NCBI GenBank assembly: GCA_945874665.1
Contig: CAMCHJ010000001.1
Coordinates: 62,001 to 126,000 of the forward strand
DNA from: Chitinophaga pinensis
GTDB lineage: Bacteria > Bacteroidota > Bacteroidia > UBA7662
DNA: 64,000 bases
Reading direction: 5' to 3'
Shown: positions 1 to 64,000 of the stretch, piece by piece
Layout of the letters: each line of letters opens with the position of its first letter
Position numbering within the stretch: the stretch's first letter is position 1
Made by a program: the position numbers and the translations under genes
Notes under the pieces: generated by a model
Seen by the model: only the letters and a program-made list of their open reading frames with translations
What the model was told of the DNA's origin: nothing
Databases searched by the model: none

Positions 1-156
1 CAAACCGAAGGCTTGTATTTGCAAGGCGAAAAAGTGATGGTGCGGTTGAGCAGCTCGGTGTTGCGGTCGGAACTGAGCATGGCCAAAGACAGTATTTTAG
101 CAAAGATTAACCAGCGTTTTGGCTCAAATCGGGTCAAAGACCTTATTTTTATCTGA
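1..156 (+). CDS. DUF721 (DciA-like) protein, C-terminal end only
   Basis: An open frame runs from the first base of the window to a TGA at 154-156 and gives 51 residues. They match the end of the DUF721 family: an [20 protein letters not shown] strand-helix pattern, then [11 protein letters not shown] and a final IFI. DUF721 proteins of other bacteria include DciA, a loader of the replicative helicase; in Bacteroidota the role is inferred. The 5' part lies outside the window. gpmA starts 14 bases downstream on the same strand, so the two may be co-transcribed. The family call is fairly firm and the function is not. Confidence 0.72.
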
Positions 157-169
157 TCATTTCACTCCT

Positions 170-775
170 ATGGCACAATTAGTCATCGTACGTCACGGAC
201 AATCGCAGTGGAACCTCGAAAACCGCTTTACAGGCTGGGTCGATGTTCCCCTTTCAGAAAAAGGCATCGCAGAAGCCAAAGCGGCAGGTGCAAAACTCAA
301 AGACTTTCGCTTTGATGAAGCCTTCACCAGCGATTTGCAACGTGCGCAACATACTTTGAATTACATACTCGAGGTAAGCAACCAAACCAACATCCCCACC
401 ACCAAAAATGTAGCCCTCAATGAGCGCATGTATGGCGAATTGCAGGGCCTCGACAAAGCCGATACGGCTGCCAAATACGGTAACGAGCAGGTGCACATTT
501 GGCGGCGCAGCTTTGATGTGGCTCCTCCTGGTGGCGAAAGTTTGAAGGATACAGCGGCGCGCGTGATTCCATACGTAGAGGCTGAAATTGTACCCAAGCT
601 CAAAGCAGGCAAAAACATCATCATTGCCGCCCATGGCAACAGCTTGCGTGCCCTCGTGATGTACCTCGAGAAAATGACACCTGAAGAAATACTAAAGTTT
701 GAAATACCTACGGGATCGCCACGTTTGTATGCGTTAGACGCTGACTTGAACATCCAAAAAGCCATGTATCTTTAA
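170..775 (+). CDS. gpmA: 2,3-bisphosphoglycerate-dependent phosphoglycerate mutase
   Basis: This cytoplasmic glycolytic enzyme interconverts 3-phosphoglycerate and 2-phosphoglycerate through a phosphohistidine. The 201-residue product has the RHG signature at residues 8-10 (catalytic His9), followed by the [14 protein letters not shown] block typical of dPGM. It also has the [10 protein letters not shown] segment with the proton-donor Glu, and [10 protein letters not shown] with the second active-site His near 155. The protein is somewhat shorter than E. coli GpmA (about 250 residues), as is common for compact dPGMs. The ATG at 170 is chosen because it is followed directly by the beta-strand LVIVRHG; an in-frame TTG further upstream would overlap the DUF721 gene. 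Confidence 0.95.
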
Positions 776-880
776 AAACCCCGTTTGAAAGCAGCCGGTT
801 GCGTTATACGCCTCCAAAGCTTTTGTGCTGCACGCAGTCAGCCTTCTCGCTAAAAATTGCATCTGAACATAGAAAAAAAT

Positions 881-1849
881 ATGGCCATTAGTTTTACATC
901 CGACAAAGAAGCCGTCGACGCACTCGCCCAACGCTATCAACAGAGCCTGAAAGAGGTGCAGCAAGTGATTATTGGTCAGGACGAGATCGTAAAAGCCGTG
1001 CTCATCGGCGTTTTCAGTAATGGCCACTGTTTACTGGTGGGCGTGCCGGGCTTGGCTAAAACTTTGCTTGTGCAAACCATGGGCCGCGTGCTCGATTTGA
1101 GCTTTAGCAGGGTGCAGTTTACACCCGACCTCATGCCCGGCGACATAACCGGCTCCGAAATCCTAGACGACCAAAAGCAGTTTCGCTTTATTCCTGGCCC
1201 TTTGTTTGCCAACATCGTGCTCGCCGACGAAATTAACCGTACCCCGCCCAAAACCCAGAGTTCGTTGCTCGAAGCCATGCAAGAGCGGCAAGTGACCGTG
1301 GCCGGCAAAATGTACGAGCTGCCAAAGCCGTTTTTTGTGCTCGCCACCCAAAACCCCATCGAACAGGAGGGCACGTATCCGCTACCGGAGGCGCAACTCG
1401 ACCGCTTTATGTTGAATGTTTGGCTCGACTACCCTAGTTTCGAAGACGAGCTGCGCGTGGTGAAACAAACTACCACAGATAAACAACCTGTGGTAAACAA
1501 AGTCATTGGGGCTGAGGAGATTTTGTACTTCCAACAGCTGGTGCGCCGCATGCCGATTGCAGACAATGTGCTGGAATATGCTGTCAAATTGGCAAATAAA
1601 ACACGGCCGAATAGTCAGTATGCCACCGCCGACACCAATAAATACCTCAGCTGGGGGGCTGGTCCGCGTGCTTCGCAATACCTCACCATCGGAGCTAAAT
1701 GCCATGCCGCCTTGAGCAATAAATACTCTCCAGATATAGAAGACGTTCAGGCTGTGGCAGTTAACATACTTCGCCACCGCATTGTATTGAACTACAAGGC
1801 GGAAGCAGAAGGCTTAAAAGCCGACGACCTCATCAAAAAGTTGATGTAA
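881..1849 (+). CDS. MoxR-family AAA+ ATPase
   Basis: A 322-residue MoxR ATPase, a chaperone-like family that usually helps mature or activate other proteins, often with DUF58 and VWA-domain partners. Visible motifs are Walker A GVPGLAKT at 54-61, Walker B LADEIN near 114-119, the PPKTQSSLLEAMQE arm, and the sensor-1 block ATQNPIEQEGTYPLPEAQLDRF split around Asn and Arg. The C-terminal lid holds GAGPRASQYL. No DUF58 or VWA genes lie next to it here, so its partner is unknown. The ATG at 881 is preferred over a TTG eight codons upstream because it starts the usual MoxR N-terminus. Confidence 0.93.
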   Translation: MAISFTSDKEAVDALAQRYQQSLKEVQQVIIGQDEIVKAVLIGVFSNGHCLLVGVPGLAKTLLVQTMGRVLDLSFSRVQFTPDLMPGDITGSEILDDQKQFRFIPGPLFANIVLADEINRTPPKTQSSLLEAMQERQVTVAGKMYELPKPFFVLATQNPIEQEGTYPLPEAQLDRFMLNVWLDYPSFEDELRVVKQTTTDKQPVVNKVIGAEEILYFQQLVRRMPIADNVLEYAVKLANKTRPNSQYATADTNKYLSWGAGPRASQYLTIGAKCHAALSNKYSPDIEDVQAVAVNILRHRIVLNYKAEAEGLKADDLIKKLM

Positions 1850-1904
1850 GCCACACAAAACTGGCACTTACTTTGTTTACAACCATGTATAAATTAGTAC
1901 AAAC

Positions 1905-2579
1905 ATGTATATAATCCTTATGATCGCCATCATGGCAGCCAGCTGGGCTGTTGGGGCTCGTTTCAAAAGTCGTTTCAAAAAGTACGCCGCTACGCCGCTG
2001 TCTTCAGGCCTTTCTGGTCTTGAAATTGCCGAAAAAATGTTGCGCGACCACGACATCCACGATGTAAAAATCATTTCTAGCGAAGGTCAGCTCACCGACC
2101 ACTACAACCCTACGAACAAAACCGTGAATTTGAGTAACGATGTGTACTACGGCCGCTCAGTAGCCGCTGCTGCCGTTTCGGCGCACGAAGTAGGCCATGC
2201 GGTTCAGCATGCCCGCGCCTACAGTTGGTTGCAGTTCCGCTCGGCCATGGTGCCAGCACTCAGCGTAGCCGGTAAGTTTATGCCATTTATATTAATCGGT
2301 GGCATCCTTACCCTGCAAGTATTTCCGCAACTGTTGCTCATCGGCATTGTTTTATTTGCACTCACCACCCTATTTAGCTTCGTAACCCTGCCGGTTGAAT
2401 TCGACGCTAGTCGCCGCGCCTTGGTATGGCTAAACACCGCCAATGTAACCAGTAGTCAGCAACATACCGAAGCCAAAGACGCCCTGCATTGGGCCGCCAT
2501 GACCTACGTAATTGCCGCTTTAAGCTCGCTCGCCACCCTGGTGTATTACGTTATGATTTACATGGGCCGCCGCGATTAA
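1905..2579 (+). CDS. Membrane zinc metallopeptidase, YugP family
   Basis: A 224-residue integral membrane protein of the YugP / Zn_peptidase_2 family. The zincin motif HEVGH is at residues 94-98, with a downstream PVEFDASRRA segment that probably supplies the third ligand. There is an N-terminal membrane segment (about 2-18), a central hydrophobic pair (about 120-165) and a C-terminal segment (about 197-218). The family is widespread but its substrates are unknown. The downstream rho-independent terminator at 2605 closes this transcription unit. The family call is secure; the substrate cannot be inferred. Confidence 0.9.
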   Translation: MYIILMIAIMAASWAVGARFKSRFKKYAATPLSSGLSGLEIAEKMLRDHDIHDVKIISSEGQLTDHYNPTNKTVNLSNDVYYGRSVAAAAVSAHEVGHAVQHARAYSWLQFRSAMVPALSVAGKFMPFILIGGILTLQVFPQLLLIGIVLFALTTLFSFVTLPVEFDASRRALVWLNTANVTSSQQHTEAKDALHWAAMTYVIAALSSLATLVYYVMIYMGRRD

Positions 2580-2604
2580 CCAGCCAGCGCATCCCAAACA
2601 ACAT

Positions 2605-2639
2605 AAACCCCGTTGGCAAACCGCCCGCGGGGTTTTTTT
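2605..2639 (+). terminator. Rho-independent terminator after the YugP gene
   Basis: An 8-bp stem (AAACCCCG at 2605-2612 with CGGGGTTT at 2628-2635) is followed by a seven-T run. Confidence 0.85.
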
Positions 2640-2661
2640 ATGGCTTCTGCATGCCATTGCT

Positions 2662-2669
2662 TACATTTG
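2662..2669 (+). promoter_or_regulatory. Bacteroidota-type -7 box (TACATTTG)
   Basis: This matches TAnnTTTG exactly and lies 16 bases before the TTG start of the deacetylase gene. The T-run of the preceding terminator lies about 22 bp upstream, where the -33 element would be. Confidence 0.5.
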
Positions 2670-2685
2670 TCACAAACAAATTATT

Positions 2686-3291
2686 TTGTTCCGCACACCT
2701 GATTTCATTCGTCGCATTTCACCAGCTGTAGATTGGGGAGATTACCGCCAGCAAGAGCCAGTGGTATACCTCACTTTCGACGATGGCCCCATTCCGGAAG
2801 TTACACCCTGGGTGCTCGATTTACTTAAAAAATACAAGGCCAAAGCCACTTTTTTTTGTCTAGGTAAGCATGTAGAGCGCTACCCAGAGCTGTACCAGCG
2901 GCTTCAAGACGAAGGTCACCGGATTGGTAACCACACCTATGACCACCCCGACGGCTGGCGCACCGACAACCTGACTTATTACAAAAACGTAATCAGAAGT
3001 GCCGAAATGATGGATACCGATTTGTTTAGGCCGCCTTATGGCCGCATCACGCCACGCCAAGTGCGCGCACTCAAAAAGCGGTACAAAATTATATTGTGGT
3101 CTATTTTGAGTGAAGATTACGACCGTCGACAAACCCCCGAGCAGTGCGTAGCCAACATAACGGGCAAAGTGCGGGCCGGCGATATCTTAGTGTTCCACGA
3201 CAGCATCAAGGCCGAACCCAACCTCCGTGGTTGTCTCGAGCCCACCCTCCAATACCTCCAAGCCAGCGGCTTCAGCTTCCCAGTACTTTAA
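2686..3291 (+). CDS. Polysaccharide deacetylase (NodB / carbohydrate esterase 4 family)
   Basis: A 201-residue NodB-homology protein that would remove acetyl groups from a polysaccharide such as peptidoglycan, chitin-like polymer or capsule. Motifs in order are TFDDGP (about 30-35, catalytic base Asp), the metal-binding HTYDH with His83 and His87, RPPYGR (about 115-120) and LVFHDS with His171. No signal peptide is seen, so it may be cytoplasmic or exported some other way. The reading frame offers only TTG at 2686 as a good start; the N-terminal FRTPDF matches the family, and no in-frame ATG exists upstream. The stop is two bases from the tatD start. Confidence 0.88.
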   Translation: MFRTPDFIRRISPAVDWGDYRQQEPVVYLTFDDGPIPEVTPWVLDLLKKYKAKATFFCLGKHVERYPELYQRLQDEGHRIGNHTYDHPDGWRTDNLTYYKNVIRSAEMMDTDLFRPPYGRITPRQVRALKKRYKIILWSILSEDYDRRQTPEQCVANITGKVRAGDILVFHDSIKAEPNLRGCLEPTLQYLQASGFSFPVL

Positions 3292-3292
3292 A

Positions 3293-4051
3293 ATGCTCAT
3301 CGACACACATACCCATCTATACAGTTCGCAATTCGAAACCGACCGACAGGCCATGGTGCAGCGGGCCATCGCGGCAGGCGTTCACTTGCTCCTTCTGCCC
3401 AACATCGACCTCGAAAGTGTGGGGCCGATGCACCAGCTCGAAGACGCCTTCCCCCAAAACTGCCGCAGCATGATGGGCTTGCATCCTGGTTCGGTGGAGC
3501 ACGACTGGCAAGAAGTACTTGAGCAACTTCAACCTTGGTTCGGCAAGCGCCAGTATGTGGCGGTTGGAGAAATTGGCATCGATTTGTTTTGGCGCCAAGA
3601 CAATCTCCCCGAACAGCAGCAAGCCTTTTTGCAGCAGATTGGCTGGGCGCTCGAACTCGACCTGCCCGTGGTTATCCATTCGCGTGAAAGTTGTTCGCTT
3701 ATCCTCGATTTGTTGGGAGATATGGATGTAAAAGGCGTTTTTCACTGCTTCAGCGGTAGCAAAGAAGAAGCCGAACGCATCGTAGAGCGCGGCATGTATG
3801 TGGGCATCGGTGGCGTGATCACCTACAAAGCAAACCAAGCCATTCGAGAGGTGTTAAAAGAGATCGACCGCAGCCGGGTGCTGCTCGAAACCGACAGTCC
3901 GTACCTCGCCCCCATTCCCCACCGCGGCAAGCGCAACGAAAGTGCCTATATCCAACATGTAGCCGATACCCTAGCCGAGTGTTGGGGCATCACTGCCCTT
4001 GAAGTAGCGCAAATTACCACCGCCAACGCCCATAAATTGTTCCCATTATGA
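3293..4051 (+). CDS. tatD: TatD-family metal-dependent DNase
   Basis: A 252-residue TatD hydrolase, a TIM-barrel Mg-dependent nuclease family linked to DNA repair and degradation. All ligand motifs are present: DTHTHL (His6, His8), VGEIGID, VIHSRE, FHCFSG and ETDSPYLAP. The ATG at 3293 lies one base after the deacetylase stop and directly gives the MLIDTHTH start; a longer in-frame GTG start would run deep into the upstream gene. The stop overlaps the start of the asparaginase gene in an ATGA arrangement, so the three genes form one unit. Confidence 0.94.
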   Translation: MLIDTHTHLYSSQFETDRQAMVQRAIAAGVHLLLLPNIDLESVGPMHQLEDAFPQNCRSMMGLHPGSVEHDWQEVLEQLQPWFGKRQYVAVGEIGIDLFWRQDNLPEQQQAFLQQIGWALELDLPVVIHSRESCSLILDLLGDMDVKGVFHCFSGSKEEAERIVERGMYVGIGGVITYKANQAIREVLKEIDRSRVLLETDSPYLAPIPHRGKRNESAYIQHVADTLAECWGITALEVAQITTANAHKLFPL

Positions 4052-5076
4052 GTCGCCGCATCCTCATCATCTACACCGGTGGTACCATCGGCATGATCAA
4101 AGATCCAGAAAGTGGCATTTTAAGGCCATTCGACCTCGACCGTATCCTGCAGCAGGTACCTGAGCTCAGCACTTTCGGTTATACATTAGATGCCAAAACC
4201 TTTGAAAAGCCCATCGACTCGAGCAATATGCAGCCGGCCATTTGGTTAGAGCTGGCTAGCATCATCGAAAAAAATTATGCTGCATACAATGGCTTTGTGA
4301 TTTTGCATGGCAGCGATACCATGGCTTACACTGCTAGTGCGCTGAGTTTTTTACTACAAAACCTCGGAAAAAGCGTGGTACTTACTGGCTCACAGCTACC
4401 CATTGGCCACGTGCGCACCGATGCCAAAGAAAACCTCATCACCAGCATTGAAATTGCCGCGGCCGCACATGCCGATGGTTCGAGCAGGGTGCCAGAAGTA
4501 TGCTTGTATTTTGACTATCAACTGTACCGAGGAAACCGGGTAATAAAATACAACGCCGAAAAGTTTGAAGCCTTTCATTCGCCCAACCACGCACCTTTAG
4601 CCGAGGCAGGCATTCGCATTCGTTACCACGACAATTACATCTTGCCCCAACCCAAAGGCATTTTTAAAGTGCACCACCAATTGGGAACGGCCGTGGGCAG
4701 TTTGAAGCTTTTTCCGGGCATGAGTCAAGCTGTTTTTGAAGCCGTCCTCCATGCGCCCGACTTGAGCGTTTTAATATTGGAAGGCTACGGAGCCGGCAAC
4801 GGTCCTACCGCACAGTGGTTCCTTAGCGCACTATCAACATTCATAAAAACAGGCAAAACAGTGATGGCTGTTACCCAATGTCATGGTGGTTCGGTAGAGC
4901 TTGGCAAGTATGAAACGAGCGCTCAACTGCTCCAAATTGGCGTGATCAGTGGTCACGACCTAACTTTTGAAGCTTCTGTGACGAAAGCCATGTTCTTACT
5001 GGGCCAAGGATTCACCGGCCAAAGGCTTGAGAATGAGCTGCAAAGGCCTATTTGTGGCGAGTTATCAAAAATTTGA
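4048..5076 (+). CDS. ansA: Type I (cytoplasmic) L-asparaginase
   Basis: This enzyme hydrolyses L-asparagine to aspartate and ammonia. The 342-residue protein carries the two asparaginase signatures: YTGGTIGM at 9-16 with the nucleophilic Thr, and LHGSDTMAY near 95-103 with the Thr-Asp pair. The VLTGSQLPIG segment and a C-terminal small domain follow. There is no signal peptide, which fits the type I form. The start overlaps tatD by four bases (ATGA), indicating translational coupling. No terminator is obvious before the tRNA gene. Confidence 0.93.
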   Translation: MSRRILIIYTGGTIGMIKDPESGILRPFDLDRILQQVPELSTFGYTLDAKTFEKPIDSSNMQPAIWLELASIIEKNYAAYNGFVILHGSDTMAYTASALSFLLQNLGKSVVLTGSQLPIGHVRTDAKENLITSIEIAAAAHADGSSRVPEVCLYFDYQLYRGNRVIKYNAEKFEAFHSPNHAPLAEAGIRIRYHDNYILPQPKGIFKVHHQLGTAVGSLKLFPGMSQAVFEAVLHAPDLSVLILEGYGAGNGPTAQWFLSALSTFIKTGKTVMAVTQCHGGSVELGKYETSAQLLQIGVISGHDLTFEASVTKAMFLLGQGFTGQRLENELQRPICGELSKI

Positions 5077-5142
5077 TAAAATAGGCTTAACCTACGTATG
5101 AATAGAATTTTCGTATATTGGCAGCGTTATTTGAAGGTCGAA

Positions 5143-5229
5143 GGAGAGGTGTCCGAGTGGTTGAAGGAGCACGCCTGGAAAGTGTGTATACCCGCAAGGG
5201 TATCGCGGGTTCGAATCCCGCCCTCTCCG
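5143..5229 (+). tRNA. tRNA-Ser (anticodon GGA)
   Basis: An 87-base class II tRNA. The acceptor arms are GGAGAGG (5143-5149) and CCTCTCC (5222-5228) with discriminator G5229. The anticodon stem CACGC/GTGTG, with one G-T pair, encloses loop CTGGAAA with anticodon GGA, reading UCC and UCU serine codons. The long variable arm forms a hairpin around TACCC/GGGTA, as expected for tRNA-Ser. The T arm is GCGGG-TTCGAAT-CCCGC. The 3' CCA is not encoded. Confidence 0.97.
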
Positions 5230-5307
5230 CAAGCGCTTTGAGCACTCACTGAAACTCACAAATAGCACAATCAACTTGATAAAACAATCTTAAAAACAAT
5301 AGCAATT

Positions 5308-6138
5308 ATGAAAAAAGTGTTCATGGTAATGATCGCCATTATGATTGGCGTGAGTTCCACAGTATTGGTGAAAGCCCAAAACGAGCAAGCTGCCACTGAA
5401 ACGCAGGAAATGGCTGAAGGTGATACCGCAGCAGAAGCGCCAGCAGACGAAGCAGCCCCAGAAGAGGCAGCTGCTGAAGGCGAAGAAGCCGCTCCAGCGC
5501 CCTCAGAAGGCCTTCATTACGTAATCAAGCAAAAATTCATTGAAGGCGGCTGGGAATGGATGAGCCCCGTTTTGATTTGTTTGATTATCGGTTTGGCAAT
5601 CGTTGTTGAGCGTACCATTTTCTTGAATTTGGCCAGCACCAACACCACTAAATTGCTTACGAAAATCGAAGATGCCATGAAATCAGGTGGCGTTGAGGCA
5701 GCCAAAGAGGTATGTCGCAGCACCCGTGGTCCGGTTGCTTCTATTTTCTACCAGGGTCTTGACCGTTCTAGCGAAGGCATCGAAATCGTTGAAAAATCAA
5801 TCGTTTCTTACGGTTCTGTGCAAATGGCACAAATGGAGCGCGGTTTGATTTGGATCAACTTGTTTATTGCCTTGGCGCCGATGCTCGGCTTTATGGGTAC
5901 AGTAGTAGGTATGATTGCCGCCTTCGACGCGATCGAAGCAGCTGGTGACATCAGTCCATCACTCGTAGCCGGCGGTATTAAAGTAGCCCTTTTAACCACA
6001 GTAGCTGGTTTGATCGTAGCGATGATTCTTCAAATTTTCTACAACTACCTTGTATCTAAAGTTGACAGCTTGGTAAATGCCATGGAAGATGCTTCCATTT
6101 CATTGATCGATATCCTCGTTAAGTACAACAAAAAATAA
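5308..6138 (+). CDS. exbB: ExbB/TolQ/MotA-family proton channel protein
   Basis: A 276-residue inner-membrane protein that would form the proton-driven motor energising TonB-dependent outer-membrane transport. It begins with a signal-like hydrophobic segment (about 3-22), then about 45 residues very rich in Ala, Glu and Pro. A first core membrane helix follows (WMSPVLICLIIGLAIVVE, about 83-100). The conserved C-terminal pair contains APMLGFMGTVVGMI and KVALLTTVAGLIVAMI. The Ala/Glu/Pro-rich stretch is longer than in E. coli ExbB. It heads a four-gene operon: the next gene starts 8 bases downstream, and two ExbD genes follow. Confidence 0.93.
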   Translation: MKKVFMVMIAIMIGVSSTVLVKAQNEQAATETQEMAEGDTAAEAPADEAAPEEAAAEGEEAAPAPSEGLHYVIKQKFIEGGWEWMSPVLICLIIGLAIVVERTIFLNLASTNTTKLLTKIEDAMKSGGVEAAKEVCRSTRGPVASIFYQGLDRSSEGIEIVEKSIVSYGSVQMAQMERGLIWINLFIALAPMLGFMGTVVGMIAAFDAIEAAGDISPSLVAGGIKVALLTTVAGLIVAMILQIFYNYLVSKVDSLVNAMEDASISLIDILVKYNKK

Positions 6139-6146
6139 GGATAGCC

Positions 6147-6476
6147 ATGACTGACGTAACTGTAAACATACTACTCATCATTACCTATGTGCTTTTAGGC
6201 ATAGGTACGTTGGGTGCCATTATCTTCCCCATTATCAACATGGTTGGCGATTTGCAAAAGGCAAAGCGTGCATTGGTTGGTATTGGCGGTATGGCTGTTG
6301 TGTTTCTCTTCAGCTACTTGGTTTCGGGCAATGAAGTGCTCGATTCATACGTAAAGTATAATGTGACCGAAAGCTCGTCGCAAATGATAGGTGCAGTATT
6401 AATCATGATGTATGTCCTCGGTTTGGGCTCCATCTTGTTGGCTGTAATTGGCGAGATTTATAAAGCATTCAAGTAA
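6147..6476 (+). CDS. Small membrane protein of unknown function inside the exbB-exbD operon
   Basis: A 109-residue protein that matches no family I can name. It has three predicted membrane segments: about 7-31 (ILLIITYVLLGIGTLGAIIF), 43-60 (LVGIGGMAVVFLFSYLV) and 83-104 (GAVLIMMYVLGLGSILLAVI), joined by short loops. It sits between exbB and the first exbD with gaps of 8 and 1 bases. That position suggests it works in or with the ExbB/ExbD motor, but this is inferred from context alone. It has no signal for export and no cysteines. Confidence 0.85.
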   Translation: MTDVTVNILLIITYVLLGIGTLGAIIFPIINMVGDLQKAKRALVGIGGMAVVFLFSYLVSGNEVLDSYVKYNVTESSSQMIGAVLIMMYVLGLGSILLAVIGEIYKAFK

Positions 6477-6477
6477 A

Positions 6478-7026
6478 ATGAAGAAAAACAGAGCAACACC
6501 CGAAGTAAACGCAGGTTCGATGGCGGACATCGCCTTCCTGTTGCTTATTTTCTTTTTGGTAACAACTACCATCGACACCGACAAGGGTATTTCGATTCGC
6601 CTCCCGCCTATGCCGGAGGAGAATCAGCCTGAAGACAACCTCAAGCTTAAGGAGCGCAATGTGCTCAAGATTTTGGTGAACTCTGCAGATCAATTGCTGG
6701 TAGATGGCAAGTTGGTGAACATCAAAGAGCTTAAAAAGACGACCAAAAACTTCATTGACAATCCTTCAAAGGATGCAACACTGGCAGAAAGCCCACAAAA
6801 AGCCGTTATTTCCTTAAAAAACGACCGTGGTACTTCTTATAATACCTATATCCAGGTGCACAATGAGCTAAAGGCGGCTTATAACGAGCTCCGCGAATCC
6901 AAAGCACAGGCTGAATACGGCCGCCCGTTAGAAAAGTTAACCAAGGAACAGGGAGATGAAATTCGTGACTATTATCGTCAAGTAATTTCAGAAGCCGAAC
7001 CTGAAGATGCAGGAGGAGGTAACTAA
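6478..7026 (+). CDS. exbD: ExbD/TolR-family biopolymer transport protein (first copy)
   Basis: A 182-residue ExbD protein: a short basic N-terminus, one membrane helix (about 17-36, ADIAFLLLIFFLVTTT) and a periplasmic domain. The Asp at the start of the helix is the proton-relay residue of the family. The periplasmic part is longer than in E. coli ExbD (141 residues) and has an extra charged region around 90-182. The ATG at 6478, one base after the upstream stop, is chosen over a TTG ten codons earlier that would overlap it. The stop TAA shares its last base with the ATG of the next gene. Confidence 0.92.
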   Translation: MKKNRATPEVNAGSMADIAFLLLIFFLVTTTIDTDKGISIRLPPMPEENQPEDNLKLKERNVLKILVNSADQLLVDGKLVNIKELKKTTKNFIDNPSKDATLAESPQKAVISLKNDRGTSYNTYIQVHNELKAAYNELRESKAQAEYGRPLEKLTKEQGDEIRDYYRQVISEAEPEDAGGGN

Positions 7027-7493
7027 TGAAACTCGTAAAGAAAAAGAAAGCGCCACCCGGAATCAACACTTCCGCTTTGCCAGATATCGTATTCATGTTG
7101 TTGTTTTTCTTCATGGTTACTACGGTAATGCGCGAAACGGACCTAAAGGTTAAGTTAGTGGTTCCACAGGCAACCGAAATCCAGAAATTGGAGAAGAAGT
7201 CACTCGTGAGCTACATTTACATCGGTCCTCCGAGCGAATCATTCCGTGCCAAATTTGGTACCGCACCGCGTATCCAGTTAAACGATGCTTTTGCAGTGCC
7301 GAGTCAAGTTCCTGAATTTATTGAAAAAGAACGTTCTGCCCGTTCAGAGGCAGAAGTACCTTTCTTGACTACTTCTGTGAAAGCAGATAGAGAAACCAAA
7401 ATGGGTATCGTAACGGATGTAAAACAGGAGTTGCGCAAAGCAAATGCCTTGAAGCTAAATTACTCTTCTAGCTTAAGAACAGAAGTGTACTAA
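7026..7493 (+). CDS. exbD: ExbD/TolR-family biopolymer transport protein (second copy)
   Basis: A 155-residue ExbD paralogue with a Lys-rich start, the helix LPDIVFMLLFFFMVTTVM (about 18-35, including the conserved Asp) and a periplasmic domain. It differs clearly from the first copy outside the helix, so it is not a recent duplication. Paired, unlike ExbD genes behind one ExbB are common in Bacteroidota and may form a mixed ExbD dimer inside the ExbB ring. It overlaps the previous stop by one base. A strong terminator follows. Confidence 0.9.
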   Translation: MKLVKKKKAPPGINTSALPDIVFMLLFFFMVTTVMRETDLKVKLVVPQATEIQKLEKKSLVSYIYIGPPSESFRAKFGTAPRIQLNDAFAVPSQVPEFIEKERSARSEAEVPFLTTSVKADRETKMGIVTDVKQELRKANALKLNYSSSLRTEVY

Positions 7494-7511
7494 GCGCTCA
7501 CCATTATTAAG

Positions 7512-7537
7512 AACCTCGCCTCGTGCGGGGTTTTTTT
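7512..7537 (+). terminator. Rho-independent terminator of the exbBD operon
   Basis: The stem AACCTCGC (7512-7519) pairs with GCGGGGTT (7525-7532) around a five-base loop, and seven Ts follow. Confidence 0.88.
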
Positions 7538-7561
7538 ATGCTTATACGTTTCATTTTCGGC

Positions 7562-7569
7562 TATCTTAG
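7562..7569 (+). promoter_or_regulatory. -7-like box (TATCTTAG) for the polyprenyl synthase gene
   Basis: One mismatch to TAnnTTTG, 15 bases before the start codon. The T-run of the preceding terminator lies about 24 bp upstream. Confidence 0.35.
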
Positions 7570-7584
7570 CAGCGCAAAAGCCCC

Positions 7585-8556
7585 ATGAGCAATCTCGATC
7601 ACATCAGGCAGCCCGTAGCTAAAGAAATGGATTTGTTTGAAGACAAATTCAAAACGGCTATGCAAAGCCGAGTGCCATTGCTCGATCGCATTACCCGCTA
7701 CATCGTAAAACGCAAAGGCAAACAAATTCGGCCCCTTTTTGTGTTTTTGTCGGCTGGCATGATTGCCGATATCTCTGAAGCCACCCACAGAGGTGCCGCC
7801 CTGGTGGAGCTGTTACATACAGCTACTTTGGTGCACGACGATGTGGTAGACGATGCCTACGAACGGCGTGGCTTTTTTAGTATTAACGCCCTTTGGAAGA
7901 ATAAAATAGCGGTCTTGGTAGGGGATTACCTCCTCAGCAAAGGTCTCCTGCTGTCGCTACAAAATAAAGAATTTCACCTGCTCGAAATCACCTCTGATGC
8001 CGTGCGTCGCATGAGCGAGGGGGAGTTACTGCAGATTGAAAAGGCGCGCCGCCTCGACATTACCGAGGAAGTATATTTCGAAATCATATCTAACAAAACC
8101 GCCAGTTTAATTGCCAGCTGCTGCGCCGTGGGCGTGGCATCGGTAAGCCACGATGCCAACTTGATTGAACGCGCTCGGCAGTTTGGTGAAAAAGTTGGCT
8201 TGGCCTTTCAAATCAAGGACGACCTACTGGATTTAGGAGATGACCCTACTGGGAAAACCAAAGGTGTAGATATCAAGGAAAAGAAAATGACTTTGCCTTT
8301 GATTTATGCACTTTCAAACTGCGATGCTTCTGAAAAGCGGCGGATCATTAGCATCATCAAAAACCACAACGAAAACCCTAAAAAAGTAGCCGAAGTGGTG
8401 CGTTTCATTCATGAAAGTGGCGGCATTGCATACGCTCAAGAGGTAATGCGCAAACTACAAGCCGAAGCCGATGAGCTACTTTCAGGCTTTTCCGATAACG
8501 TATATCGGGCAAGTTTACGCGATTTGGTGGCTTTTACGGTTGATCGCAACAAATAG
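7585..8556 (+). CDS. Trans-polyprenyl diphosphate synthase (octaprenyl/solanesyl type)
   Basis: A 323-residue prenyltransferase that extends allylic diphosphates with isopentenyl diphosphate, most likely making the side chain of menaquinone. The first Asp-rich motif HDDVVDDA lies at 84-91, followed by ERRG. The second, QIKDDLLD, is near 209-216. The KGKQIRP block at 45-50 binds IPP. The small residues before the first motif (HTATLV) suggest a long-chain rather than a farnesyl product, but chain length cannot be read reliably. The gene ends two bases from the convergent GH3 gene. Confidence 0.9.
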   Translation: MSNLDHIRQPVAKEMDLFEDKFKTAMQSRVPLLDRITRYIVKRKGKQIRPLFVFLSAGMIADISEATHRGAALVELLHTATLVHDDVVDDAYERRGFFSINALWKNKIAVLVGDYLLSKGLLLSLQNKEFHLLEITSDAVRRMSEGELLQIEKARRLDITEEVYFEIISNKTASLIASCCAVGVASVSHDANLIERARQFGEKVGLAFQIKDDLLDLGDDPTGKTKGVDIKEKKMTLPLIYALSNCDASEKRRIISIIKNHNENPKKVAEVVRFIHESGGIAYAQEVMRKLQAEADELLSGFSDNVYRASLRDLVAFTVDRNK

Positions 8557-8557
8557 C

Positions 8558-10078
8558 CTATTGCATTTGCCGAGTAAAGGCTAAGATTTCATCCACAAAC
8601 TTGCGCTCATTGGCTAAACGTGGCACTTTGTTTTGGCCGCCTAATTTACCCCGCATTTTCATCCAATTATAAAAAGCACCATCCGGCATTACATGCACCA
8701 ATGGCGCCACGAGCGCTAGGTCTTTTTGCCGCTTAGCATCATAATCAGAATTAAGTTCGCGAAGCTTCTGGTCAAGCAGTTCATTGAACAATGCTTGGTC
8801 GCTAGGTTTGTGTTCAAATTCAATGAGCCATTCGTGCCCACCTTTACTATCGGAGGTTAAAAACACTGGACCAGCCGTGTAATCGCGTATGGTAGCCCCT
8901 GTAGCCAAACAAGCGGTTTGCAACGCCCCCTCCGCATTTTCTATGATGAGTTCCTCGCCAAAAGCATTGATAAAATGTTTGGTGCGTCCTGAAATAAGAA
9001 AACGGAAAGGATTCAGACAAGTAAATCGGATGGTATCACCGATGAGGTAACGCCACAACCCAGCATTGGTACTGATGATTACAGCGTAACTGCGATCTAC
9101 TTCAACCTCTTCAAGTGTATAGGTTTTCGGAAAAGACTGACCCATATCGCCGGGTTCCATAAACTCGAAATAAATCCCATAGTCGAGCATCAGCAGCATT
9201 TCTGAGCTGTTCGGCTGATCGGTAATGCCAAAAAAACCCTCCGAAGCGTTGTAGGTCTCCATGTACCACATCTTATTCGAAGGGATCAGCTCTTTAAATT
9301 GCTCTCGATAAGGCGTAAAGTTCACACCGCCATGGAAATAAACCTCTAGATTTGGCCAAATTTCAAGGATATTAGACTTTCCTGATTGCTCCAACATCCA
9401 CTTAAAAAGCACAATTAACCAGGTTGGTACACCTACCAAATTTGTTACGTTTTGGTTGAGTGTTTCTTGGCCAATTTTCACAACTTTATCTTCCCAATGC
9501 TCCAGCAAGGCCACAGAGAGCTCAGGGGTGCGAATAAACTCCGCCCAAAAAGGGAGGTTTTGCATCAGCACGGCTGACAAATCGCCGTAATAACTATCGC
9601 TGTTGAGGTGATTTATTTGATGGCTACCGCCTATTGTAAGGCCTTTACCAGAAAACATCTGAGTATCAGGATTTAAATTGCAGTAAATCGAAAGTAGGTC
9701 TTTGGTGCCTTTGTAATGGCAATCTTCTAAGGCCTCCTCTGAAACAGGAATAAATTTACTGCGATCGTTGGTTGTGCCAGAAGATTTTGCAAACCAACGC
9801 ACTTCAGAAGGCCATAAAATCTGCTGCTCTCCGCGCATCACGCGTTCAATGTATGGCTGCAATTGTTCGTAAGTACTTACAGGCACTCGCTGGCGATAGT
9901 CTTGAGCTGTTTTAATGCTTCCGTAATCATATTTTTTACCCCACTCTGTGTTTTTGGCACTGCTCAATAGCTTATTAAGCACATCCTCCTGCACTTCAAT
10001 AGGATACTTAATGAACAATTCCATTTGGTGCATCCGCTTCTTCATGAACCAGCTGAGCACCGAGTTGAGAACAGACAT
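8558..10078 (-). CDS. GH3-family (auxin-responsive promoter-like) acyl-adenylating protein
   Basis: A 506-residue protein of the GH3 superfamily. In plants GH3 enzymes adenylate plant-hormone acids and join them to amino acids; the bacterial substrates are unknown. Visible features include an ATP-binding SSGTTNDRSKFIP loop near residues 110-122, the MWYMETYNASEG motif in the middle, and ISTNAGLWRYLIGDTIRF. The C-terminal domain holds TKHFINAFGEELIIENAEGA. The start codon lies one base after the end of lptB, so it is the last gene of a recJ-lptB-GH3 unit. The protein appears complete. The family is clear; the reaction is inferred. Confidence 0.88.
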   Translation of the reverse strand: MSVLNSVLSWFMKKRMHQMELFIKYPIEVQEDVLNKLLSSAKNTEWGKKYDYGSIKTAQDYRQRVPVSTYEQLQPYIERVMRGEQQILWPSEVRWFAKSSGTTNDRSKFIPVSEEALEDCHYKGTKDLLSIYCNLNPDTQMFSGKGLTIGGSHQINHLNSDSYYGDLSAVLMQNLPFWAEFIRTPELSVALLEHWEDKVVKIGQETLNQNVTNLVGVPTWLIVLFKWMLEQSGKSNILEIWPNLEVYFHGGVNFTPYREQFKELIPSNKMWYMETYNASEGFFGITDQPNSSEMLLMLDYGIYFEFMEPGDMGQSFPKTYTLEEVEVDRSYAVIISTNAGLWRYLIGDTIRFTCLNPFRFLISGRTKHFINAFGEELIIENAEGALQTACLATGATIRDYTAGPVFLTSDSKGGHEWLIEFEHKPSDQALFNELLDQKLRELNSDYDAKRQKDLALVAPLVHVMPDGAFYNWMKMRGKLGGQNKVPRLANERKFVDEILAFTRQMQ

Positions 10079-10079
10079 A

Positions 10080-10817
10080 CTAATCGAGTACTTTACGTTT
10101 GAGTTCGAAATTCTTACCCAAATATAACTTTCTTACCTCTTCGTCGGCAGCTAAATCTTCGGCAATACCCGAACGTAGAATTTTACCTTCGAACAACAGG
10201 TAGGCCTTGTCGGTGATCGACAAGGTTTCGTTTACATTGTGGTCGGTAATGAGGATGCCTATGTTACGCTTCTTCAGTCTAAAAATAATCGACTGTATGT
10301 CCTCAACGGCAATCGGATCTACGCCTGCAAAAGGCTCATCAAGCAAAATAAAAGCGGGATTTACGGCCAAAGCACGAGCTATTTCGGTTCGGCGGCGCTC
10401 CCCTCCCGACAACACCTCGCCTTTATTGTGACGCACCTGATGTAAATTGAATTCCGAAAGCAGCTCTTCCAGCTTCGCCTTTTGCTCTGCTTTAGTCATT
10501 TTAGTCATTTCCATGACCGCTTTGATATTTTCTTCAACCGTGAGCTTGCGAAAAACCGAAGCCTCCTGCGGCAGATAGCCGATACCAATTTGCGCACGCT
10601 TGTACATGGGCAGGTCGGTGATGTTGCGGTCGTCGAGGTACACTGAGCCTTCGTCGCATTTCACTAAGCCCACAATCATGTAAAAACTGGTGGTTTTACC
10701 GGCACCATTAGGGCCTAACAAACCTACGATTTGGCCCTGCTCCACGCTTACCGACACATGGTCGACCACTGTGCGCTTTTTGTACCGCTTTACCAAATTG
10801 TCGGATCGTAAAATCAT
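10080..10817 (-). CDS. lptB: LPS export ABC transporter ATP-binding protein
   Basis: A 245-residue cytoplasmic ATPase that drives LptFG and so pulls lipopolysaccharide toward the outer membrane. It has Walker [13 protein letters not shown], the Q-loop [10 protein letters not shown] typical of LptB, the signature LSGGERRR, Walker [13 protein letters not shown] and the H-loop [11 protein letters not shown]. The ATG at 10817 gives the usual [10 protein letters not shown] start and lies one base from the recJ stop; longer in-frame starts would overlap recJ by over 100 bases. No lptF or lptG gene is in the window. Confidence 0.95.
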
Positions 10818-10818
10818 A

Positions 10819-12516
10819 CTAATCGAATTTGATGTCTTTAATGTTGAGCTTGATGCTGGTAACCCCCCGCCATGTATTTTCATCAATAGTAAAGGCAATG
10901 TTAAACGGAATGCCTTTCGAGATGAGCGGAAAGTGCTCAGCATGCCCAAAAGCGATGGCGCTGAAGCCTACGCTACCGTCTTGTTGGAGACTTATTTGCA
11001 AGTGATTTTCGCCAACCACCCGCACATGACCATTACTAAATACCATTTTAGCGGTAAAAATGGGCTGCATATTTCCAGGGCCAAAAGGCGCGAACTGCTT
11101 CAGTACCCTGAAAAAACGGGCATTAATATCCTTTAATTGTATTTCTTGGTCAATTTCAAGTACAGGCACCAATTGCTCCTCGCGAATGGACTTGCCAACT
11201 ACCATTTCAAATTTTTTGCTAAAGGCTTCGATGTTTTCTTCCCGGATGGTGAGTCCAGCGGCATACTTATGACCTCCAAACTGATCTACTAATTCGGAGC
11301 ACTGCGAAATGGCATCGTGGATGTCGAACCCGTTTACAGAACGGGCTGAGCCGGTAAGAAAGCCATCTGCATGACTAAATACGATGGTAGGACGGTAATA
11401 CTGCTCTACCAAACGCGAGGCAACAATGCCAATAACGCCTTTGTGCCAATTAGGTCCATAGACCACTGTGGTTTTGCGAATCAAAAAATCTTCGTGCCCC
11501 TCCGCTACCAAAATGGCTTCGCGGGTAATATTTGCATCCACATCGCGGCGGTCGGTGTTGGTTTCATTGATGGTTTGTGCGCGACTTTCGGCTTCTTGCA
11601 TGTTGAGGCTCAACAGCAACTCAACCGCATTTTTCGCATCGCCCATCCTACCAGCTGCATTGATGCGCGGGGCAATGGTAAACACAATATCCGTAATCGT
11701 CAATTCCTTCTTGTCGCAACAAAGCTGAATGATGGCGCGAAGTCCCATGGTCGGATTCTCGTTCAGGCGCTTCAGTCCGAAATACGTCAAAATTCGGTTT
11801 TCCCCTAGAATCGGCACAATATCGGCAGCAATACTAACGGCCAACAAGTCGAGGGTTTGATAAATAAACTCGGGATCAATCTCGTGGCGCTGACTAAAAG
11901 CTTGTGTGAGCTTGAAACCTATGCCGCAGCCACTCAAATCTTTAAAAGGATAAGGGCAATCATGCTGCTTAGGGTTCAAAATGGCCGCCGCATCAGGTAA
12001 TTCCGCAGGCAAGTGGTGGTCAGTAATGATCACGGTTAAACCCAAACTGTTGGCATAAGCCACCTGTTCATTGGCTGTAATACCACAATCTAGCGTGATG
12101 ATGAGCTTGTAGTTGTTTTCTACAGCCCAATCAATGGCCTGCATCGAAACACCATAGCCTTCGCTGTGCCGATCTGGAATATAATAGCCTACTTGTTCGT
12201 AAATGTGCTTAAAAAATCGGTAGGTAACCGCCACCGCCGTAGTGCCATCTACATCATAATCACCATAAATCAGTATTTTATCCTGACTGCGGATGGCCTG
12301 TTCAATAATATCCACAGCCTTGCCCATGTCCTTCATTAAAAAAGGGTCATGCAAATTGGCTAGTTCTGGTCTAAAAAAATCTTTTGCGGCTTCGTAAGTG
12401 CTAACGCCTCGTCCAATCAGCAAACGTGCTATCAAGGGGTCTACATTAATGGCCGTTGCTAATTGGCCCACTGTTTCTTCTTGATGCTTAGGTTTATATA
12501 CCCATCGTTTGTCCAT
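10819..12516 (-). CDS. recJ: Single-stranded-DNA-specific exonuclease RecJ
   Basis: A 565-residue 5'-3' exonuclease acting on single-stranded DNA in recombination and repair. Motifs include [12 protein letters not shown] (83-94), TLDCGI (about 141-146), the DHH signature TDHHLP at 165-170, and GCGIGFKL. The DHHA1 part has [10 protein letters not shown], and a C-terminal OB-like domain has GPGNMQPIF. The length is typical of the family. It is the first gene of a minus-strand unit with lptB and the GH3 gene. An AGAGAGGAG stretch five bases before the ATG is one of the few Shine-Dalgarno-like sequences seen in this window. Confidence 0.95.
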
Positions 12517-12570
12517 AACTCCTCTCTATCAGCGTTTTATCAATTGTACTTTTTCGCAAAGCACGAACCC

Positions 12571-12578
12571 TAAAGATA
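12571..12578 (-). promoter_or_regulatory. -7-like box (TATCTTTA) for recJ
   Basis: On the minus strand this is one mismatch from TAnnTTTG, 54 bases before the recJ start. Confidence 0.35.
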
Positions 12579-12675
12579 CGCATGTACATGACATTTTTAT
12601 CCCTCGTTTTGCGCATCTATTTTAGCTTTTTCATCGGCAAAAAAAAGCACCGCCGCCGCTTCTCCTGCATTCTCT

Positions 12676-12683
12676 TATCTTTG
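12676..12683 (+). promoter_or_regulatory. Bacteroidota-type -7 box (TATCTTTG) for the epimerase gene
   Basis: Exact TAnnTTTG match, 13 bases before the start codon. Confidence 0.5.
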
Positions 12684-12696
12684 TAAAAAAGCGCTC

Positions 12697-13119
12697 ATGT
12701 TACTCCACATTGAACACATTGGCATTGCTGTCCGCTCCCTGCCTGACGCAAATGCCCTTTACACCCAGCTTTTAGGAGTTGCACCCTACAAGGAGGAAAG
12801 TGTTGCTTCGGAGCATGTAAATACCTCTTTTTTCAAAACCGGTGAAACGAAAATCGAATTACTTCAGGCGAGCGATCCCAGCAGCGCCATCGCCAAATTC
12901 ATCGAAAAAAAAGGCGAAGGTATCCATCACATCGCTTTTGAAGTAAGCGACATCCTGGCCGAAATGGCCCGCTTGAAGGCTGAAGGCTTTGTGCTACTGA
13001 ACGAGGAACCAAAAAAAGGGGCCGATAATAAACTAATCTGCTTCATCCACCCTAAAAGTGCGCATGGCGTTTTGGTGGAGCTATGCCAGGAAATAAAGGA
13101 AAACCCAGCTGCTATTTAA
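12697..13119 (+). CDS. mce: Methylmalonyl-CoA epimerase
   Basis: A 140-residue vicinal-oxygen-chelate protein that converts (R)- and (S)-methylmalonyl-CoA in propionyl-CoA metabolism. The metal ligands fit the family: IEHIGIAV near the N-terminus (His7), TKIELLQ with Glu, GEGIHHIAFEV in the middle, and GVLVELCQ with the final Glu. Size and motif order match known epimerases. The mutase genes are not in this window. The last eight bases overlap the end of the convergent gene on the minus strand. Confidence 0.92.
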   Translation: MLLHIEHIGIAVRSLPDANALYTQLLGVAPYKEESVASEHVNTSFFKTGETKIELLQASDPSSAIAKFIEKKGEGIHHIAFEVSDILAEMARLKAEGFVLLNEEPKKGADNKLICFIHPKSAHGVLVELCQEIKENPAAI

Positions 13120-13669
13120 AATCAAACACACTTTGAGGCACACTTCCTGCCTGAAAATCAGTTAGTTTTCCTTCTAGCAACGTGGTTTGCTTTGGGCTTT
13201 TAACCTGCCACTGCAGCAATACCCCATCGGCAGGCAAAAACCCCCAAATTTCGCCTTGTATTGGAGTGATCAACCGGTTGTGCGCCACTTTTATGGCGGT
13301 CGTGTACCAGCCTGTAAAAACAGCCCCATCTTTCAAAGTAAAGCGAAACGCTTGCGCTTCCATGCCCGATATAAGGCGTTTTTGGCCTGTTAATGTGATT
13401 TTTGGGGCTAACGGCGCTGCTATTTCGGTAGCAATTGGTTTCATTTCGCCCTTGGCCCACGCCATCAACTGCCCGTTGCTTTGGTATACATAGTGCAGCA
13501 CCTGGCCTTCATTGCGCGTAATATGCACCCGATTGGCCTCCAGTTGAAGCACAATTTCAGACGTATTGCCGCCCATTTTTTGCTCGTATGTGAGGGTGCC
13601 CTCAAACAGCTGGGCATTCACCACCGAGGCAAAGATCAAAAGCTGAACGAATACAAAAAGCTGCTTCAT
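13112..13669 (-). CDS. Secreted DUF4412-like protein of unknown function
   Basis: A 185-residue protein with an N-terminal signal peptide (about 1-19, ending VVNAQ) and a beta-rich mature part. It begins with FEGTLTYEQKMGG, and a GQKRLISGMEAQAFRF segment follows in the middle. The overall layout resembles DUF4412 and similar Bacteroidota periplasmic proteins, but I cannot confirm the family by eye. It probably acts in the periplasm or at the outer membrane. It lies tail to tail with mce and overlaps it by eight bases. No function is proposed. Confidence 0.8.
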   Translation of the reverse strand: MKQLFVFVQLLIFASVVNAQLFEGTLTYEQKMGGNTSEIVLQLEANRVHITRNEGQVLHYVYQSNGQLMAWAKGEMKPIATEIAAPLAPKITLTGQKRLISGMEAQAFRFTLKDGAVFTGWYTTAIKVAHNRLITPIQGEIWGFLPADGVLLQWQVKSPKQTTLLEGKLTDFQAGSVPQSVFDFK

Positions 13670-13751
13670 ATGCTATAAATTGAAAACACTAATGTCCGCT
13701 TTTCACAGCTACTTTGCAAAAATCTTTTTAAGAAGTGTTCTGCTTTACCAC

Positions 13752-13790
13752 AAAAACACAAAGCTGTTACCAACGAGTGACAACAGCTTT
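13752..13790 (-). terminator. Rho-independent terminator of kbl
   Basis: A perfect 9-bp stem (AAAGCTGTT 13760-13768 with AACAGCTTT 13782-13790) is followed on the minus strand by GTGTTTTTG. It sits 14 bases after the kbl stop. Confidence 0.75.
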
Positions 13791-13804
13791 ATGAGGACGC
13801 ACAA

Positions 13805-15004
13805 TTATTTAATAACCTGCATCGCTTTACCTACTTTGGTAAAAGCGGCAATGGCTTTGTCGAGATGGGCTTGGGTGTGTGCCGCCGACAGTTGCACGCG
13901 GATGCGGGCTTGTCCCTTTGCCACCACCGGGAAGAAAAATCCAATCACATAAATGCCTTCTTGAAGTAGCGCATTAGCCATGTCTTGGCTCAACTTGGCA
14001 TCGTACAGCATGATGGGGACAATAGCCGACTCGCCGTCTTTGATGTCGAAACCAGCATCTAAAATGCCTTTTTTGAAATATTTTACATTCCTCTCGAGGC
14101 GGTCGCGTAGCTCCGTGCTTTCATCCAGCATTTTGAACACCTCTAAAGAAGCGCCCACAATAGCAGGCGCGAGCGAATTGCTGAACAAATACGGGCGCGA
14201 GCGCTGACGCAACATTTCGATGATCGCTTTACGACCCGTAGTATAACCGCCCATGGCACCGCCTAAGGCCTTGCCAAGCGTGCCGGTGATGATATCGATT
14301 TTGCCCATGACCCCACAGAGCTCGGGGGTACCGCGACCAGTAGCACCTAAAAAGCCAGCGGCATGACATTCGTCGATCATGGTTAAGGCATCATATTTTT
14401 CGGCCAAAGCGACTACTTTGTCGAGCTGGGCCACATACCCATCCATGCTAAACACGCCATCGGTTACAATGATGATGTTCCGTGCACCGTCCTTCTTAGC
14501 CTGCTGCAGCTGCAGCTCGAGGTCGGCCATGTCGTTGTTTTGGTAGCGATACCGCTTGGCTTTGCACAAACGCACGCCATCGATGATGGAGGCGTGGTTC
14601 AGGCTGTCGCTTACAATGGCGTCTTCCTCACCAAAAAGCGGCTCAAATACCCCGCCATTAGCATCGAAGGCGGCAGCATACAAAATGGTATCGTCGGTAT
14701 GATAAAAGCGGGCAATGGTGGCCTCTAGTGTTTTATGGATGTCTTGCGTGCCACAAATAAACCGCACGCTGCTAACGCCAAATCCATGGCTATCGAGGGT
14801 GCGTTTGGCTGCGTCGATAACGCGCGGGTGATTCGACAAACCAAGGTAGTTGTTGGCGCAAAAATTCAAGACAGTCTCACCCGTATGGAGCTGTATTTCG
14901 GCATCCTGCGCCGAACTGATGATGCGCTCTCGCTTATACAAACCAGCGGCTTCAATGTCGGCCAGCTCTTTTTCCAGCAAGGGTTGTAGGTTCGTCTTGT
15001 ACAT
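13805..15004 (-). CDS. kbl: Glycine C-acetyltransferase (2-amino-3-ketobutyrate CoA ligase)
   Basis: A 399-residue PLP-dependent alpha-oxoamine synthase. It cleaves 2-amino-3-oxobutyrate with CoA to glycine and acetyl-CoA in threonine breakdown. Motifs are LNFCANNYLGLSNHP (about 46-60), SVRFICGTQ, the PLP ring-stacking region SDSLNHASIIDG, DECHAAGFLGATGRG (211-225) and the PLP lysine in TGTLGKALGG (Lys245). The ATG at 15004 starts the known MYKTNLQPLL-type N-terminus; a longer start has no family support. The neighbour ugd is divergent. No threonine dehydrogenase gene is in the window. Serine palmitoyltransferase and KAS-type relatives share the fold, but the sequence fits Kbl best. Confidence 0.92.
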   Translation of the reverse strand: MYKTNLQPLLEKELADIEAAGLYKRERIISSAQDAEIQLHTGETVLNFCANNYLGLSNHPRVIDAAKRTLDSHGFGVSSVRFICGTQDIHKTLEATIARFYHTDDTILYAAAFDANGGVFEPLFGEEDAIVSDSLNHASIIDGVRLCKAKRYRYQNNDMADLELQLQQAKKDGARNIIIVTDGVFSMDGYVAQLDKVVALAEKYDALTMIDECHAAGFLGATGRGTPELCGVMGKIDIITGTLGKALGGAMGGYTTGRKAIIEMLRQRSRPYLFSNSLAPAIVGASLEVFKMLDESTELRDRLERNVKYFKKGILDAGFDIKDGESAIVPIMLYDAKLSQDMANALLQEGIYVIGFFFPVVAKGQARIRVQLSAAHTQAHLDKAIAAFTKVGKAMQVIK

Positions 15005-15021
15005 TATTTTGAATTTAAGGC

Positions 15022-15029
15022 CAAAAATA
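15022..15029 (-). promoter_or_regulatory. Bacteroidota-type -7 box (TATTTTTG) for kbl
   Basis: Exact TAnnTTTG match on the minus strand, 17 bases before the ATG at 15004; it supports that start. Confidence 0.5.
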
Positions 15030-15150
15030 CAGCTTTGTTTTGAGCTTTTAAACGGCTTTCGGGGGTTAATACGCGCTGCAACCCCACTTTTAAACACCCA
15101 TCTTTGGCTGTTACAAACATGCTATCCCACAAAAACAAATGGTATTGCCT

Positions 15151-15158
15151 TATATTTG
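15151..15158 (+). promoter_or_regulatory. Bacteroidota-type -7 box (TATATTTG) for ugd
   Basis: Exact TAnnTTTG match, 21 bases before the ugd start. Confidence 0.5.
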
Positions 15159-15179
15159 CCATCAAAATCAAATAATTCC

Positions 15180-16496
15180 ATGAAAGTAGCAGTAGTAGGC
15201 ACGGGCTATGTAGGCTTGGTTACCGGCACCTGTTTTGCCGAAGTCGGCATTGAGGTGGTATGCATCGACATCGACCAAAAGAAAATAGACAATTTACATA
15301 AGGGCATCATGCCTATTTACGAGCCAGGCTTAGAGGAGATGGTATTGCGCAATGTAGCCAAGGGCCGCTTGCATTTCAGCACCAAGCTAGGCGAAGCCAT
15401 TCAAGGCGCCGAAGTGGTGTTTATTGCTGTTGGCACCCCTCCTGGTGAAGACGGCAGTGCCGATTTAAAATACGTAGTTGGAGTGGCGCGCGAAATTGGC
15501 GAGCACATGAACAATTATATGGTAGTGGTTACCAAATCGACCGTACCGGTAGGGACCAGCGAAAAGGTACGGGGCGCGGTGCAAACGGCCCTCGAAAAAC
15601 GAGGCCAGCAACTCGCTTTTGACGTGGCTTCTAACCCTGAGTTTTTGAAAGAAGGCGCGGCCATTGAAGACTTCCTGAAACCCGACCGCATTGTGGTAGG
15701 CACATCGAGCAAACAAGCAGAAGAAACCATCGGTAAATTGTATAAGCCGTTTACATTAAACGGGCATCCGGTAATTTACATGGACATTCCTTCCGCCGAA
15801 ATGACCAAATACGCCGCCAACGCGATGCTGGCAACAAAAATCAGCTTCATGAACGACATTGCCAATTTGTGCGAAATCATGGGCGCCGATGTAAATTGGG
15901 TGCGCAAAGGCATTGGTAGCGATGCTCGTATTGGTCACAAATTCATTTATCCTGGTGTTGGTTACGGCGGAAGCTGCTTTCCTAAAGATGTAAAAGCTCT
16001 CATTCGGACAGCACGGGAACATGGACACGACATGCGGATCCTCGAAGCAGTAGAGGCTGTAAACGATGACCAAAAAGAAGTGCTCTCAAGCAAAGTGGTA
16101 AAACACTTTGGGGAAAATTTAAGCGGAAAAACATTTGGTATTTGGGGCTTGAGCTTCAAACCCAAAACCGACGATATGCGTGAAGCGCCCTCTGTGGTCA
16201 TTATCAACGACCTTTTACGACGCGGCGCTAAAGTTCGGGCCTATGATCCCGTGGCCATGGAAGAAGCCAAGCATCAATTAGCCAACACCATTACCTATGC
16301 CAAAGACCCCAACGATGCTTTGTTAGACGTAGATGCCTTGCTTTTAATAACAGAATGGCCCGAATTCCGGATGCCGAACTTTGATGTGGTAAAAAAGCTC
16401 ATGAACCAACCGGTGATTTTTGATGGCCGTAACCAATACGACCGCCACGAATTGCGTGCAATGGGCTTTACTTATTATGGTATTGGTCTGCATTAA
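15180..16496 (+). CDS. ugd: UDP-glucose 6-dehydrogenase
   Basis: A 438-residue NAD-dependent enzyme that oxidises UDP-glucose to UDP-glucuronate, a precursor for capsule, exopolysaccharide and LPS sugars. The N-terminal Rossmann motif VVGTGYVGLVTG lies at 5-16, and FIAVGTPPGEDGSAD at 81-95. The catalytic cysteine is Cys266 in YGGSCFPKD, and the C-terminal NAD-like domain has GLSFKPKTDDMREAPS. The ATG at 15180 gives the canonical MKVAVVGTGYVG; upstream in-frame codons would overlap kbl on the other strand. It stands alone between its own -7 box and terminator. Confidence 0.95.
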   Translation: MKVAVVGTGYVGLVTGTCFAEVGIEVVCIDIDQKKIDNLHKGIMPIYEPGLEEMVLRNVAKGRLHFSTKLGEAIQGAEVVFIAVGTPPGEDGSADLKYVVGVAREIGEHMNNYMVVVTKSTVPVGTSEKVRGAVQTALEKRGQQLAFDVASNPEFLKEGAAIEDFLKPDRIVVGTSSKQAEETIGKLYKPFTLNGHPVIYMDIPSAEMTKYAANAMLATKISFMNDIANLCEIMGADVNWVRKGIGSDARIGHKFIYPGVGYGGSCFPKDVKALIRTAREHGHDMRILEAVEAVNDDQKEVLSSKVVKHFGENLSGKTFGIWGLSFKPKTDDMREAPSVVIINDLLRRGAKVRAYDPVAMEEAKHQLANTITYAKDPNDALLDVDALLLITEWPEFRMPNFDVVKKLMNQPVIFDGRNQYDRHELRAMGFTYYGIGLH

Positions 16497-16514
16497 GCAA
16501 CTATTTTCACTGCG

Positions 16515-16547
16515 AAGCCGCCATCTGTTTCAGGTGGCGGCTTTTTT
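16515..16547 (+). terminator. Rho-independent terminator of ugd
   Basis: A 9-bp perfect stem (AAGCCGCCA 16515-16523 with TGGCGGCTT 16535-16543) with a T-run to 16547. Confidence 0.9.
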
Positions 16548-16558
16548 GTAGACATAGG

Positions 16559-16581
16559 TTGGCGGCTTTTTAGCGGCCGCC
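16559..16581 (+). repeat. Second copy of the terminator arm with its own GC-rich hairpin
   Basis: TTGGCGGCTTTTT repeats the 3' arm and T-run of the ugd terminator. It can pair with the same 5' arm (16515-16522) or form its own stem GGCGGC (16561-16566) with GCCGCC (16576-16581). Confidence 0.5.
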
Positions 16582-16636
16582 TTGTCAAACAAACGTCACG
16601 CTTGTTGCAAGCCCTCCCTCGCAATAGATAAATGCT

Positions 16637-16644
16637 TAACTTCG
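16637..16644 (+). promoter_or_regulatory. -7-like box (TAACTTCG) for the TPR lipoprotein gene
   Basis: One mismatch to TAnnTTTG, 22 bases before the ATG. Confidence 0.35.
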
Positions 16645-16666
16645 TGCACCAAAAATCATTTCCCAC

Positions 16667-17206
16667 ATGAAGCAGTTTTTTTACTTCGCAATCGGCTTGT
16701 TGCTCTTGGCCAGTTGTGCTCAAAAAAAGGTAGACGAGCAGTCTGCGCTTACCGCTCGCATCGACAGTCTCGAAAATATTTTGCTCACCGATTCGCTCAA
16801 CCTCAGCGATGAGCCTGCTTCAGAAGTGATAAAGGCTTACCTTAAATACGCAGATACCTATCCAAAAGACAGCAGTGCTGTTGATTATCTCTTCAAAGCC
16901 GCCGATGTAATGCGCGGCATGTACCGCCACCAAGACGCTATCCAAGTATTGGAATTAGTGGTAAGCCGCTACCCAAAAAGCGATAAAGCACCCGCTGCCT
17001 TGTTCTATGCAGGTTTTATTTTACATGCCGATACCAAGCAAAACAACCTCGCTGTACCCTACTTCCAGCGTTTAATCGACGATTTCCCAGAGCATCCGTT
17101 AACCAACGATGCGCGAAATTTGATGCCGTTACTAAATATGAGCGAAGAGGAATTGCTAGACTTTTTGGAGCAACGAAATCCAGATACCAGCGAACTCGCG
17201 TCTTAA
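16667..17206 (+). CDS. TPR-containing lipoprotein
   Basis: A 179-residue protein with a lipoprotein signal (hydrophobic core about 5-15, lipobox LLASC with Cys17). A short coiled segment follows, and then two or three TPR-like helix pairs (about 48-150) with the YPKSDKAPAALFYAGFI and FPEHPLTNDARNLM patterns of BamD/YbgF-type repeats. It is probably anchored in the periplasm and binds other envelope proteins; the partner is unknown. The last four bases overlap the end of the convergent cdaA gene. Confidence 0.83.
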   Translation: MKQFFYFAIGLLLLASCAQKKVDEQSALTARIDSLENILLTDSLNLSDEPASEVIKAYLKYADTYPKDSSAVDYLFKAADVMRGMYRHQDAIQVLELVVSRYPKSDKAPAALFYAGFILHADTKQNNLAVPYFQRLIDDFPEHPLTNDARNLMPLLNMSEEELLDFLEQRNPDTSELAS

Positions 17207-18000
17207 TATTGCATCAAGGCCTTCAGGCGAGCGAGTAGTTTGTCCTTATTGATGTAAGGCTCCAACCGCCCGTTCACCGCCAATGAAATTTTCCCGGTTT
17301 CCTCCGAAACAATGAGCACCACAGCATCACTGTGCTCCGAAATACCGAGTGCCGAACGGTGGCGCATACCCAGCTCCTCAGGCAAATCTGGATTTTCAGT
17401 CATGGGCAGCACGCAACCTGCAGCTTTTAAGCGGCCCGAAGCGATGATTACCGCGCCGTCGTGGAGCGGACTTGTTTTGTTAAAGATACTCTCTATCACA
17501 CGAGCACTGGGCAGGGCATCGATTGCTTCGCCGGTATTCGCAAAAAATTGAAGTTCGGAGGTACGTGCGAAAACCAACAGGGCACCTGTTTTTTCAGCGG
17601 CCAAGTTTACAGAAGCGGTTACAATTTCTTCCATGCTATTTTCGGTCTCACCGCTGTTTTGAATGCCCTTCAAAAAGAGATTTCTTACCCATCCTTTTTG
17701 CTTAAAGCCTGTATTTTTACCGATTAGGAGTAAAAATCGCCTGATTTCAGGTTGAAAAAGGATGATGAGGGAGATGACCCCAACACCAATAAACTGTCCT
17801 AATATACGTGCCAAGAGGCGCAACTCGAGCGCATCCACCACCAAATAAAGCACGTAAATCGATACCAGACCAATGAGAATATTAACAGCCAAACTGCCTT
17901 TAACCAGTTTATAAAGCTGGTATAGCAAAAAAGCCACCAAACTGATGTCGATGATATCGCGCACATCGAGCGCTAAGAAGCCGAAATCAAAGAGTTTCAA
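17203..18000 (-). CDS. cdaA: Diadenylate cyclase CdaA (c-di-AMP synthase)
   Basis: A 265-residue membrane-bound enzyme that makes the second messenger cyclic di-AMP from two ATP. Three N-terminal membrane helices span about 14-95, and the DisA_N catalytic domain runs from about 115. The active-site motifs are intact: LHDGAVII (DGA) near 178-185 and GMRHRSALG (RHR) near 211-219. The start lies inside the end of folP (14-base overlap), so the two are probably translated from one mRNA. No CdaR or GlmM gene is beside it. In other bacteria c-di-AMP controls potassium uptake and cell-wall stress; here that is inferred. Confidence 0.95.
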   Translation of the reverse strand: MKLFDFGFLALDVRDIIDISLVAFLLYQLYKLVKGSLAVNILIGLVSIYVLYLVVDALELRLLARILGQFIGVGVISLIILFQPEIRRFLLLIGKNTGFKQKGWVRNLFLKGIQNSGETENSMEEIVTASVNLAAEKTGALLVFARTSELQFFANTGEAIDALPSARVIESIFNKTSPLHDGAVIIASGRLKAAGCVLPMTENPDLPEELGMRHRSALGISEHSDAVVLIVSEETGKISLAVNGRLEPYINKDKLLARLKALMQY

Positions 18001-18850
18001 GTTTTTTATAGAGTTGAATGGCCTCAGCGGCCGGTTTTACGTCGTGCACCCGCAATATACGCGCTCCTTTGCTAAGTGCGATGGTGTTTAGCACAGTTGT
18101 GCCATTAAGCGCTGTGTCGGCAGTGCCATTTAAGGTTCGGTACACCATCGATTTGCGCGATAATCCCGCCAAAACAGGGTAGCCGTACAATGCCAATTGA
18201 TCTAGGTGTCGCAAAAGTTCAAAATTTTGGTCGATGGTTTTGGCAAAACCAAATCCTGGATCCAATATTACATCTGCCACCCCCATTTGGTGCAGCATAT
18301 GCGCTTTGTTGAGCAATTCGGCCACCACCTCCGGCACCAAATGAGCATACTGTGTGTACTGCTGCATGGTTTGGGGAGTGCCACGCATGTGCATGAGCAC
18401 GTAGGGTGCCTTGTACTTGGCAATGGTGGCAAACATAGCCATGTCGAGCGTGCCACCTGAAACATCATTCACCAAATGTGCTCCTGCCAAAAGCGCTTTT
18501 TCGGCTACCTCACTGCGAAAAGTATCTACCGACAACAAAGCCTGTGGCATGTGCTTATGCAGCATTTCAACCACGGGCAATAGGCGATCTACCTCCTCCT
18601 GAATCGAAATATCCACGGCACCCGGCCGGGTGCTGTAAGCCCCTAAATCCAAAAACAAAGCCCCATCGGCCAGCATAGTTGATGCTGTTTCGAGCAGTAC
18701 CTCCGTGGGTTTTTGCCACTGTCGACTGCCGGCAAAAAACGAATCAGGCGTGAGGTTGAGGATGCCCATTACCACTGGTTCAGAAAGATCAATGCACTTC
18801 CCTTGGCAGTTGAGCGTGTTTTTTGTCGGAAACAAAGTATCTTTAAGCAT
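17987..18850 (-). CDS. folP: Dihydropteroate synthase
   Basis: A 287-residue TIM-barrel enzyme of folate synthesis that joins p-aminobenzoate to dihydropterin diphosphate; it is the sulfonamide target. Signatures are VMGILNLTPDSFF near residue 27, DLGAYSTRPGA (usual form DIGGESTRPGA), LSVDTFRSEVA, LVNDVSGG, DPGFGFAKT and LAGLSRKSM. The GAYSTRPG variant is within normal variation for Bacteroidota. The stop overlaps the cdaA start by 14 bases. The divergent DUF1599 gene begins about 43 bases away. Confidence 0.95.
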   Translation of the reverse strand: MLKDTLFPTKNTLNCQGKCIDLSEPVVMGILNLTPDSFFAGSRQWQKPTEVLLETASTMLADGALFLDLGAYSTRPGAVDISIQEEVDRLLPVVEMLHKHMPQALLSVDTFRSEVAEKALLAGAHLVNDVSGGTLDMAMFATIAKYKAPYVLMHMRGTPQTMQQYTQYAHLVPEVVAELLNKAHMLHQMGVADVILDPGFGFAKTIDQNFELLRHLDQLALYGYPVLAGLSRKSMVYRTLNGTADTALNGTTVLNTIALSKGARILRVHDVKPAAEAIQLYKKLETL

Positions 18851-18872
18851 CGAAATGCCGCTATTGGCTGCT

Positions 18873-18880
18873 CGAAATTA
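18873..18880 (-). promoter_or_regulatory. -7-like box (TAATTTCG) for folP-cdaA
   Basis: On the minus strand, one mismatch to TAnnTTTG, 22 bases before the folP start. Confidence 0.35.
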
Positions 18881-18892
18881 AATCTTTTCAAG

Positions 18893-19438
18893 TTGAAACC
18901 CCAAACTGCTGTTGCATTCGACGAAATAATGCAAGACTGCCGGGCGCTGTTTGAACAAAAAACACGCGATTACGGTACTGCTTGGCGCATTTTGCGCAAT
19001 CCGTCGCTTACCGATCAAATCTATATTAAAGCTGCCCGCATCCGCAGCATTGAAGAAAAAGGCACCCAAAAAGTAGCCGACAATGTGCGGGGCGAGTATG
19101 TTGGCATGATCAATTATTGCATCATGGCACTCATTCAAGCCGAAATGTCGGCCAATGCGGCCACCGAATTGGAGTTAGCAGCGGCACTGCAGCTGTACGA
19201 CCAGCAGCGCGATATTACACGTGCTTTGCTGCTCGATAAAAACCACGATTATGGCGAAGCTTGGCGCGACATGCGCGTGAGTTCCTTTACTGATCTCATC
19301 CTGATGAAGCTGCTGCGCATCAAACAAATTGAAGACAATGCTGGACAAACCCTCGTTTCAGAAGGGGTAGATGCTGGCTACCGCGACATCATCAACTATT
19401 CTGTTTTTGCACTTATCAAAACCTCAGAAACCACATGA
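18893..19438 (+). CDS. DUF1599 protein with two internal repeats
   Basis: A 181-residue protein made of two similar halves. The first has DYGTAWRILRNPSLTDQI (26-43) and a later RGEYVGMINYCIMALIQ. The second has DYGEAWRDMRVSSFTDLI (119-136) and AGYRDIINYSVFALIK. Each half is a small all-helical domain of the DUF1599 family. I recall DUF1599 being grouped with nucleotide-modification-associated domains, but its reaction is unknown. No good ATG exists after folP; TTG at 18893 is the best start, since longer ones would enter folP. The stop overlaps the next gene (ATGA). It begins a four-gene operon ending in aroK. Confidence 0.82.
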   Translation: MKPQTAVAFDEIMQDCRALFEQKTRDYGTAWRILRNPSLTDQIYIKAARIRSIEEKGTQKVADNVRGEYVGMINYCIMALIQAEMSANAATELELAAALQLYDQQRDITRALLLDKNHDYGEAWRDMRVSSFTDLILMKLLRIKQIEDNAGQTLVSEGVDAGYRDIINYSVFALIKTSETT

Positions 19439-20544
19439 CCATCCTCATTAGATTCCTCACCGGAGCCCTGTTTATCTTCTCAGGCTTCATAAAAGCCAAT
19501 GACCCTATGGGCTTTGGCTATAAGCTCGAAGAGTATTTCGGGGTTTTTGGCATCACTTGGCTCAATCCTGCTGCCACCTTTTTAGCCGCCCTCATTTGTG
19601 TAATTGAAATGGGCCTTGGTTTGGCGCTACTCATCGGCTGGCGCCGCATGTTTACCCTTTGGCTACTCTTGGCCATGATTGTATTTTTTACATTCCTCAC
19701 TTTCTACAGCGCTTGGTTCAATGTGGTAACCGATTGTGGCTGTTTTGGCGACTTCTTACACCTCACCCCATGGCAGTCGTTTAGCAAAGACATCGTGCTA
19801 CTTGCGCTGATTTCTTGGCTATTTATCTGGCGCAATCAACTTCAATCGTTCTGGAGCAGCGATGTCCGTAATCGTTTGATGATTGCTTTTGTGGCTGCAT
19901 CTGGCCTTTTTTCAGCCTATACCTGGGCCTTTTTGCCGATGATCGACTTTAGGCCGTATGCCATCGGCAAGAACATCCAAGAAGGCATGAAAATTCCCGA
20001 AGGAGCACCCATCGACGAATACAACGACACTTGGTATTATAAAGTAAATGGCGAAACCAAAACGTATACTACGGATGAGGCGCCCTGGGACTTGCCTGGA
20101 GCGGAATTTGTAGACCGCAAAACTGTATTGGTAAAGAAGGGTTACACGCCTCCTGTACACGATTTTACCATTACCGATTTAGATGGAAACGACTATACAG
20201 AAGATTTTTTGATAGCCCCAGCCACCTTATTTATTGTGGCTTACGACTTCAAAAAATCGCGCAACGACGCTTGGGCTGAAATTGGCAGCATCATCAAGTG
20301 GGCCGAAGTTAACCAGCTGCGGGTAGCCTTTTTAACCGCCAGTACCAACGAGCAAGTAGCCGAATTTAAAGCGGCTCGCGAGGCCGATTGGCCTATTTAC
20401 ATTACCGATGGCACCACACTTAAAACCATGGTGCGTTCTAACCCCGGCTTGATGGCGCTTAAGTCTGGAACGGTGGTGAATATGTGGCCTGCACGCAGCT
20501 TGCCAAGTTTGGTGGAATTGTCGGAGCTCTACCAAATCGACTAA
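19435..20544 (+). CDS. DoxX/MauE-like membrane protein fused to a cysteine-free thioredoxin-like domain
   Basis: A 369-residue protein known in Bacteroidota as the BT_3928 type. Four membrane helices of the DoxX/MauE kind (about 4-160) include the TDCGCFGDF motif with Cys101 and Cys103. After about 170 a soluble part begins, and from about 240 it resembles a thioredoxin fold (FTITDLDGNDYTEDFL, then a FIVAYDF strand). At the place where thioredoxins carry CxxC it has KKSRND, and no Cys occurs in this domain. MauE-like proteins take part in disulfide or periplasmic redox chemistry; here this is inferred. It overlaps DUF1599 by four bases and is one base from the permease gene. Confidence 0.85.
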   Translation: MTILIRFLTGALFIFSGFIKANDPMGFGYKLEEYFGVFGITWLNPAATFLAALICVIEMGLGLALLIGWRRMFTLWLLLAMIVFFTFLTFYSAWFNVVTDCGCFGDFLHLTPWQSFSKDIVLLALISWLFIWRNQLQSFWSSDVRNRLMIAFVAASGLFSAYTWAFLPMIDFRPYAIGKNIQEGMKIPEGAPIDEYNDTWYYKVNGETKTYTTDEAPWDLPGAEFVDRKTVLVKKGYTPPVHDFTITDLDGNDYTEDFLIAPATLFIVAYDFKKSRNDAWAEIGSIIKWAEVNQLRVAFLTASTNEQVAEFKAAREADWPIYITDGTTLKTMVRSNPGLMALKSGTVVNMWPARSLPSLVELSELYQID

Positions 20545-20545
20545 A

Positions 20546-21604
20546 ATGCTTTCTTACCTGCTCACACGGCTTGCCAACGGCTTTTTAGTGTTGTTTGGAG
20601 TGGTGAGCGTGGTGTTTTTTCTTTTTAACATCTTACCTGGCGATGCCGCGCAAATGACACTTGGACAACGCAGTGACATTGCTTCGTTGGAGGCGGTAAC
20701 CAAAGAATTGGGGCTCGACCAACCGCTTTACAAGCAATATTTACTGTATCTCAACGATCTTTCTCCCCTCTCCGTACATGAAAAAACTGCTGAAGAGCAG
20801 CAGAAATATGGTTTTACCAGCTTACTTCCCCTTGGTGGCAATCGGTATATTTGTGCCAAAGCACCCTATCTCCGGCGGTCGTACCAAAGTAGGCAAACAG
20901 TGAATCAGATCATTGCCGCTGCGCTGCCCGGAACCGCTATTTTGGCTTTGAGTGCGATGCTCATCGCCACCTTTTTTGGACTGCTGCTTGGAGGAATTGC
21001 TGCTTTATTTGCCCAAACTTGGGTCGACCGTGCCGCCGTTTCACTGTCCATCGTTGGTATTTCGGCGCCTTCATACTTTGCCAGTATCCTCATGGCCTAT
21101 TTATTCGGTTTTGTATGGCAGCGTTACACAGGCCTGTCTATGACGGGCAGTCTTTTTGAAGTTGATGCCTTCGCTGGACGCAGTTTAGCGCTTCAAAATC
21201 TCATTCTACCTGCCATCACGCTAGGCATCAGGCCCTTGGCCATCATTGTACAGCTCAGTCGCAACACCTTTTTAGAAGTGCTTTCGCAAGACTACATCCG
21301 CACTGCAAGGGCTAAAGGACTCAGCGAGTGGCAGGTGATGCGCCGGCATGTACTCCGAAATGCACTTGGCCCAGTGGTAACTGCGGTCTCTGGCTGGTTT
21401 GCTTCCCTTTTGGCGGGTGCAGTGTTTGTAGAATACATCTTTGGATGGAAAGGTCTTGGAAAAGTTACCGTGGATGCCCTCATGAAATTTGATTTACCTG
21501 TGGTGATGGGTGCTGTTTTATTTATCGCGGTAGCCTTTATCCTGATCAATATCTTAGTTGATTTGATATATGCTTGGCTAGACCCACGTATTCGATTACA
21601 ATGA
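20546..21604 (+). CDS. ABC transporter permease, DppB/OppB family (orphan)
   Basis: A 352-residue inner-membrane permease of the peptide/nickel uptake family. It starts with the family signature SYLLTRLANGFLVLFGVVSVVFF and the FNILPGD loop, has six membrane helices, and carries the cytoplasmic coupling loop QDYIRTARAKGLSEWQVMRRH near 250-270. An insert of about 40 residues around 80-120 separates helices 1 and 2. There is no DppC, ATPase or substrate-binding gene beside it, so it must use partners encoded elsewhere. It overlaps aroK by four bases (ATGA) and is translationally coupled to it. Confidence 0.9.
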   Translation: MLSYLLTRLANGFLVLFGVVSVVFFLFNILPGDAAQMTLGQRSDIASLEAVTKELGLDQPLYKQYLLYLNDLSPLSVHEKTAEEQQKYGFTSLLPLGGNRYICAKAPYLRRSYQSRQTVNQIIAAALPGTAILALSAMLIATFFGLLLGGIAALFAQTWVDRAAVSLSIVGISAPSYFASILMAYLFGFVWQRYTGLSMTGSLFEVDAFAGRSLALQNLILPAITLGIRPLAIIVQLSRNTFLEVLSQDYIRTARAKGLSEWQVMRRHVLRNALGPVVTAVSGWFASLLAGAVFVEYIFGWKGLGKVTVDALMKFDLPVVMGAVLFIAVAFILINILVDLIYAWLDPRIRLQ

Positions 21605-22107
21605 ACCGCGTTTACCTCATCGGCCTGCCGGGCTCAGGCAAAAGCACCTCGGGCAAACGTTTCGCCAAACAACTCGGTTGGGCTTATGCAGATCTCGACA
21701 AATTAGTTACCATTCGAGCTGGAAGAGGTATCTCCTCCATCTTTCAAAAAGAAGGCGAGGCTGCCTTCAGGCAATACGAGCAAGCTGCTTTACACGAAAC
21801 CGCAGCGAGTGCCAACATCGTTGTAGGCTGCGGAGGGGGAACGGCGGCATTTGAGAACAACATCGATTGGATGCGGTCGCATGGCGTGGTGATTTGGATA
21901 AACATCAGCTTAGTAGAGCTTGGCAAACGATTGCTCAAAAGTGTAAACGACCGGCCCATGTTCCCCGACCGCCACCCTGCCGCTATCCAACAACAATTAC
22001 AAGCACTTTATGAAAGCCGCGAGCCGTTTTATCAAAAAGCTCACATTCAAGTAGATAGCGAAGCAGCATTGTTGCGCATCAACAGCTTAGTCATCGCTTC
22101 ATATTAA
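21601..22107 (+). CDS. aroK: Shikimate kinase
   Basis: A 168-residue P-loop kinase that phosphorylates shikimate in chorismate synthesis. Motifs are Walker A GLPGSGKSTSG (7-17), the substrate Asp in DLDKLV, ISSIFQKEGEAAFRQYE with the second substrate site, VVGCGGGTA, and the LID arginine in NDRPMF. The ATG at 21601 overlaps the permease stop (ATGA). It ends the DUF1599-DoxX-permease-aroK unit. No terminator is clear downstream. Confidence 0.93.
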   Translation: MNRVYLIGLPGSGKSTSGKRFAKQLGWAYADLDKLVTIRAGRGISSIFQKEGEAAFRQYEQAALHETAASANIVVGCGGGTAAFENNIDWMRSHGVVIWINISLVELGKRLLKSVNDRPMFPDRHPAAIQQQLQALYESREPFYQKAHIQVDSEAALLRINSLVIASY

Positions 22108-22188
22108 GTACACATATATACAACAATGAGATAATCCTTCGGTAAAACCGAGTTCATAGCCTTGCGCTTATTTTGCAAAAACCGTTTC

Positions 22189-23064
22189 ATGCAAAAGCGC
22201 AAAGTTGATATGGTAGTGATTTCTGATGTGCATCTTGGCACTTTTGGTTGTCGCGCCAATGAGCTCGTTCAATACCTCAACAGCATCGAGCCTGGATTAG
22301 TAATTCTCAACGGAGATATCGTTGATATCTGGCAGTTTCGCAAAAGTTATTGGCCGAAGTCGCATACCTTGGTAATCAAAAAGATTTTCGAATTCCTGAG
22401 TGCAGGCATCCCGATATATTACCTAACCGGCAACCACGACGAAATGTTGCGTCGTTTTTCGGGATTGAAGGTTGGTAACTTCCATCTCAAAGATAAATTG
22501 TTGATGGAGCTAGATGGTCAGGAGGCTTGGTTTTTTCATGGCGACGTATTCGACGTTACCATGCAGTATTCTAAGTGGTTGGCCAAGTTGGGCGCCGTGG
22601 GTTACGACACCCTGATCATGCTCAATAGCGTGGTAAATTGGTGCAGCGAAAAGCTAGGTAGAGGGCGCATCTCTTTGTCAAAGAAGATAAAAGACAGCGT
22701 AAAAACGGCGGTGAAGTTTATCAATGATTTCGAAAATGTGGCAGCCGACCTCGCCATCGACAACAAATATGCCTATGTAATTTGTGGTCACATTCACCAA
22801 CCCAACATCAAAACCTACGAAAACGCCAAAGGCAAGGTTATTTACCTCAACTCTGGCGATTGGATAGAGAACTTAACATCGCTAGAATACCACCAAGGCG
22901 AATGGGTGATTTACAAACACGATGCTACGGAGCATGAAGTAGTAGACGTGAAGGCCATGAGCGAAGAAGTTTCTATTTTTGAGCTTTTCAAGCAAAGCCA
23001 CAGCACCGAAGAGCTGGTTTTTTTGAGCAAAATCATCGCGCATAGCAAGACTGCTGCGATATAG
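22189..23064 (+). CDS. Metallophosphoesterase related to UDP-2,3-diacylglucosamine diphosphatase (LpxH-like)
   Basis: A 291-residue calcineurin-like phosphoesterase. Its dinuclear metal-site motifs are in order: ISDVHLG, LNGDIVD, TGNHDE, FFHGDVFD and CGHIHQP. The pattern and the WSEKLGRGR-like region are close to LpxH-type enzymes, which remove UMP from UDP-2,3-diacylglucosamine in lipid A synthesis. The protein is about 50 residues longer than E. coli LpxH, so it may act on another lipid-linked or nucleotide substrate. The ATG at 22189 is used; a TTG nine codons upstream is less likely. A glycosyltransferase gene follows after 5 bases. Confidence 0.82.
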   Translation: MQKRKVDMVVISDVHLGTFGCRANELVQYLNSIEPGLVILNGDIVDIWQFRKSYWPKSHTLVIKKIFEFLSAGIPIYYLTGNHDEMLRRFSGLKVGNFHLKDKLLMELDGQEAWFFHGDVFDVTMQYSKWLAKLGAVGYDTLIMLNSVVNWCSEKLGRGRISLSKKIKDSVKTAVKFINDFENVAADLAIDNKYAYVICGHIHQPNIKTYENAKGKVIYLNSGDWIENLTSLEYHQGEWVIYKHDATEHEVVDVKAMSEEVSIFELFKQSHSTEELVFLSKIIAHSKTAAI

Positions 23065-23069
23065 CCTAT

Positions 23070-24065
23070 ATGAATATCTTATTTGCAGTGCAAGGCACTG
23101 GCAACGGCCATGTGAGTCGTGCCCGTGAAATACTTCCGTATTTACAGCAGCATGGTACGGTTTCGCTTCTCATTTCAGGCACACAGGTAGATGTTGGCGC
23201 AGCGATGCCCGTAAAACATCGGCACCACGGCATGGGCTTCGTTTTTGGCTCACAGGGTGGGGTCGACATGGCTAAAACCATTAGGCAACTGCGGCCTTGG
23301 ACCTTTATTAAGGACATTCGACAGCTCCCTTTGCATCAATACGACATCATAATCAACGATTTTGAACCACTTACCGCTTATGCCGCCAAGGCACAAGGAC
23401 GAAAAGTATATGGTTTGAGCCACCAAAGTGCCTTTTCCTCCATGCTTGTGCCGCGACCCTCTTACAAGCGTGATTTTTTTGCAGAATGGCTATTTCGCCA
23501 CTATGCCCCATGCACCCAAGCCACGGCATTTCATTTCAAACGATACGATCATTTTATTGAAACGCCAGTAATCAGGGCTGAAATCAGAAACCTAACCCCA
23601 GTGCAAGGCGATCACGTTACGGTTTATTTACCTGCTTACGCCGATGATTTACTCATTCGTCACTTGACGAAACTCTCAGATATTCGCTGGGAGCTCTTTA
23701 GCAAGCACAGTAAAGCGGCATATTTATATAAAAACGTACAAGTAAAACCGATAAACAATCAAGATTACTTGCTTTCACTCGAAAGTTGTGTTGGATTGTT
23801 AACTGGAGGAGGCTTTGAAGCGCCTGCGGAAGCGCTGTTTTTAGGCAAAAAGGTGTTTATGGTGCCGATGAGCAACCAGTTTGAACAACATTGCAATGCC
23901 ATTGCCGCTTTAGACCATGGTGCCGCAATGGCCCTTCAAATTGACTATCAGTTTATTGATCAACTCAACGGCTGGTTGAAGCAAGTACAAAACCAGAAAG
24001 TTGACTTTCCTGACCACACGGAGCAACTCATTCAAAAGGCAGTGGTTACAGCTTCCAAATGGTAA
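23070..24065 (+). CDS. GT-B-fold glycosyltransferase (MurG/UGT-like)
   Basis: A 331-residue cytoplasmic or membrane-associated glycosyltransferase. The N-terminal loop GTGNGHVSRAREI (9-21) is the acceptor-side glycine loop of MurG-like enzymes. The C-terminal nucleotide-sugar site is LLTGGGFEAPAEALFLGKK, then MSNQFEQHCNA. No signal peptide or membrane helix is obvious. Acceptor and sugar cannot be read from the sequence; its position behind a LpxH-like gene suggests glycolipid or envelope glycan work. Confidence 0.8.
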   Translation: MNILFAVQGTGNGHVSRAREILPYLQQHGTVSLLISGTQVDVGAAMPVKHRHHGMGFVFGSQGGVDMAKTIRQLRPWTFIKDIRQLPLHQYDIIINDFEPLTAYAAKAQGRKVYGLSHQSAFSSMLVPRPSYKRDFFAEWLFRHYAPCTQATAFHFKRYDHFIETPVIRAEIRNLTPVQGDHVTVYLPAYADDLLIRHLTKLSDIRWELFSKHSKAAYLYKNVQVKPINNQDYLLSLESCVGLLTGGGFEAPAEALFLGKKVFMVPMSNQFEQHCNAIAALDHGAAMALQIDYQFIDQLNGWLKQVQNQKVDFPDHTEQLIQKAVVTASKW

Positions 24066-24238
24066 GCTAGGCAGCGCCTGTTTGAAAAGGTCTTAAAATG
24101 AATTTCTATTCATATAAATCAAATTTCATTTCATAAGTCTTTTATTATAATGAAATAAACAATTGTATGGGTTTTTGTATGGGGTTAAATTTTGCTTGAA
24201 AATGCGAGGAGACTTATTTTCAAGGGTTATCTGCTCGT
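24066..24238 (+). other. AT-rich intergenic region before the AraC-type gene
   Basis: No gene or RNA is seen. The stretch 24095-24190 is much richer in A and T than the flanking genes and has short repeats of ATTTCAT and TGAAAT. It probably holds the araC-type promoter, but no clear TAnnTTTG box is visible. Confidence 0.4.
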
Positions 24239-25048
24239 ATGTATTCCCCAAAAGCCTCGTTCAAGCACCTCCAGCTGCAAACTTGTATACTGATCACCCA
24301 ATCAGCGCAAATGCCGCCGCAGCTAGAGACCTTGCTAGTATATCTTCTGGGACCTTCTTTGTCAGAATGGGTGTACTTAGATGCCTTTGAAACTGCTCTA
24401 AAAAGGAGCACGTTTCAAAACGTTATCCTGATTACCAACGACTTTGCTGGTTTGCAAAAAAAACTTGCCTCAAAGCGGGTTCAATCCCTTTCGAATAGCC
24501 AGAACTTTCACGTACTCGTTATTCAAAAAGCATTGCAACCATCCACTTTCTCCTACACACCGCACATTCGTTATGTGAACGCTTTGGACGGTAACTTACC
24601 GCCTCACCAGCTCAAGCGAGAACTTCAGCGAGAACTACGCTATATTAAAAAATTGATGCTATCAGCCCTTGCCGAGGCTTCACGGAGCCAACGCCAAGCA
24701 TTGGCCACACTCAAGACTGAAGAATTCCGCAAAAAATTTGAATCCCTTATCCAGTCGCACTACTCCAATCATCGTTTTACAACGGCAGCCTTGGCAACAA
24801 TGATGCAGATATCGACAAGTACCTTGGAACGAAAAACCTTTCAGCTCACTGGCAACACACCAAAACAGTACTTACTCGAGTATCGGTTGCAAAAGGCTAA
24901 GCAGGACTTGTCAAATTCCACTCGAAAAGTTGGCGAAGTGGCCACAACGCACGGGTTCGCTTCAGCCTCCTATTTTAGTATAAGATTCTTTGAACGTTTT
25001 GGGTTTAACCCCTCTCAAGCAAGGCAAAGGAAGCTAGCCATTGAGTAG
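24239..25048 (+). CDS. AraC-family transcriptional regulator
   Basis: A 269-residue protein with a C-terminal AraC-type DNA-binding domain of two helix-turn-helix units. The first is TTAALATMMQISTSTLERKT (about 181-200), followed by the TPKQYLLEYRLQKAK linker helix. The second has VGEVATTHGFASASYFSIRF and ends in the FGFNPSQAR signature. The N-terminal 150 residues match no sensor domain I can name; they have no signal peptide or membrane helix. The target is unknown. It is convergent with a TPR/HTH regulator, with 8 bases between the stops. Confidence 0.86.
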   Translation: MYSPKASFKHLQLQTCILITQSAQMPPQLETLLVYLLGPSLSEWVYLDAFETALKRSTFQNVILITNDFAGLQKKLASKRVQSLSNSQNFHVLVIQKALQPSTFSYTPHIRYVNALDGNLPPHQLKRELQRELRYIKKLMLSALAEASRSQRQALATLKTEEFRKKFESLIQSHYSNHRFTTAALATMMQISTSTLERKTFQLTGNTPKQYLLEYRLQKAKQDLSNSTRKVGEVATTHGFASASYFSIRFFERFGFNPSQARQRKLAIE

Positions 25049-25056
25049 GTTGCCGA

Positions 25057-26280
25057 CTAAAAGCCCATGATGTATTCCTCTAATGTGGTTTCGAGGGGCA
25101 ATCCCATTCTCTTACGCAGCCGATAACGCGATACACTCACGCTCTGCGGCGAAATAGCTAAAGTTCTAGCCACATCTTTCGTTCCGTAATGGATCCGTAA
25201 TAGACAAGACAGCTTTTCTTCCGCAGCGGAAATTTCAGGATGCACATACCTCAATTTGGCAAGAAACTCAGGGTAAATATGGCTAAAATCATTTTCAAAC
25301 AACTCCCAGTCCTCCTGCGTGAGTAGCCTCGCTTTTCGCAGCGCAGCCAAACGCTCTACCTTCACCTCGTCCACCATAATTTCTTCATCCGTTACTGCTT
25401 CCCTGTTAGGAAGTTTGATGCCGAATGTGAGATTTGGTTGTCTCTCGGTTTTTGTTCCTTCAAAACGCACTGGTTTTTGCTCAGCCGCCCACAAGCGCGC
25501 AATAGCCATTCGGAAATAAATAGCAGTGCCAATGATTAACAACATTAAAAATACTGCCACCATTTGCCATTGCCAAACAGTAGCGCCAGCTTCGGCATTC
25601 CTATTAGCCGAAGCCATCAGCAACGCGTCTCGTTCTGCTTTTATCTCCGCAGATTTTAAATGGAGCACTTGATGCAAGCGATGGAACTCTCGATAATATT
25701 CGAGTGCTTGATCATGCTGCTCTTTCACGGTCATGAGCTCAGAGATTGCATATAATACATATAAACGATAACGATCATTGTTCATACGAGTAGCTGTATT
25801 TAACGCCTCTCCAAGCACGTCAGTTGCTTCATCGTAGCGGTATTGATGCTTTAACGCAATGCCTTTGAAATAGAGCGCATACCACGTCATCAATTGATCA
25901 GCGGGAGCGGATAGCAGCACCAGCGCTTCGTCGCTCTCCATCAAGGCGCTTGAGTACTGCCCTGAAAATAAAAATTGTCTGGCTCGAAGTATATGCCAAT
26001 GAGCCAAATCATCACTGGAAGCGCCTTTAGATGAAAAATCAGCTAATGCCTCAGCCACAGCGGGCAGCTCCTGCCACTCAATAGCCTGATTATGTTCGGG
26101 ACATTCAAGTTCAAAATCACAAATCACTTTCCGTAACACCGGCTTCGCTTTTAACGAACCATAGTCACAGGCCTCGCCAGCACTGAAAATTATCTGCTCA
26201 AAACAACGCACAGCAGCAGTTGTCTCTGCTGATACAAAAACAAATACTCCCCAAAGCAATATGGTACGAACCAAGGTCAT
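25057..26280 (-). CDS. Membrane-anchored TPR protein with C-terminal LuxR-like helix-turn-helix
   Basis: A 407-residue one-component regulator type common in Bacteroidota. A signal or anchor segment (about 3-22) is followed by TPR-like helices (about 65-215, with YFKGIALKHQYRYDEATDVL). A membrane helix lies at about 234-256 (WQMVAVFLMLLIIGTAIYF). The cytoplasmic tail has a helix-turn-helix at the end (KDVARTLAISPQSVSVSRYR). The layout suggests that the periplasmic TPR part senses a partner and the tail binds DNA while the protein is in the membrane. Four Cys lie in the first 65 residues. Targets may include the nearby lipoprotein/TonB genes, but that is only proximity. Confidence 0.83.
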   Translation of the reverse strand: MTLVRTILLWGVFVFVSAETTAAVRCFEQIIFSAGEACDYGSLKAKPVLRKVICDFELECPEHNQAIEWQELPAVAEALADFSSKGASSDDLAHWHILRARQFLFSGQYSSALMESDEALVLLSAPADQLMTWYALYFKGIALKHQYRYDEATDVLGEALNTATRMNNDRYRLYVLYAISELMTVKEQHDQALEYYREFHRLHQVLHLKSAEIKAERDALLMASANRNAEAGATVWQWQMVAVFLMLLIIGTAIYFRMAIARLWAAEQKPVRFEGTKTERQPNLTFGIKLPNREAVTDEEIMVDEVKVERLAALRKARLLTQEDWELFENDFSHIYPEFLAKLRYVHPEISAAEEKLSCLLRIHYGTKDVARTLAISPQSVSVSRYRLRKRMGLPLETTLEEYIMGF

Positions 26281-26347
26281 TTAAAACAATAGTGAAAATA
26301 AGCCCTGGCCTACCACAATTCCAAATAAATAAACAAAATGCTTCAAA

Positions 26348-26381
26348 AATGAAAAAACCATGGCTAGAATTGCCATGGTTT
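26348..26381 (-). terminator. Rho-independent terminator of the lipoprotein gene at 26403
   Basis: A 10-bp perfect stem (AAACCATGGC 26355-26364 with GCCATGGTTT 26372-26381), followed on the minus strand by a T-rich run. Confidence 0.8.
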
Positions 26382-26402
26382 GTTTGATGGAATCGAGGCT
26401 TC

Positions 26403-26978
26403 TTACTGCTCCTCTGCATGCAGAAACTCCCAATTGCGAGCTTCAGCATTGTAAACGTTATGCAAATCTGGAAATTCGATGTATTCCTCCTCGCTGTTCA
26501 TAGGCAAATAAGCGTCTAAAGCTTTGCCTGCAATTAGCTCCTTGAATAAAAACATGGAACGCTCGGTTAAAACGGGCTCTTTAAGTTTAAAAGTCCAAAA
26601 TACCTCCTCATATTCCTCAATTTTATAAGTCTCTAAATCCACTTTCAGCTTTCCAGCTACAGCAATCCGCTTGGCATACAAACTTGGTGCAGGACGGTCC
26701 ATTAAGAAATAGAATGCACCATCGTTTGTAGGGCTTAATGCTCTAAACTTAAAATCTGGCAAGAGACCATCATAGTACTCTTGAAACTGTGGCTCAAACT
26801 TGGTTTCATGCGTGGCCTTTCTTGGTAGCTTGGCGAGATAAGGTAAAATACGCAGCATCACGCTGTCTTGTTGCTCTGCCGACCAGTGTTGCTCAGGACT
26901 TAAATCTACTTCCTTTTCTGAATTACAGGCCATTAGACCTGAAAAAAGCACTGATAAGAGTATAATGTATTTCTTCAT
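26403..26978 (-). CDS. Lipoprotein of unknown function
   Basis: A 191-residue protein with a clear lipoprotein signal (hydrophobic about 4-16, lipobox GLMAC with Cys18). The mature part is rich in Glu, Tyr and Phe (for example YKIEEYEEVFWTF) and has no motif I recognise. It is flanked on both sides by terminators, so it is a single-gene unit. It lies downstream of the beta-helix lipoprotein and TonB receptor and may belong to the same locus. The -7-like box TATTTTTA ends four bases before the ATG. Confidence 0.8.
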   Translation of the reverse strand: MKKYIILLSVLFSGLMACNSEKEVDLSPEQHWSAEQQDSVMLRILPYLAKLPRKATHETKFEPQFQEYYDGLLPDFKFRALSPTNDGAFYFLMDRPAPSLYAKRIAVAGKLKVDLETYKIEEYEEVFWTFKLKEPVLTERSMFLFKELIAGKALDAYLPMNSEEEYIEFPDLHNVYNAEARNWEFLHAEEQ

Positions 26979-26982
26979 GGGA

Positions 26983-27020
26983 TAAAAATAAGAAGACTTG
27001 CGACCATAGGCCGCAAGTCT
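26983..27020 (-). terminator. Terminator of the beta-helix lipoprotein gene overlapping the next promoter
   Basis: A 9-bp stem (AGACTTGCG 26994-27002 with CGCAAGTCT 27012-27020) is followed on the minus strand by TCTTATTTTTATC. The last part, TATTTTTA (26983-26990), is also a -7-like box ending four bases before the ATG at 26978. Confidence 0.7.
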
Positions 27021-27044
27021 CTATTATTTAACTCTAAAAATTAA

Positions 27045-28484
27045 TTAGTAAGTGTTTCCGTTCGGGAAAAATGAAGCCCATCCGTCGGTCCAATCTGTGC
27101 CACCGAAAGCGCCACGGAAAGATACCGTTTGGAAATAACCACCACCAAGCTTAGTGTCTGTGAAAGCTGCACCGCTTTGTGAGATACCAGTGAAGCTTGC
27201 GAAGTTAGGATTGTTTGGGTAATCCAAGTTGGTAAAACGGAAGCCCATGATCAAATCAGGATTAACACCTGCATCTTGGAAGGCCTTAGCATAAGTCTTG
27301 CCATCTACAGTGATTCCTGTACCTGAAGTGAAGGTGGTATTACCATTCGCTTCCCAATAAGTACGAACGCTTGCGATGTCGTTACCTGTTCCAGCAGCAA
27401 ATGGCGCAGCAGCACCACGAGCACCAATCGCTACCATGATGTTGTTAGCCACTTTACCTGTTCCGTTGGTGTACTGAGCTTCAGTTGAAGCACCATCCAA
27501 ACGGAAACCTGTAGGGAAACCAGTTGCAATTGAATTAAATACTGAGATAGCAGTTCTGCGACGCAGGTGGAATGCATGCTGATAATTCGCTGAATGCTGA
27601 CCAGAAGACTTCAAAGAGTCATGACGCGGACCTAATACTGTTACGTTAGAAAAGATACCAGATGTGTACGGCTGTACATCGTTACCAGCAGCTTCGTTGT
27701 CACACTCCCAACCGTTAGAACCAGATTGGTCAGCAGCATATGGATCACGGATAGCCAAACCAAATTGTACTTTACCAGACCAGCCAAAATCACAATCAAA
27801 ATCATCATCCCATGTTCCGTGTGAAATAAGGTATTTGCCATTAGCAGTACCACCGAACCACTCAAAGCCGTCGTCACCACCGAAAGAAACCTGGCAATAC
27901 TCCATTACAGTACCATTACCCAAGCCACCCATGGTGATAGAGTTGGTTTCGTTGTTAGGAGAAAGGGCAATGCCTGCATACTCAACACGCACATAACGCA
28001 AAGTGCCTGAGCTCTCTGTATCGAATGCAGTGCTCTGGAACGTACCAAAATTGGCTGCAGGTGTAATACCTTCGATAGCCGGATTGTTTTGGTTACAGTT
28101 AGCACGGCCTAAAATAACCAAACCACCCCAATCGCCTTTGTCGCGCTCACCTGGCTCTTGGGCCGAAGTCATTACGATAGGTGCATTAGCAGTACCATTG
28201 GCTTCAATTTTACCACCTTTCTTAATTACCAAAGTGCCTTTGCTGCGCTTTTCGCCGAGAATGATGGTTCCTGCTGGAATGGTCAACGTTTGACCACTAT
28301 CCACGAAAGTTGTACCGCGGATGAGATACTTTTTACTTGCATCAAGCGTGCGAGAAGTCAAGTTGCCTTGCAATACCTCTAAGGTATCTACTGGTGGCTC
28401 TGGCTCTATCGGCGTTTTTTCACAAGCTGACAATGCGATTACTGTCGCTGACAATAAAAAGGCATTTTTGAAGAGTTTGTTCAT
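27045..28484 (-). CDS. Beta-helix lipoprotein of a TonB-receptor-associated family
   Basis: A 479-residue lipoprotein (lipobox ALSAC, Cys21) followed by a Pro/Glu-rich linker. A right-handed parallel beta-helix-like body contains IPAGTIILGE, GTLVIKKGGKIEANGTANAPIV, DWGGLVILG and GDDGFEWFGG. An acidic Trp-rich stretch lies near 225-245 (WDDDFDCDFGW). It is probably exposed at the outer membrane and could bind a polymer or metal, but the ligand is unknown. The TonB receptor gene lies upstream on the same strand, separated by a terminator and a separate -7 box. Base composition and motifs are typical of Bacteroidota surface lipoproteins. Confidence 0.82.
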   Translation of the reverse strand: MNKLFKNAFLLSATVIALSACEKTPIEPEPPVDTLEVLQGNLTSRTLDASKKYLIRGTTFVDSGQTLTIPAGTIILGEKRSKGTLVIKKGGKIEANGTANAPIVMTSAQEPGERDKGDWGGLVILGRANCNQNNPAIEGITPAANFGTFQSTAFDTESSGTLRYVRVEYAGIALSPNNETNSITMGGLGNGTVMEYCQVSFGGDDGFEWFGGTANGKYLISHGTWDDDFDCDFGWSGKVQFGLAIRDPYAADQSGSNGWECDNEAAGNDVQPYTSGIFSNVTVLGPRHDSLKSSGQHSANYQHAFHLRRRTAISVFNSIATGFPTGFRLDGASTEAQYTNGTGKVANNIMVAIGARGAAAPFAAGTGNDIASVRTYWEANGNTTFTSGTGITVDGKTYAKAFQDAGVNPDLIMGFRFTNLDYPNNPNFASFTGISQSGAAFTDTKLGGGYFQTVSFRGAFGGTDWTDGWASFFPNGNTY

Positions 28485-28506
28485 TTTGTTTTGTTTGAAT
28501 TTTCAT

Positions 28507-28514
28507 CAAAAATA
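28507..28514 (-). promoter_or_regulatory. Bacteroidota-type -7 box (TATTTTTG) for the beta-helix lipoprotein
   Basis: Exact TAnnTTTG match on the minus strand, 22 bases before the ATG. A TTTG lies 16 bp upstream of it. Confidence 0.55.
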
Positions 28515-28603
28515 GAGGGCCAATATGATGCAAATGTTAAAATGCTATGAAGAGTTGGTAAAGAAATGTACCCTCCTATGCTGCTATAAGCAATTGATAA
28601 TCA

Positions 28604-28629
28604 ACAAAAAAGCCCGAATCAACGGGCTT
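28604..28629 (-). terminator. Rho-independent terminator of the TonB receptor gene
   Basis: The 7-bp stem AAGCCCG/CGGGCTT has a six-base loop and is followed on the minus strand by TTTTTTG. Confidence 0.82.
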
Positions 28630-28656
28630 AAATGATTTCGACGGCAGCTGAGGCTA

Positions 28657-31455
28657 TCAAAGACGGAAGACAAAGGACCCACTCCACATTACGCCACGGC
28701 GAAAATGCATGATGAGGTCGTCGGGACTATCTGAATTGTAGTCGTATTCGATTTTGTCATTCCGATCAGTGTCCTGTACTAAAAGTGTTCGGGCATTAAA
28801 AATGTTGCTAATGCCAAACTTAATATCCACCCTTGCATTCATCTTTTTAGTCATTACCAAATCTAACATGTGCCGTGGCAATTCGTAAACCGTTGGGAAG
28901 TTGTCGTTGCCTACAAAGAAAATACGCGGACCAGCCACATTGTACAATAAACTCATGCTATTGCCACGCTCATCATCTCGATAATGCAGGCCCGCATTTA
29001 CTACATAAGGCGATTGCCCTTGCAACGGCCGAATTTGGTCTTGTGCTAATTCTCCCTCACCACCTAAATCAACTTCTGTATAAATGTAGGAGGCGTTGGC
29101 TACAAGGAAAAAGCGACTGATGAAAGACTTCGAGGTTACGTCTCCAAGCGATTTACGCACTTCAACCTCAGCACCAAAATTTTCAGCAGAAACCGCATTG
29201 TCGAGTTTGAACTGCTGACTTAGGCCAACTGACTGTACGTATGTTTCGATAGGATTTTGAAAGCGCTTGTAAAACACCCCAACGCTAAAGGTTTCGTTAT
29301 TCTGCGGGTACATTTCCCAACGCAGATCGATGTTTTGAATATCCGATTGAATCAAATTAGGTTCACCCACAAAGTTTACGTCGTACTTAAAGTTGTAGTA
29401 CAAAAAGGGCGCAAGTTCACGTAACTCAGGACGATTTACCGTGCGGCTATAGGCCAATCGCACTAACCCTTTGTCATTGATGGTGTACGACAAATTAGCG
29501 AACGGCATGGGCGTTGGGTAGTTGTTGTTGATGTTTAGTGCTTCGGTTTGGGTAGCGCTGTTGAGCTGCTGATTGAAATACTCAAAGCGGAAACCTGTTG
29601 ATAAGTTGAATCTTCCCATTGGGATATCAGCTGCGGCATAGGCTGCGGCCAAAGTAGTATTGGCATCGTACCTGTCAGAAGGATTGGTGCCTTCTATCAA
29701 ACGCCAGCCATCTACTCTGCTGATGTTGGCCGGGTCAAATACCTCGCCTATTGGTAAGCGCACCAAACGCGTTTTAGTAGTCGGGTCACCAAAACCAGGA
29801 TAAGCATACGACATCCAGCGTGCTTCAAATGTTCTGTACTTATAATCGAAATAAGTACCGGCTTTGAGGGTAATGGTTTCCTTTTTTTCGGGATCGCCGA
29901 GCTTGCGCTCAAAAGCTAGGCTGTTACTGCCGCCGAACTCATTTAAACGAGAGAAAAAGCGGGCGTTGTCAAATAAAGCAGCACCGGGAGGGTCGATAAT
30001 GGTGTAAGGCGCATCTGGGTTGTCGATAGGGCGTGTGCTGCGCACCCGGCGAAAATCGGGTTCATTACGTGTTACGAATGAACCGCCTGCAATCCAAGTA
30101 AACTTACTGCGCTTATCTGCTGAGGTGTATTCGCCTTCTAATTGCGTGGTGGCGATGGTACGACTGAGGTACTGAAAGCTGTAGTTCAGGTATTCGTCGC
30201 CCAAGCGCTGTTGCGGCTCCACGCCACGGCGGATGATGGTACTGCGTTCACCGATTTGGTTAAACGTATTTCTCCAAGTGTAGCGCGCACGCTTGCTGGC
30301 GATTAAGTGAAAGTTACTGATGATGCCCACGCGAACTTCCGTTTCCATTTGTTGGTCTTCATAATCGAACATCACCGCACGCGAGGCATCAAATCGATTG
30401 CGCTCTACTTCGAGATGCTGCTGGCCCTGACCATAATTTACCGATGTCAAATTAGAGGCGTTTTTACCAAACATTTGAAAATTACGCCCAATAGTGAACC
30501 CAAGTTTGAAGTCAGGAAGCGTAAACTCGTTATTCACTTGAAAATTGTTCGATAGTGTTTTGCCGGCAGCCTCTACTTGATCTGCTGACAGGTTATTGAG
30601 ATTCTCTGTAAAGTCTTTCGGAAGCGCCCTTCCTCTATCAAAACCGAGAAAATCAGTTTTACCAGCACGATTTACTTGGTAAGTATTAAACGTAGTACCC
30701 TGGCGATAACCCAAGCCAAAATTCACTTCTGTGATGTCGTACTCAGGTGCAATTTTTGTGTACAATTTGATAACGCCGCCAGCGAAATCACCAGGCAAAT
30801 CGGCAGAACCCGATTTATAAATTAGCATGCGGTCCATAACCGAGCTCGGCAACAAGTCAAAAGAGAAGGCACGTGAATCAGGCTCGGTGCTCGGCGTAGA
30901 AATGCCATTGAGCATAACGTTGTTGTAACGCTGACCTAAACCACGGATCATTACAAAGCTATTATCAACAATGGTAACACCCGGAACGCGTGAGGCCACC
31001 TGCGCGGCATCCTTATCAGGCGAACGTGAAATCTCTTGACTCGACACGCCCGATACCACTTGCGTTGCCTGCTTTACTTCCATCAAAACAGCTGCTTCGG
31101 TATAGGTAATGCGATCAGCAACAATTTCAACAGCCGATAATTCGGCTATGTCTTCTTGCAAAACAATGTTTAAATTGGCTATTTGTCCTGCCACCACCTG
31201 CACCTGCATCTCCTTTGGTTTAAAGGATATGTAAGAAACGAATAGGGTATAAGTGCCTGGTTTTACATTTCCAATGTTGTATTTACCATCAAAATCGGTT
31301 GAGGAACCGATGTTTGTGCCTTTAATGATTACGTTAACGCCAATCAATGGCATTTTTGATTCATCTGTAACGATGCCTTTTATGCCCCCATTTTGAGCAA
31401 AGGCGGATGAAATCGTTAAGAAAAAAAGAAGCAGTGAGCGTAAAATTGGTCGCAT
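28657..31455 (-). CDS. TonB-dependent outer-membrane receptor with carboxypeptidase-regulatory-like domain
   Basis: A 932-residue outer-membrane transporter. A signal peptide (about 1-20, ending AFAQ) precedes a CarboxypepD_reg-like domain (about 22-105, GGIKGIVTDESKMPLIGVNV). The plug follows (about 130-235, with RVPGVTIVDNSFVMIRGLGQRYNNVMLNG), then a long beta-barrel ending in SGSFVFRL with the terminal aromatic-x-Leu pattern. Substrate is unknown; it lacks the SusC signature and no SusD gene is adjacent. The ATG at 31455 directly precedes the signal peptide, and the longer in-frame start lacks support. The neighbouring beta-helix lipoprotein may be its surface partner. Confidence 0.92.
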   Translation of the reverse strand: MRPILRSLLLFFLTISSAFAQNGGIKGIVTDESKMPLIGVNVIIKGTNIGSSTDFDGKYNIGNVKPGTYTLFVSYISFKPKEMQVQVVAGQIANLNIVLQEDIAELSAVEIVADRITYTEAAVLMEVKQATQVVSGVSSQEISRSPDKDAAQVASRVPGVTIVDNSFVMIRGLGQRYNNVMLNGISTPSTEPDSRAFSFDLLPSSVMDRMLIYKSGSADLPGDFAGGVIKLYTKIAPEYDITEVNFGLGYRQGTTFNTYQVNRAGKTDFLGFDRGRALPKDFTENLNNLSADQVEAAGKTLSNNFQVNNEFTLPDFKLGFTIGRNFQMFGKNASNLTSVNYGQGQQHLEVERNRFDASRAVMFDYEDQQMETEVRVGIISNFHLIASKRARYTWRNTFNQIGERSTIIRRGVEPQQRLGDEYLNYSFQYLSRTIATTQLEGEYTSADKRSKFTWIAGGSFVTRNEPDFRRVRSTRPIDNPDAPYTIIDPPGAALFDNARFFSRLNEFGGSNSLAFERKLGDPEKKETITLKAGTYFDYKYRTFEARWMSYAYPGFGDPTTKTRLVRLPIGEVFDPANISRVDGWRLIEGTNPSDRYDANTTLAAAYAAADIPMGRFNLSTGFRFEYFNQQLNSATQTEALNINNNYPTPMPFANLSYTINDKGLVRLAYSRTVNRPELRELAPFLYYNFKYDVNFVGEPNLIQSDIQNIDLRWEMYPQNNETFSVGVFYKRFQNPIETYVQSVGLSQQFKLDNAVSAENFGAEVEVRKSLGDVTSKSFISRFFLVANASYIYTEVDLGGEGELAQDQIRPLQGQSPYVVNAGLHYRDDERGNSMSLLYNVAGPRIFFVGNDNFPTVYELPRHMLDLVMTKKMNARVDIKFGISNIFNARTLLVQDTDRNDKIEYDYNSDSPDDLIMHFRRGVMWSGSFVFRL

Positions 31456-31636
31456 TTGGCCTAAAAACTTTGTGCAAAGGACAACTTCGTATGTTATGTA
31501 AATGTTAAGTAGCTGTAAACAAATAATCAACTGCCTCTTGTAACGCTGAACACTAAACATCTCACTGCAAATACGTTGAAGTTTCTTATGCTAGTGCTAA
31601 AATACGCGCAGGAGGTGCAACCATATAGAAATTCAA

Positions 31637-31644
31637 TATCTTCG
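31637..31644 (+). promoter_or_regulatory. -7-like box (TATCTTCG) for the lipoprotein at 31667
   Basis: One mismatch to TAnnTTTG, 22 bases before the ATG. Confidence 0.35.
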
Positions 31645-31666
31645 TTTATTCAATCCTTATTTAAAG

Positions 31667-32155
31667 ATGAAAAAGCTACTTTTTTTAAGCCTTTTGACAG
31701 GCTTTTTGTTTGTGGGTTGCAAAAAAGAAGACCCTAAAACTCCTGAAGAAATTTATTCAGAGCGCTTGGATGGTCGCTGGAACGTGGTATCACTAAACTA
31801 TACGGCTTCCATAGCTTTTCCACCGCTGCCTGCTATTCCTATTGTAGGCACCAGCGCCAATGCAGGCAGCATTACCTTCAATCATGCTGCGAAGACTGCT
31901 AGCTATGACATTAAGTTTTTACCCAACATTCCGGCTATACCTGGTATCAATATAGATACTGTTCGTTTGAATGGCAGCGGCACGTATTCGAACACCCTCA
32001 CCAACATCACGCTCACCGAAACCAATGGTCAGCTTTTGGTATTTAATGTGGTTGCCAATGAAGCCAATTTGCAACTGCTCAATACACAACTCAATTATCA
32101 ACTCGACAGCACGACTACGGTTCCGGTAACCCTAGAAATGCGGTTAGGTAAATAA
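31667..32155 (+). CDS. Small lipocalin-like lipoprotein
   Basis: A 162-residue lipoprotein (hydrophobic about 4-16, lipobox FVGC with Cys18). The mature domain begins LDGRWNVVSLNYT, the typical opening of lipocalin-like DUF domains in Bacteroidota. It contains two Pro-Ile repeats (PPLPAIPIVG and NIPAIPGI), and the rest alternates Thr/Asn-rich strands. It is divergent from the TonB receptor, so the two share an upstream region. The ligand is unknown. A terminator follows. Confidence 0.8.
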   Translation: MKKLLFLSLLTGFLFVGCKKEDPKTPEEIYSERLDGRWNVVSLNYTASIAFPPLPAIPIVGTSANAGSITFNHAAKTASYDIKFLPNIPAIPGINIDTVRLNGSGTYSNTLTNITLTETNGQLLVFNVVANEANLQLLNTQLNYQLDSTTTVPVTLEMRLGK

Positions 32156-32175
32156 TTTCTTAGAAAAAACACCTC

Positions 32176-32205
32176 AAGGCCTGTGTAACCCCACAGGCCT
32201 TTTTT
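32176..32205 (+). terminator. Rho-independent terminator of the lipocalin-like gene
   Basis: A 10-bp perfect stem (AAGGCCTGTG 32176-32185 with CACAGGCCTT 32192-32201) with a T-run that passes into the next -7 box. Confidence 0.9.
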
Positions 32206-32212
32206 ATTTTTG
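32205..32212 (+). promoter_or_regulatory. Bacteroidota-type -7 box (TATTTTTG) for the arginase-like gene
   Basis: Exact TAnnTTTG match, 14 bases before the ATG at 32227. Its first T is the last T of the terminator run. Confidence 0.5.
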
Positions 32213-32226
32213 ACCAAAATACGCTC

Positions 32227-33402
32227 ATGCTCGACACCCTGCTTGCCCCCCTCGACCACAGTCAGTTTTTTGAACAAGACGCCTATCTTGCCAATACCTT
32301 CGGCGCGAAGGTTCAAAAGCATCTGACTACTTTCCCTTCGCTCGAAGGCGTGAAGCTTGCCATCATTGGCGTACAAGAAGCGCGGCAACAACCCGATAAC
32401 CCTGGTGCAGCGCATGGTGCCGACTTCATCCGCCAGGAGTTTTACCGGCTGTTTTGCATGGATACCGATTGCGAAATCGTTGATTTAGGCAATATTTTGC
32501 CTGGGCACAGCGTGCCAGATACCCATGTGGCCTTGCGAGAAGTATGTTGGAGCTTGATCAAACAGCAAATCATCCCCATCGTTTTAGGAGGCAGTTCTGA
32601 TATGGCTTACGGCCAATACCTTGCCTACGCACAATATGACAGCACCATTGACCTGGCTGCCATCGACGCACGCTTTCATTTGAAAGATGATGGCGCAGAA
32701 ACGATGACCAATGCCCAGAATTTTTTATTTAAAATCATTGCCCACCAGCCCAGTCACCTGTTCAACTACGTGAATTTGGGTTATCAGTCTTACCTCGTTG
32801 ACCGCGAAGAAGTGCGCCTGCTTGAGAAACTCTTCTTCGATGCTGTGCGCCTTGGTGAAGTGCGCGCCAATATGGAGGAAGCTGAACCTTACTTACGTGC
32901 TGCCGACATGCTGTACATCGATGTTGCAGCCATTCGCAAAGCCGATGCGCCTGGTAACCCACTCGGCTCCCCCAACGGTCTGTTTGCGCATGAGCTTTGT
33001 CAACTCACCCGCTACGCCGGCTTAAGCGATAAACTCAGCTCTATCGGATTTTACGAATACGACCCGGGTAGCGATCGTCAATTGGTAACTGCAGCCACCC
33101 TGGCGCAAGCCATTTGGTACTTCATAGATGGTTATGTAAACCGCATGAACGACCAGCCCAAAGTAAAAACCCGCACTTTTATCAAATACACAACGACTTT
33201 AAAGGCCGGAAAGCACGACTTAGTGTTTTATAAAAGCAAAAAATCAGGGCGCTGGTGGATGGAAGTTACGCTGCCTCCCATCAAAGGAAGTAAAAAGGAG
33301 CGCACACATTTGGTGCCGTGCTCATACAACGACTATTTGATGGCTGGTAAAGACGAATTGCCCGACAAATGGTGGAAATTTCACCAGAAGTACATGGTTT
33401 AA
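32227..33402 (+). CDS. Arginase/formimidoylglutamase-fold protein with degraded metal site
   Basis: A 391-residue ureohydrolase-fold protein of a kind often labelled formimidoylglutamase in Bacteroidota. The metal-ligand motifs are altered. GGDHS is replaced by GGSSD (121-125). The DAHxD motif reads DARFH (147-151). SxDxDxxDP becomes IDVAAIRKADAP, keeping Asp232 and Asp240. Only about two of six Mn ligands remain, so normal arginase chemistry is doubtful. A Lys-rich C-terminal extension (about 300-391, with KSKKSGRWWMEV) is absent from classical arginases. The gene is convergent with murF. The fold call is good; the function is open. Confidence 0.8.
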   Translation: MLDTLLAPLDHSQFFEQDAYLANTFGAKVQKHLTTFPSLEGVKLAIIGVQEARQQPDNPGAAHGADFIRQEFYRLFCMDTDCEIVDLGNILPGHSVPDTHVALREVCWSLIKQQIIPIVLGGSSDMAYGQYLAYAQYDSTIDLAAIDARFHLKDDGAETMTNAQNFLFKIIAHQPSHLFNYVNLGYQSYLVDREEVRLLEKLFFDAVRLGEVRANMEEAEPYLRAADMLYIDVAAIRKADAPGNPLGSPNGLFAHELCQLTRYAGLSDKLSSIGFYEYDPGSDRQLVTAATLAQAIWYFIDGYVNRMNDQPKVKTRTFIKYTTTLKAGKHDLVFYKSKKSGRWWMEVTLPPIKGSKKERTHLVPCSYNDYLMAGKDELPDKWWKFHQKYMV

Positions 33403-33458
33403 GTCTATTCAAATTATCTCCCTGCAACAACATCCAGCAGCACAGCCGCAGGACTCGC

Positions 33459-34778
33459 CTAAGCTAAAGTCACGTAGTTTTCCATGGCCATACCCCGGGA
33501 GCCTTTCACCAACACCACGGCCTCTTGCCAGCGGTTAATGGGTTCAGCGGCTTGCAAACTGGCCAAATCTCCATAAAAACGAAAGGCAGGAAAGGCCGCA
33601 GCATGCGCACCAAATAGGGGGCCGCATAACAGTACCTCTTCAATGCCCTTTTCTTGCAACAGGCTGAGCAGGGCCAAATGTTCGGCTTCAGCGGCATCGC
33701 CCAACTCAAACATATCCCCAAAAATGGCCACCCGCTTGTTTGAACGAATGCCCGCCAAATTTTCAACGGCGGCTTGCATGCTGTGTGGATTGGCGTTGTA
33801 GGCATCGAGAATGATGCGATTGCCATGCAACTCGAGCAGCTGCGAACGATTGTTGGCCGGCTCGTAACTGGCCAAGGCCTCATTAATTTTATGGTAGGGC
33901 ACGCTCAAGTGACGAGCAATGCAAGCAGCCGCCAATAGATTCACAAAGTTGTACCGCCCATACAATCTGGTTTCAATTTGTGGAGCACGCAGCATCAAAC
34001 GGTAGCTGTTTTCCCACTGAAAGCGCAACTGCCAGTCAGAGTCGAGCAATCGCCCCACGCAATCCGCCTCCTTGTCTTCACCATAATAAATGGCCGAACG
34101 CAACTTGACAGTATAGGCCATCAAATCGGTGTTTTCGTAATGCACAAAGGCCTGTCCGCCGGTTTGCGCTAAATATTTGTACAATTCGCACTCGGTTTCG
34201 ATGATGGCCTCAAGACTGCCGAAGCCTTCTAAATGCTCTTTACCGACCGAGGTCACCACCCCAAAATCGGGTTGGGCTATTTCACACAACGGCATCACTT
34301 CGCCGGGGTGATTGGCGCCCATTTCGATCACCGCTACTTCAGTATCTAACGGCATGCGCAGCAGGGTAAGCGGCACGCCAATGTGGTTGTTGAGGTTGCC
34401 GGGGGTGGCCCAGCAGCGGTAATGACTGCCGATGGCGACTTTTAGCAGCTCCTTGGTAGTGGTTTTGCCATTTGAGCCTGTTACACCGATTACTTTAAGT
34501 CCGGGCAACTGCCTTCTATGATGTGCAGCAAGCTGTTGTAATGCTTCCAAAACATCATCAACCAATATAAAGCGGTCGGTTAACCCAACTTGAGGCTCAT
34601 CAATAACCACCCATGATGCGCCTTGCTCAAGCGCCCGTTCGGCAAATAAATTGCCGTTAAAACTGGGGCCTTTCAACGCAAAAAAGAGGTCTCCTGCCTT
34701 GATATTGCGGGTATCAGTGGTAAAAGCGCCGCTTTGGGCCTGGAAATGCTCGTATAAGGTAGAAATGGTGTCTTTCAT
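33459..34778 (-). CDS. murF: UDP-N-acetylmuramoyl-tripeptide--D-alanyl-D-alanine ligase
   Basis: A 439-residue Mur ligase that adds D-Ala-D-Ala to UDP-MurNAc-tripeptide, the last cytoplasmic step of peptidoglycan precursor synthesis. It opens with the N-terminal MurF domain (STDTRN-like FTTDTRNIKAGDLFFALKG), then the ATP loop GVTGSNGKTTTKE (near 98-110). The Mg/carbamate region includes EMGANHPGE, and the C-terminal domain has LDAYNANPHSM and FGDMFELG. All key blocks are present. No other mur gene is adjacent; murB is at 61 kb. Confidence 0.94.
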   Translation of the reverse strand: MKDTISTLYEHFQAQSGAFTTDTRNIKAGDLFFALKGPSFNGNLFAERALEQGASWVVIDEPQVGLTDRFILVDDVLEALQQLAAHHRRQLPGLKVIGVTGSNGKTTTKELLKVAIGSHYRCWATPGNLNNHIGVPLTLLRMPLDTEVAVIEMGANHPGEVMPLCEIAQPDFGVVTSVGKEHLEGFGSLEAIIETECELYKYLAQTGGQAFVHYENTDLMAYTVKLRSAIYYGEDKEADCVGRLLDSDWQLRFQWENSYRLMLRAPQIETRLYGRYNFVNLLAAACIARHLSVPYHKINEALASYEPANNRSQLLELHGNRIILDAYNANPHSMQAAVENLAGIRSNKRVAIFGDMFELGDAAEAEHLALLSLLQEKGIEEVLLCGPLFGAHAAAFPAFRFYGDLASLQAAEPINRWQEAVVLVKGSRGMAMENYVTLA

Positions 34779-34967
34779 AAAGGATGCCGCTGAAATAGGA
34801 TGGCTAAATTCGTAAAAAACGAGTTTATAACCGCTGAATAGTCATTAAATATCCTGCTTTTTGCGTTTTAACATTTTTTCCTGCCCTCATCAATCCTAAA
34901 AAGCAAATAGCCCAACCCCAAATCGATTAAATTACGATTAAAAGGCAGTTCACATCTTACCAATAGT

Positions 34968-34975
34968 TACCTTAG
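34968..34975 (+). promoter_or_regulatory. -7-like box (TACCTTAG) for the FG-GAP protein
   Basis: One mismatch to TAnnTTTG, 13 bases before the ATG. Confidence 0.3.
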
Positions 34976-34988
34976 AGAAAATTGTTTT

Positions 34989-37202
34989 ATGAGAAAACTG
35001 CTCCTATTACTCCTGCTACTTTCGGCCCAGCAAATGGCCAGCGCGCAGTTTTTTCGTTTTGAGCCCTATGGAGCAGTAGGCGTGCAGCAAAATGGCTACA
35101 CCTTAAAATACCCGTGGGTAGGAGGCTTGGCAGCACCTCAATTCCAAGAAATAGACATGGATGGGGATGGCATTGAGGACTTGGTTGTTTTTGATCGGGT
35201 AGATGAAACTACCACCGTATTGCTTCGAAAAATGGAAAGCGGCGTTTATCGGTGGGTGCCTGCTCCTGATTATGCGTACGCATTGCCAAAGATTCGCGAC
35301 TGGTTTTATTTGATTGATCTGAACGGAAACGGTCGCAAAGACCTGTTCACCGGTTCAAATGGTGGTGTTACCATATACGAGAACGTTGGCAATGGACCCA
35401 GACCTGCTTTTGTATTAAGAACACCCGCCCTAGATGTGCTGTGGGATTTTGGCTTCAGAGCTGGTATTTTGGTAATGAACATCGACCGGCCTGGCATTGC
35501 TGATTTTGATGGAGATGGAGATGTGGACATCATTTCATTCGACAATTTCGACATCGGTAAGGTTACCCATTTCCGCAACATGTCGGTGGAGCGGTATGGC
35601 CATGCCGACTCTCTCGACTATCAGGTTGTTTCGCGTTGCTGGGGAAGGTTTGAGGAGAGCCAGTTCAATTCGAACATCACCACTGGACTAGCGGCCAATT
35701 GTTTTGCCCCGCTCCCTATGCCAGGTGTGGTGGCGCGTGTGCAACACATCGGCTCTACCATTACCCCCATCAACGCCGATAAAGACAGTCTGATGGACAT
35801 TTTACTCGGTGATGTAGAGGCATCGAGTTTGAAATATCTTCGCAATGGAGGAAGCAACGACACTGCACGCATCACGCAAGTATTCAATAGCTTTCCGCAT
35901 TATGATACGCTGAGCGAGGTGAGGATTTTTCCTGCAGGTTACCTCATTGATGTTGATTATGATGGCCGCAAAGACTTGGTTATTGCCCCGAACGACTATT
36001 ATGCCTCCTCCCTCACCAAGCATGTGTGGCATTATCGTAACCAGAGCACTTCGCTGCGAGATTCATTTCGTTTAGTGAGCAAGGCATTTTTAATCGAAGA
36101 CATCCTGCAATACTACACCAATGCTGCACCGTTGGCAGTAGATATTACCGGCGACGGCAAGCAGGATCTCCTCGTAGCCTTTGAAAACGGCCAATACAAG
36201 GGGGTTGTGCATTACTACCAAAACATTGGCAGCGTAGCAGAGCCCTTGTTTAATTTAGTGGATACTAGTTTTTTGCAGTTAGATAGTTTAAACATTCGGT
36301 TTCCAAGAATGGCGGGTGGCGACATAGACGGCGATGGCAAACAGGATTTGCTCATTGGCACTTTTGATGGTCCTATACTCCACTACAAAAACACGACAGC
36401 CAACGGAATCCTCGCATTTAACCTGGAAAGCACCAATTTTCAGCAATTGAGTTTACAAAATGCTAGCGCCCCTGAATTAGTTGACCTCAATAGAGATGGC
36501 AAACTCGATTTATTGATAGGTACACGTTCGGGCGAGGTGCAGTACCGCCAAAACATTGGCACTACAACCCTACCGCTGTTTAGTTTGATTACCAATACCC
36601 TGGGCAACGTGCGCGTTTCCAGTTTTTTCACTGGATTTGCTGTGCCACGGGTTTCCGACTTTAATGCCAATGGCAACTACGACCTGATGGTAGGCGCTGA
36701 GAATGGCAAGGTCTACTTTTATCCCGATATTGAAGGCAACCTAACAGGCACCTTTGCCAATCGCAGTTTGGCTTTTTTCTACCCCAACACCGGCATTTAC
36801 GACAGTACCAGACATACCCTTTATGCCACACCTACAGTTGCCATGCTGAATGGCGACACGCTGCCAGACATACTCATTGGCACCTTCAGAGGGGGTGTTG
36901 TAGCCTTTAAAAACAGCTTAAGCAATGTCAGCGTGCCTCATTTAGGGGTTCAGCTACCGAAAATAAAACTATATCCTAATCCAAGTACGGATGGCCTCGT
37001 CAACATAGCTGTTGAAGCGTCTGATGCACCTATTGCTGACATCCAGCTGTATGATTTGCAAGGCAGGCTATTGGAGCGTTTTCGTTTTACAGGACTTGAA
37101 TCGGCTGTGCAATTACAAACGCAAAGTACAGGCTTACTGCTAGTGCGCATTCAGCTTCAGGATGGACGGTGCGCGCACGAGCGCTTCGTAGTACAAAGGT
37201 AA
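34989..37202 (+). CDS. Secreted FG-GAP/VCBS-repeat protein with T9SS sorting domain
   Basis: A 737-residue exported protein. After a signal peptide (about 1-19, ASAQ) come about ten calcium-binding-loop repeats of the form D-x-D/N-G-D/N-x-x-D-L/I, for example DMDGDGIEDLVVFD, DLNGNGRKDLFTG, DFDGDGDVDII, DITGDGKQDLLVA, DIDGDGKQDLLIG and DLNRDGKLDLLIG. Such repeats usually form a beta-propeller. The C-terminal 80 residues are a type A T9SS sorting domain, starting with IKLYPNPSTDG and ending KGxxx-like YDLQGRLL and LLLVRIQLQDG, so it should be cleaved and attached at the cell surface. Binding partner unknown. Confidence 0.9.
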   Translation: MRKLLLLLLLLSAQQMASAQFFRFEPYGAVGVQQNGYTLKYPWVGGLAAPQFQEIDMDGDGIEDLVVFDRVDETTTVLLRKMESGVYRWVPAPDYAYALPKIRDWFYLIDLNGNGRKDLFTGSNGGVTIYENVGNGPRPAFVLRTPALDVLWDFGFRAGILVMNIDRPGIADFDGDGDVDIISFDNFDIGKVTHFRNMSVERYGHADSLDYQVVSRCWGRFEESQFNSNITTGLAANCFAPLPMPGVVARVQHIGSTITPINADKDSLMDILLGDVEASSLKYLRNGGSNDTARITQVFNSFPHYDTLSEVRIFPAGYLIDVDYDGRKDLVIAPNDYYASSLTKHVWHYRNQSTSLRDSFRLVSKAFLIEDILQYYTNAAPLAVDITGDGKQDLLVAFENGQYKGVVHYYQNIGSVAEPLFNLVDTSFLQLDSLNIRFPRMAGGDIDGDGKQDLLIGTFDGPILHYKNTTANGILAFNLESTNFQQLSLQNASAPELVDLNRDGKLDLLIGTRSGEVQYRQNIGTTTLPLFSLITNTLGNVRVSSFFTGFAVPRVSDFNANGNYDLMVGAENGKVYFYPDIEGNLTGTFANRSLAFFYPNTGIYDSTRHTLYATPTVAMLNGDTLPDILIGTFRGGVVAFKNSLSNVSVPHLGVQLPKIKLYPNPSTDGLVNIAVEASDAPIADIQLYDLQGRLLERFRFTGLESAVQLQTQSTGLLLVRIQLQDGRCAHERFVVQR

Positions 37203-37291
37203 AACGACTTGTATGTTCATGCTTTTGCAATACTTTGCATAAATACAGGAGAAGTTCGCAATTAAGTCCTATTTCGTTTATTTTTACACTT

Positions 37292-37299
37292 TAAATTTG
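37292..37299 (+). promoter_or_regulatory. Bacteroidota-type -7 box (TAAATTTG) for gldA
   Basis: Exact TAnnTTTG match, 26 bases before the gldA start. Confidence 0.5.
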
Positions 37300-37325
37300 C
37301 CTCTAAAGAAGGGTAAAGCCTATTT

Positions 37326-38237
37326 ATGTCGGTTAAAGTACAGGATCTTACTAAAATTTACGGAACTCAAAACGCCATCGACCACATCAGCTTCGACATT
37401 GCTGAGGGTGCGATTGTAGGTTTGTTGGGCCCAAATGGTGCGGGCAAAAGCACCACCATGAAAATTCTAACCGGTTTTATTCCTCAAAGTAGCGGACAAG
37501 CATGGGTGCATGGGTACAACGTGGCGGAAAACAGCTTAGAAGTGCGCCGCCTTACTGGCTACCTGCCCGAAAGCAATCCTTTGTATACCGATATGTACGT
37601 GCAAGAATATTTGCACTACGTAGCTGGTTTTTACCAAGTAGCGCGCAAGTCGGCTCGGGTCAAAGAAATGATCGATATCACCGGTTTGGGCATAGAGCAG
37701 CATAAAAAAATTGGCCAACTATCAAAAGGTTACCGCCAACGAGTAGGCTTGGCGCAAGCCATGATCCACGACCCGAAGGTGTTGATTTTAGACGAGCCTA
37801 CATCGGGCCTGGACCCTAACCAATTGGTGGAAATTCGTAAGCTGATTATTGAAATTGGTAAGCAAAAAACCATCATCCTCAGCACCCACATCATGCAAGA
37901 AGTGGAAGCCATGTGCGAACGCGTCATCATCATCAATCGTGGCAAAATGGTAGCCAACGACAGCGTGGCGCAACTCCAAAAAAGGGCAACGGGTGCGGCG
38001 AGTGTGCAGGTGGAGTTCAGCGCAGCGGTAGAAGCAGCAGTGCTCAAAAAATTGCCTGGTATTATCGACGTCAAAAACGAAGGCGGCAACCGCTGGCTGG
38101 TAAGTGGCAATGCCAAAGCCGACATCCGCAAGCTGCTGTTCGACTTTGCTGTTCAAAAGCAACTAACCGTTTTGAGTCTCAACCAACGCGAAAACTCCCT
38201 TGAAGAAGTATTCCGTGAATTAACCCGTAAAAAATAA
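37326..38237 (+). CDS. gldA: Gliding-motility ABC transporter ATP-binding protein GldA
   Basis: A 303-residue ABC ATPase: Walker [15 protein letters not shown] (33-46), signature LSKGYRQRVGLAQA, Walker B VLILDEPTSGLDPNQ and H-loop STHIMQE. The C-terminal extension after about 210 is typical of GldA-like drug-exporter-type ATPases. GldA, GldF and GldG form a transporter needed for gliding in some flavobacteria but present in many non-gliding Bacteroidota. The gene is followed by gldF after three bases. The three-gene order supports the assignment. Confidence 0.92.
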   Translation: MSVKVQDLTKIYGTQNAIDHISFDIAEGAIVGLLGPNGAGKSTTMKILTGFIPQSSGQAWVHGYNVAENSLEVRRLTGYLPESNPLYTDMYVQEYLHYVAGFYQVARKSARVKEMIDITGLGIEQHKKIGQLSKGYRQRVGLAQAMIHDPKVLILDEPTSGLDPNQLVEIRKLIIEIGKQKTIILSTHIMQEVEAMCERVIIINRGKMVANDSVAQLQKRATGAASVQVEFSAAVEAAVLKKLPGIIDVKNEGGNRWLVSGNAKADIRKLLFDFAVQKQLTVLSLNQRENSLEEVFRELTRKK

Positions 38238-38240
38238 GGC

Positions 38241-38969
38241 ATGTTCACTGTTTTTAAACGCGAAATCAGCAGCTTCCTCAGCTCCCTCATAGCCTACATT
38301 GTAATTGTGGTGTTTTTATTGGTAACGGGATTGTTTATGTGGGTGTTTCCCGACTACAGCCTGCTCGACTATGGTTACGCCAGTCTCGACCAACTTTTTG
38401 TAATTGGCCCTTGGCTGTTTATGTTCCTCATTCCCGCCATCACCATGCGTTTTTTCTCCGAAGAAAAGCGCACAGGCACCATTGAACTGCTGTTTACCAA
38501 ACCAGTTACCGATTTACAAATCATCCTCGGCAAGTTTTTGGCAGGCTTTGCGCTGGTTATTTTTGCCGTGCTGCCTACCGTTCTTTATGCCATCACCCTT
38601 TGGTTTCTGGCCGACCCTGTTGGCAACATAGATACTGGCGGTATATTAGGCTCCTACATCGGCCTGCTTTTGCTTGGTGCAGTATTCGTGAGCATAGGTA
38701 TTTTTGCATCGGCCATCACCGACAATCAAATTGTGGCGTTTATCCTAGGTTTGTTCCTTTGTTTTTTCATGTACAGTGCCTTCGATAGCTTAAAGCTGCT
38801 GAACTTGCCAGTTAAGACCCAGCTCATTCTTGAGCAATTGGGCATCAGTTCACACTTCTACGCCATGGGCAAGGGTGTAATCGACACCCGCGATTTGGTT
38901 TATTTTGGAAGTGTAATTAGTCTTTTTGTGATGTTAACTAAAACCGTTTTGGAGAGTAGAAAATGGTAA
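38241..38969 (+). CDS. gldF: Gliding-motility ABC transporter permease GldF
   Basis: A 242-residue ABC-2-type inner-membrane permease with six hydrophobic segments. The N-terminus FTVFKREISSFLSSLIAYIVIVVFL and the RFFSEEKRTGTIELLFTKPVTD loop are characteristic of GldF and relatives. It partners GldA (upstream) and GldG (downstream). The last seven bases overlap the gldG start. Confidence 0.92.
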   Translation: MFTVFKREISSFLSSLIAYIVIVVFLLVTGLFMWVFPDYSLLDYGYASLDQLFVIGPWLFMFLIPAITMRFFSEEKRTGTIELLFTKPVTDLQIILGKFLAGFALVIFAVLPTVLYAITLWFLADPVGNIDTGGILGSYIGLLLLGAVFVSIGIFASAITDNQIVAFILGLFLCFFMYSAFDSLKLLNLPVKTQLILEQLGISSHFYAMGKGVIDTRDLVYFGSVISLFVMLTKTVLESRKW

Positions 38970-40696
38970 AATCGCAAAAAACCAGCCGCTCCAACCGCAG
39001 CCAGTCTTTGGTGCGCATTACCCTGCTGCTCGCCATTCTCATTGTAATCAATGTATTAGCGAGCTTTGTGTACACGCGTTTTGACCTCACCCGAGAGCGC
39101 CGCTATTCATTGGCGCCAGGTACAAAAGAGTTGCTTACGGGCTTGAAAGACGTGGTTTACATCAAAGTATATCTGGAGGGCGATTTTCCTCCGGGGTTTC
39201 AGAAACTACAAGGCTCGGTAAAAGACATGCTTGCCGAAATGCGGCGTTTGGCTGGCGGGAATTTGGAATTTGAGTTTGTAAATCCCGCCGACCAGCCTAC
39301 CGAATTGGCCACCAATCAATTGTACGAGCAATTATACAAATTGGGATTGCAGCCTACCGATTTGCAGAACCGCACAGCTGATGGCATGGCACGCAAAGTC
39401 ATTTGGCCAGGCGCTGTGGTTTATTACCGCACCAAAGAAGTCGCCTCTAACTTTTTATTAGGTGCCGGCGCAGGTGGCAGTCCGATGGAAATCATCAATG
39501 CTTCCGAAGAAGCCCTCGAATACACCCTGGCCAACGCCATCAAAAAAGCCACCAGTTTATACAAGCCCCGCATCGCCTTTACCGATGGGCACGGCGAGCT
39601 TGATGGCGTGGCCACCAGCGACATTGCTCGGGCGTTGAGTGAATTTTACACGCTGCAGCGCTATGATGTAAAAAGCATTGAGGCCGTTCCGCAAGACATC
39701 AACCTCTTGGTAATTGCCAAGCCTACGCAAAAGCTTACCGATTGGAGCAAGTATAAAATCGACAACTTTATCATGCGCGGCGGTAAGGTATTGTGGCTGT
39801 TGGATGGCGTGGGTGCGGCTATGGACAGCATGAAGACCGATAACTTCTTTATGGCCATGCCAAATCAGCTCGGTTTAGACGATATGTTGTTCAAATACGG
39901 CGTTCGAATCAACTCCGACCTGATTCAGGACGTAAAAGCATCGCGCATTCCGATTGTTTACGGTACGTTGGGCGGTCAGCCGCAGCAGAAGCTCTTTCCC
40001 TGGTTTTACTTCCCACTCATTAGTGGCGAAACCCAGCACCCGATTGTACGTAACCTCGACCCCATTGCCTTCCAGTTTGTAAGCAGCATCGATGTGGTGG
40101 ATGCACCTGGTGTCGACAAATCGATACTCTTACGCAGCAGCAACCTCAGCCGCAAACTCATGGCACCCGTTCGGGTAAACCTCCAACTGGCTACGGAGCA
40201 AAGCAAGGAGGAACAGTTTAACAAGCCCAATCAAAATGTGGCAGTACTCTTGGAAGGCCAGTTCCCCTCTTTCTTTAAAAACCGCTACCTCAACGAATTT
40301 GCTCAAAAAGCCATCGATTCGCTTGGAATGTCGCAAAAAGAAGTCAGCGTAAAAACCAAAATGATTGTGATTTCGGATGGGGATGTGATCCGTAACCATG
40401 TTCGAAAAAACTCACAGGAAATTTACCCGCTGGGTTTTGACCGGTATACCAACCAGATGTATGGCAACAAGGTGTTCCTGATGAATGCCATCGACTACTT
40501 ACTTGATGACGCTGGGCTAATCAACGTACGCTCCAAGCAAATCACCTTACGGATGCTGGATGGCAAAAAAGTAAGTGAACAACGCAGCCGCTGGCAAGCC
40601 CTCAATTTAGGCTTACCCGTGGTACTATTACTCATTTTTGGTTTCGGCCGAAACCAATGGCGCAAACGCAAGTATGCGCGCAAACAACTCTCTTGA
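38963..40696 (+). CDS. gldG: Gliding-motility-associated ABC transporter substrate-binding protein GldG
   Basis: A 577-residue protein with an N-terminal membrane anchor (about 17-37), a large periplasmic ABC_transp_aux-type domain (FDLTRERRYSLAPGTKELL onward) and a C-terminal membrane helix (about 546-562, LGLPVVLLLIFGF). It contains the family block SEEALEYTLANAIKK. This gene forms the third component of the GldAFG transporter; its substrate is not known. The start overlaps gldF by seven bases and the stop overlaps the next gene by one base (TGATG). Confidence 0.92.
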   Translation: MVKSQKTSRSNRSQSLVRITLLLAILIVINVLASFVYTRFDLTRERRYSLAPGTKELLTGLKDVVYIKVYLEGDFPPGFQKLQGSVKDMLAEMRRLAGGNLEFEFVNPADQPTELATNQLYEQLYKLGLQPTDLQNRTADGMARKVIWPGAVVYYRTKEVASNFLLGAGAGGSPMEIINASEEALEYTLANAIKKATSLYKPRIAFTDGHGELDGVATSDIARALSEFYTLQRYDVKSIEAVPQDINLLVIAKPTQKLTDWSKYKIDNFIMRGGKVLWLLDGVGAAMDSMKTDNFFMAMPNQLGLDDMLFKYGVRINSDLIQDVKASRIPIVYGTLGGQPQQKLFPWFYFPLISGETQHPIVRNLDPIAFQFVSSIDVVDAPGVDKSILLRSSNLSRKLMAPVRVNLQLATEQSKEEQFNKPNQNVAVLLEGQFPSFFKNRYLNEFAQKAIDSLGMSQKEVSVKTKMIVISDGDVIRNHVRKNSQEIYPLGFDRYTNQMYGNKVFLMNAIDYLLDDAGLINVRSKQITLRMLDGKKVSEQRSRWQALNLGLPVVLLLIFGFGRNQWRKRKYARKQLS

Positions 40697-41697
40697 TGAA
40701 AAAGAACTTACTATATGCTGCTGTATTAATCCTGTTGCTAGCTGCCGCTTGGTGGATTACTCAAAAGGATGATCGGAGCACCCTTGACCCGAACGAAACG
40801 GTATTTAGCGTAGAGGATACTGCCAGTATTGACCGCATTTTTATTGCAGATAAATCAGGCCGTTCAATACTTGCTGAAAAAGAGCCTGATGGCCGCTGGC
40901 TGGTTAACGACACCTACTATGCTCGTTGGGAAGTAATTGACTACATCCTTGGTGCTTTTCGTCAAATGGAAGTACGGATGCCTGTGCCAAAAGCTGGGGT
41001 TGAAAATGTGAAAAAACAACTCAGCGTTACCGGCAAAAAGGTAGAGCTGTACAGTAAGGGCAAAAAAGTACAGGTGGTGTATGTTGGGCATGCTACCATC
41101 GACTCACGCGGCACCTATATGATTAAAGAAGGTGCAGAAACCCCTTTCATCATTCACATTCCTGGTTGGGAGGGCTATTTATCGCCTCGCTTTTTTACCA
41201 ATTTGCAAGACTGGAGAGAGCAAGTTATCATTAAGTTACATCCCGATAGCATCGCCAGCATTGCAACCGAATTCCCAAATGCACCGGCTGAAAGCTACGT
41301 CTTGAGCATCAATCCTGATAAAACATTTACTTTACTAGACGGCAGCGGTAAACCACAAGCCATGGGCAACGACGCCCGTGCAAAATCCCTTTTTGCCGGT
41401 TTCAACAAAGTACAGGTAGAGTCTTTCGACAACCATGGCGTTATGCGTGACAGCATTGTGAACATGGCCCCATCTTGGCTCAACCTAAAAGTGACAGAAA
41501 AGAATGGAAAAACGCACACTTTTACAACCTACTTCAAAAGTCAACTCAACCAGCTTGATGTGGTTTTACTTGACGTAATGCCTGATTTAGATCGTGATTA
41601 TTTATTTTACAAAGAAGGTAATGAATTTGCTGTGATACAAAAACGGGCGATGCCTTGGTATTATGTCACATTATCTCAGCTGAAAAGCAAGGATTGA
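40696..41697 (+). CDS. DUF4340 membrane-anchored protein
   Basis: A 333-residue protein with a single N-terminal membrane helix (about 5-21) and a beta-rich periplasmic domain typical of DUF4340. The domain begins after the TLDPNETVFSVEDTASIDRIFI block; later it has IIKLHPDSIASI. DUF4340 genes are often found behind gldG-like ABC transporter genes. The TGATG junction with gldG means the two are translationally coupled, so it probably acts with the transporter. Exact role unknown. Confidence 0.85.
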   Translation: MKKNLLYAAVLILLLAAAWWITQKDDRSTLDPNETVFSVEDTASIDRIFIADKSGRSILAEKEPDGRWLVNDTYYARWEVIDYILGAFRQMEVRMPVPKAGVENVKKQLSVTGKKVELYSKGKKVQVVYVGHATIDSRGTYMIKEGAETPFIIHIPGWEGYLSPRFFTNLQDWREQVIIKLHPDSIASIATEFPNAPAESYVLSINPDKTFTLLDGSGKPQAMGNDARAKSLFAGFNKVQVESFDNHGVMRDSIVNMAPSWLNLKVTEKNGKTHTFTTYFKSQLNQLDVVLLDVMPDLDRDYLFYKEGNEFAVIQKRAMPWYYVTLSQLKSKD

Positions 41698-41821
41698 GCG
41701 AAGAAAAATTATCTTTACAAACTGAATGTTTTGCTAAAGACGCTTAGAACATACGTTAGCAGCAAGCGCAGTCAATTTGGCCCTGTGGCCACCCAAATTC
41801 GTAAAGCCAAACTCAAGGATA

Positions 41822-42946
41822 ATGAAATTCATTGTTTCTACTAACTCATTGTTGAAGCACTTGCAAAGCGTGCAAGGTGTTATCAACAGCAGCTCAGTAT
41901 TGCCGATTCTAGACAATTTTTTGTTTGAGATTGAAGACAAGAACCTGACCATCTGCACCACCGACTTAAACACCACTATGAAAACCTCTTTGCCGATTGA
42001 AGGCAAGGGCAAGGCCAAAATAGCAGTGCCAAGCAAAATTTTGCTCGAAACCCTCAAGTCGTTGCCAGATCAACCCATTACTTTTTCGTTCGACGACAAC
42101 ACCTTTGCCATTGAAATCAATACCGACAAGGGCAAGTACAAGCTTTCGGGCGAAAATGGGGAGGATTTTCCTGCCATTCCTGAAGTAAGTCGTACGAGCA
42201 GCTTCAGCATGCCAGCCAGCGCGCTGCTTTCGGCGGTTACCAATACGCTTTTTGCGGTAGGCACCGACGAGTTGCGCCAAGCCATGACGGGGGTTAAGTT
42301 TGAGCTCGACACCAACAGCATTAACTTTGTAGCCACCGATGCTCATAAATTGGTGCTTCATACCATCAAAAAAATCGCCATTGAAGAAACTGGCGGTTTT
42401 ATTGTGCCTCGGAAAGCCCTGAACTTGTTAAAGTCAGCCTTACCAGGCGACGATACATTGGTAACTGTAGACCATAACAGCACCAATGTTTTCTTCTCAT
42501 TCAAAGAAATTCATTTGGTTTGTCGCTTGATTGATCAGAAATACCCTGATTATACCGCGGTTATTCCAAAAGACAATACCAACATCCTCACCATCAACCG
42601 TGCAGAGTTTTTGAACACGCTTCGTCGTATTTCCATCTACTCTAACAAAACCACTTACCAAGTACGCCTCAAAATCAAGGGCAGCGAGTTGCAGGTATCG
42701 GCAGAGGACCTCGATTTTTCGAACCAGGCTGATGAAACTTTGGCCTGCGAGTACAGCGGCAATGATATGGAGATCGGCTTTAACGCCCGCTTCCTCATCG
42801 AAATGCTCAATACGCTAGGAGGTGCCACGGTGCGATTCGAAATGAGTTTGCCTAGTCGCCCGGGTGTTATGCTCCCTACCGACCAAGAGCCAAATGAAGA
42901 GACCCTCATGCTCATCATGCCGGTGATGCTTAATACCTACGAATAA
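41822..42946 (+). CDS. dnaN: DNA polymerase III beta subunit (sliding clamp)
   Basis: A 374-residue processivity clamp that encircles DNA and tethers DNA polymerase III. It has three repeated clamp domains, beginning MKFIVSTNSLLKHLQSVQGV, with the central FAVGTDELRQAMTGVKFEL (about 150-170) and VATDAHKLVLHT. The C-terminus LMLIMPVMLNTYE is the binding-pocket end. The ATG at 41822 gives the known N-terminus. A weak TATCTTTA box lies at 41710. dnaA is not in the window. Confidence 0.97.
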   Translation: MKFIVSTNSLLKHLQSVQGVINSSSVLPILDNFLFEIEDKNLTICTTDLNTTMKTSLPIEGKGKAKIAVPSKILLETLKSLPDQPITFSFDDNTFAIEINTDKGKYKLSGENGEDFPAIPEVSRTSSFSMPASALLSAVTNTLFAVGTDELRQAMTGVKFELDTNSINFVATDAHKLVLHTIKKIAIEETGGFIVPRKALNLLKSALPGDDTLVTVDHNSTNVFFSFKEIHLVCRLIDQKYPDYTAVIPKDNTNILTINRAEFLNTLRRISIYSNKTTYQVRLKIKGSELQVSAEDLDFSNQADETLACEYSGNDMEIGFNARFLIEMLNTLGGATVRFEMSLPSRPGVMLPTDQEPNEETLMLIMPVMLNTYE

Positions 42947-42967
42947 GAATTTATCCTGTTTGTGCAG

Positions 42968-42999
42968 GGCCTCGTTCTTCGGAACGGGGCCTTTTTTTT
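42968..42999 (+). terminator. Rho-independent terminator of dnaN
   Basis: A 9-bp stem GGCCTCGTT/AACGGGGCC (one T-G pair) with a CTTCGG loop, followed by eight Ts. Confidence 0.92.
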
Positions 43000-43021
43000 G
43001 CAATAGCTATACAAATGAGCA

Positions 43022-43054
43022 CAAAAAAGCTGGATGCGAGGGTTCACATCCAGC
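43022..43054 (-). terminator. Rho-independent terminator of the envC operon
   Basis: An 8-bp perfect stem (GCTGGATG 43029-43036 with CATCCAGC 43047-43054) is followed on the minus strand by TTTTTTG. Confidence 0.88.
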
Positions 43055-43077
43055 CATAAACTCGAAAGAAAAACGCT

Positions 43078-44325
43078 TTACCGTTTCGCCAACCAAGGCG
43101 ATGGATCTATTTTAGTGGTACCGCGCCACACTTGCAACTGCACTTCCGCCTTGTTCTCTTCTTCATCAAAATGCACCGAGCCGATGGTTTGGCCTGTTTC
43201 TATTTTACTGCCTTTGCTAACACTCACTGTTTCGAGATGCGCATACACCGTCAAATACTGTCCATGTCGTACAATAATGGCCTTCTGCATGCCTGGAATA
43301 CTCACGACTGCTGTTACCTCGCCTCTAAAAATAGCTTTTACCTCAGCCGACTTAGCGGTTCGGATACTGACACCATCGTTGCGCACCTTTACATTCTTCA
43401 ACACAGGGTGCGGGTGTTCTCCAAAGGACTCGCTGATGAAGCCTTTGCTCACTGGCCATGGCAGTTTGCCCTTGTTGGCTTCAAAATCTGCACCTAATGC
43501 CTTGGCTTCTGGCGTTAGCTCAAACTCCTCTCTGGTAGTTTTCGGCGTCACCGATGGCTTCTGCCCGACCTTACGCTGGCGCTCCGCCTCTTGTCTACGG
43601 GCTTCTTCTATTTCGCGGCGGATAATGTCCTCAATCGTTCTTTGCAAACGTGCACGCGCAGCTTCTTTTTCTTGCAGCTCCTTGCGCAACTGCTTCTCGT
43701 TGTTTTGTAAGGTGCTTACGAGTTGATTGGTTTTGTCGCTTTCGTAACCCAGTAAGGTCTTCTGCGTTTCCTCCTCAGCCACCAAGCTCACCCGTTCCAC
43801 CTTCTTCTGCTCTAGCTGCGCTATGCGGCGATTGAGGCCCTCCTGCGTTTTGTTTATCAGCCGCACCTGCGTTTGACGGAATTCATTGTACTGCTGCAAG
43901 TACCGCAAGCGCTTGAAAGCTTGGTTGAAGTCTTTGGCCGATAACACTAAAATCACGTTACTGTAATTACTGCGGTTGCGATACGCCACCTGCAACATTT
44001 TACCATATTCGGCTTTGAGCTTTTGTAAATCGCGTTCCAAGGAGCCAATGAGTTCAGCAAGGTTATCAATTTGTACCTGCGTAATGGCAATATCATTGTT
44101 GTAGTTTTCAATCAAGCGCTGCCGCACTTGAATTTGCTTGCGCAAAGTAACCAGCTGGTTAACGCTGGCCGCTTTTTTGCGCTGCACTTCTTCGATTTGC
44201 TTCTTGGTGAAATTAATTTGCTCGATGAGCTTATTTCGCTGGTTTTCAAGCTGCTTTTTGGTTTGCGCCTGGGCCCCAAACGTGAGCAACAACAACAATA
44301 AGCCTACGCTAATCGATGCGCGCAT
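43078..44325 (-). CDS. envC: EnvC-like murein hydrolase activator with degenerate LytM domain
   Basis: A 414-residue periplasmic protein: signal peptide (about 1-20), a long coiled coil (about 22-240, rich in Gln/Lys/Glu) and a C-terminal LytM/M23 domain (about 290-414). In active M23 peptidases the first metal motif is HxxxD; here the matching stretch is NDGVSI, so both ligands are lost. RHGQYLTVYAHLE is still present. This fits EnvC-type factors, which activate amidases instead of cutting peptidoglycan. The ATG at 44325 is chosen because it gives a clean signal peptide; an earlier ATG would overlap the upstream gene by 53 bases. Confidence 0.86.
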   Translation of the reverse strand: MRASISVGLLLLLLTFGAQAQTKKQLENQRNKLIEQINFTKKQIEEVQRKKAASVNQLVTLRKQIQVRQRLIENYNNDIAITQVQIDNLAELIGSLERDLQKLKAEYGKMLQVAYRNRSNYSNVILVLSAKDFNQAFKRLRYLQQYNEFRQTQVRLINKTQEGLNRRIAQLEQKKVERVSLVAEEETQKTLLGYESDKTNQLVSTLQNNEKQLRKELQEKEAARARLQRTIEDIIRREIEEARRQEAERQRKVGQKPSVTPKTTREEFELTPEAKALGADFEANKGKLPWPVSKGFISESFGEHPHPVLKNVKVRNDGVSIRTAKSAEVKAIFRGEVTAVVSIPGMQKAIIVRHGQYLTVYAHLETVSVSKGSKIETGQTIGSVHFDEEENKAEVQLQVWRGTTKIDPSPWLAKR

Positions 44326-45067
44326 AACTGCTCGGGATGCTGAAAGGATAGGTCTGCCCATTTTCTAGTGCAAATTTGGAAAAATTTATGTCAATCGTGC
44401 CACTTTCTTTGCCTTCTATCAGTAACTGTACATTTTTAGGTAGCTGTTTGCCCTCAAATGCGGTGAATTCCACAAAACGTACGGTGAGTTTTTGACCGGC
44501 TTGAGTCACCTCCAACTGCTCGAGCTTATCGCCTGAACGAGCTGGCTGAAGGAGATAGCGCAATCCATCTACCTGGAGTTGCATTTGGGTAGCTTGTGCG
44601 TCCAATCGGCTTCCCTTGGCCATAAAGCCCACATTGTTGAGTAGCAAATCTTGCAGCGCTGCAAATTGAAGCGGGGCCTTGCTTAGCTCAGCAAGCCAAG
44701 CGAAGGGCTTCTCGAGGTATTGTTTGTTGAGGCGATCGACAACAAATACGCTGTCGGGACGAATGAGCACCCGGAAGGCCTCAATGCCCAACATGGGCTT
44801 TACGCTGATCCAAATTTGTTTGTCTTTTTCGATTTTCAAACTCACCGGCGAACTCAATTGCTGGTCGTTCATAGCTACAGTGATACCACCGTTCATGCTC
44901 ATTTCCGAAAAGCTAAAGTCGTTACGCAGCAATTGCTGGAACCGCTGATCGGCGGTGGCCACAACAGTGTTTTCGGCGCCTTCGCCACCAGCAGCCGCGT
45001 TGCGCTTACTTTTACAAGCTGCTGTACCCAAAACCAGCAGCAGCATCCAAAGCCAAAGCTTATTCAT
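44309..45067 (-). CDS. DUF4292 lipoprotein
   Basis: A 252-residue lipoprotein (hydrophobic core, lipobox GTAAC with Cys18) of the DUF4292 family. The mature part is beta-rich with an alternating hydrophobic pattern (ISVKPMLGIEAFRVLI, FVVDRLNKQYL), as in LolA/LolB-like half-barrels. A lipid-carrier role is only an inference from that. It overlaps the TPR gene upstream by eight bases and envC downstream by 17, so it is part of one minus-strand operon with them. Confidence 0.82.
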   Translation of the reverse strand: MNKLWLWMLLLVLGTAACKSKRNAAAGGEGAENTVVATADQRFQQLLRNDFSFSEMSMNGGITVAMNDQQLSSPVSLKIEKDKQIWISVKPMLGIEAFRVLIRPDSVFVVDRLNKQYLEKPFAWLAELSKAPLQFAALQDLLLNNVGFMAKGSRLDAQATQMQLQVDGLRYLLQPARSGDKLEQLEVTQAGQKLTVRFVEFTAFEGKQLPKNVQLLIEGKESGTIDINFSKFALENGQTYPFSIPSSYARID

Positions 45068-46811
45068 ATAGCGTTCCTTCTGCTATTTTGCGGTCAATAA
45101 AATCTGAAGTAGCACCCGCAGCCTTGGCACGCAACCAGAGCTTTAGCGCTTGTTCTTTTTCATCCAACTTATAGAGAATGTCGCCCATATGCTCCAAAAG
45201 CGTCCCATTCTCTCCCTGCGTGGCCGCAATGGCGTCGTTCATGTACTTTTTGGCATCCGTATATTTACCGAGCTGGTACAATATCCAACCGTAAGTATCG
45301 AGGTAAGACGGGTTTTGTGGCTCTAAACGGAGCGATTTACGCGACATTTCTTCCGCTTTTTCAAGGTTTACCTTGCGCAAACTGAGGTAGTAACTGTAGT
45401 TGTTAAGCACTAGGGCGTTGTCGGGATTCAACCGCAACGACCGGTCGTAGCTCAAATCACCTTCTTCATGCTTACTGATAGCATTGTAAGCATCGCCCAA
45501 ACTGGCATAAAACTGCGCCTCCAATTGCGTATTGCCGTAAACTACTTTTGCACCTGCGCGCAGCAGCTCTATCGATTTATCGTGCTGCTTCCCCTGCAAC
45601 AAGGCAACCCCTCCTAAAAAGAAAGGCACAGGCTGGTTGGGAAAAAGATCTATCGCTTTTTGCGACTCGCTAGCCAAGAAAACAAATTGCTGCGTTTCCA
45701 ACAAACTAAGCAAGTACTGCTGCCAAACAGTATATTTTTGGGCGGCTACATCGGTATCTATGGCCTTTTGATAGGCCACAACAGCACCAGAAAAATCGCG
45801 ACTGTGGTATAAGAAGTCTGCACGAATAGCCCACGACTTGGCATCATCGGGATGCACGCGGGTGAGCGTTTCACTCAGTTCCAAAGCCAAATTTCGCAGC
45901 TTTGGATTGCGGTCAAAATCTTCAAACAAATTAAGGAGTACCTGCACCTTCAAGTCAATCTCCACGTCCGAAAAGCCAAATGCCTTACTGAGATAGCCAT
46001 AGGCTTGGTCATCTTGCTTCAAAACCCGAGTTACATCAGCCAAAGCGAAGTAAATTTTACCATTTTCGGCATCAATGGCCAAGGCTTTTTCAAACTCAAT
46101 TTTAGCCTTGGCATAGGCCTGTTGCTCAAAGTACAGCTGCCCCAAGTATAAAATAAAGTCGATATCATTTGGAAACGCCTCATTGAGCTTACGGATTTCC
46201 TCCACCGCTTTTTCGGGTTTTTCAAGCTTGATCCAATATTGACGCTTTTGCTCGGCTAGCTCAGGGCCAGGACCGCTCACTCTTTCAATTTCGTTGAGCA
46301 CTTTGATGGCCTCGGCATACTGGTTTACTTCGCCATGCAACATCGAAATGTCGAGCAACACCGATAAAGCTTCTTGCTCAGGCAGTTTACTCAAGCGGCG
46401 TAAAACAGGAATGGCCTCCTTTTGACGGCCCAACTGCCGCAACAAATCAGCTTCTAATCGCAAATACCAGCTGTTTTGCGGGGATAAGGCGGTGGCATTG
46501 GCGGCATATTCGTGTGCGCGAACAAACTCTTGCCGCGACATGCTCGTGCGGGCCACCTCGTAGTGCGCCTGCGCTATCGTTGGATCCCGTTTAATGATTT
46601 CGACAAATAAATTTTCGGCCACACCCATATTGCCAATGAGCTTCTCTTTTTGCGCATTGAAAAATAAAAAGTCGATTTCCATACGCTCGCTTTCGCTGAG
46701 CTCACGGGCGGCGACACGGTTATCTTTGGTCGAAGTGCTGGATTTTCGGCTGGCACAGGCGCTACCTAAGAGCAACAAGGCCAACAGTCCACCTAAAAAC
46801 GGTACCCTCAT
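45060..46811 (-). CDS. TPR-repeat lipoprotein
   Basis: A 583-residue protein with a lipoprotein signal (lipobox GSAC, Cys19), then about ten or more TPR helix pairs (about 45-560) such as AQAHYEVARTSMSRQEFVRAHE, LYLGQLYFEQQAYAKAKIEFE and LEHMGDILYKLDEKEQALKL. It is presumably at the periplasmic face of the outer membrane as a scaffold. Its operon neighbours are a sugar nucleotidyltransferase, DUF4292 and envC, which points to envelope assembly. It overlaps the upstream gene by four bases. Confidence 0.88.
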   Translation of the reverse strand: MRVPFLGGLLALLLLGSACASRKSSTSTKDNRVAARELSESERMEIDFLFFNAQKEKLIGNMGVAENLFVEIIKRDPTIAQAHYEVARTSMSRQEFVRAHEYAANATALSPQNSWYLRLEADLLRQLGRQKEAIPVLRRLSKLPEQEALSVLLDISMLHGEVNQYAEAIKVLNEIERVSGPGPELAEQKRQYWIKLEKPEKAVEEIRKLNEAFPNDIDFILYLGQLYFEQQAYAKAKIEFEKALAIDAENGKIYFALADVTRVLKQDDQAYGYLSKAFGFSDVEIDLKVQVLLNLFEDFDRNPKLRNLALELSETLTRVHPDDAKSWAIRADFLYHSRDFSGAVVAYQKAIDTDVAAQKYTVWQQYLLSLLETQQFVFLASESQKAIDLFPNQPVPFFLGGVALLQGKQHDKSIELLRAGAKVVYGNTQLEAQFYASLGDAYNAISKHEEGDLSYDRSLRLNPDNALVLNNYSYYLSLRKVNLEKAEEMSRKSLRLEPQNPSYLDTYGWILYQLGKYTDAKKYMNDAIAATQGENGTLLEHMGDILYKLDEKEQALKLWLRAKAAGATSDFIDRKIAEGTLYE

Positions 46812-47815
46812 TCAGTAATTACGTTATAGTCGCCCACGCTCAAATCGCGAGAACGGCCATTCAAAACAGCATGGTTACCCACCATGGCGTTGTGCAGCAA
46901 CACCGACCGCAATTGCGTGTTGGTTTGAATGATGCTGTTGCTTATTACGCTGCCCATGATTTGGCTGTTGTCGCCCACCGAAACGTGTGGCCCTATCACC
47001 GCATTTTCGATTACCACATTTTCGCCAATGTAACAAGGCGCAATGATGGTGCTGTTGGTTATTTTCGCCGAAGCAGCTTGCAACGGTTGTGCTTTAATAA
47101 ACTCTAAATAACGCTGGTTGGTATATACAGTGGCATCTTTATTACCGCAGTCAAGCCACTCCGTTACTTTCCCAGGGAAAAACTGCGTGCCCTTTTGTTT
47201 CATGTTTTCGAGGGCATTGGTAAGTTGGTACTCTCCTTTTTCACGGATGTTGTTATCGAGGAGGTACTGGAGCTCCGACTTCAAATAAGCGCCATCTTTG
47301 AAGTAATAAATACCAATGATGGCTAAATCAGAAATAAACGTCTCGGGTTTTTCATGGAATTCGCTAATGTGTCCATCTGCCGCAATTTTCACCACGCCAA
47401 AAGCGCGGGGATCCGCTACCTGATTTACCCAAATAATACCTTCGTGTGAGGTGTCGAGTTTAAAATCGGCCTTGAATAGCGTATCTGCAAAAGCCACAAC
47501 TACTTTACCGCTCAAAGCCGACTGAGCACACATGATGGCATGGGCCGTACCCAAAGCCTCGTCTTGATAATGAATGGTGCCAACGGCGCCGAGACGAGCA
47601 GCTATATCCTTTAACTTGGCCTCTACCGCTGCGCCAAAAGTGGGTGAAATGATGTAGGCAATCTCGTCAACAGCTTCGTTACAAACCTGTACAATGTCTT
47701 CCATCAAACGCTCTACAATAGGCTTGCCAGCAATGGGCACCAAAGGCTTAGGCACCGTGAGGGTGTGGGGGCGCATGCGTTTGCCGAGACCGGCCATAGG
47801 GACGATAATTTTCAT
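46808..47815 (-). CDS. Sugar-1-phosphate nucleotidyltransferase with C-terminal left-handed beta-helix
   Basis: A 335-residue nucleotidyltransferase. The N-terminal signature GLGKRMRPHTLTVPKPLVP (9-27) and FADTLFKADF give the NTP-binding and metal-binding regions. The C-terminal hexapeptide repeats (IIAPCYIGENVVIENAVIG) form a left-handed beta-helix like that in GlmU and RfbA-like proteins. The likely product is an activated sugar for surface polysaccharide; which sugar is unknown. The ATG at 47815 is chosen over an upstream start that would lie within the flippase gene. The gene is 32 bases from the flippase. Confidence 0.88.
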   Translation of the reverse strand: MKIIVPMAGLGKRMRPHTLTVPKPLVPIAGKPIVERLMEDIVQVCNEAVDEIAYIISPTFGAAVEAKLKDIAARLGAVGTIHYQDEALGTAHAIMCAQSALSGKVVVAFADTLFKADFKLDTSHEGIIWVNQVADPRAFGVVKIAADGHISEFHEKPETFISDLAIIGIYYFKDGAYLKSELQYLLDNNIREKGEYQLTNALENMKQKGTQFFPGKVTEWLDCGNKDATVYTNQRYLEFIKAQPLQAASAKITNSTIIAPCYIGENVVIENAVIGPHVSVGDNSQIMGSVISNSIIQTNTQLRSVLLHNAMVGNHAVLNGRSRDLSVGDYNVITE

Positions 47816-47847
47816 GGGAGGCTGTTTTCGAAGATTAAAAAATGAGC

Positions 47848-49317
47848 TTACGAAGTTACGGATTTGAATAGCTTTTCGGTTACAAGTCCTTGCACTACAT
47901 ATACAAAAAGTAACAAAACCCGCAGCACCCAAAGCGTTGGCTCAGATAGATAACCTTGTAGCCAGCCTTCTAAAAAGAAAAACAGCAGGGCCAAGCCCAC
48001 ATAACGGGCCAGGCGTTCCAAGTTATAGGGCACCGGATAGTGTTTTTGTCCTAGCAAATAACTCGCGCCCATCATCATAAAATAACAGACCAAGGTAGTG
48101 TAAGCCGAGCCAAGATAGCCGATCTCTGGTATCAACAACCAGTTACCAACAAGCGTAATCGCAGCCCCAAAAAAGGAAAGGTACATGCCCCAGCGGGTTT
48201 TATCAGCCAGTTTGTACCAAACCGACTGGTTATAATACATCCCCAAAAAGAGGTTAGCCAGCAGTAAAATGGGCACCACGTGGAGCCCTCCGAAGTAGGC
48301 CGGCGACACAAAATACTTGGCCACATCCATAAAAAGAGTCACCCCTAAAAAAATACTGCCCCCTGCGAACACAAAAACATGCATTACCCGAGCGTACACG
48401 AGGGTAGCATTGGCGTTTTTGGACTGCTGAAAGAAAAATGGCTCAGCTGCAGTGCGAAAGGTTTGTGTAAAAATGCTCATTAACATCGCCAGTTTATACA
48501 CCGCGCCATACACGCCCACTTCGTGCAGGGCCTCCTCACGCGAGAGCGGCAGCAGGTATTTGAGCAGTACGCGGTCGATGGTTTCGTTCACCATGCCAGC
48601 CATGCCAGCAAATACCAAGGGAAGGCTATAAACAAACATGCTTCGCCAAGTAGTAAAGTCAAAGCCAGCGAAATTGCGGGGAAAATGCGGTAGCAAAAAC
48701 AGCAACGTAACACCATTGGCCAGTAGATTACTGAGGAAGATGTAGCCAACGCCCACCTGTGGGTCGTACACCAAAGTGGTAACGGCCTCCAGCTCGTTAT
48801 TTGCTACCAGCCAGGGACAAAGGAGTAAAAAAAACAAATTAAGCCCGATGTTCAAGCCGATGTTCAGCAACTTCAACCCAGCAAATTGCAGTGCTTTTTG
48901 TAGTTGGCGAAGTCGAGCAAAAGGCATGGCAGCCAGTGCATCCAAGCCCAATATCAAGGCAAACCAGCGTACATATTCAGGATGACTGGGGTAGCGCAGG
49001 CCGTTAGCGATGGGTTGTGCGAGCAACAAAAGTAGAGCTGTAAACAACACGGAGGACAAAAGCAGCGACCAAAAAGCCGTTTGATATACCTTTTCACCGC
49101 CTTCCTGCACCTTGCGGAAGTAGGCTGTTTCCATGCCATAAGTAAAAACAATATTGAGGAATGCAACCAAGGCATAAAGGTCGGTGACTACCCCATACTC
49201 GGCAGGTAAAAAGAGGCGCACATAAAGAGGCACCAGTAAATAATTGAGCATACGACCCACAATGGTGCTGAGACCATAGGCGGCAGTTTGCGAGGCGAGA
49301 GATTTGATGCTGCTCAA
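47848..49317 (-). CDS. Lipopolysaccharide/oligosaccharide flippase (MATE/MVF-like)
   Basis: A 489-residue membrane protein with about 12-14 hydrophobic segments. It resembles polysaccharide biosynthesis flippases (RfbX/Wzx type), with an N-terminal SLASQTAAYGLSTIVGRMLNYLLVPLY split by small residues. No ATG fits; the TTG at 49317 is chosen because a TATTTTTG box ends 15 bases upstream. It may export a lipid-linked oligosaccharide made with the nucleotide sugar produced by its operon partner. Confidence 0.84.
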   Translation of the reverse strand: MSSIKSLASQTAAYGLSTIVGRMLNYLLVPLYVRLFLPAEYGVVTDLYALVAFLNIVFTYGMETAYFRKVQEGGEKVYQTAFWSLLLSSVLFTALLLLLAQPIANGLRYPSHPEYVRWFALILGLDALAAMPFARLRQLQKALQFAGLKLLNIGLNIGLNLFFLLLCPWLVANNELEAVTTLVYDPQVGVGYIFLSNLLANGVTLLFLLPHFPRNFAGFDFTTWRSMFVYSLPLVFAGMAGMVNETIDRVLLKYLLPLSREEALHEVGVYGAVYKLAMLMSIFTQTFRTAAEPFFFQQSKNANATLVYARVMHVFVFAGGSIFLGVTLFMDVAKYFVSPAYFGGLHVVPILLLANLFLGMYYNQSVWYKLADKTRWGMYLSFFGAAITLVGNWLLIPEIGYLGSAYTTLVCYFMMMGASYLLGQKHYPVPYNLERLARYVGLALLFFFLEGWLQGYLSEPTLWVLRVLLLFVYVVQGLVTEKLFKSVTS

Positions 49318-49332
49318 AACGGTATAATGTTT

Positions 49333-49340
49333 CAAAAATA
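49333..49340 (-). promoter_or_regulatory. Bacteroidota-type -7 box (TATTTTTG) for the flippase operon
   Basis: Exact TAnnTTTG match on the minus strand, 15 bases before the TTG start at 49317. It supports that start and heads the five-gene envelope operon. Confidence 0.55.
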
Positions 49341-49504
49341 GGGAAAAAGCTGGTTTTGTTGCCGCTTGGGGTTGGAATAGGGATTTATAACGGCTGATGG
49401 GGCTCAAATCGTGCTTTTTAGCTGACGAGCCGGCCGTTAGGCCTACAATTCGGACATTTTTAGCTAAAATTTGCACGCTTGCTGGAACTTTGTGCTGCGT
49501 TCCG

Positions 49505-49512
49505 TACTTTTG
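49505..49512 (+). promoter_or_regulatory. Bacteroidota-type -7 box (TACTTTTG) for feoAB
   Basis: Exact TAnnTTTG match, 25 bases before the feoA GTG. No Fur-box could be recognised by eye. Confidence 0.5.
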
Positions 49513-49537
49513 TCTTTTTAAAACAATTCTAAATAAC

Positions 49538-49777
49538 GTGCGACTAAGTGAGCTCAGGGCTGGCCAAGTGGCGGTCATCAAATCATTAGGCGACCATCCT
49601 GTATCCAATAAATTATTGGAAATGGGCTGTTTGCCTGGGGAGCTGCTGCGGGTGCGTCGCATTGCGCCATTTGGTGATCCGATGGCCATTGAAATATTGG
49701 GATATGAGCTGGCCATGCGCCTCGATGAAGCGGAAGCCATTGAGGTAGAAGTGCGTCCGAATTTTGTGCAGCTGTGA
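49538..49777 (+). CDS. feoA: Ferrous iron transport protein A
   Basis: A 79-residue SH3-like cytoplasmic protein that supports FeoB. It has the FeoA pattern: RLSELRAGQVAVIKSL, then LLEMGCLPGELLRVRRIAPFGDPMAI split across the fold and LAMRLDEAEAIEVEV. The GTG at 49538 is the only start near the beginning of the domain and lies 25 bases after a -7 box. The stop overlaps the feoB GTG (GTGA), so the two are coupled. Confidence 0.9.
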   Translation: MRLSELRAGQVAVIKSLGDHPVSNKLLEMGCLPGELLRVRRIAPFGDPMAIEILGYELAMRLDEAEAIEVEVRPNFVQL

Positions 49778-51882
49778 AAAAGGACTTACAAATTGCATTG
49801 GTTGGAAATCCCAACAGCGGTAAATCGTCGCTTTTCAATGCCCTTACGGGATTAAATCAGAAAGTAGGTAATTTTCCGGGCGTAACCGTTGATAAGAAAA
49901 GCGGCTTTTTAAAGTTAAGCAATGGCAAAACGGTAGAGATAACCGATTTACCTGGCACATACAGTTTATATCCCCGCTCCGAAGACGAGCAAGTAACCTT
50001 TAATGTGCTTTTGGATGCGCACAACGATACCCATCCAGACCTCGTACTAGTTGTTGCAGATGCAACTAATTTGCGGCGCAATCTGCTTTTCATTACACAG
50101 ATTATTGATTTAGGACTACCAACGGCTTTGATCATCAACAAAATAGACTTAGCCAAGGAGCAGGGAATGGACCTCAACCTGCCTGCTTTGTCGAAGCACC
50201 TCGGCATTCCTGTGCTTGCCACCAACGCCCGTAAAGGAGAAGGTATTGCTGAGATGAAGCGGTTGATTGCCGAAAACGGCGCCGGACAACCCTTACCTTT
50301 TTTCTATCCCAGCGAAGAGGTGCAGCCCATTTTACAGGAACTAACGCCAATCAACGGCTTGCAGCCGGGCTACCGCTCCTTCATATACCTCTGCAACCAC
50401 GATCATTTACAAAACATCAGCGATAAGCAGCACCGCGACCTCGATGCGCTTATTAGCAAGCATAACATCAATATTAACCAACTGCAGGCCCGCGAAACGG
50501 TAAGGCGTTACGAACAAATCACAGGCATGTTGGGCAGCATAGAAAAACGCAGCACCAAAGAAGTAGGAAAGTCGCGTACCGAAAAAATAGACCGTCTTTT
50601 GCTGCACCCCGTGTACGGCTACCTCGTTTTTATAGGCATACTTTTTTTCATTTTTCAGTCCATTTTTTCCTGGGCCAGTTGGCCCATGGAATTCATCGAA
50701 ACCGTATTTAACCAGCTAGGCAGCTGGGGCAGCGACACCCTCCCTGATGCGTGGTATACCGATCTATTAGTGAACGGTGTACTGGCAGGTCTGGGCGGTA
50801 TTGTCATCTTTATTCCACAAATTGTATTGCTGTTTTTGTTCCTCAGTCTGCTCGAAGAAACCGGTTACATGGCTAGGGTAAGCTTTTTGATGGACAAGCT
50901 CATGCGCAAATTTGGACTCAACGGCAAATCGGTGGTGCCTCTGATTGGCGGTTACGCCTGTGCGGTGCCCAGCATCATGGCTACCCGCAGCATCAACAGC
51001 TGGAAAGAGCGCATCCTGACCATCATGGTACTGCCGCTGATGAGTTGCAGTGCGCGTTTGCCGGTTTATACCCTTCTTATTGGCATGACCGTGCCCGAAG
51101 AACGGGTCTTAGGCCTGTTCAACCTGCAAGGTTTGGTAATGATGGCCTTTTACTTATTGGGATTTGTAGCTGCAATCGGCTCGGCCATGGTCATGAAGTG
51201 GTTCATTAAGGAGCGTAACAGTTCCTTCTTCCTTTTAGAAATGCCTATTTACCAATTCCCGCGTTGGCAAAATGTAGGACTCACCCTGATCGATAAAGCC
51301 AAGGCCTTTGTATTTGGTGCGGGTAAAATCATCATCATCATCAGTATTGTACTGTGGTTCATGAGCAGCTTTGGGCCCGGCAACGCTTTCGAAAAACTCG
51401 AGCAGCAGTTTGCAGCTGAGCGGGTAGACGGGGAGCTTTCGCCTGCACGTGAAAACGACCTCAACCGACTCAAGCTAGAGCATTCGTATGCTGGGCGGAT
51501 GGGCAAATGGATGGAGCCAGGTATTGCGCCTTTGGGTTTCGATTGGAAAATTGGCATTTCATTGGTCACGAGTTTTGCAGCTCGTGAAGTTTTTGTAGGC
51601 ACCATGGCCACCATTTACAGCTTAGGCAGTGAGGATTTTGAAGAAACCACTTTACGCGAAAAAATGCTGGCCGATGTACACCCTAATTCTGGCAAGCCCT
51701 TGTACAGTACCGCCACTACCTTTAGCCTAATGCTGTTTTACGCCTTTGCCATGCAGTGCATGAGCACCTTGGCCATTACTTACCGCGAAACCAAAAGCTG
51801 GAAATGGCCGGCGCTGCAGTTTTTTTACATGACTGGACTGGCCTATTTAGCAAGCTTACTAGCCTACCAGCTGCTTTCTTGA
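49774..51882 (+). CDS. feoB: Ferrous iron transport protein B
   Basis: A 702-residue Fe(II) transporter. The N-terminal G domain has GNPNSGKSSLF (G1, 11-21), the FPGVTVD switch, DLPGTYSL (G3) and NKIDLA (G4). After a guanine-dissociation-inhibitor region (to about 270) come the membrane helices with the two Gate motifs, including PLIGGYACAVPSI and LPLMSCSARLPVYTLL. A C-terminal membrane part ends the protein. Length and layout are complete. The GTG start overlaps feoA by four bases. FeoC is absent, as is common. Confidence 0.95.
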   Translation: MKKDLQIALVGNPNSGKSSLFNALTGLNQKVGNFPGVTVDKKSGFLKLSNGKTVEITDLPGTYSLYPRSEDEQVTFNVLLDAHNDTHPDLVLVVADATNLRRNLLFITQIIDLGLPTALIINKIDLAKEQGMDLNLPALSKHLGIPVLATNARKGEGIAEMKRLIAENGAGQPLPFFYPSEEVQPILQELTPINGLQPGYRSFIYLCNHDHLQNISDKQHRDLDALISKHNININQLQARETVRRYEQITGMLGSIEKRSTKEVGKSRTEKIDRLLLHPVYGYLVFIGILFFIFQSIFSWASWPMEFIETVFNQLGSWGSDTLPDAWYTDLLVNGVLAGLGGIVIFIPQIVLLFLFLSLLEETGYMARVSFLMDKLMRKFGLNGKSVVPLIGGYACAVPSIMATRSINSWKERILTIMVLPLMSCSARLPVYTLLIGMTVPEERVLGLFNLQGLVMMAFYLLGFVAAIGSAMVMKWFIKERNSSFFLLEMPIYQFPRWQNVGLTLIDKAKAFVFGAGKIIIIISIVLWFMSSFGPGNAFEKLEQQFAAERVDGELSPARENDLNRLKLEHSYAGRMGKWMEPGIAPLGFDWKIGISLVTSFAAREVFVGTMATIYSLGSEDFEETTLREKMLADVHPNSGKPLYSTATTFSLMLFYAFAMQCMSTLAITYRETKSWKWPALQFFYMTGLAYLASLLAYQLLS

Positions 51883-51960
51883 TGCTCCAAAAGGCATTGA
51901 TCCGGTGGAGTAATTAACACTACTTCGTTTTCTTTAACCCTTGCTAGTTGGCAGTACCGC

Positions 51961-52026
51961 AGGCTGTTTTAGAAAAATATGTACAGCCTTGTAAAATTTA
52001 GGAAAAATGTCTATTTTTGAAAGACA
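51961..52026 (+). promoter_or_regulatory. Promoter and candidate operators of the Xre/RES pair
   Basis: A TTG at 51989-51991 and an exact -7 box TATTTTTG at 52012-52019 are 20 bp apart, the best -33/-7 pair in the window. Two inverted repeats overlap them. AGGCTGT (51961-51967) with ACAGCCT (51983-51989) touches the -33. TGTCT (52008-52012) with AGACA (52022-52026) spans the -7. Such repeats are where antitoxin-type Xre proteins usually bind; binding here is inferred. Confidence 0.55.
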
Positions 52027-52038
52027 AATGTATCAGCC

Positions 52039-52527
52039 ATGAGCGAAGACGGTGCCGATTATCCTAGTAAATCTATAGATTCCCTTCTAAACGAGCTGGA
52101 AGTAGCCTACGAGGCCCGCCTTGCGCAGCCCATCTTTACACAAATACCTGCTCCTAAATTTGCCTTTTGGGAAGCTAGCCAAATGGGCCTTTCGCTGCGT
52201 GCCTTCGAGCGCATCCGGGAGGTAAGTCCTTTCACCGATGCCGATTGGGCCCGTTTTCTAGATATTTCTACCAAGTCCTTGTTGCGCTACCGCCAAGATG
52301 CCAAGCACCGTTTTAGGCCCGGCCAATCCGAAACCATCCTCCAAGTAGCTGAGCTTTGCACAGTAGGAGTGCAGGTTTTTGGGGCACCCAAGGCTTACGA
52401 GCACTGGCTTGGCACTCCCAACGCCGCCTTAGCGGGCCAAAAGCCGCAAGTGCTGGTGGGCAGCAGTTATGGACAGCAGCTCCTCCTCGATGAACTCATC
52501 CGCATCGATCAAGGCATTTTCGCCTAA
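52039..52527 (+). CDS. Xre/MbcA/ParS-type antitoxin
   Basis: A 162-residue antitoxin of the Xre/MbcA/ParS class. The N-terminal HTH-like part contains SLRAFERIREVSPFTDADWARFLDIS (about 54-79, split). The C-terminal toxin-binding domain has AELCTVGVQVFGAPKAYEHWL and the closing VLVGSSYGQQLLLDELIRID, which is diagnostic for the family (a Gly-Tyr strand then a final helix). It would cap the RES toxin and repress the pair's promoter. The stop is directly followed by the ATG of the toxin gene with no gap. Confidence 0.9.
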   Translation: MSEDGADYPSKSIDSLLNELEVAYEARLAQPIFTQIPAPKFAFWEASQMGLSLRAFERIREVSPFTDADWARFLDISTKSLLRYRQDAKHRFRPGQSETILQVAELCTVGVQVFGAPKAYEHWLGTPNAALAGQKPQVLVGSSYGQQLLLDELIRIDQGIFA

Positions 52528-52986
52528 ATGGAGCTTTATCGGCTATTCCGCGCTAAGTACGGCAATCCGCTGAGCGGTCAAGGTGCGGCCTTACGTGGTG
52601 GCCGTTGGAACTCCCCAGGCACGGCCTTGGTGTACACCGCCACAAACCGCACCTTGGCCATGGCCGAGGTGCTGGTGCATTTGAGCTTGGCCACCATGCC
52701 TAGTGATTATCGCATGGCGGTACTGTACCTGCCCGATACCCTGCCTTTTTCGCGGCTGCATGCTGATGCCTTGCCTGCCCACTGGCAAGACTTTCCACCA
52801 CCCGAAACCCTGCGCCAGCACGGTGATTTTCTGGTGCGGCAAAACCAGTTTGTTGCTTTGCAAGTGCCCTCGGCAGTTACCCCCGGCGACTTCAACCTCT
52901 TGCTTAACCCTAATCATCCTGATTTCAATGAAGTAAAGCTGCTCGACAGCAGTCCGTTCGATTTTCAGCGGCGGCTTTTTAGGTAG
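52528..52986 (+). CDS. RES-domain toxin (NAD+-degrading)
   Basis: A 152-residue RES-domain protein. Known members split NAD+ with phosphate and so block growth when not capped by the antitoxin. The conserved RES residues are in place: RGGRWNSPG with Arg26, VYTATN with Tyr36, LAMAEVLVHL with Glu47, and the later VPS motif. The gene begins right at the antitoxin stop (TAA then ATG), the normal order for Xre/RES pairs. The full length and intact motifs suggest an active system. Confidence 0.92.
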   Translation: MELYRLFRAKYGNPLSGQGAALRGGRWNSPGTALVYTATNRTLAMAEVLVHLSLATMPSDYRMAVLYLPDTLPFSRLHADALPAHWQDFPPPETLRQHGDFLVRQNQFVALQVPSAVTPGDFNLLLNPNHPDFNEVKLLDSSPFDFQRRLFR

Positions 52987-53046
52987 CATTTGTCCTTATC
53001 AGCCAATAACTCTCCAAACAGCACTAGAAGCTCCCCTCGCTTTCCC

Positions 53047-53054
53047 TATTTTTG
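53047..53054 (+). promoter_or_regulatory. Bacteroidota-type -7 box (TATTTTTG) immediately before the SprT-like gene
   Basis: Exact TAnnTTTG match ending four bases before the GTG start at 53059, so the transcript would start at or next to the start codon. Confidence 0.5.
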
Positions 53055-53058
53055 TACG

Positions 53059-53697
53059 GTGAACACCCCTCTTCAGCTGCAGCTTGAAAATGCACTGCGC
53101 CCATTTATGCCTGAACCAGCCTTGGGCTATGCTGCAGCCTTTTTGGTAGAGCACCGAGTGCAGCTCACGCTTACCAGGGGCAGGGCCACCAAGCTGGGCG
53201 ACTACCGCCACCCATGGCAGGGCAAAGGGCACCGCATTACGGTAAACCAAACGCTCAATAAGTATGCATTTGTGGTAACGCTCATCCACGAATTTGCGCA
53301 TCTGCTGGTATGGGAGCAGCATAAAAACAAGGTGAAGCCGCACGGCGACGAGTGGAAAAAGGTGTTTGTAACGCTGATGCAGCCGCTACTGCAACCAAGC
53401 ATTTTTCCCGGGGCGCTGCTGCCTGTATTGCTCAATTATTTGGCATCGCCCAAGGCCTCCAGCTGCTCTGACCCCGACTTACTGCGCTCCCTTTCGGCTT
53501 ATGACGCCCGTCCTGCGCATTTAAAACTATTAGAAGAACTGCCCGAGGGCGCTGTTTTCGCTAACCGACAAAACCGCATCTTTAAAAAACAAGAAAAGCG
53601 CCGTACTCGCTATCTCTGCACCGAGCTCGCCAGCGGCAAACAATACCTCATTCACCACTTGGCAGAGGTACGCGTTTCCCCACATAGCGCACAATGA
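53059..53697 (+). CDS. SprT-like zinc metalloprotein
   Basis: A 212-residue protein of the SprT-like family, related to the protease core of Spartan, which cuts proteins stuck to DNA. The zincin motif LIHEFAHLL is at 75-83 (His77, Glu78, His81), with a third ligand in KPHGDEW (near 94). Before it lies the KGHRITVNQTLNKYAF strand typical of Bacteroidota SprT. The GTG at 53059 is preferred over an upstream TTG that has no family match. The last 50 bases overlap the end of the convergent nhaC-like gene. Confidence 0.85.
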   Translation: MNTPLQLQLENALRPFMPEPALGYAAAFLVEHRVQLTLTRGRATKLGDYRHPWQGKGHRITVNQTLNKYAFVVTLIHEFAHLLVWEQHKNKVKPHGDEWKKVFVTLMQPLLQPSIFPGALLPVLLNYLASPKASSCSDPDLLRSLSAYDARPAHLKLLEELPEGAVFANRQNRIFKKQEKRRTRYLCTELASGKQYLIHHLAEVRVSPHSAQ

Positions 53698-55564
53698 GCC
53701 ACAAGGCTGTCAAGGCGAGCAAGTAACTTAGATATACAGGCATGCCAAAAGCAGCCGGAATGGTGCCAAACACAATGGCCACAACCCCTACCGTAAGTGC
53801 ATAGGGCAATTGCGTACGTACGTGGTCGATGTGGTGACAGCCCGAAGCCAAGGAGCTCAATATCGTAGTGTCGGAAATGGGTGAACAATGATCGCCGAGC
53901 ACACTGCCAGCCAATACGCAACTCACTACATTGTGGAAAATAGCCAAGGCCGCTTCGTGGTCCATGCCGGCCTCCATACACAGTTTCCAGCTAGCAGGCA
54001 GCATCAACGGATACAAAATGGCCATGGTACCCCAGCTTGACCCTGTGCTAAAGGCCACTACAGAAGCCAGAAGGAAGGTAATCACAGGAATCCAGCCGGG
54101 CCCTACATCCAGTGATAACAAGGCATTGGTAATGTACGTAGCCGTCTGCAGCTCTTTGGTAACAGTGGCCAGCACCCACGCCAAACTCAAAATCAAAATG
54201 GCGCCAATCATGGTTTTAAAACCTGTAAGGGCGGCTTCCACGCTTTTTTCGAGGGATAAACGGCGGCTGAGCAAACTTCCAAGCACCGCCACCAGCAAGC
54301 CAGCAAACGACCCCCAGAGCAACGCGGTGTATGAATTGGCGTTGCCAATAATCAGGGACAGGCGGCGGTAAAAAGGCAAACTGGTATCGTTCCATACGCT
54401 TTGGTCCCAACCGGTATGCACCAATCCCCAAATAACCACCCCAATCACCGTGAGCACCGGCAGCAATGCCAAGGCAGCCATGGGCTTGAGACCTGGTTCC
54501 ATTTGAAAAGCTCCAGCCTCACCGCTCAAATGCGCTTGTGCCTGCACCTCACCGGGCGGTTTAGCCCGGGCTTTGGTTTCGGCGGCCAGCATGGGGCCGT
54601 AATCGCGTTCTTGCTTAATTAAAATAAGCATAAAAAACAGCGTGAGGATGGGGTAAAAGGCATATGACAACGACCCTAAAAACACAGTGTAGGCATTTTC
54701 ATTCAGGCCCTCAATGCTGTTGATGCCGTCTTTGATGTAGCCCAACTCGGCCCCAATCCAGGTGGTGATAAATGCAATGGCCGCCACAGGAGCGGCAGTA
54801 GAATCGACCAAGTAGCTTAGTTTTTCGCGGGATATGCGCAGTTTATCGGTTACAGGGCGCATCGTATTGCCCACCAGCAAAGTGTTCGAATAATCGTCGA
54901 AAAAAATGGCGATGCCGAGAAGCCAAGTTACAAACTGACCAGATTGAGGGTTTTGCGCCCGCCTTGCGAGTATGTTTACCACCCCTTGCATGCCGCCATT
55001 TCGACTGATCACCGCTACCATCGCGCCAATCAACATCGAAAATACAATGATGGCTTGGTGGTCGGGTTCGCTGAGCGCTCCAATCAAATACGTATCCGCA
55101 AATTGCCTAATGGCAAACCAGAGGCCTGAAACCAGTCCGTATTGATACCCCCCAATCACCCATCCACCCAATAAAATGCCCGCCAACAGCGCAGAATACA
55201 CCTCCCTAAAAAGCAAAGCAATTAAAATGGCCAACAGTGGCGGCCAAATGCTCCAAGCAAGGGGAATGGGCAGGTAATAGCGCTCAAAAATCTGACCGCC
55301 GATTTGAACCCGCAAAGTAGTAGGGTCGCTGAGCGTTTGGGTAATACTGGCTTTACCCAACGCCACTGGCAACGTTTGCTGGTAGCCATTTACGAGCACT
55401 TCCACGCTGTCGGCCGAACCTAAATCTTCGATTTTTAGCTCAAAAGCCTGGTCCTGCATCACATGGCTTGGCCATTGGAGAGAGATTTGCGCGCTGCTTT
55501 GTACTGCCATCAGCAACATCAAGCCGCCCAACAGCAGCATCCAGCCAGTTTTTTGCCCTTTCAT
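53648..55564 (-). CDS. NhaC-family Na+/H+ antiporter with N-terminal secreted domain
   Basis: A 638-residue protein. A signal peptide (about 1-26, SSAQ) and a beta-rich domain of about 85 residues (SLQWPSHVMQDQAFELKIEDL onward) precede the NhaC-type antiporter core of about 12 membrane helices. The core includes FFDDYSNTLLVGNTMRP, VDSTAAPVAAIAF and the conserved SGSSWGTMAIL and LGDHCSPISDTTI motifs. The extra N-terminal domain would face the periplasm and is not part of classical NhaC. The ATG at 55564 gives a normal signal peptide; one 13 codons earlier would add a charged run in front of it. Confidence 0.86.
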   Translation of the reverse strand: MKGQKTGWMLLLGGLMLLMAVQSSAQISLQWPSHVMQDQAFELKIEDLGSADSVEVLVNGYQQTLPVALGKASITQTLSDPTTLRVQIGGQIFERYYLPIPLAWSIWPPLLAILIALLFREVYSALLAGILLGGWVIGGYQYGLVSGLWFAIRQFADTYLIGALSEPDHQAIIVFSMLIGAMVAVISRNGGMQGVVNILARRAQNPQSGQFVTWLLGIAIFFDDYSNTLLVGNTMRPVTDKLRISREKLSYLVDSTAAPVAAIAFITTWIGAELGYIKDGINSIEGLNENAYTVFLGSLSYAFYPILTLFFMLILIKQERDYGPMLAAETKARAKPPGEVQAQAHLSGEAGAFQMEPGLKPMAALALLPVLTVIGVVIWGLVHTGWDQSVWNDTSLPFYRRLSLIIGNANSYTALLWGSFAGLLVAVLGSLLSRRLSLEKSVEAALTGFKTMIGAILILSLAWVLATVTKELQTATYITNALLSLDVGPGWIPVITFLLASVVAFSTGSSWGTMAILYPLMLPASWKLCMEAGMDHEAALAIFHNVVSCVLAGSVLGDHCSPISDTTILSSLASGCHHIDHVRTQLPYALTVGVVAIVFGTIPAAFGMPVYLSYLLALTALWLIVRYVGKRVPLPSGE

Positions 55565-55638
55565 TAGCGCTAAACTAATAGAAAAAAATTTGGGTGCAGC
55601 CATGCATTTTTAAGCCGCTGAGGCTGAGCTGCCTCTCG

Positions 55639-55677
55639 CCAGCGCTTTTCTCAAAATTTGCAGAGAAAATACGCTGG
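55639..55677 (-). repeat. Long inverted repeat between nhaC and gcvP
   Basis: CCAGCG, one base, TTTTCTC (55639-55652) pairs with GAGAAAA, two bases, CGCTGG (55663-55677) around a ten-base loop. No T-run follows on either strand, so it is not a standard terminator. It may be an operator or mRNA structure. Confidence 0.5.
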
Positions 55678-55696
55678 CTTGCTGCGTTGAAAAGCT

Positions 55697-55704
55697 TAAT
55701 TTTG
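55697..55704 (+). promoter_or_regulatory. Bacteroidota-type -7 box (TAATTTTG) for gcvP
   Basis: Exact TAnnTTTG match, 59 bases before the gcvP ATG; no glycine riboswitch fold was seen in this leader. Confidence 0.45.
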
Positions 55705-55763
55705 CGCTGCTTTTCTAAACCTTTATGGCCTGAAAAGCATTGTTGTTTCAAACTTGTTATACA

Positions 55764-58637
55764 ATGAACCAAAGCATGGGAAGTACTGAATTTCAATCGC
55801 GCCACATCGGGCCGCATTCATCTGATTTACAGCATATGTTGGGCACGATCGGCGTTGAGAGTCTCGACACCTTAATCGAGCAAACCATTCCGGCCAACAT
55901 CCGCCGCCAAACGCCCATGCAAATGGCACCGGCCCTCAACGAGTTTGAGATGTTGAAGGCGCTGCGCCAGATGGCCAATAAAAATCAAGTTTATAAAAAT
56001 TATATCGGTCTCGGCTATTATGACGTGATTGTACCTGGGGTAATTCTCCGTAACATCCTCGAAAATCCAGGTTGGTACACCCAGTATACGCCTTACCAGG
56101 CCGAAATTGCGCAGGGTCGCCTCGAGGCACTCATCAATTTCCAAACTTTGGTATGCGACCTTACCGGCATGGAAATTGCCAACGCGAGTTTGCTCGACGA
56201 AGCTACAGCCGCTTCTGAAGCCATGCTCATGCTGCACAGCATGAAGGCTGCCGGCAAGGGCAATAAGTTTTTTGTTTCGGAGAAGTGTTTCCCGCAGACC
56301 AAAGCCGTGCTTGAAACCCGTGCCGAACCTTTGGGCATTGAGTTGGTGTATGGTTTGGTCGAAAATTTTGACTTTAACAACGACTTCTTTGGCGTTCTGT
56401 TCCAGTACCCCGATGGGTATGGTTGCGTACGCGACTATGTGGATTTTTGCAGCAAAGCCAAAACCAACGGCATTTATGTAGCGGTAGTGGCTGACTTGAT
56501 GAGCCTTGTATTGCTTACCGCTCCGGGTTCTTGGGGTGCCGACGTGGTGATTGGTTCGGCCCAACGTTTTGGGGTGCCAATGGGCTATGGTGGTCCACAC
56601 GCCGCCTTTTTCGCCACCCGCGACGAGTTCAAGCGCCAAATTCCGGGTCGCCTTATTGGTGTTTCGGTAGATGCACAAGGCCACATGGCCTACCGCATGG
56701 CGCTGCAAACCCGCGAACAGCACATCCGCCGCGAAAAAGCTACTTCTAACATTTGTACTGCCCAAGTGCTGCTCGCCATCATGGCCAGTATGTATGCCGT
56801 GTATCACGGTCCCGAAGGCCTACGTACCATCGCCAAGCGCATACACCGCCGCGCGAGCTTGCTCGACAAAGCACTGCGCCAGTTGGGCTTTAACCAAGTA
56901 AACGACCAGTATTTTGATACGCTGCAGGTGAAGCTGTCGGCCGAGGAGCTCGAAAAACTGCACAACATTGCAGATAGCAAGCAGTTGAATTTGAATTATT
57001 TTGTACCTGGACAAGTAGGTATTTCGGTGGACGAAACCACAACTGTGGCCGATGTAGCACAAATTGTGAGCGTTTTTGCGGCCATCACCAACGGAAAGCA
57101 GGTGCAGGTAGCTGAACTCGACCAGCAGGTAGAGGCCAACATCGCGACGAAATTCCTCCGCACCGATGCCATTTTGAATCACCCCGTATTTACCAAGCAC
57201 CACAGCGAGCACGAGATGCTGCGCTATATAAAATCGCTCGAGGCCAAAGATTTATCTCTGTGTCACAGCATGATTCCGTTAGGCTCTTGCACCATGAAAC
57301 TCAACGCTACCACCGAAATGGTACCTGTTACTTGGCCAGAGTTTGGCAACATCCACCCTTTTGCACCATTGGCACAAGCGCAGGGCTACAAACAGCTATT
57401 CGACGAGCTTACGGCCGACTTAAAAGAAGTAACAGGCTTTGCTGGCATCAGTTTGCAGCCCAACTCCGGTGCCCAAGGCGAGTACACCGGCTTGATGGTG
57501 ATTCGTGCTTATCACTTGAGCCGCGGTGATGACCACCGCAACATCGCCCTCATCCCTTCTTCGGCCCACGGCACCAACCCTGCCTCTGCCGTAATGGCGG
57601 GCATGAAAGTGGTAGTAGTGCGTTGCGACGATGATGGGAACATCGACATCGAAGACCTCCGCACCAAAGCCATCCAGCACAGCAATGAACTCAGTTGTTT
57701 GATGGTCACCTACCCTTCTACCCACGGCGTTTTTGAAGCCGGTATTGTAGAAATTTGCGAAATCATTCACCAGCATGGTGGCCAGGTTTACATGGATGGT
57801 GCCAATATGAATGCGCAAGTTGGCTTAACGTCGCCCGCCCTCATTGGCGCCGACGTATGTCACCTCAACCTCCACAAAACCTTTTGCATTCCGCATGGCG
57901 GCGGTGGTCCTGGCATGGGGCCCATCGGCGTAGCGCCACAATTGGTGCCGTTTTTACCCGGGCATCCCGTGGTAAACATTGGCAGCAAAACCGCTATGAA
58001 GCCTGTTTCGGCAGCTCCTTGGGGCAGTGCCAGCATCCTGCTTATTTCGTACACTTACAGCCGCATGATGGGTGCTGAGGGATTAACCGACGCCACGCGT
58101 TATGCCATTCTGAACGCCAATTACATCATGGCGCGCTTGCAGCCGGAGTTCCCGATTTTGTACACGGGTGCCAATGGCCGTTGTGCGCATGAAATGATTG
58201 TTGACCTGCGGCCATTCAAAAACACCGCCGGTGTTGAAGCCGAAGATGTAGCCAAGCGCTTGATGGATTATGGTTTCCATGCGCCTACAGTATCGTTCCC
58301 GGTGGCTGGCACCATGATGATTGAGCCAACCGAGTCGGAGAGTGTGTCGGAACTCGACCGTTTTTGCGAAGCCATGCTCAGCATCCGCGAAGAAATTCGG
58401 GAAATTGAAATGGGCTTGGCAGACCGCAACGACAACGTGCTCAAGCATGCACCGCATACCGCACGGGTATTGGTGGGAGATTGGGATCGCCCTTACAGCC
58501 GCGAAAAAGCCGTATTCCCAGCCAGTTGGGTGCTCCAAAACAAGTTTTGGCCTTCGGTTGGTCGCGTAAACAACACCTATGGCGACCGTAACTTGGTGTG
58601 TGTTTGTCCACCGATGGAGGCTTACGAAGAGGCGTAA
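55764..58637 (+). CDS. gcvP: Glycine dehydrogenase (decarboxylating), P protein
   Basis: A 957-residue PLP enzyme of the glycine cleavage system; it decarboxylates glycine and passes the aminomethyl group to the lipoyl H protein. It is the fused form with both halves. The N-terminal half starts [14 protein letters not shown]. The C-terminal half holds the PLP lysine in [16 protein letters not shown] (about 710-725) and [10 protein letters not shown]. Length matches E. coli GcvP (957). The ATG at 55764 gives the usual start; other in-frame codons lie just upstream. gcvT and gcvH are elsewhere. Confidence 0.97.
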
Positions 58638-58662
58638 ATCACTAGAAAGATTGAATTTTTGA

Positions 58663-58702
58663 AGGCTTGAATATCCAATTATGCGGTATTCAGGCTTTTT
58701 TT
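58663..58702 (+). terminator. Rho-independent terminator of gcvP
   Basis: An 11-bp stem with two G-T pairs (AGGCTTGAATA with TATTCAGGCTT) and a seven-T run. Confidence 0.8.
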
Positions 58703-58775
58703 GTGCTTTTAGCACGCTTTTTTATTACAGTTTATTAAGATTTTGTAATTTGCAGTTTAAACTAAAAGAAAATAC

Positions 58776-60674
58776 ATGAAGAAGTTATTACTACTAGCCC
58801 TCATGGGCAGCGTGGCTTCTGCGACTTTCGCACAGCAAACAAAGCCATTGAGTGTTCGTGATGAACTCAAAACCAATGAGCCTTACGATTTTGGAACAAC
58901 GCGTCCAGTAAACAATGCTACTGAAAGCACCAGTACTTTGTGGTCGCAAAACTTTACTGCGCCAGTAACGGGCGTGAGTATCGTTCGTGGAAGTGGTGGC
59001 GCCGGCAGCACTCCTTGGCAAATTGTATCTACTCAGCCAGGAAACCTGAGCAGTCAAGGCTTTCCAGCCATTGCCTCTGGTTCTGGAGCGCCTTTCGCTT
59101 TAATTAATTCAGACTCATTTGCAAATGGTACTCAAGACGACTATTTAGTTGTAAAAGTAGGAACGAGTTTGTCAGCCGCCACTGGCGTTGTATTGTCATG
59201 GCAGCAGTATTTCCGCCGTTTCCAAGAAACACATAAAGTAGAAGTTAGTAATGACTCTACTACCTGGACTACTGTTTATAACTCTTCGATCAGCATTCCA
59301 GTAAACACTACCATTGCCAACCCTACCACGGTAAGCGTTAATATTTCATCGGTTGCCGCTGGTCAAGCCAATGTATGGATTCGCTTCCATTATGTAGGTG
59401 CATGGGACTGGTTTTGGGCTGTTGACAACATCGCTTTAGTTGAGCCGCCTGCGAACGACCTTATTCTTGAGGATTACGCCGTTGGTTTCCAAGATTTACT
59501 AGGCTTTTACGGTCAATTTCCTGTTTCTCAGTTGAACGACTCTTTATCTACTTCAGCTGCGGTTTACAACTTTGGCAGAAATACCCAAACAACTGCACGT
59601 TTGAACACGCGCATTACTCGCGGTTCAACTACACTTTTCAATAACAATTCTGCAAACTTTACCATCTTAAGCAATGCTCGTGACACGGTAAGTTCTACAG
59701 CAAACTTCCCAATGGAAGGATTAACCATTGGTGCTCATAACTTGATTATTGACATGAGGATGGACTCTGTGGATGCTAATCCTAATGACGACAGCGTTTC
59801 ATTGCCATTTGCCGTAACAGACTCGATTTTTGGAGCCATTACAACTTCGGCAACCCGCTCTACAACTTTGGGTACTTCATCCTTTACAGGAAATGCCGAT
59901 GGCTTTATTGCTGCAGGTCTTTTTGAGATAAGCAATGTGGACACCATCACTGCCATACGCGTTCGCTTAGGAAGCACTTCAGTAGCAGGTGGTATCATTA
60001 CAGCTGCAGTACGTGATACCAACGGATTAGCTAACGCTGAATATGCGAATGCCTTTTCATTCGCCCCGTTGATTTCAAGTCAGGACTACACCCTAACCGC
60101 CGCAGATATTACTGCTGGTTTTGTAGATATTGACATTCCTAGAACTTTGTTTGGAACCCCACAGGATCTGATTTTACAGCCAGGTGCTTATTATGCTTCT
60201 GCAGAACTAATCAGCAACAACGGAGCATCACACATTCGCATCATTGATGATTTGACTTATGATAAGTTTATTCAGCCTTACCAGTCAATCATTTTTCTCC
60301 CAACGCCTCCAGGTGCAGCCGCTCGTTGGTACACCAACGGTACTGCCATCGGCGTTAGCGCTGTACTTGGCGATACTCGTCGACTTGGTTTGAGTGTAAA
60401 TGAATTCAATAACAACGTAGCCATGAAGCGGGTTTATCCAAACCCTGCTAAGGACGAGGTTAATGTAAGCTACCAGTTGAACAAGGCTTCTGAAGTTATC
60501 ATTACCATCCGCGACATCGCTGGCCGTACTGTGATGCAATCGAACGAAGGCTTCCAGTTTGAGGGTGCTCAAAAAGCGACTTTAACTTTAGCTGGCTTAA
60601 ATTCAGGCATGTACTTTGTAGAACTCAATGCTGGTGGTGCCATTGCACAACAGAAATTGATTATCTCAAAATAA
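58776..60674 (+). CDS. Secreted protein with T9SS C-terminal sorting domain
   Basis: A 632-residue exported protein: signal peptide (about 1-19, TFAQ), then a jelly-roll-like domain of the choice-of-anchor J type (about 50-230, with YFRRFQETHKVEVSNDSTTW and DWFWAVDNIALVE). Ig-like or Ser/Thr-rich linkers follow. The type A sorting domain at the end (about 550-632) contains RVYPNPAKDEVNVSYQL, IRDIAGRTVM and GLNSGMYFVEL. It should be released or bound at the cell surface after T9SS export. Its binding target is unknown. It is a single-gene unit. Confidence 0.87.
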   Translation: MKKLLLLALMGSVASATFAQQTKPLSVRDELKTNEPYDFGTTRPVNNATESTSTLWSQNFTAPVTGVSIVRGSGGAGSTPWQIVSTQPGNLSSQGFPAIASGSGAPFALINSDSFANGTQDDYLVVKVGTSLSAATGVVLSWQQYFRRFQETHKVEVSNDSTTWTTVYNSSISIPVNTTIANPTTVSVNISSVAAGQANVWIRFHYVGAWDWFWAVDNIALVEPPANDLILEDYAVGFQDLLGFYGQFPVSQLNDSLSTSAAVYNFGRNTQTTARLNTRITRGSTTLFNNNSANFTILSNARDTVSSTANFPMEGLTIGAHNLIIDMRMDSVDANPNDDSVSLPFAVTDSIFGAITTSATRSTTLGTSSFTGNADGFIAAGLFEISNVDTITAIRVRLGSTSVAGGIITAAVRDTNGLANAEYANAFSFAPLISSQDYTLTAADITAGFVDIDIPRTLFGTPQDLILQPGAYYASAELISNNGASHIRIIDDLTYDKFIQPYQSIIFLPTPPGAAARWYTNGTAIGVSAVLGDTRRLGLSVNEFNNNVAMKRVYPNPAKDEVNVSYQLNKASEVIITIRDIAGRTVMQSNEGFQFEGAQKATLTLAGLNSGMYFVELNAGGAIAQQKLIISK

Positions 60675-60691
60675 ACGCTAAATCTGAAATG

Positions 60692-60720
60692 AAAAAGAGG
60701 GCTTAGGCCCTCTTTTTTTT
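60692..60720 (+). terminator. Rho-independent terminator of the T9SS protein gene
   Basis: An AAGAGGGC/GCCCTCTT-type stem with a four-base loop (TTAG) and eight Ts. Confidence 0.88.
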
Positions 60721-61021
60721 ACCACGTCATTTTGGATTTTCAAATGTACATCCCATTTCAGTAGCTAAAAGCTCCAAAAACATCATAACATAAAGCCAAT
60801 TTACTCCTGCCATTTGCTGCCGTTTATAGCAAAACAAGCATCGCTCAAGCACTGGTAACCTCTTTTGTAGCAACGTTCATAACGACGCTGCAGACCACAA
60901 CGCTTTCCATCCTTTGGCTGGGGTTAAAAGCGAATGGCATCGGCAAACGTATTCAGGTTTGATGCTACTTGTTTAAGCGGTGCGTTTATGGGAAACAAAT
61001 AGGGTATCTTTCCTTTCTAGT
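60721..61021 (+). other. 300-base region without a recognised gene
   Basis: It follows one terminator and ends at a second one. Short open frames exist but none has coding character or a known motif. No tRNA, tmRNA, RNase P or SRP RNA signature is visible. A TATCTTTC box lies near 61005. A small RNA ending at the 61022 hairpin is possible but unsupported. Confidence 0.4.
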
Positions 61022-61050
61022 GCCGGTGCTCCAAGGGTACCGGCTTTTTT
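61022..61050 (+). terminator. Terminator hairpin upstream of murB with no gene before it
   Basis: A 6-bp stem (GCCGGT 61022-61027 with ACCGGC 61039-61044) and six Ts. It stands 300 bases after the last gene's own terminator, so its transcript is unknown. Confidence 0.6.
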
Positions 61051-61075
61051 GTTGCCCACAACCACCATCTACCCT

Positions 61076-61083
61076 TATATTTG
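61076..61083 (+). promoter_or_regulatory. Bacteroidota-type -7 box (TATATTTG) immediately before murB
   Basis: Exact TAnnTTTG match ending four bases before the murB ATG; a TTG at 61052-61054 lies 21 bp upstream as a -33 candidate. Confidence 0.55.
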
Positions 61084-61087
61084 CGCT

Positions 61088-62119
61088 ATGCAGCTACACA
61101 AAGATTTCGACCTACGCCCACTCAATACCTTCGGCATTTCGGTTAAATGCAAATATTTAATCGAAATTGAGGAAGAAACGGAGTTGCCGCGCGCGGTTGA
61201 AATGGCCACGCATTTTGGCTATCCCTTTATGGTATTGGGCGGTGGCAGCAATATGCTTTTCACCGAAGATTACGAGGGCAGCATTTTATACATGCGCATT
61301 CCTGGCATTTCGGCAGAAACCCAAGGCGAAGAGGTGCTTGTTACGGCAGGTGCGGGCGTGGTGTGGCACGACTTGGTGCAGTATGCAGTGGCGCATGGCT
61401 ACGGCGGTCTCGAAAATTTAGCTTTGATTCCTGGTACGGTAGGTGCTTCGCCCATTCAAAACATTGGTGCGTATGGGGTAGAAGTGCAAGATATTTTTGA
61501 CAGCTTGCGGGGTTACCATTTGGAGCAAGGCTTTATGGAGTTTGACAAAAAAAGCTGTCATTTTGGTTATCGGCAGTCTATTTTTAAAGGCGCCCTTAAA
61601 GGCAAGTTCATTGTAACCCAGGTGCGTTTTCGCTTATCGACCCAACCCAATCTAAAATTGCATTATGGCGCCCTGCAAGACGCTCTGGCGCAACGCGGCT
61701 TGGTTAAACCTAGCATAGCGGAGGTAGCCGAGGTAGTAAGCAGTGTGCGGGTGAGCAAGCTGCCCGACCCCAGCAGCATTGGCAATGCCGGTAGTTTTTT
61801 CAAAAACCCCGAAATTCCAGAGGCGCAATTCCAGCGTTTAAAAATCGATTTTCCCGAAATGGTGGGCTATCCTGCTGGCGAAGGGGTGATCAAAGCCTCA
61901 GCAGCATGGCTCATTGAGTCGTGCGGGTGGAAAGGCAAAGTGATTGGCAATACTGGCACTTATGCTAAACACGCACTGGTGCTCGTAAATCACGGCCATG
62001 CCACAGGTAGCGATATTTGGGCATTGGCGCAGAGCATACAACGCTCGGTGCAGGAACGTTACGGCATTCATTTAGAGCCCGAGGTCAACATCATCGGGCG
62101 CATTCAGCTATCCAATTAA
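61088..62119 (+). CDS. murB: UDP-N-acetylmuramate dehydrogenase (UDP-N-acetylenolpyruvoylglucosamine reductase)
   Basis: A 343-residue FAD enzyme that reduces UDP-GlcNAc-enolpyruvate to UDP-MurNAc. Motifs are VLGGGSNMLFT (FAD, 56-66), LALIPGTVGASPIQNIGAYG, and the type I block FGYRQSIFK with its Tyr. The proton-donor Ser lies in GNAGSFFKNP (near 235), and the Glu in LEPEVNIIG at the end. The type I form (with Tyr and the extra loop) fits E. coli MurB. The ATG at 61088 starts the MQLHKDFDLRPLNTFG segment; the longer frame lacks family support. The last four bases overlap the convergent LD-carboxypeptidase gene. Confidence 0.95.
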   Translation: MQLHKDFDLRPLNTFGISVKCKYLIEIEEETELPRAVEMATHFGYPFMVLGGGSNMLFTEDYEGSILYMRIPGISAETQGEEVLVTAGAGVVWHDLVQYAVAHGYGGLENLALIPGTVGASPIQNIGAYGVEVQDIFDSLRGYHLEQGFMEFDKKSCHFGYRQSIFKGALKGKFIVTQVRFRLSTQPNLKLHYGALQDALAQRGLVKPSIAEVAEVVSSVRVSKLPDPSSIGNAGSFFKNPEIPEAQFQRLKIDFPEMVGYPAGEGVIKASAAWLIESCGWKGKVIGNTGTYAKHALVLVNHGHATGSDIWALAQSIQRSVQERYGIHLEPEVNIIGRIQLSN

Positions 62120-62982
62120 AGCTGCAGCGACTTGCCCAGCACCAAAGCTTGATTTAAAGGCTCGTGCCCAGCAGGAAAGCCAAAAGCGACTGGGTAATCA
62201 AATTCGGCTGTTGCTTCAAAAATGATTTCTTCAGCGGTTTTGCCAAAACCAATGGCATTATCGTTCATTTTGGTGAGTCCGCCCACAAGGAGTCCTGCCA
62301 AATTACTCAGCACTCCCCCGCGTTTCAAGCACATCAGCATGCGGTCGAGGTGGTAGAGGTATTCATCTAAGTCTTCCAAAAACAGCACTTTTCCGGCCGT
62401 GGAGGGCAAAGTGTTGCTACCCATCAAGCTGTACAATACCGAGAGATTGCCGCCCATTACCTCTCCCTGCATCTGATTGCCTCTGGCAAACCGAAGGTTC
62501 TGAAGGTCATAAACAGGTGTTTGGCCTTGGAGCGCTTGGTGTAGCGACTGCCAGCTTAGTGCGCTTTCTGCCGTTTTATCAAAGTTGAGCGGCATGGTGC
62601 TGTGGATGCTGGCAAAGCCCATTTGCTGTAATTTTGCATGTAAAACGGTGATGTCACTGTAACCGCAGAGCCATTTAGGTTGGGCGCGAAATGCAGTCCA
62701 GTCGATACCATCAACCAAGCGCACGGTGCCATATCCGCCACGGGCGCAAAGAATGGCTTTTACGGCTGGGTCGTTGAGCTGCGTTTGCAAATCGGTACGG
62801 CGCTGCGCATCGGTACCTGCAAACTGCCGATCAGCCAATCCAATGCTGCTGCCCAAGCGCACTTGGTAGCCTTGCCCCTCGAGCCAGGCTTTAGCAGGCG
62901 CTACTTCTTCGGGCATGATTTTCCGAGCAGTGGCTACGATGGCAATCAAATCGCCTGTATGAAGGTAAGGAGCTTGTATCAT
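62116..62982 (-). CDS. LD-carboxypeptidase (peptidase family S66)
   Basis: A 288-residue S66 peptidase; E. coli LdcA removes the last D-Ala from the tetrapeptide in peptidoglycan recycling. The catalytic triad is present: Ser109 in CGYSDITVLH, Glu near 199 in LEDLDEYLYH, and His near 272 in GFPAGHEP. There is no signal peptide, matching the cytoplasmic recycling role, although some relatives act on microcin-like peptides. Being next to murB fits a peptidoglycan role. It overlaps murB by four bases, tail to tail. Confidence 0.9.
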   Translation of the reverse strand: MIQAPYLHTGDLIAIVATARKIMPEEVAPAKAWLEGQGYQVRLGSSIGLADRQFAGTDAQRRTDLQTQLNDPAVKAILCARGGYGTVRLVDGIDWTAFRAQPKWLCGYSDITVLHAKLQQMGFASIHSTMPLNFDKTAESALSWQSLHQALQGQTPVYDLQNLRFARGNQMQGEVMGGNLSVLYSLMGSNTLPSTAGKVLFLEDLDEYLYHLDRMLMCLKRGGVLSNLAGLLVGGLTKMNDNAIGFGKTAEEIIFEATAEFDYPVAFGFPAGHEPLNQALVLGKSLQL

Positions 62983-63073
62983 TTTTGAATTACATACACC
63001 AAGCCGGTGCGGTTTTTAGGGCCAAGTCGGGTTGGGTTAAGCACATACATATTAATCGGATATCCAAAGCTAA

Positions 63074-63107
63074 CAAAAAGCCTCAAATTATAGGAAGTGC
63101 TTAAGGC
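63074..63107 (-). terminator. Terminator of the rRNA methyltransferase gene
   Basis: A stem of 7 bp (GCCTTAA at the stop codon region with TTGAGGC) around a 14-base loop, followed on the minus strand by TTTTTG. It overlaps the stop codon. Confidence 0.5.
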
Positions 63108-63871
63108 GCGATAGCGAGGCGTTGGCGCACGGCTTCGAACAGCAGTACGCCAGCTGCTACTGATACATTGAGCGAGCCAACGGTGCCTACAATCGGGATT
63201 TTAGCGAGGTGTGTGGCTTTGCGGAGGGTAGCTGGACTGAGTCCATCCTCCTCCGACCCCATCACGATGGCCAAAGGGCCAGTCATATCGAGTTGGTAAT
63301 AAGTCTCCGCCGCATGTTCCGAAGCCGCTACCACCGAAAAGCCGCTTTCGAGCAAAAAATCGATGGCTTGGTTGAGTGTTTGCACGCGACTCACAGGCAG
63401 ACTGGCCAAGGCGCCAGCGCTGGTTTTGATGGCGTCGCCGGTTACCTGCGCGCTGTTGAGCATGGGTAGAATGAGGCCATGAGCGTTGGCGCAGCTGGCT
63501 GAGCGGGCAATGGCGCCTAAGTTTCGTACATCCGTTACCCGGTCGAGCAGCACGAGCAGTGGTGTTTCGCCTTTTTCATAGATGTTGGCCACGAGCTCTT
63601 CGAGTGGGTGGTAAAAAACGGGTGATATAAAGGCAATGATGCCTTGGTGGTTTTTGCGAGTGAAGGTGTTGAGCTTTTCTTTGGGAACCTCTTGCACCGG
63701 CACTCCGGCATCGCGCGCTTGCAGCTGCAGGGCTTTTACTTCGTCATCGCGGCGCTCACGAGCCACCATAATTTTATTGATTTCAGCGCCAGAACCTAGC
63801 AATTCGGCAACGGCATGAAAACCAAAGGCCATTTCGAGCGGTTCTCTTTTTTCGGTATGGGATCGTATCAT
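63101..63871 (-). CDS. rlmB: TrmH-family RNA 2'-O-methyltransferase (RlmB type)
   Basis: A 256-residue SPOUT methyltransferase, most like RlmB, which methylates G2251 of 23S rRNA. The N-terminal substrate domain has AFGFHAVAELL (15-25) and NHQGIIAF. The SPOUT motifs are DVRNLGAIARSA, VMGSEEDGLSP and PIVGTVGSLNVSVAAGVLLFE. The ATG at 63871 is preferred, since the alternative ATG at 63898 lies inside a terminator-like hairpin. Confidence 0.93.
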   Translation of the reverse strand: MIRSHTEKREPLEMAFGFHAVAELLGSGAEINKIMVARERRDDEVKALQLQARDAGVPVQEVPKEKLNTFTRKNHQGIIAFISPVFYHPLEELVANIYEKGETPLLVLLDRVTDVRNLGAIARSASCANAHGLILPMLNSAQVTGDAIKTSAGALASLPVSRVQTLNQAIDFLLESGFSVVAASEHAAETYYQLDMTGPLAIVMGSEEDGLSPATLRKATHLAKIPIVGTVGSLNVSVAAGVLLFEAVRQRLAIAP

Positions 63872-63872
63872 A

Positions 63873-63896
63873 ACAAAAGCGCCCCATTGCTGGGGC
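63873..63896 (-). terminator. Terminator-like hairpin between the last gene and rlmB
   Basis: A GCCCCA/TGGGGC stem (63881-63896) is followed on the minus strand by GCTTTTGTT; it lies between the stop at 63909 and the rlmB ATG. Confidence 0.55.
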
Positions 63897-63908
63897 ACCG
63901 TTTAATTT

Positions 63909-64000
63909 TTAGTTGGCTCTGGCCATGGCGTCAAACCGGGTTTGGAAATCTTGCGCCAAATCAGGCTGCTGATACGTTTTGGCCATGCGAATCATTTCTT
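63909..64000 (-). CDS. Unknown protein, C-terminal end only
   Basis: The minus-strand frame from the window edge to the TAA at 63909-63911 gives about 29 residues ending DFQTRFDAMARAN. No family can be named from this tail. A hairpin follows it, so this is the 3' end of a transcription unit. Confidence 0.55.
   Translation of the reverse strand, partial: EMIRMAKTYQQPDLAQDFQTRFDAMARAN

Follow-up and report, generated by a model that had tools for sequence, protein, structure and literature searches.

Ligand positions of arginase-fold proteins are numbered here as in rat arginase I, in which the six metal ligands stand at positions 101, 124, 126, 128, 232 and 234, Mn-A being held by H101, D124, D128 and D232, and Mn-B by D124, H126, D232 and D234. 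Histone deacetylases keep the Mn-B site, the mirror image of a pocket reduced to Mn-A, and a Trypanosoma brucei arginase-like protein is reportedly a member of the family that evolved without the binuclear cluster. Formimidoylglutamase HutG (TIGR01227; PDB 3m1r, 1xfk and 4mxr) has the arginase fold and is the nearest relative, by sequence and by structure, of the protein family described here, for which we use the working name HutG*. Arginase-family pseudoenzymes are already known: MetCb, a subunit of metformin hydrolase, acts as a protein binder (PMC11271267). Reuse of an enzyme fold has also been described for PorK, a hub in the ring of the type IX secretion system (T9SS) (PMC12421860).

In the window, i.e., the whole stretch of 64,000 nucleotides that was analyzed, we found an intact HutG* reading frame of 391 codons (Table 1). 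The encoded protein scored 68.5 bits against the PF00491 profile (cut-off 22), which places it in the arginase/ureohydrolase superfamily, and its AlphaFold2 model, built on 34 relatives, had a pLDDT of 91.9. Formiminoglutamases and metformin hydrolases were the best structural matches of the model, with the T. cruzi formiminoglutamase 4mxr at the top (Z 37.8, rmsd 2.0, 279 aligned); the closest solved relative by sequence was the Bacillus subtilis formimidoylglutamase 3m1r. These results bear out the initial annotation, which had proposed an arginase-family protein encoded by an intact gene. The label formimidoylglutamase does not fit this protein, since it reached only 87.9 bits with TIGR01227, under the equivalog cut-off of 229.15.

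Table 1. Features of the HutG* locus, in positions of the window; ligand numbers follow rat arginase I
Feature	Position	Strand	Evidence
Terminator-like hairpin before the HutG* gene	32176..32201	+	also in L031-L033
HutG* gene, probable arginase-fold pseudoenzyme, 391 aa	32227..33402	+	frame, profiles, AlphaFold2 model, structural matches
GGSSD, residues 121-125; S124 where the His101 ligand belongs	32587..32601	+	alignment
DARFH, residues 147-151; D147 kept (124), R149 for His126, H151 for Asp128	32665..32679	+	alignment
E220-P221-x-x-R224, near-invariant in HutG*, in few or none of the canonical relatives	32884..32898	+	conservation count
IDVA, residues 231-234; D232 kept, A234 for Asp234	32917..32928	+	alignment
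HutG*-specific C-terminal domain, residues 308-391, containing W343 and C365	33148..33399	+	model, alignment, conservation
murF, convergent with HutG*	33459..34778	-	TIGR01143, over cut-off
Protein with T9SS type A sorting domain	34989..37202	+	TIGR04183
gldA	37326..38237	+	TIGR03522, over cut-off
gldF	38241..38969	+	TIGR03518, over cut-off
gldG	38963..40696	+	TIGR03521, over cut-off

The metal site of the window protein was compared with that of 15 canonical relatives, of which two are encoded in the same genome as the window. Its six ligand positions read S-D-R-H-D-A. Of the canonical rows, 12 read H-D-H-D-D-D and each of the remaining three deviates at one position. Two of the six ligands were left, D147 and D232, and a His stood in place of one Asp ligand. 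The motifs GGSSD and DARFH were present as the initial annotation had read them, and its estimate of about two remaining ligands agrees with the alignment; the third motif, which it had likewise called altered, is so by the loss of one Asp ligand and not of both. Its suggestion that motifs are altered in other Bacteroidota proteins as well proved right. None of the 103 HutG* rows kept all six ligands. In the main group of 57 relatives (the window clade with four members, family f4 with five, and family f6 plus L062 with five were counted apart; f-numbers are families from automatic grouping), D124 was found in 57, D128 in 54 and D232 in 57, and position 101 was Gln in 39, His in 17 and Asn in 1. 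The ligands that serve Mn-B only were gone, with H126 in 3 of 57 and D234 in none, and both positions vary freely. The 32 proteins of the Bacteroidales-like order (from 34 loci, L131 having no separate HutG* frame and L151 being the gldKLMN locus of the window's genome) showed D124 in 28, D128 in 22, D232 in 23, H126 in 1 and D234 in none. Most HutG* members carry three Asp together with Gln or His, more ligands are gone in the window's clade, and nothing of the Mn-A set is left in the five f4 proteins. The replacements of the window protein themselves did not prove common to its relatives: His at 128 combined with Ser, Arg or Ala at 101 was confined to the window protein, L031 and L032; L033, their next relative, has His101 and Asp128. 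Three strongly degenerate proteins (L070, L071 and L073; 277-335 aa) keep the C-terminal domain and lack the region of the GGxxD motif.

Given these missing ligands, binuclear hydrolysis by HutG* is very unlikely. Catalysis with one metal or none appears possible, because the Mn-A aspartates are kept in most of the family. HutG* could be a repurposed enzyme or sensor whose pocket handles a new small molecule, a single metal being held by the Mn-A aspartates and His/Gln101, or Lys/Arg126 replacing the cation. The retention of D124, D128 and D232 in the main group speaks for this explanation, as does the pairing of Gln101 with Lys/Arg126 in 30 rows, whereas 10 of the 18 rows with His101 have some other residue at 126 (counts uncontrolled for ancestry), which looks as if a side chain replaced the lost cation. 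However, f4, f6, the window clade and some of the Bacteroidales-like proteins have a broken Mn-A set while the rest of the protein is conserved there, and we consider an enzyme or sensor unlikely, though by no means negligible.

The HutG* family is nearly universal in the window's class. Matches were found in 136 of 296 genomes of the phylum, and HutG* itself in 69 of the 73 sampled genomes of the class, the window's genome included (counted from the match table); the four class members without it are G190, G230, G238 and G249. The names Bacteroidia, Flavobacteriaceae-like and Bacteroidales-like used for these groups derive from gene content and from named relatives (Sphingobacteriaceae, Bacteroidetes MAGs). 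Among the matches listed for the other 223 genomes of the phylum, none extends past residue 316, and the four sampled from them (L068, L069, L111 and L112) have ligands of the canonical type. In a tree computed without the ligand columns, HutG* formed one clade apart from canonical HutG (branch 1.44, SH-aLRT 99), the tree being a quick one that carries a long-branch warning and omits L070-L073. Near the window the protein appears to be under purifying selection, with a dN/dS of 0.030 (NG86) or 0.040 (YN00) against L031 at saturated dS.

Residue conservation was counted in 96 HutG* rows, the less degenerate members of the family (L062, L070-L073, L149 and L150 were left out). W343, W297, R69, R224, Q187, G88, G251, E220 and D86 stood at 100% after rounding, and P221, C365, C258 and R208 at 97-99%. 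In the 15 canonical rows, R224, R208 and C365 occurred in none and E220, C258, W297 and W343 in 7%, canonical rows being mostly gaps at the residues of the C-terminal domain. Constraint in HutG*, as judged from these alignments, has shifted away from the metal site. The single clade, the presence in nearly the whole class, the low dN/dS and the near-invariant residues agree with the initial view of a conserved new role instead of decay, as far as sequences can tell, and HutG* is probably a conserved pseudoenzyme.

The C-terminal domain (residues about 308-391) lies outside the region covered by the ureohydrolase structural matches. In the window protein it is rich in Lys (15 in 84 residues, pI 9.8), as initially described; this is no trait of the family, and was ruled out as such, since the pI of the domain is above 8 in only 26 of 71 members. 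Nothing in Pfam scored over a cut-off with the domain, comparison with PDB sequences gave no significant match (best E 0.25), and a structural search gave nothing convincing (Foldseek E >1, best Z 4.5). These failed structural matches are not proof of a new fold, because the model of the domain alone had a pLDDT of 77. Within the window's clade the domain is 88-98% identical versus 63-91% for the core; across the class the values are 42.6% versus 44.4%.

Upstream of the gene, the exact sequence of the terminator-like hairpin occurs once in the window's whole genome. The hairpin is near-identical in all four members of the window clade, in which the remaining spacer diverges, and it may be an attenuator. 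A promoter of the gene's own, stated in the initial annotation, is no more than putative: no sigma-70-type promoter site was found just upstream of 32227. A Bacteroidota-like -7 box, TATTTTTG, as judged by the Bacteroidota -7 consensus, lies at 32205-32212, after the hairpin and 15 nt before the start codon. Rfam gave no match within 30000-36000 of the window. A small lipoprotein-like ORF on the same strand (31667-32155), for which no NCBIfam match was found, precedes the hairpin and lies beside HutG* in four of four clade members.

In many genomes the HutG* gene lies near gliding and secretion genes. In the window, gldA, gldF and gldG start 3.9, 4.8 and 5.6 kb downstream, and gldKLMN of the same genome lies on a different contig. 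The usual order in family f5 is topA-HutG*-gldK-gldL-gldM-gldN, where the gap from topA to HutG* is often 3 nt and that from HutG* to gldK 52-268 nt. In the Bacteroidales-like order, GldM was encoded 3.5-5.5 kb from HutG*, on the same strand and always downstream, in 57 of 87 genomes with known coordinates of both genes (150 HutG* rows, 102 GldM rows). The loci read in this order mostly showed topA-HutG*-porP-gldKLMN, PorP being confirmed in 10 of 10 tested; this gene-order sample is not unbiased, since 20 of the loci were chosen for GldM near (18) or missing (2). HutG* is encoded in the neighborhood of the core T9SS operon in f5 and in many genomes of the Bacteroidales-like order, and the window has only gldA, gldF and gldG near. 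Near HutG* in L033, L070 and L071 are murF, a GldJ-type gene and a PorP-type gene, and in L073 murF and a GldJ-type gene (GldJ was the best profile for the L033 and L070 genes, though below its cut-off). In other families HutG* is next to dacB, nqrF, thioredoxin-like or glycosyltransferase genes. The dacB (PBP4-like) cluster gene follows HutG* closely in L051, L059, L060 and L061, with a 4-nt overlap in L051, and is a second peptidoglycan neighbor besides murF (window clade, f6).

For the Bacteroidales-like order, co-occurrence with T9SS/gliding genes was investigated across 246 genomes, with HutG* called by the C-terminal profile. HutG* was found in 168 and GldM in 226 of them. HutG* was present in 163 of the 226 GldM-positive genomes (63 lacked it) versus 5 of the 20 GldM-negative ones, a comparison that ancestry can confound. 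It tracked GldJ (at E<=1e-70; 161/181 vs. 7/65) and GldG (165/195 vs. 3/51) more closely than GldM. On a GldM tree of 60 genomes, hand-picked from the 226 for family spread among those with coordinates, HutG* changes 5 times, GldJ 2 times and GldG 6 times, with 2 to 4 well-supported independent pairs; these are too few, so that shared ancestry can explain the raw numbers. Families f12, f120, f123, f135 and f137 lack HutG* in GldM-positive and GldM-negative genomes alike, and G190 and G249 have GldM and GldL and no HutG* match. Among the GldM-negative carriers, G344 has GldL at a contig end and G490 and G497 have GldJ and GldG, and the absence of GldM from these three is probably due to assembly gaps. 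In G464 (a single contig) and G514, no match to GldM, GldL, GldJ or GldG was found and topA-HutG* is kept; their HutG* proteins (L149 and L150) are degenerate and 330 aa long. Loss of HutG* together with T9SS had been expected, and the raw counts seemed to bear this out; the counts are not independent of ancestry, however, and these two genomes speak against the expectation. T9SS exists without need of HutG*, and HutG* without strict need of T9SS.

The same loci bring in DNA topoisomerase I, to which HutG* could be coupled as a partner that modulates or stabilizes TopA. Directly upstream of HutG*, often 3 nt away, is topA, in f4 loci too, and it adjoins HutG* also where gld genes are not nearby, including the T9SS-less L149 and L150, a point that counts against the T9SS reading as well. 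On the other hand, topA is not adjacent in the loci of the window clade, f2, f3, f6, f9 and f10, nor in L159, L162 and L163, and since topA is universal, the order may be inherited only. We hold a TopA partner to be quite unlikely; a role in T9SS/gliding is our leading guess from gene order, and TopA the second place to look.

A third possibility is that HutG* serves a canonical ureohydrolase as a subunit without catalytic activity, in the way that MetCb serves MetCa. The window's genome encodes two ligand-complete ureohydrolases, one arginase-like and one agmatinase-like, and the MetCb precedent (PMC11271267) also points this way. Against it, a scan of loci for close homologs showed no canonical gene adjoining HutG*, and HutG* is the sole PF00491 match in 4 of 63 genomes (G099, G138, G214 and G261; all f2), by which a general partnership with canonical ureohydrolases is largely rejected; this makes the explanation highly improbable. 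A decaying gene without function, which the ligand losses ongoing in several lineages could suggest, is rejected as hardly credible: the frames are intact, selection is purifying and nearly all genomes of the class carry the gene.

We tentatively prefer to see HutG* as a class-wide family of arginase-fold pseudoenzymes, most likely a soluble protein-binding scaffold or regulator, in a T9SS/gliding context suggested by gene order; taken as a whole, we give this somewhat less than even odds. HutG* would have split off from an ancestor of the formimidoylglutamase type and given up the Mn-B side of the binuclear site, a loss after which no ureohydrolase chemistry is to be expected. It would have gained its own C-terminal domain and the near-invariant E220-P221-x-x-R224, R208, C258, W297, W343 and C365, and would use the E-P-x-x-R region together with its C-terminal domain to bind partners. 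The precedents of MetCb and PorK favor the scaffold or regulator reading. The context of HutG* would be the T9SS/gliding machine; in many genomes the HutG* gene stands ahead of the core operon of this machine, (porP)-gldKLMN. Other gene-order evidence in favor comes from gldA, gldF and gldG close to HutG* in the window and from GldJ-type genes close to it in L033 and f6 loci. The analysis showed the fold (by prediction), the ligand losses, the single clade, the conservation and the gene order; from these we infer that hydrolase activity is absent and that the protein binds other proteins, and the T9SS link is a guess. A bolder form of the preferred reading, which we think rather doubtful, makes HutG* a cytoplasmic T9SS/gliding accessory throughout the class and a second retired enzyme fold, in the same gene neighborhood as the FGE fold of GldK: the pocket would have been cut to Mn-A only and later abandoned by several lineages, with binding taken over by the new C-terminal domain and the E-P-x-x-R patch.

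By profile, HutG* is closest to an enzyme whose activity is very probably absent, and would mislead annotation of the histidine pathway. It is a candidate accessory of a secretion/gliding machine that is important in the phylum, and would show clearly how the members of a binuclear enzyme family can lose first one metal site and then both. In the literature searched, which leaves many subscription papers and all preprints outside, no description was found of a HutG*-type family with its own C-terminal domain and neighborhood; within the same limits, no paper was found on formimidoylglutamase with gldK or Flavobacterium, on the arginase family with type IX secretion, or on arginase with a gldL and gldM operon, and one paper was listed that mentions both formiminoglutamase and gliding motility.

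Compared with known systems, HutG* differs from HutG in falling under the TIGR01227 cut-off, in lacking the Mn-B ligands and in having an extra C-terminal domain. The T. brucei arginase-like protein is eukaryotic and confined to one lineage, unlike the class-wide HutG*. MetCb, like HutG*, has an arginase fold with lost ligands, five of the six being changed and no metal seen; it adjoins its active paralog (PMC11271267), whereas HutG* had no adjacent active paralog in the loci read. PorK/GldK, with its repurposed FGE fold, is thought inactive and is encoded in the same gene neighborhood as HutG*; its fold is unrelated, and it is, unlike HutG*, a demonstrated part of the T9SS ring (PMC12421860).
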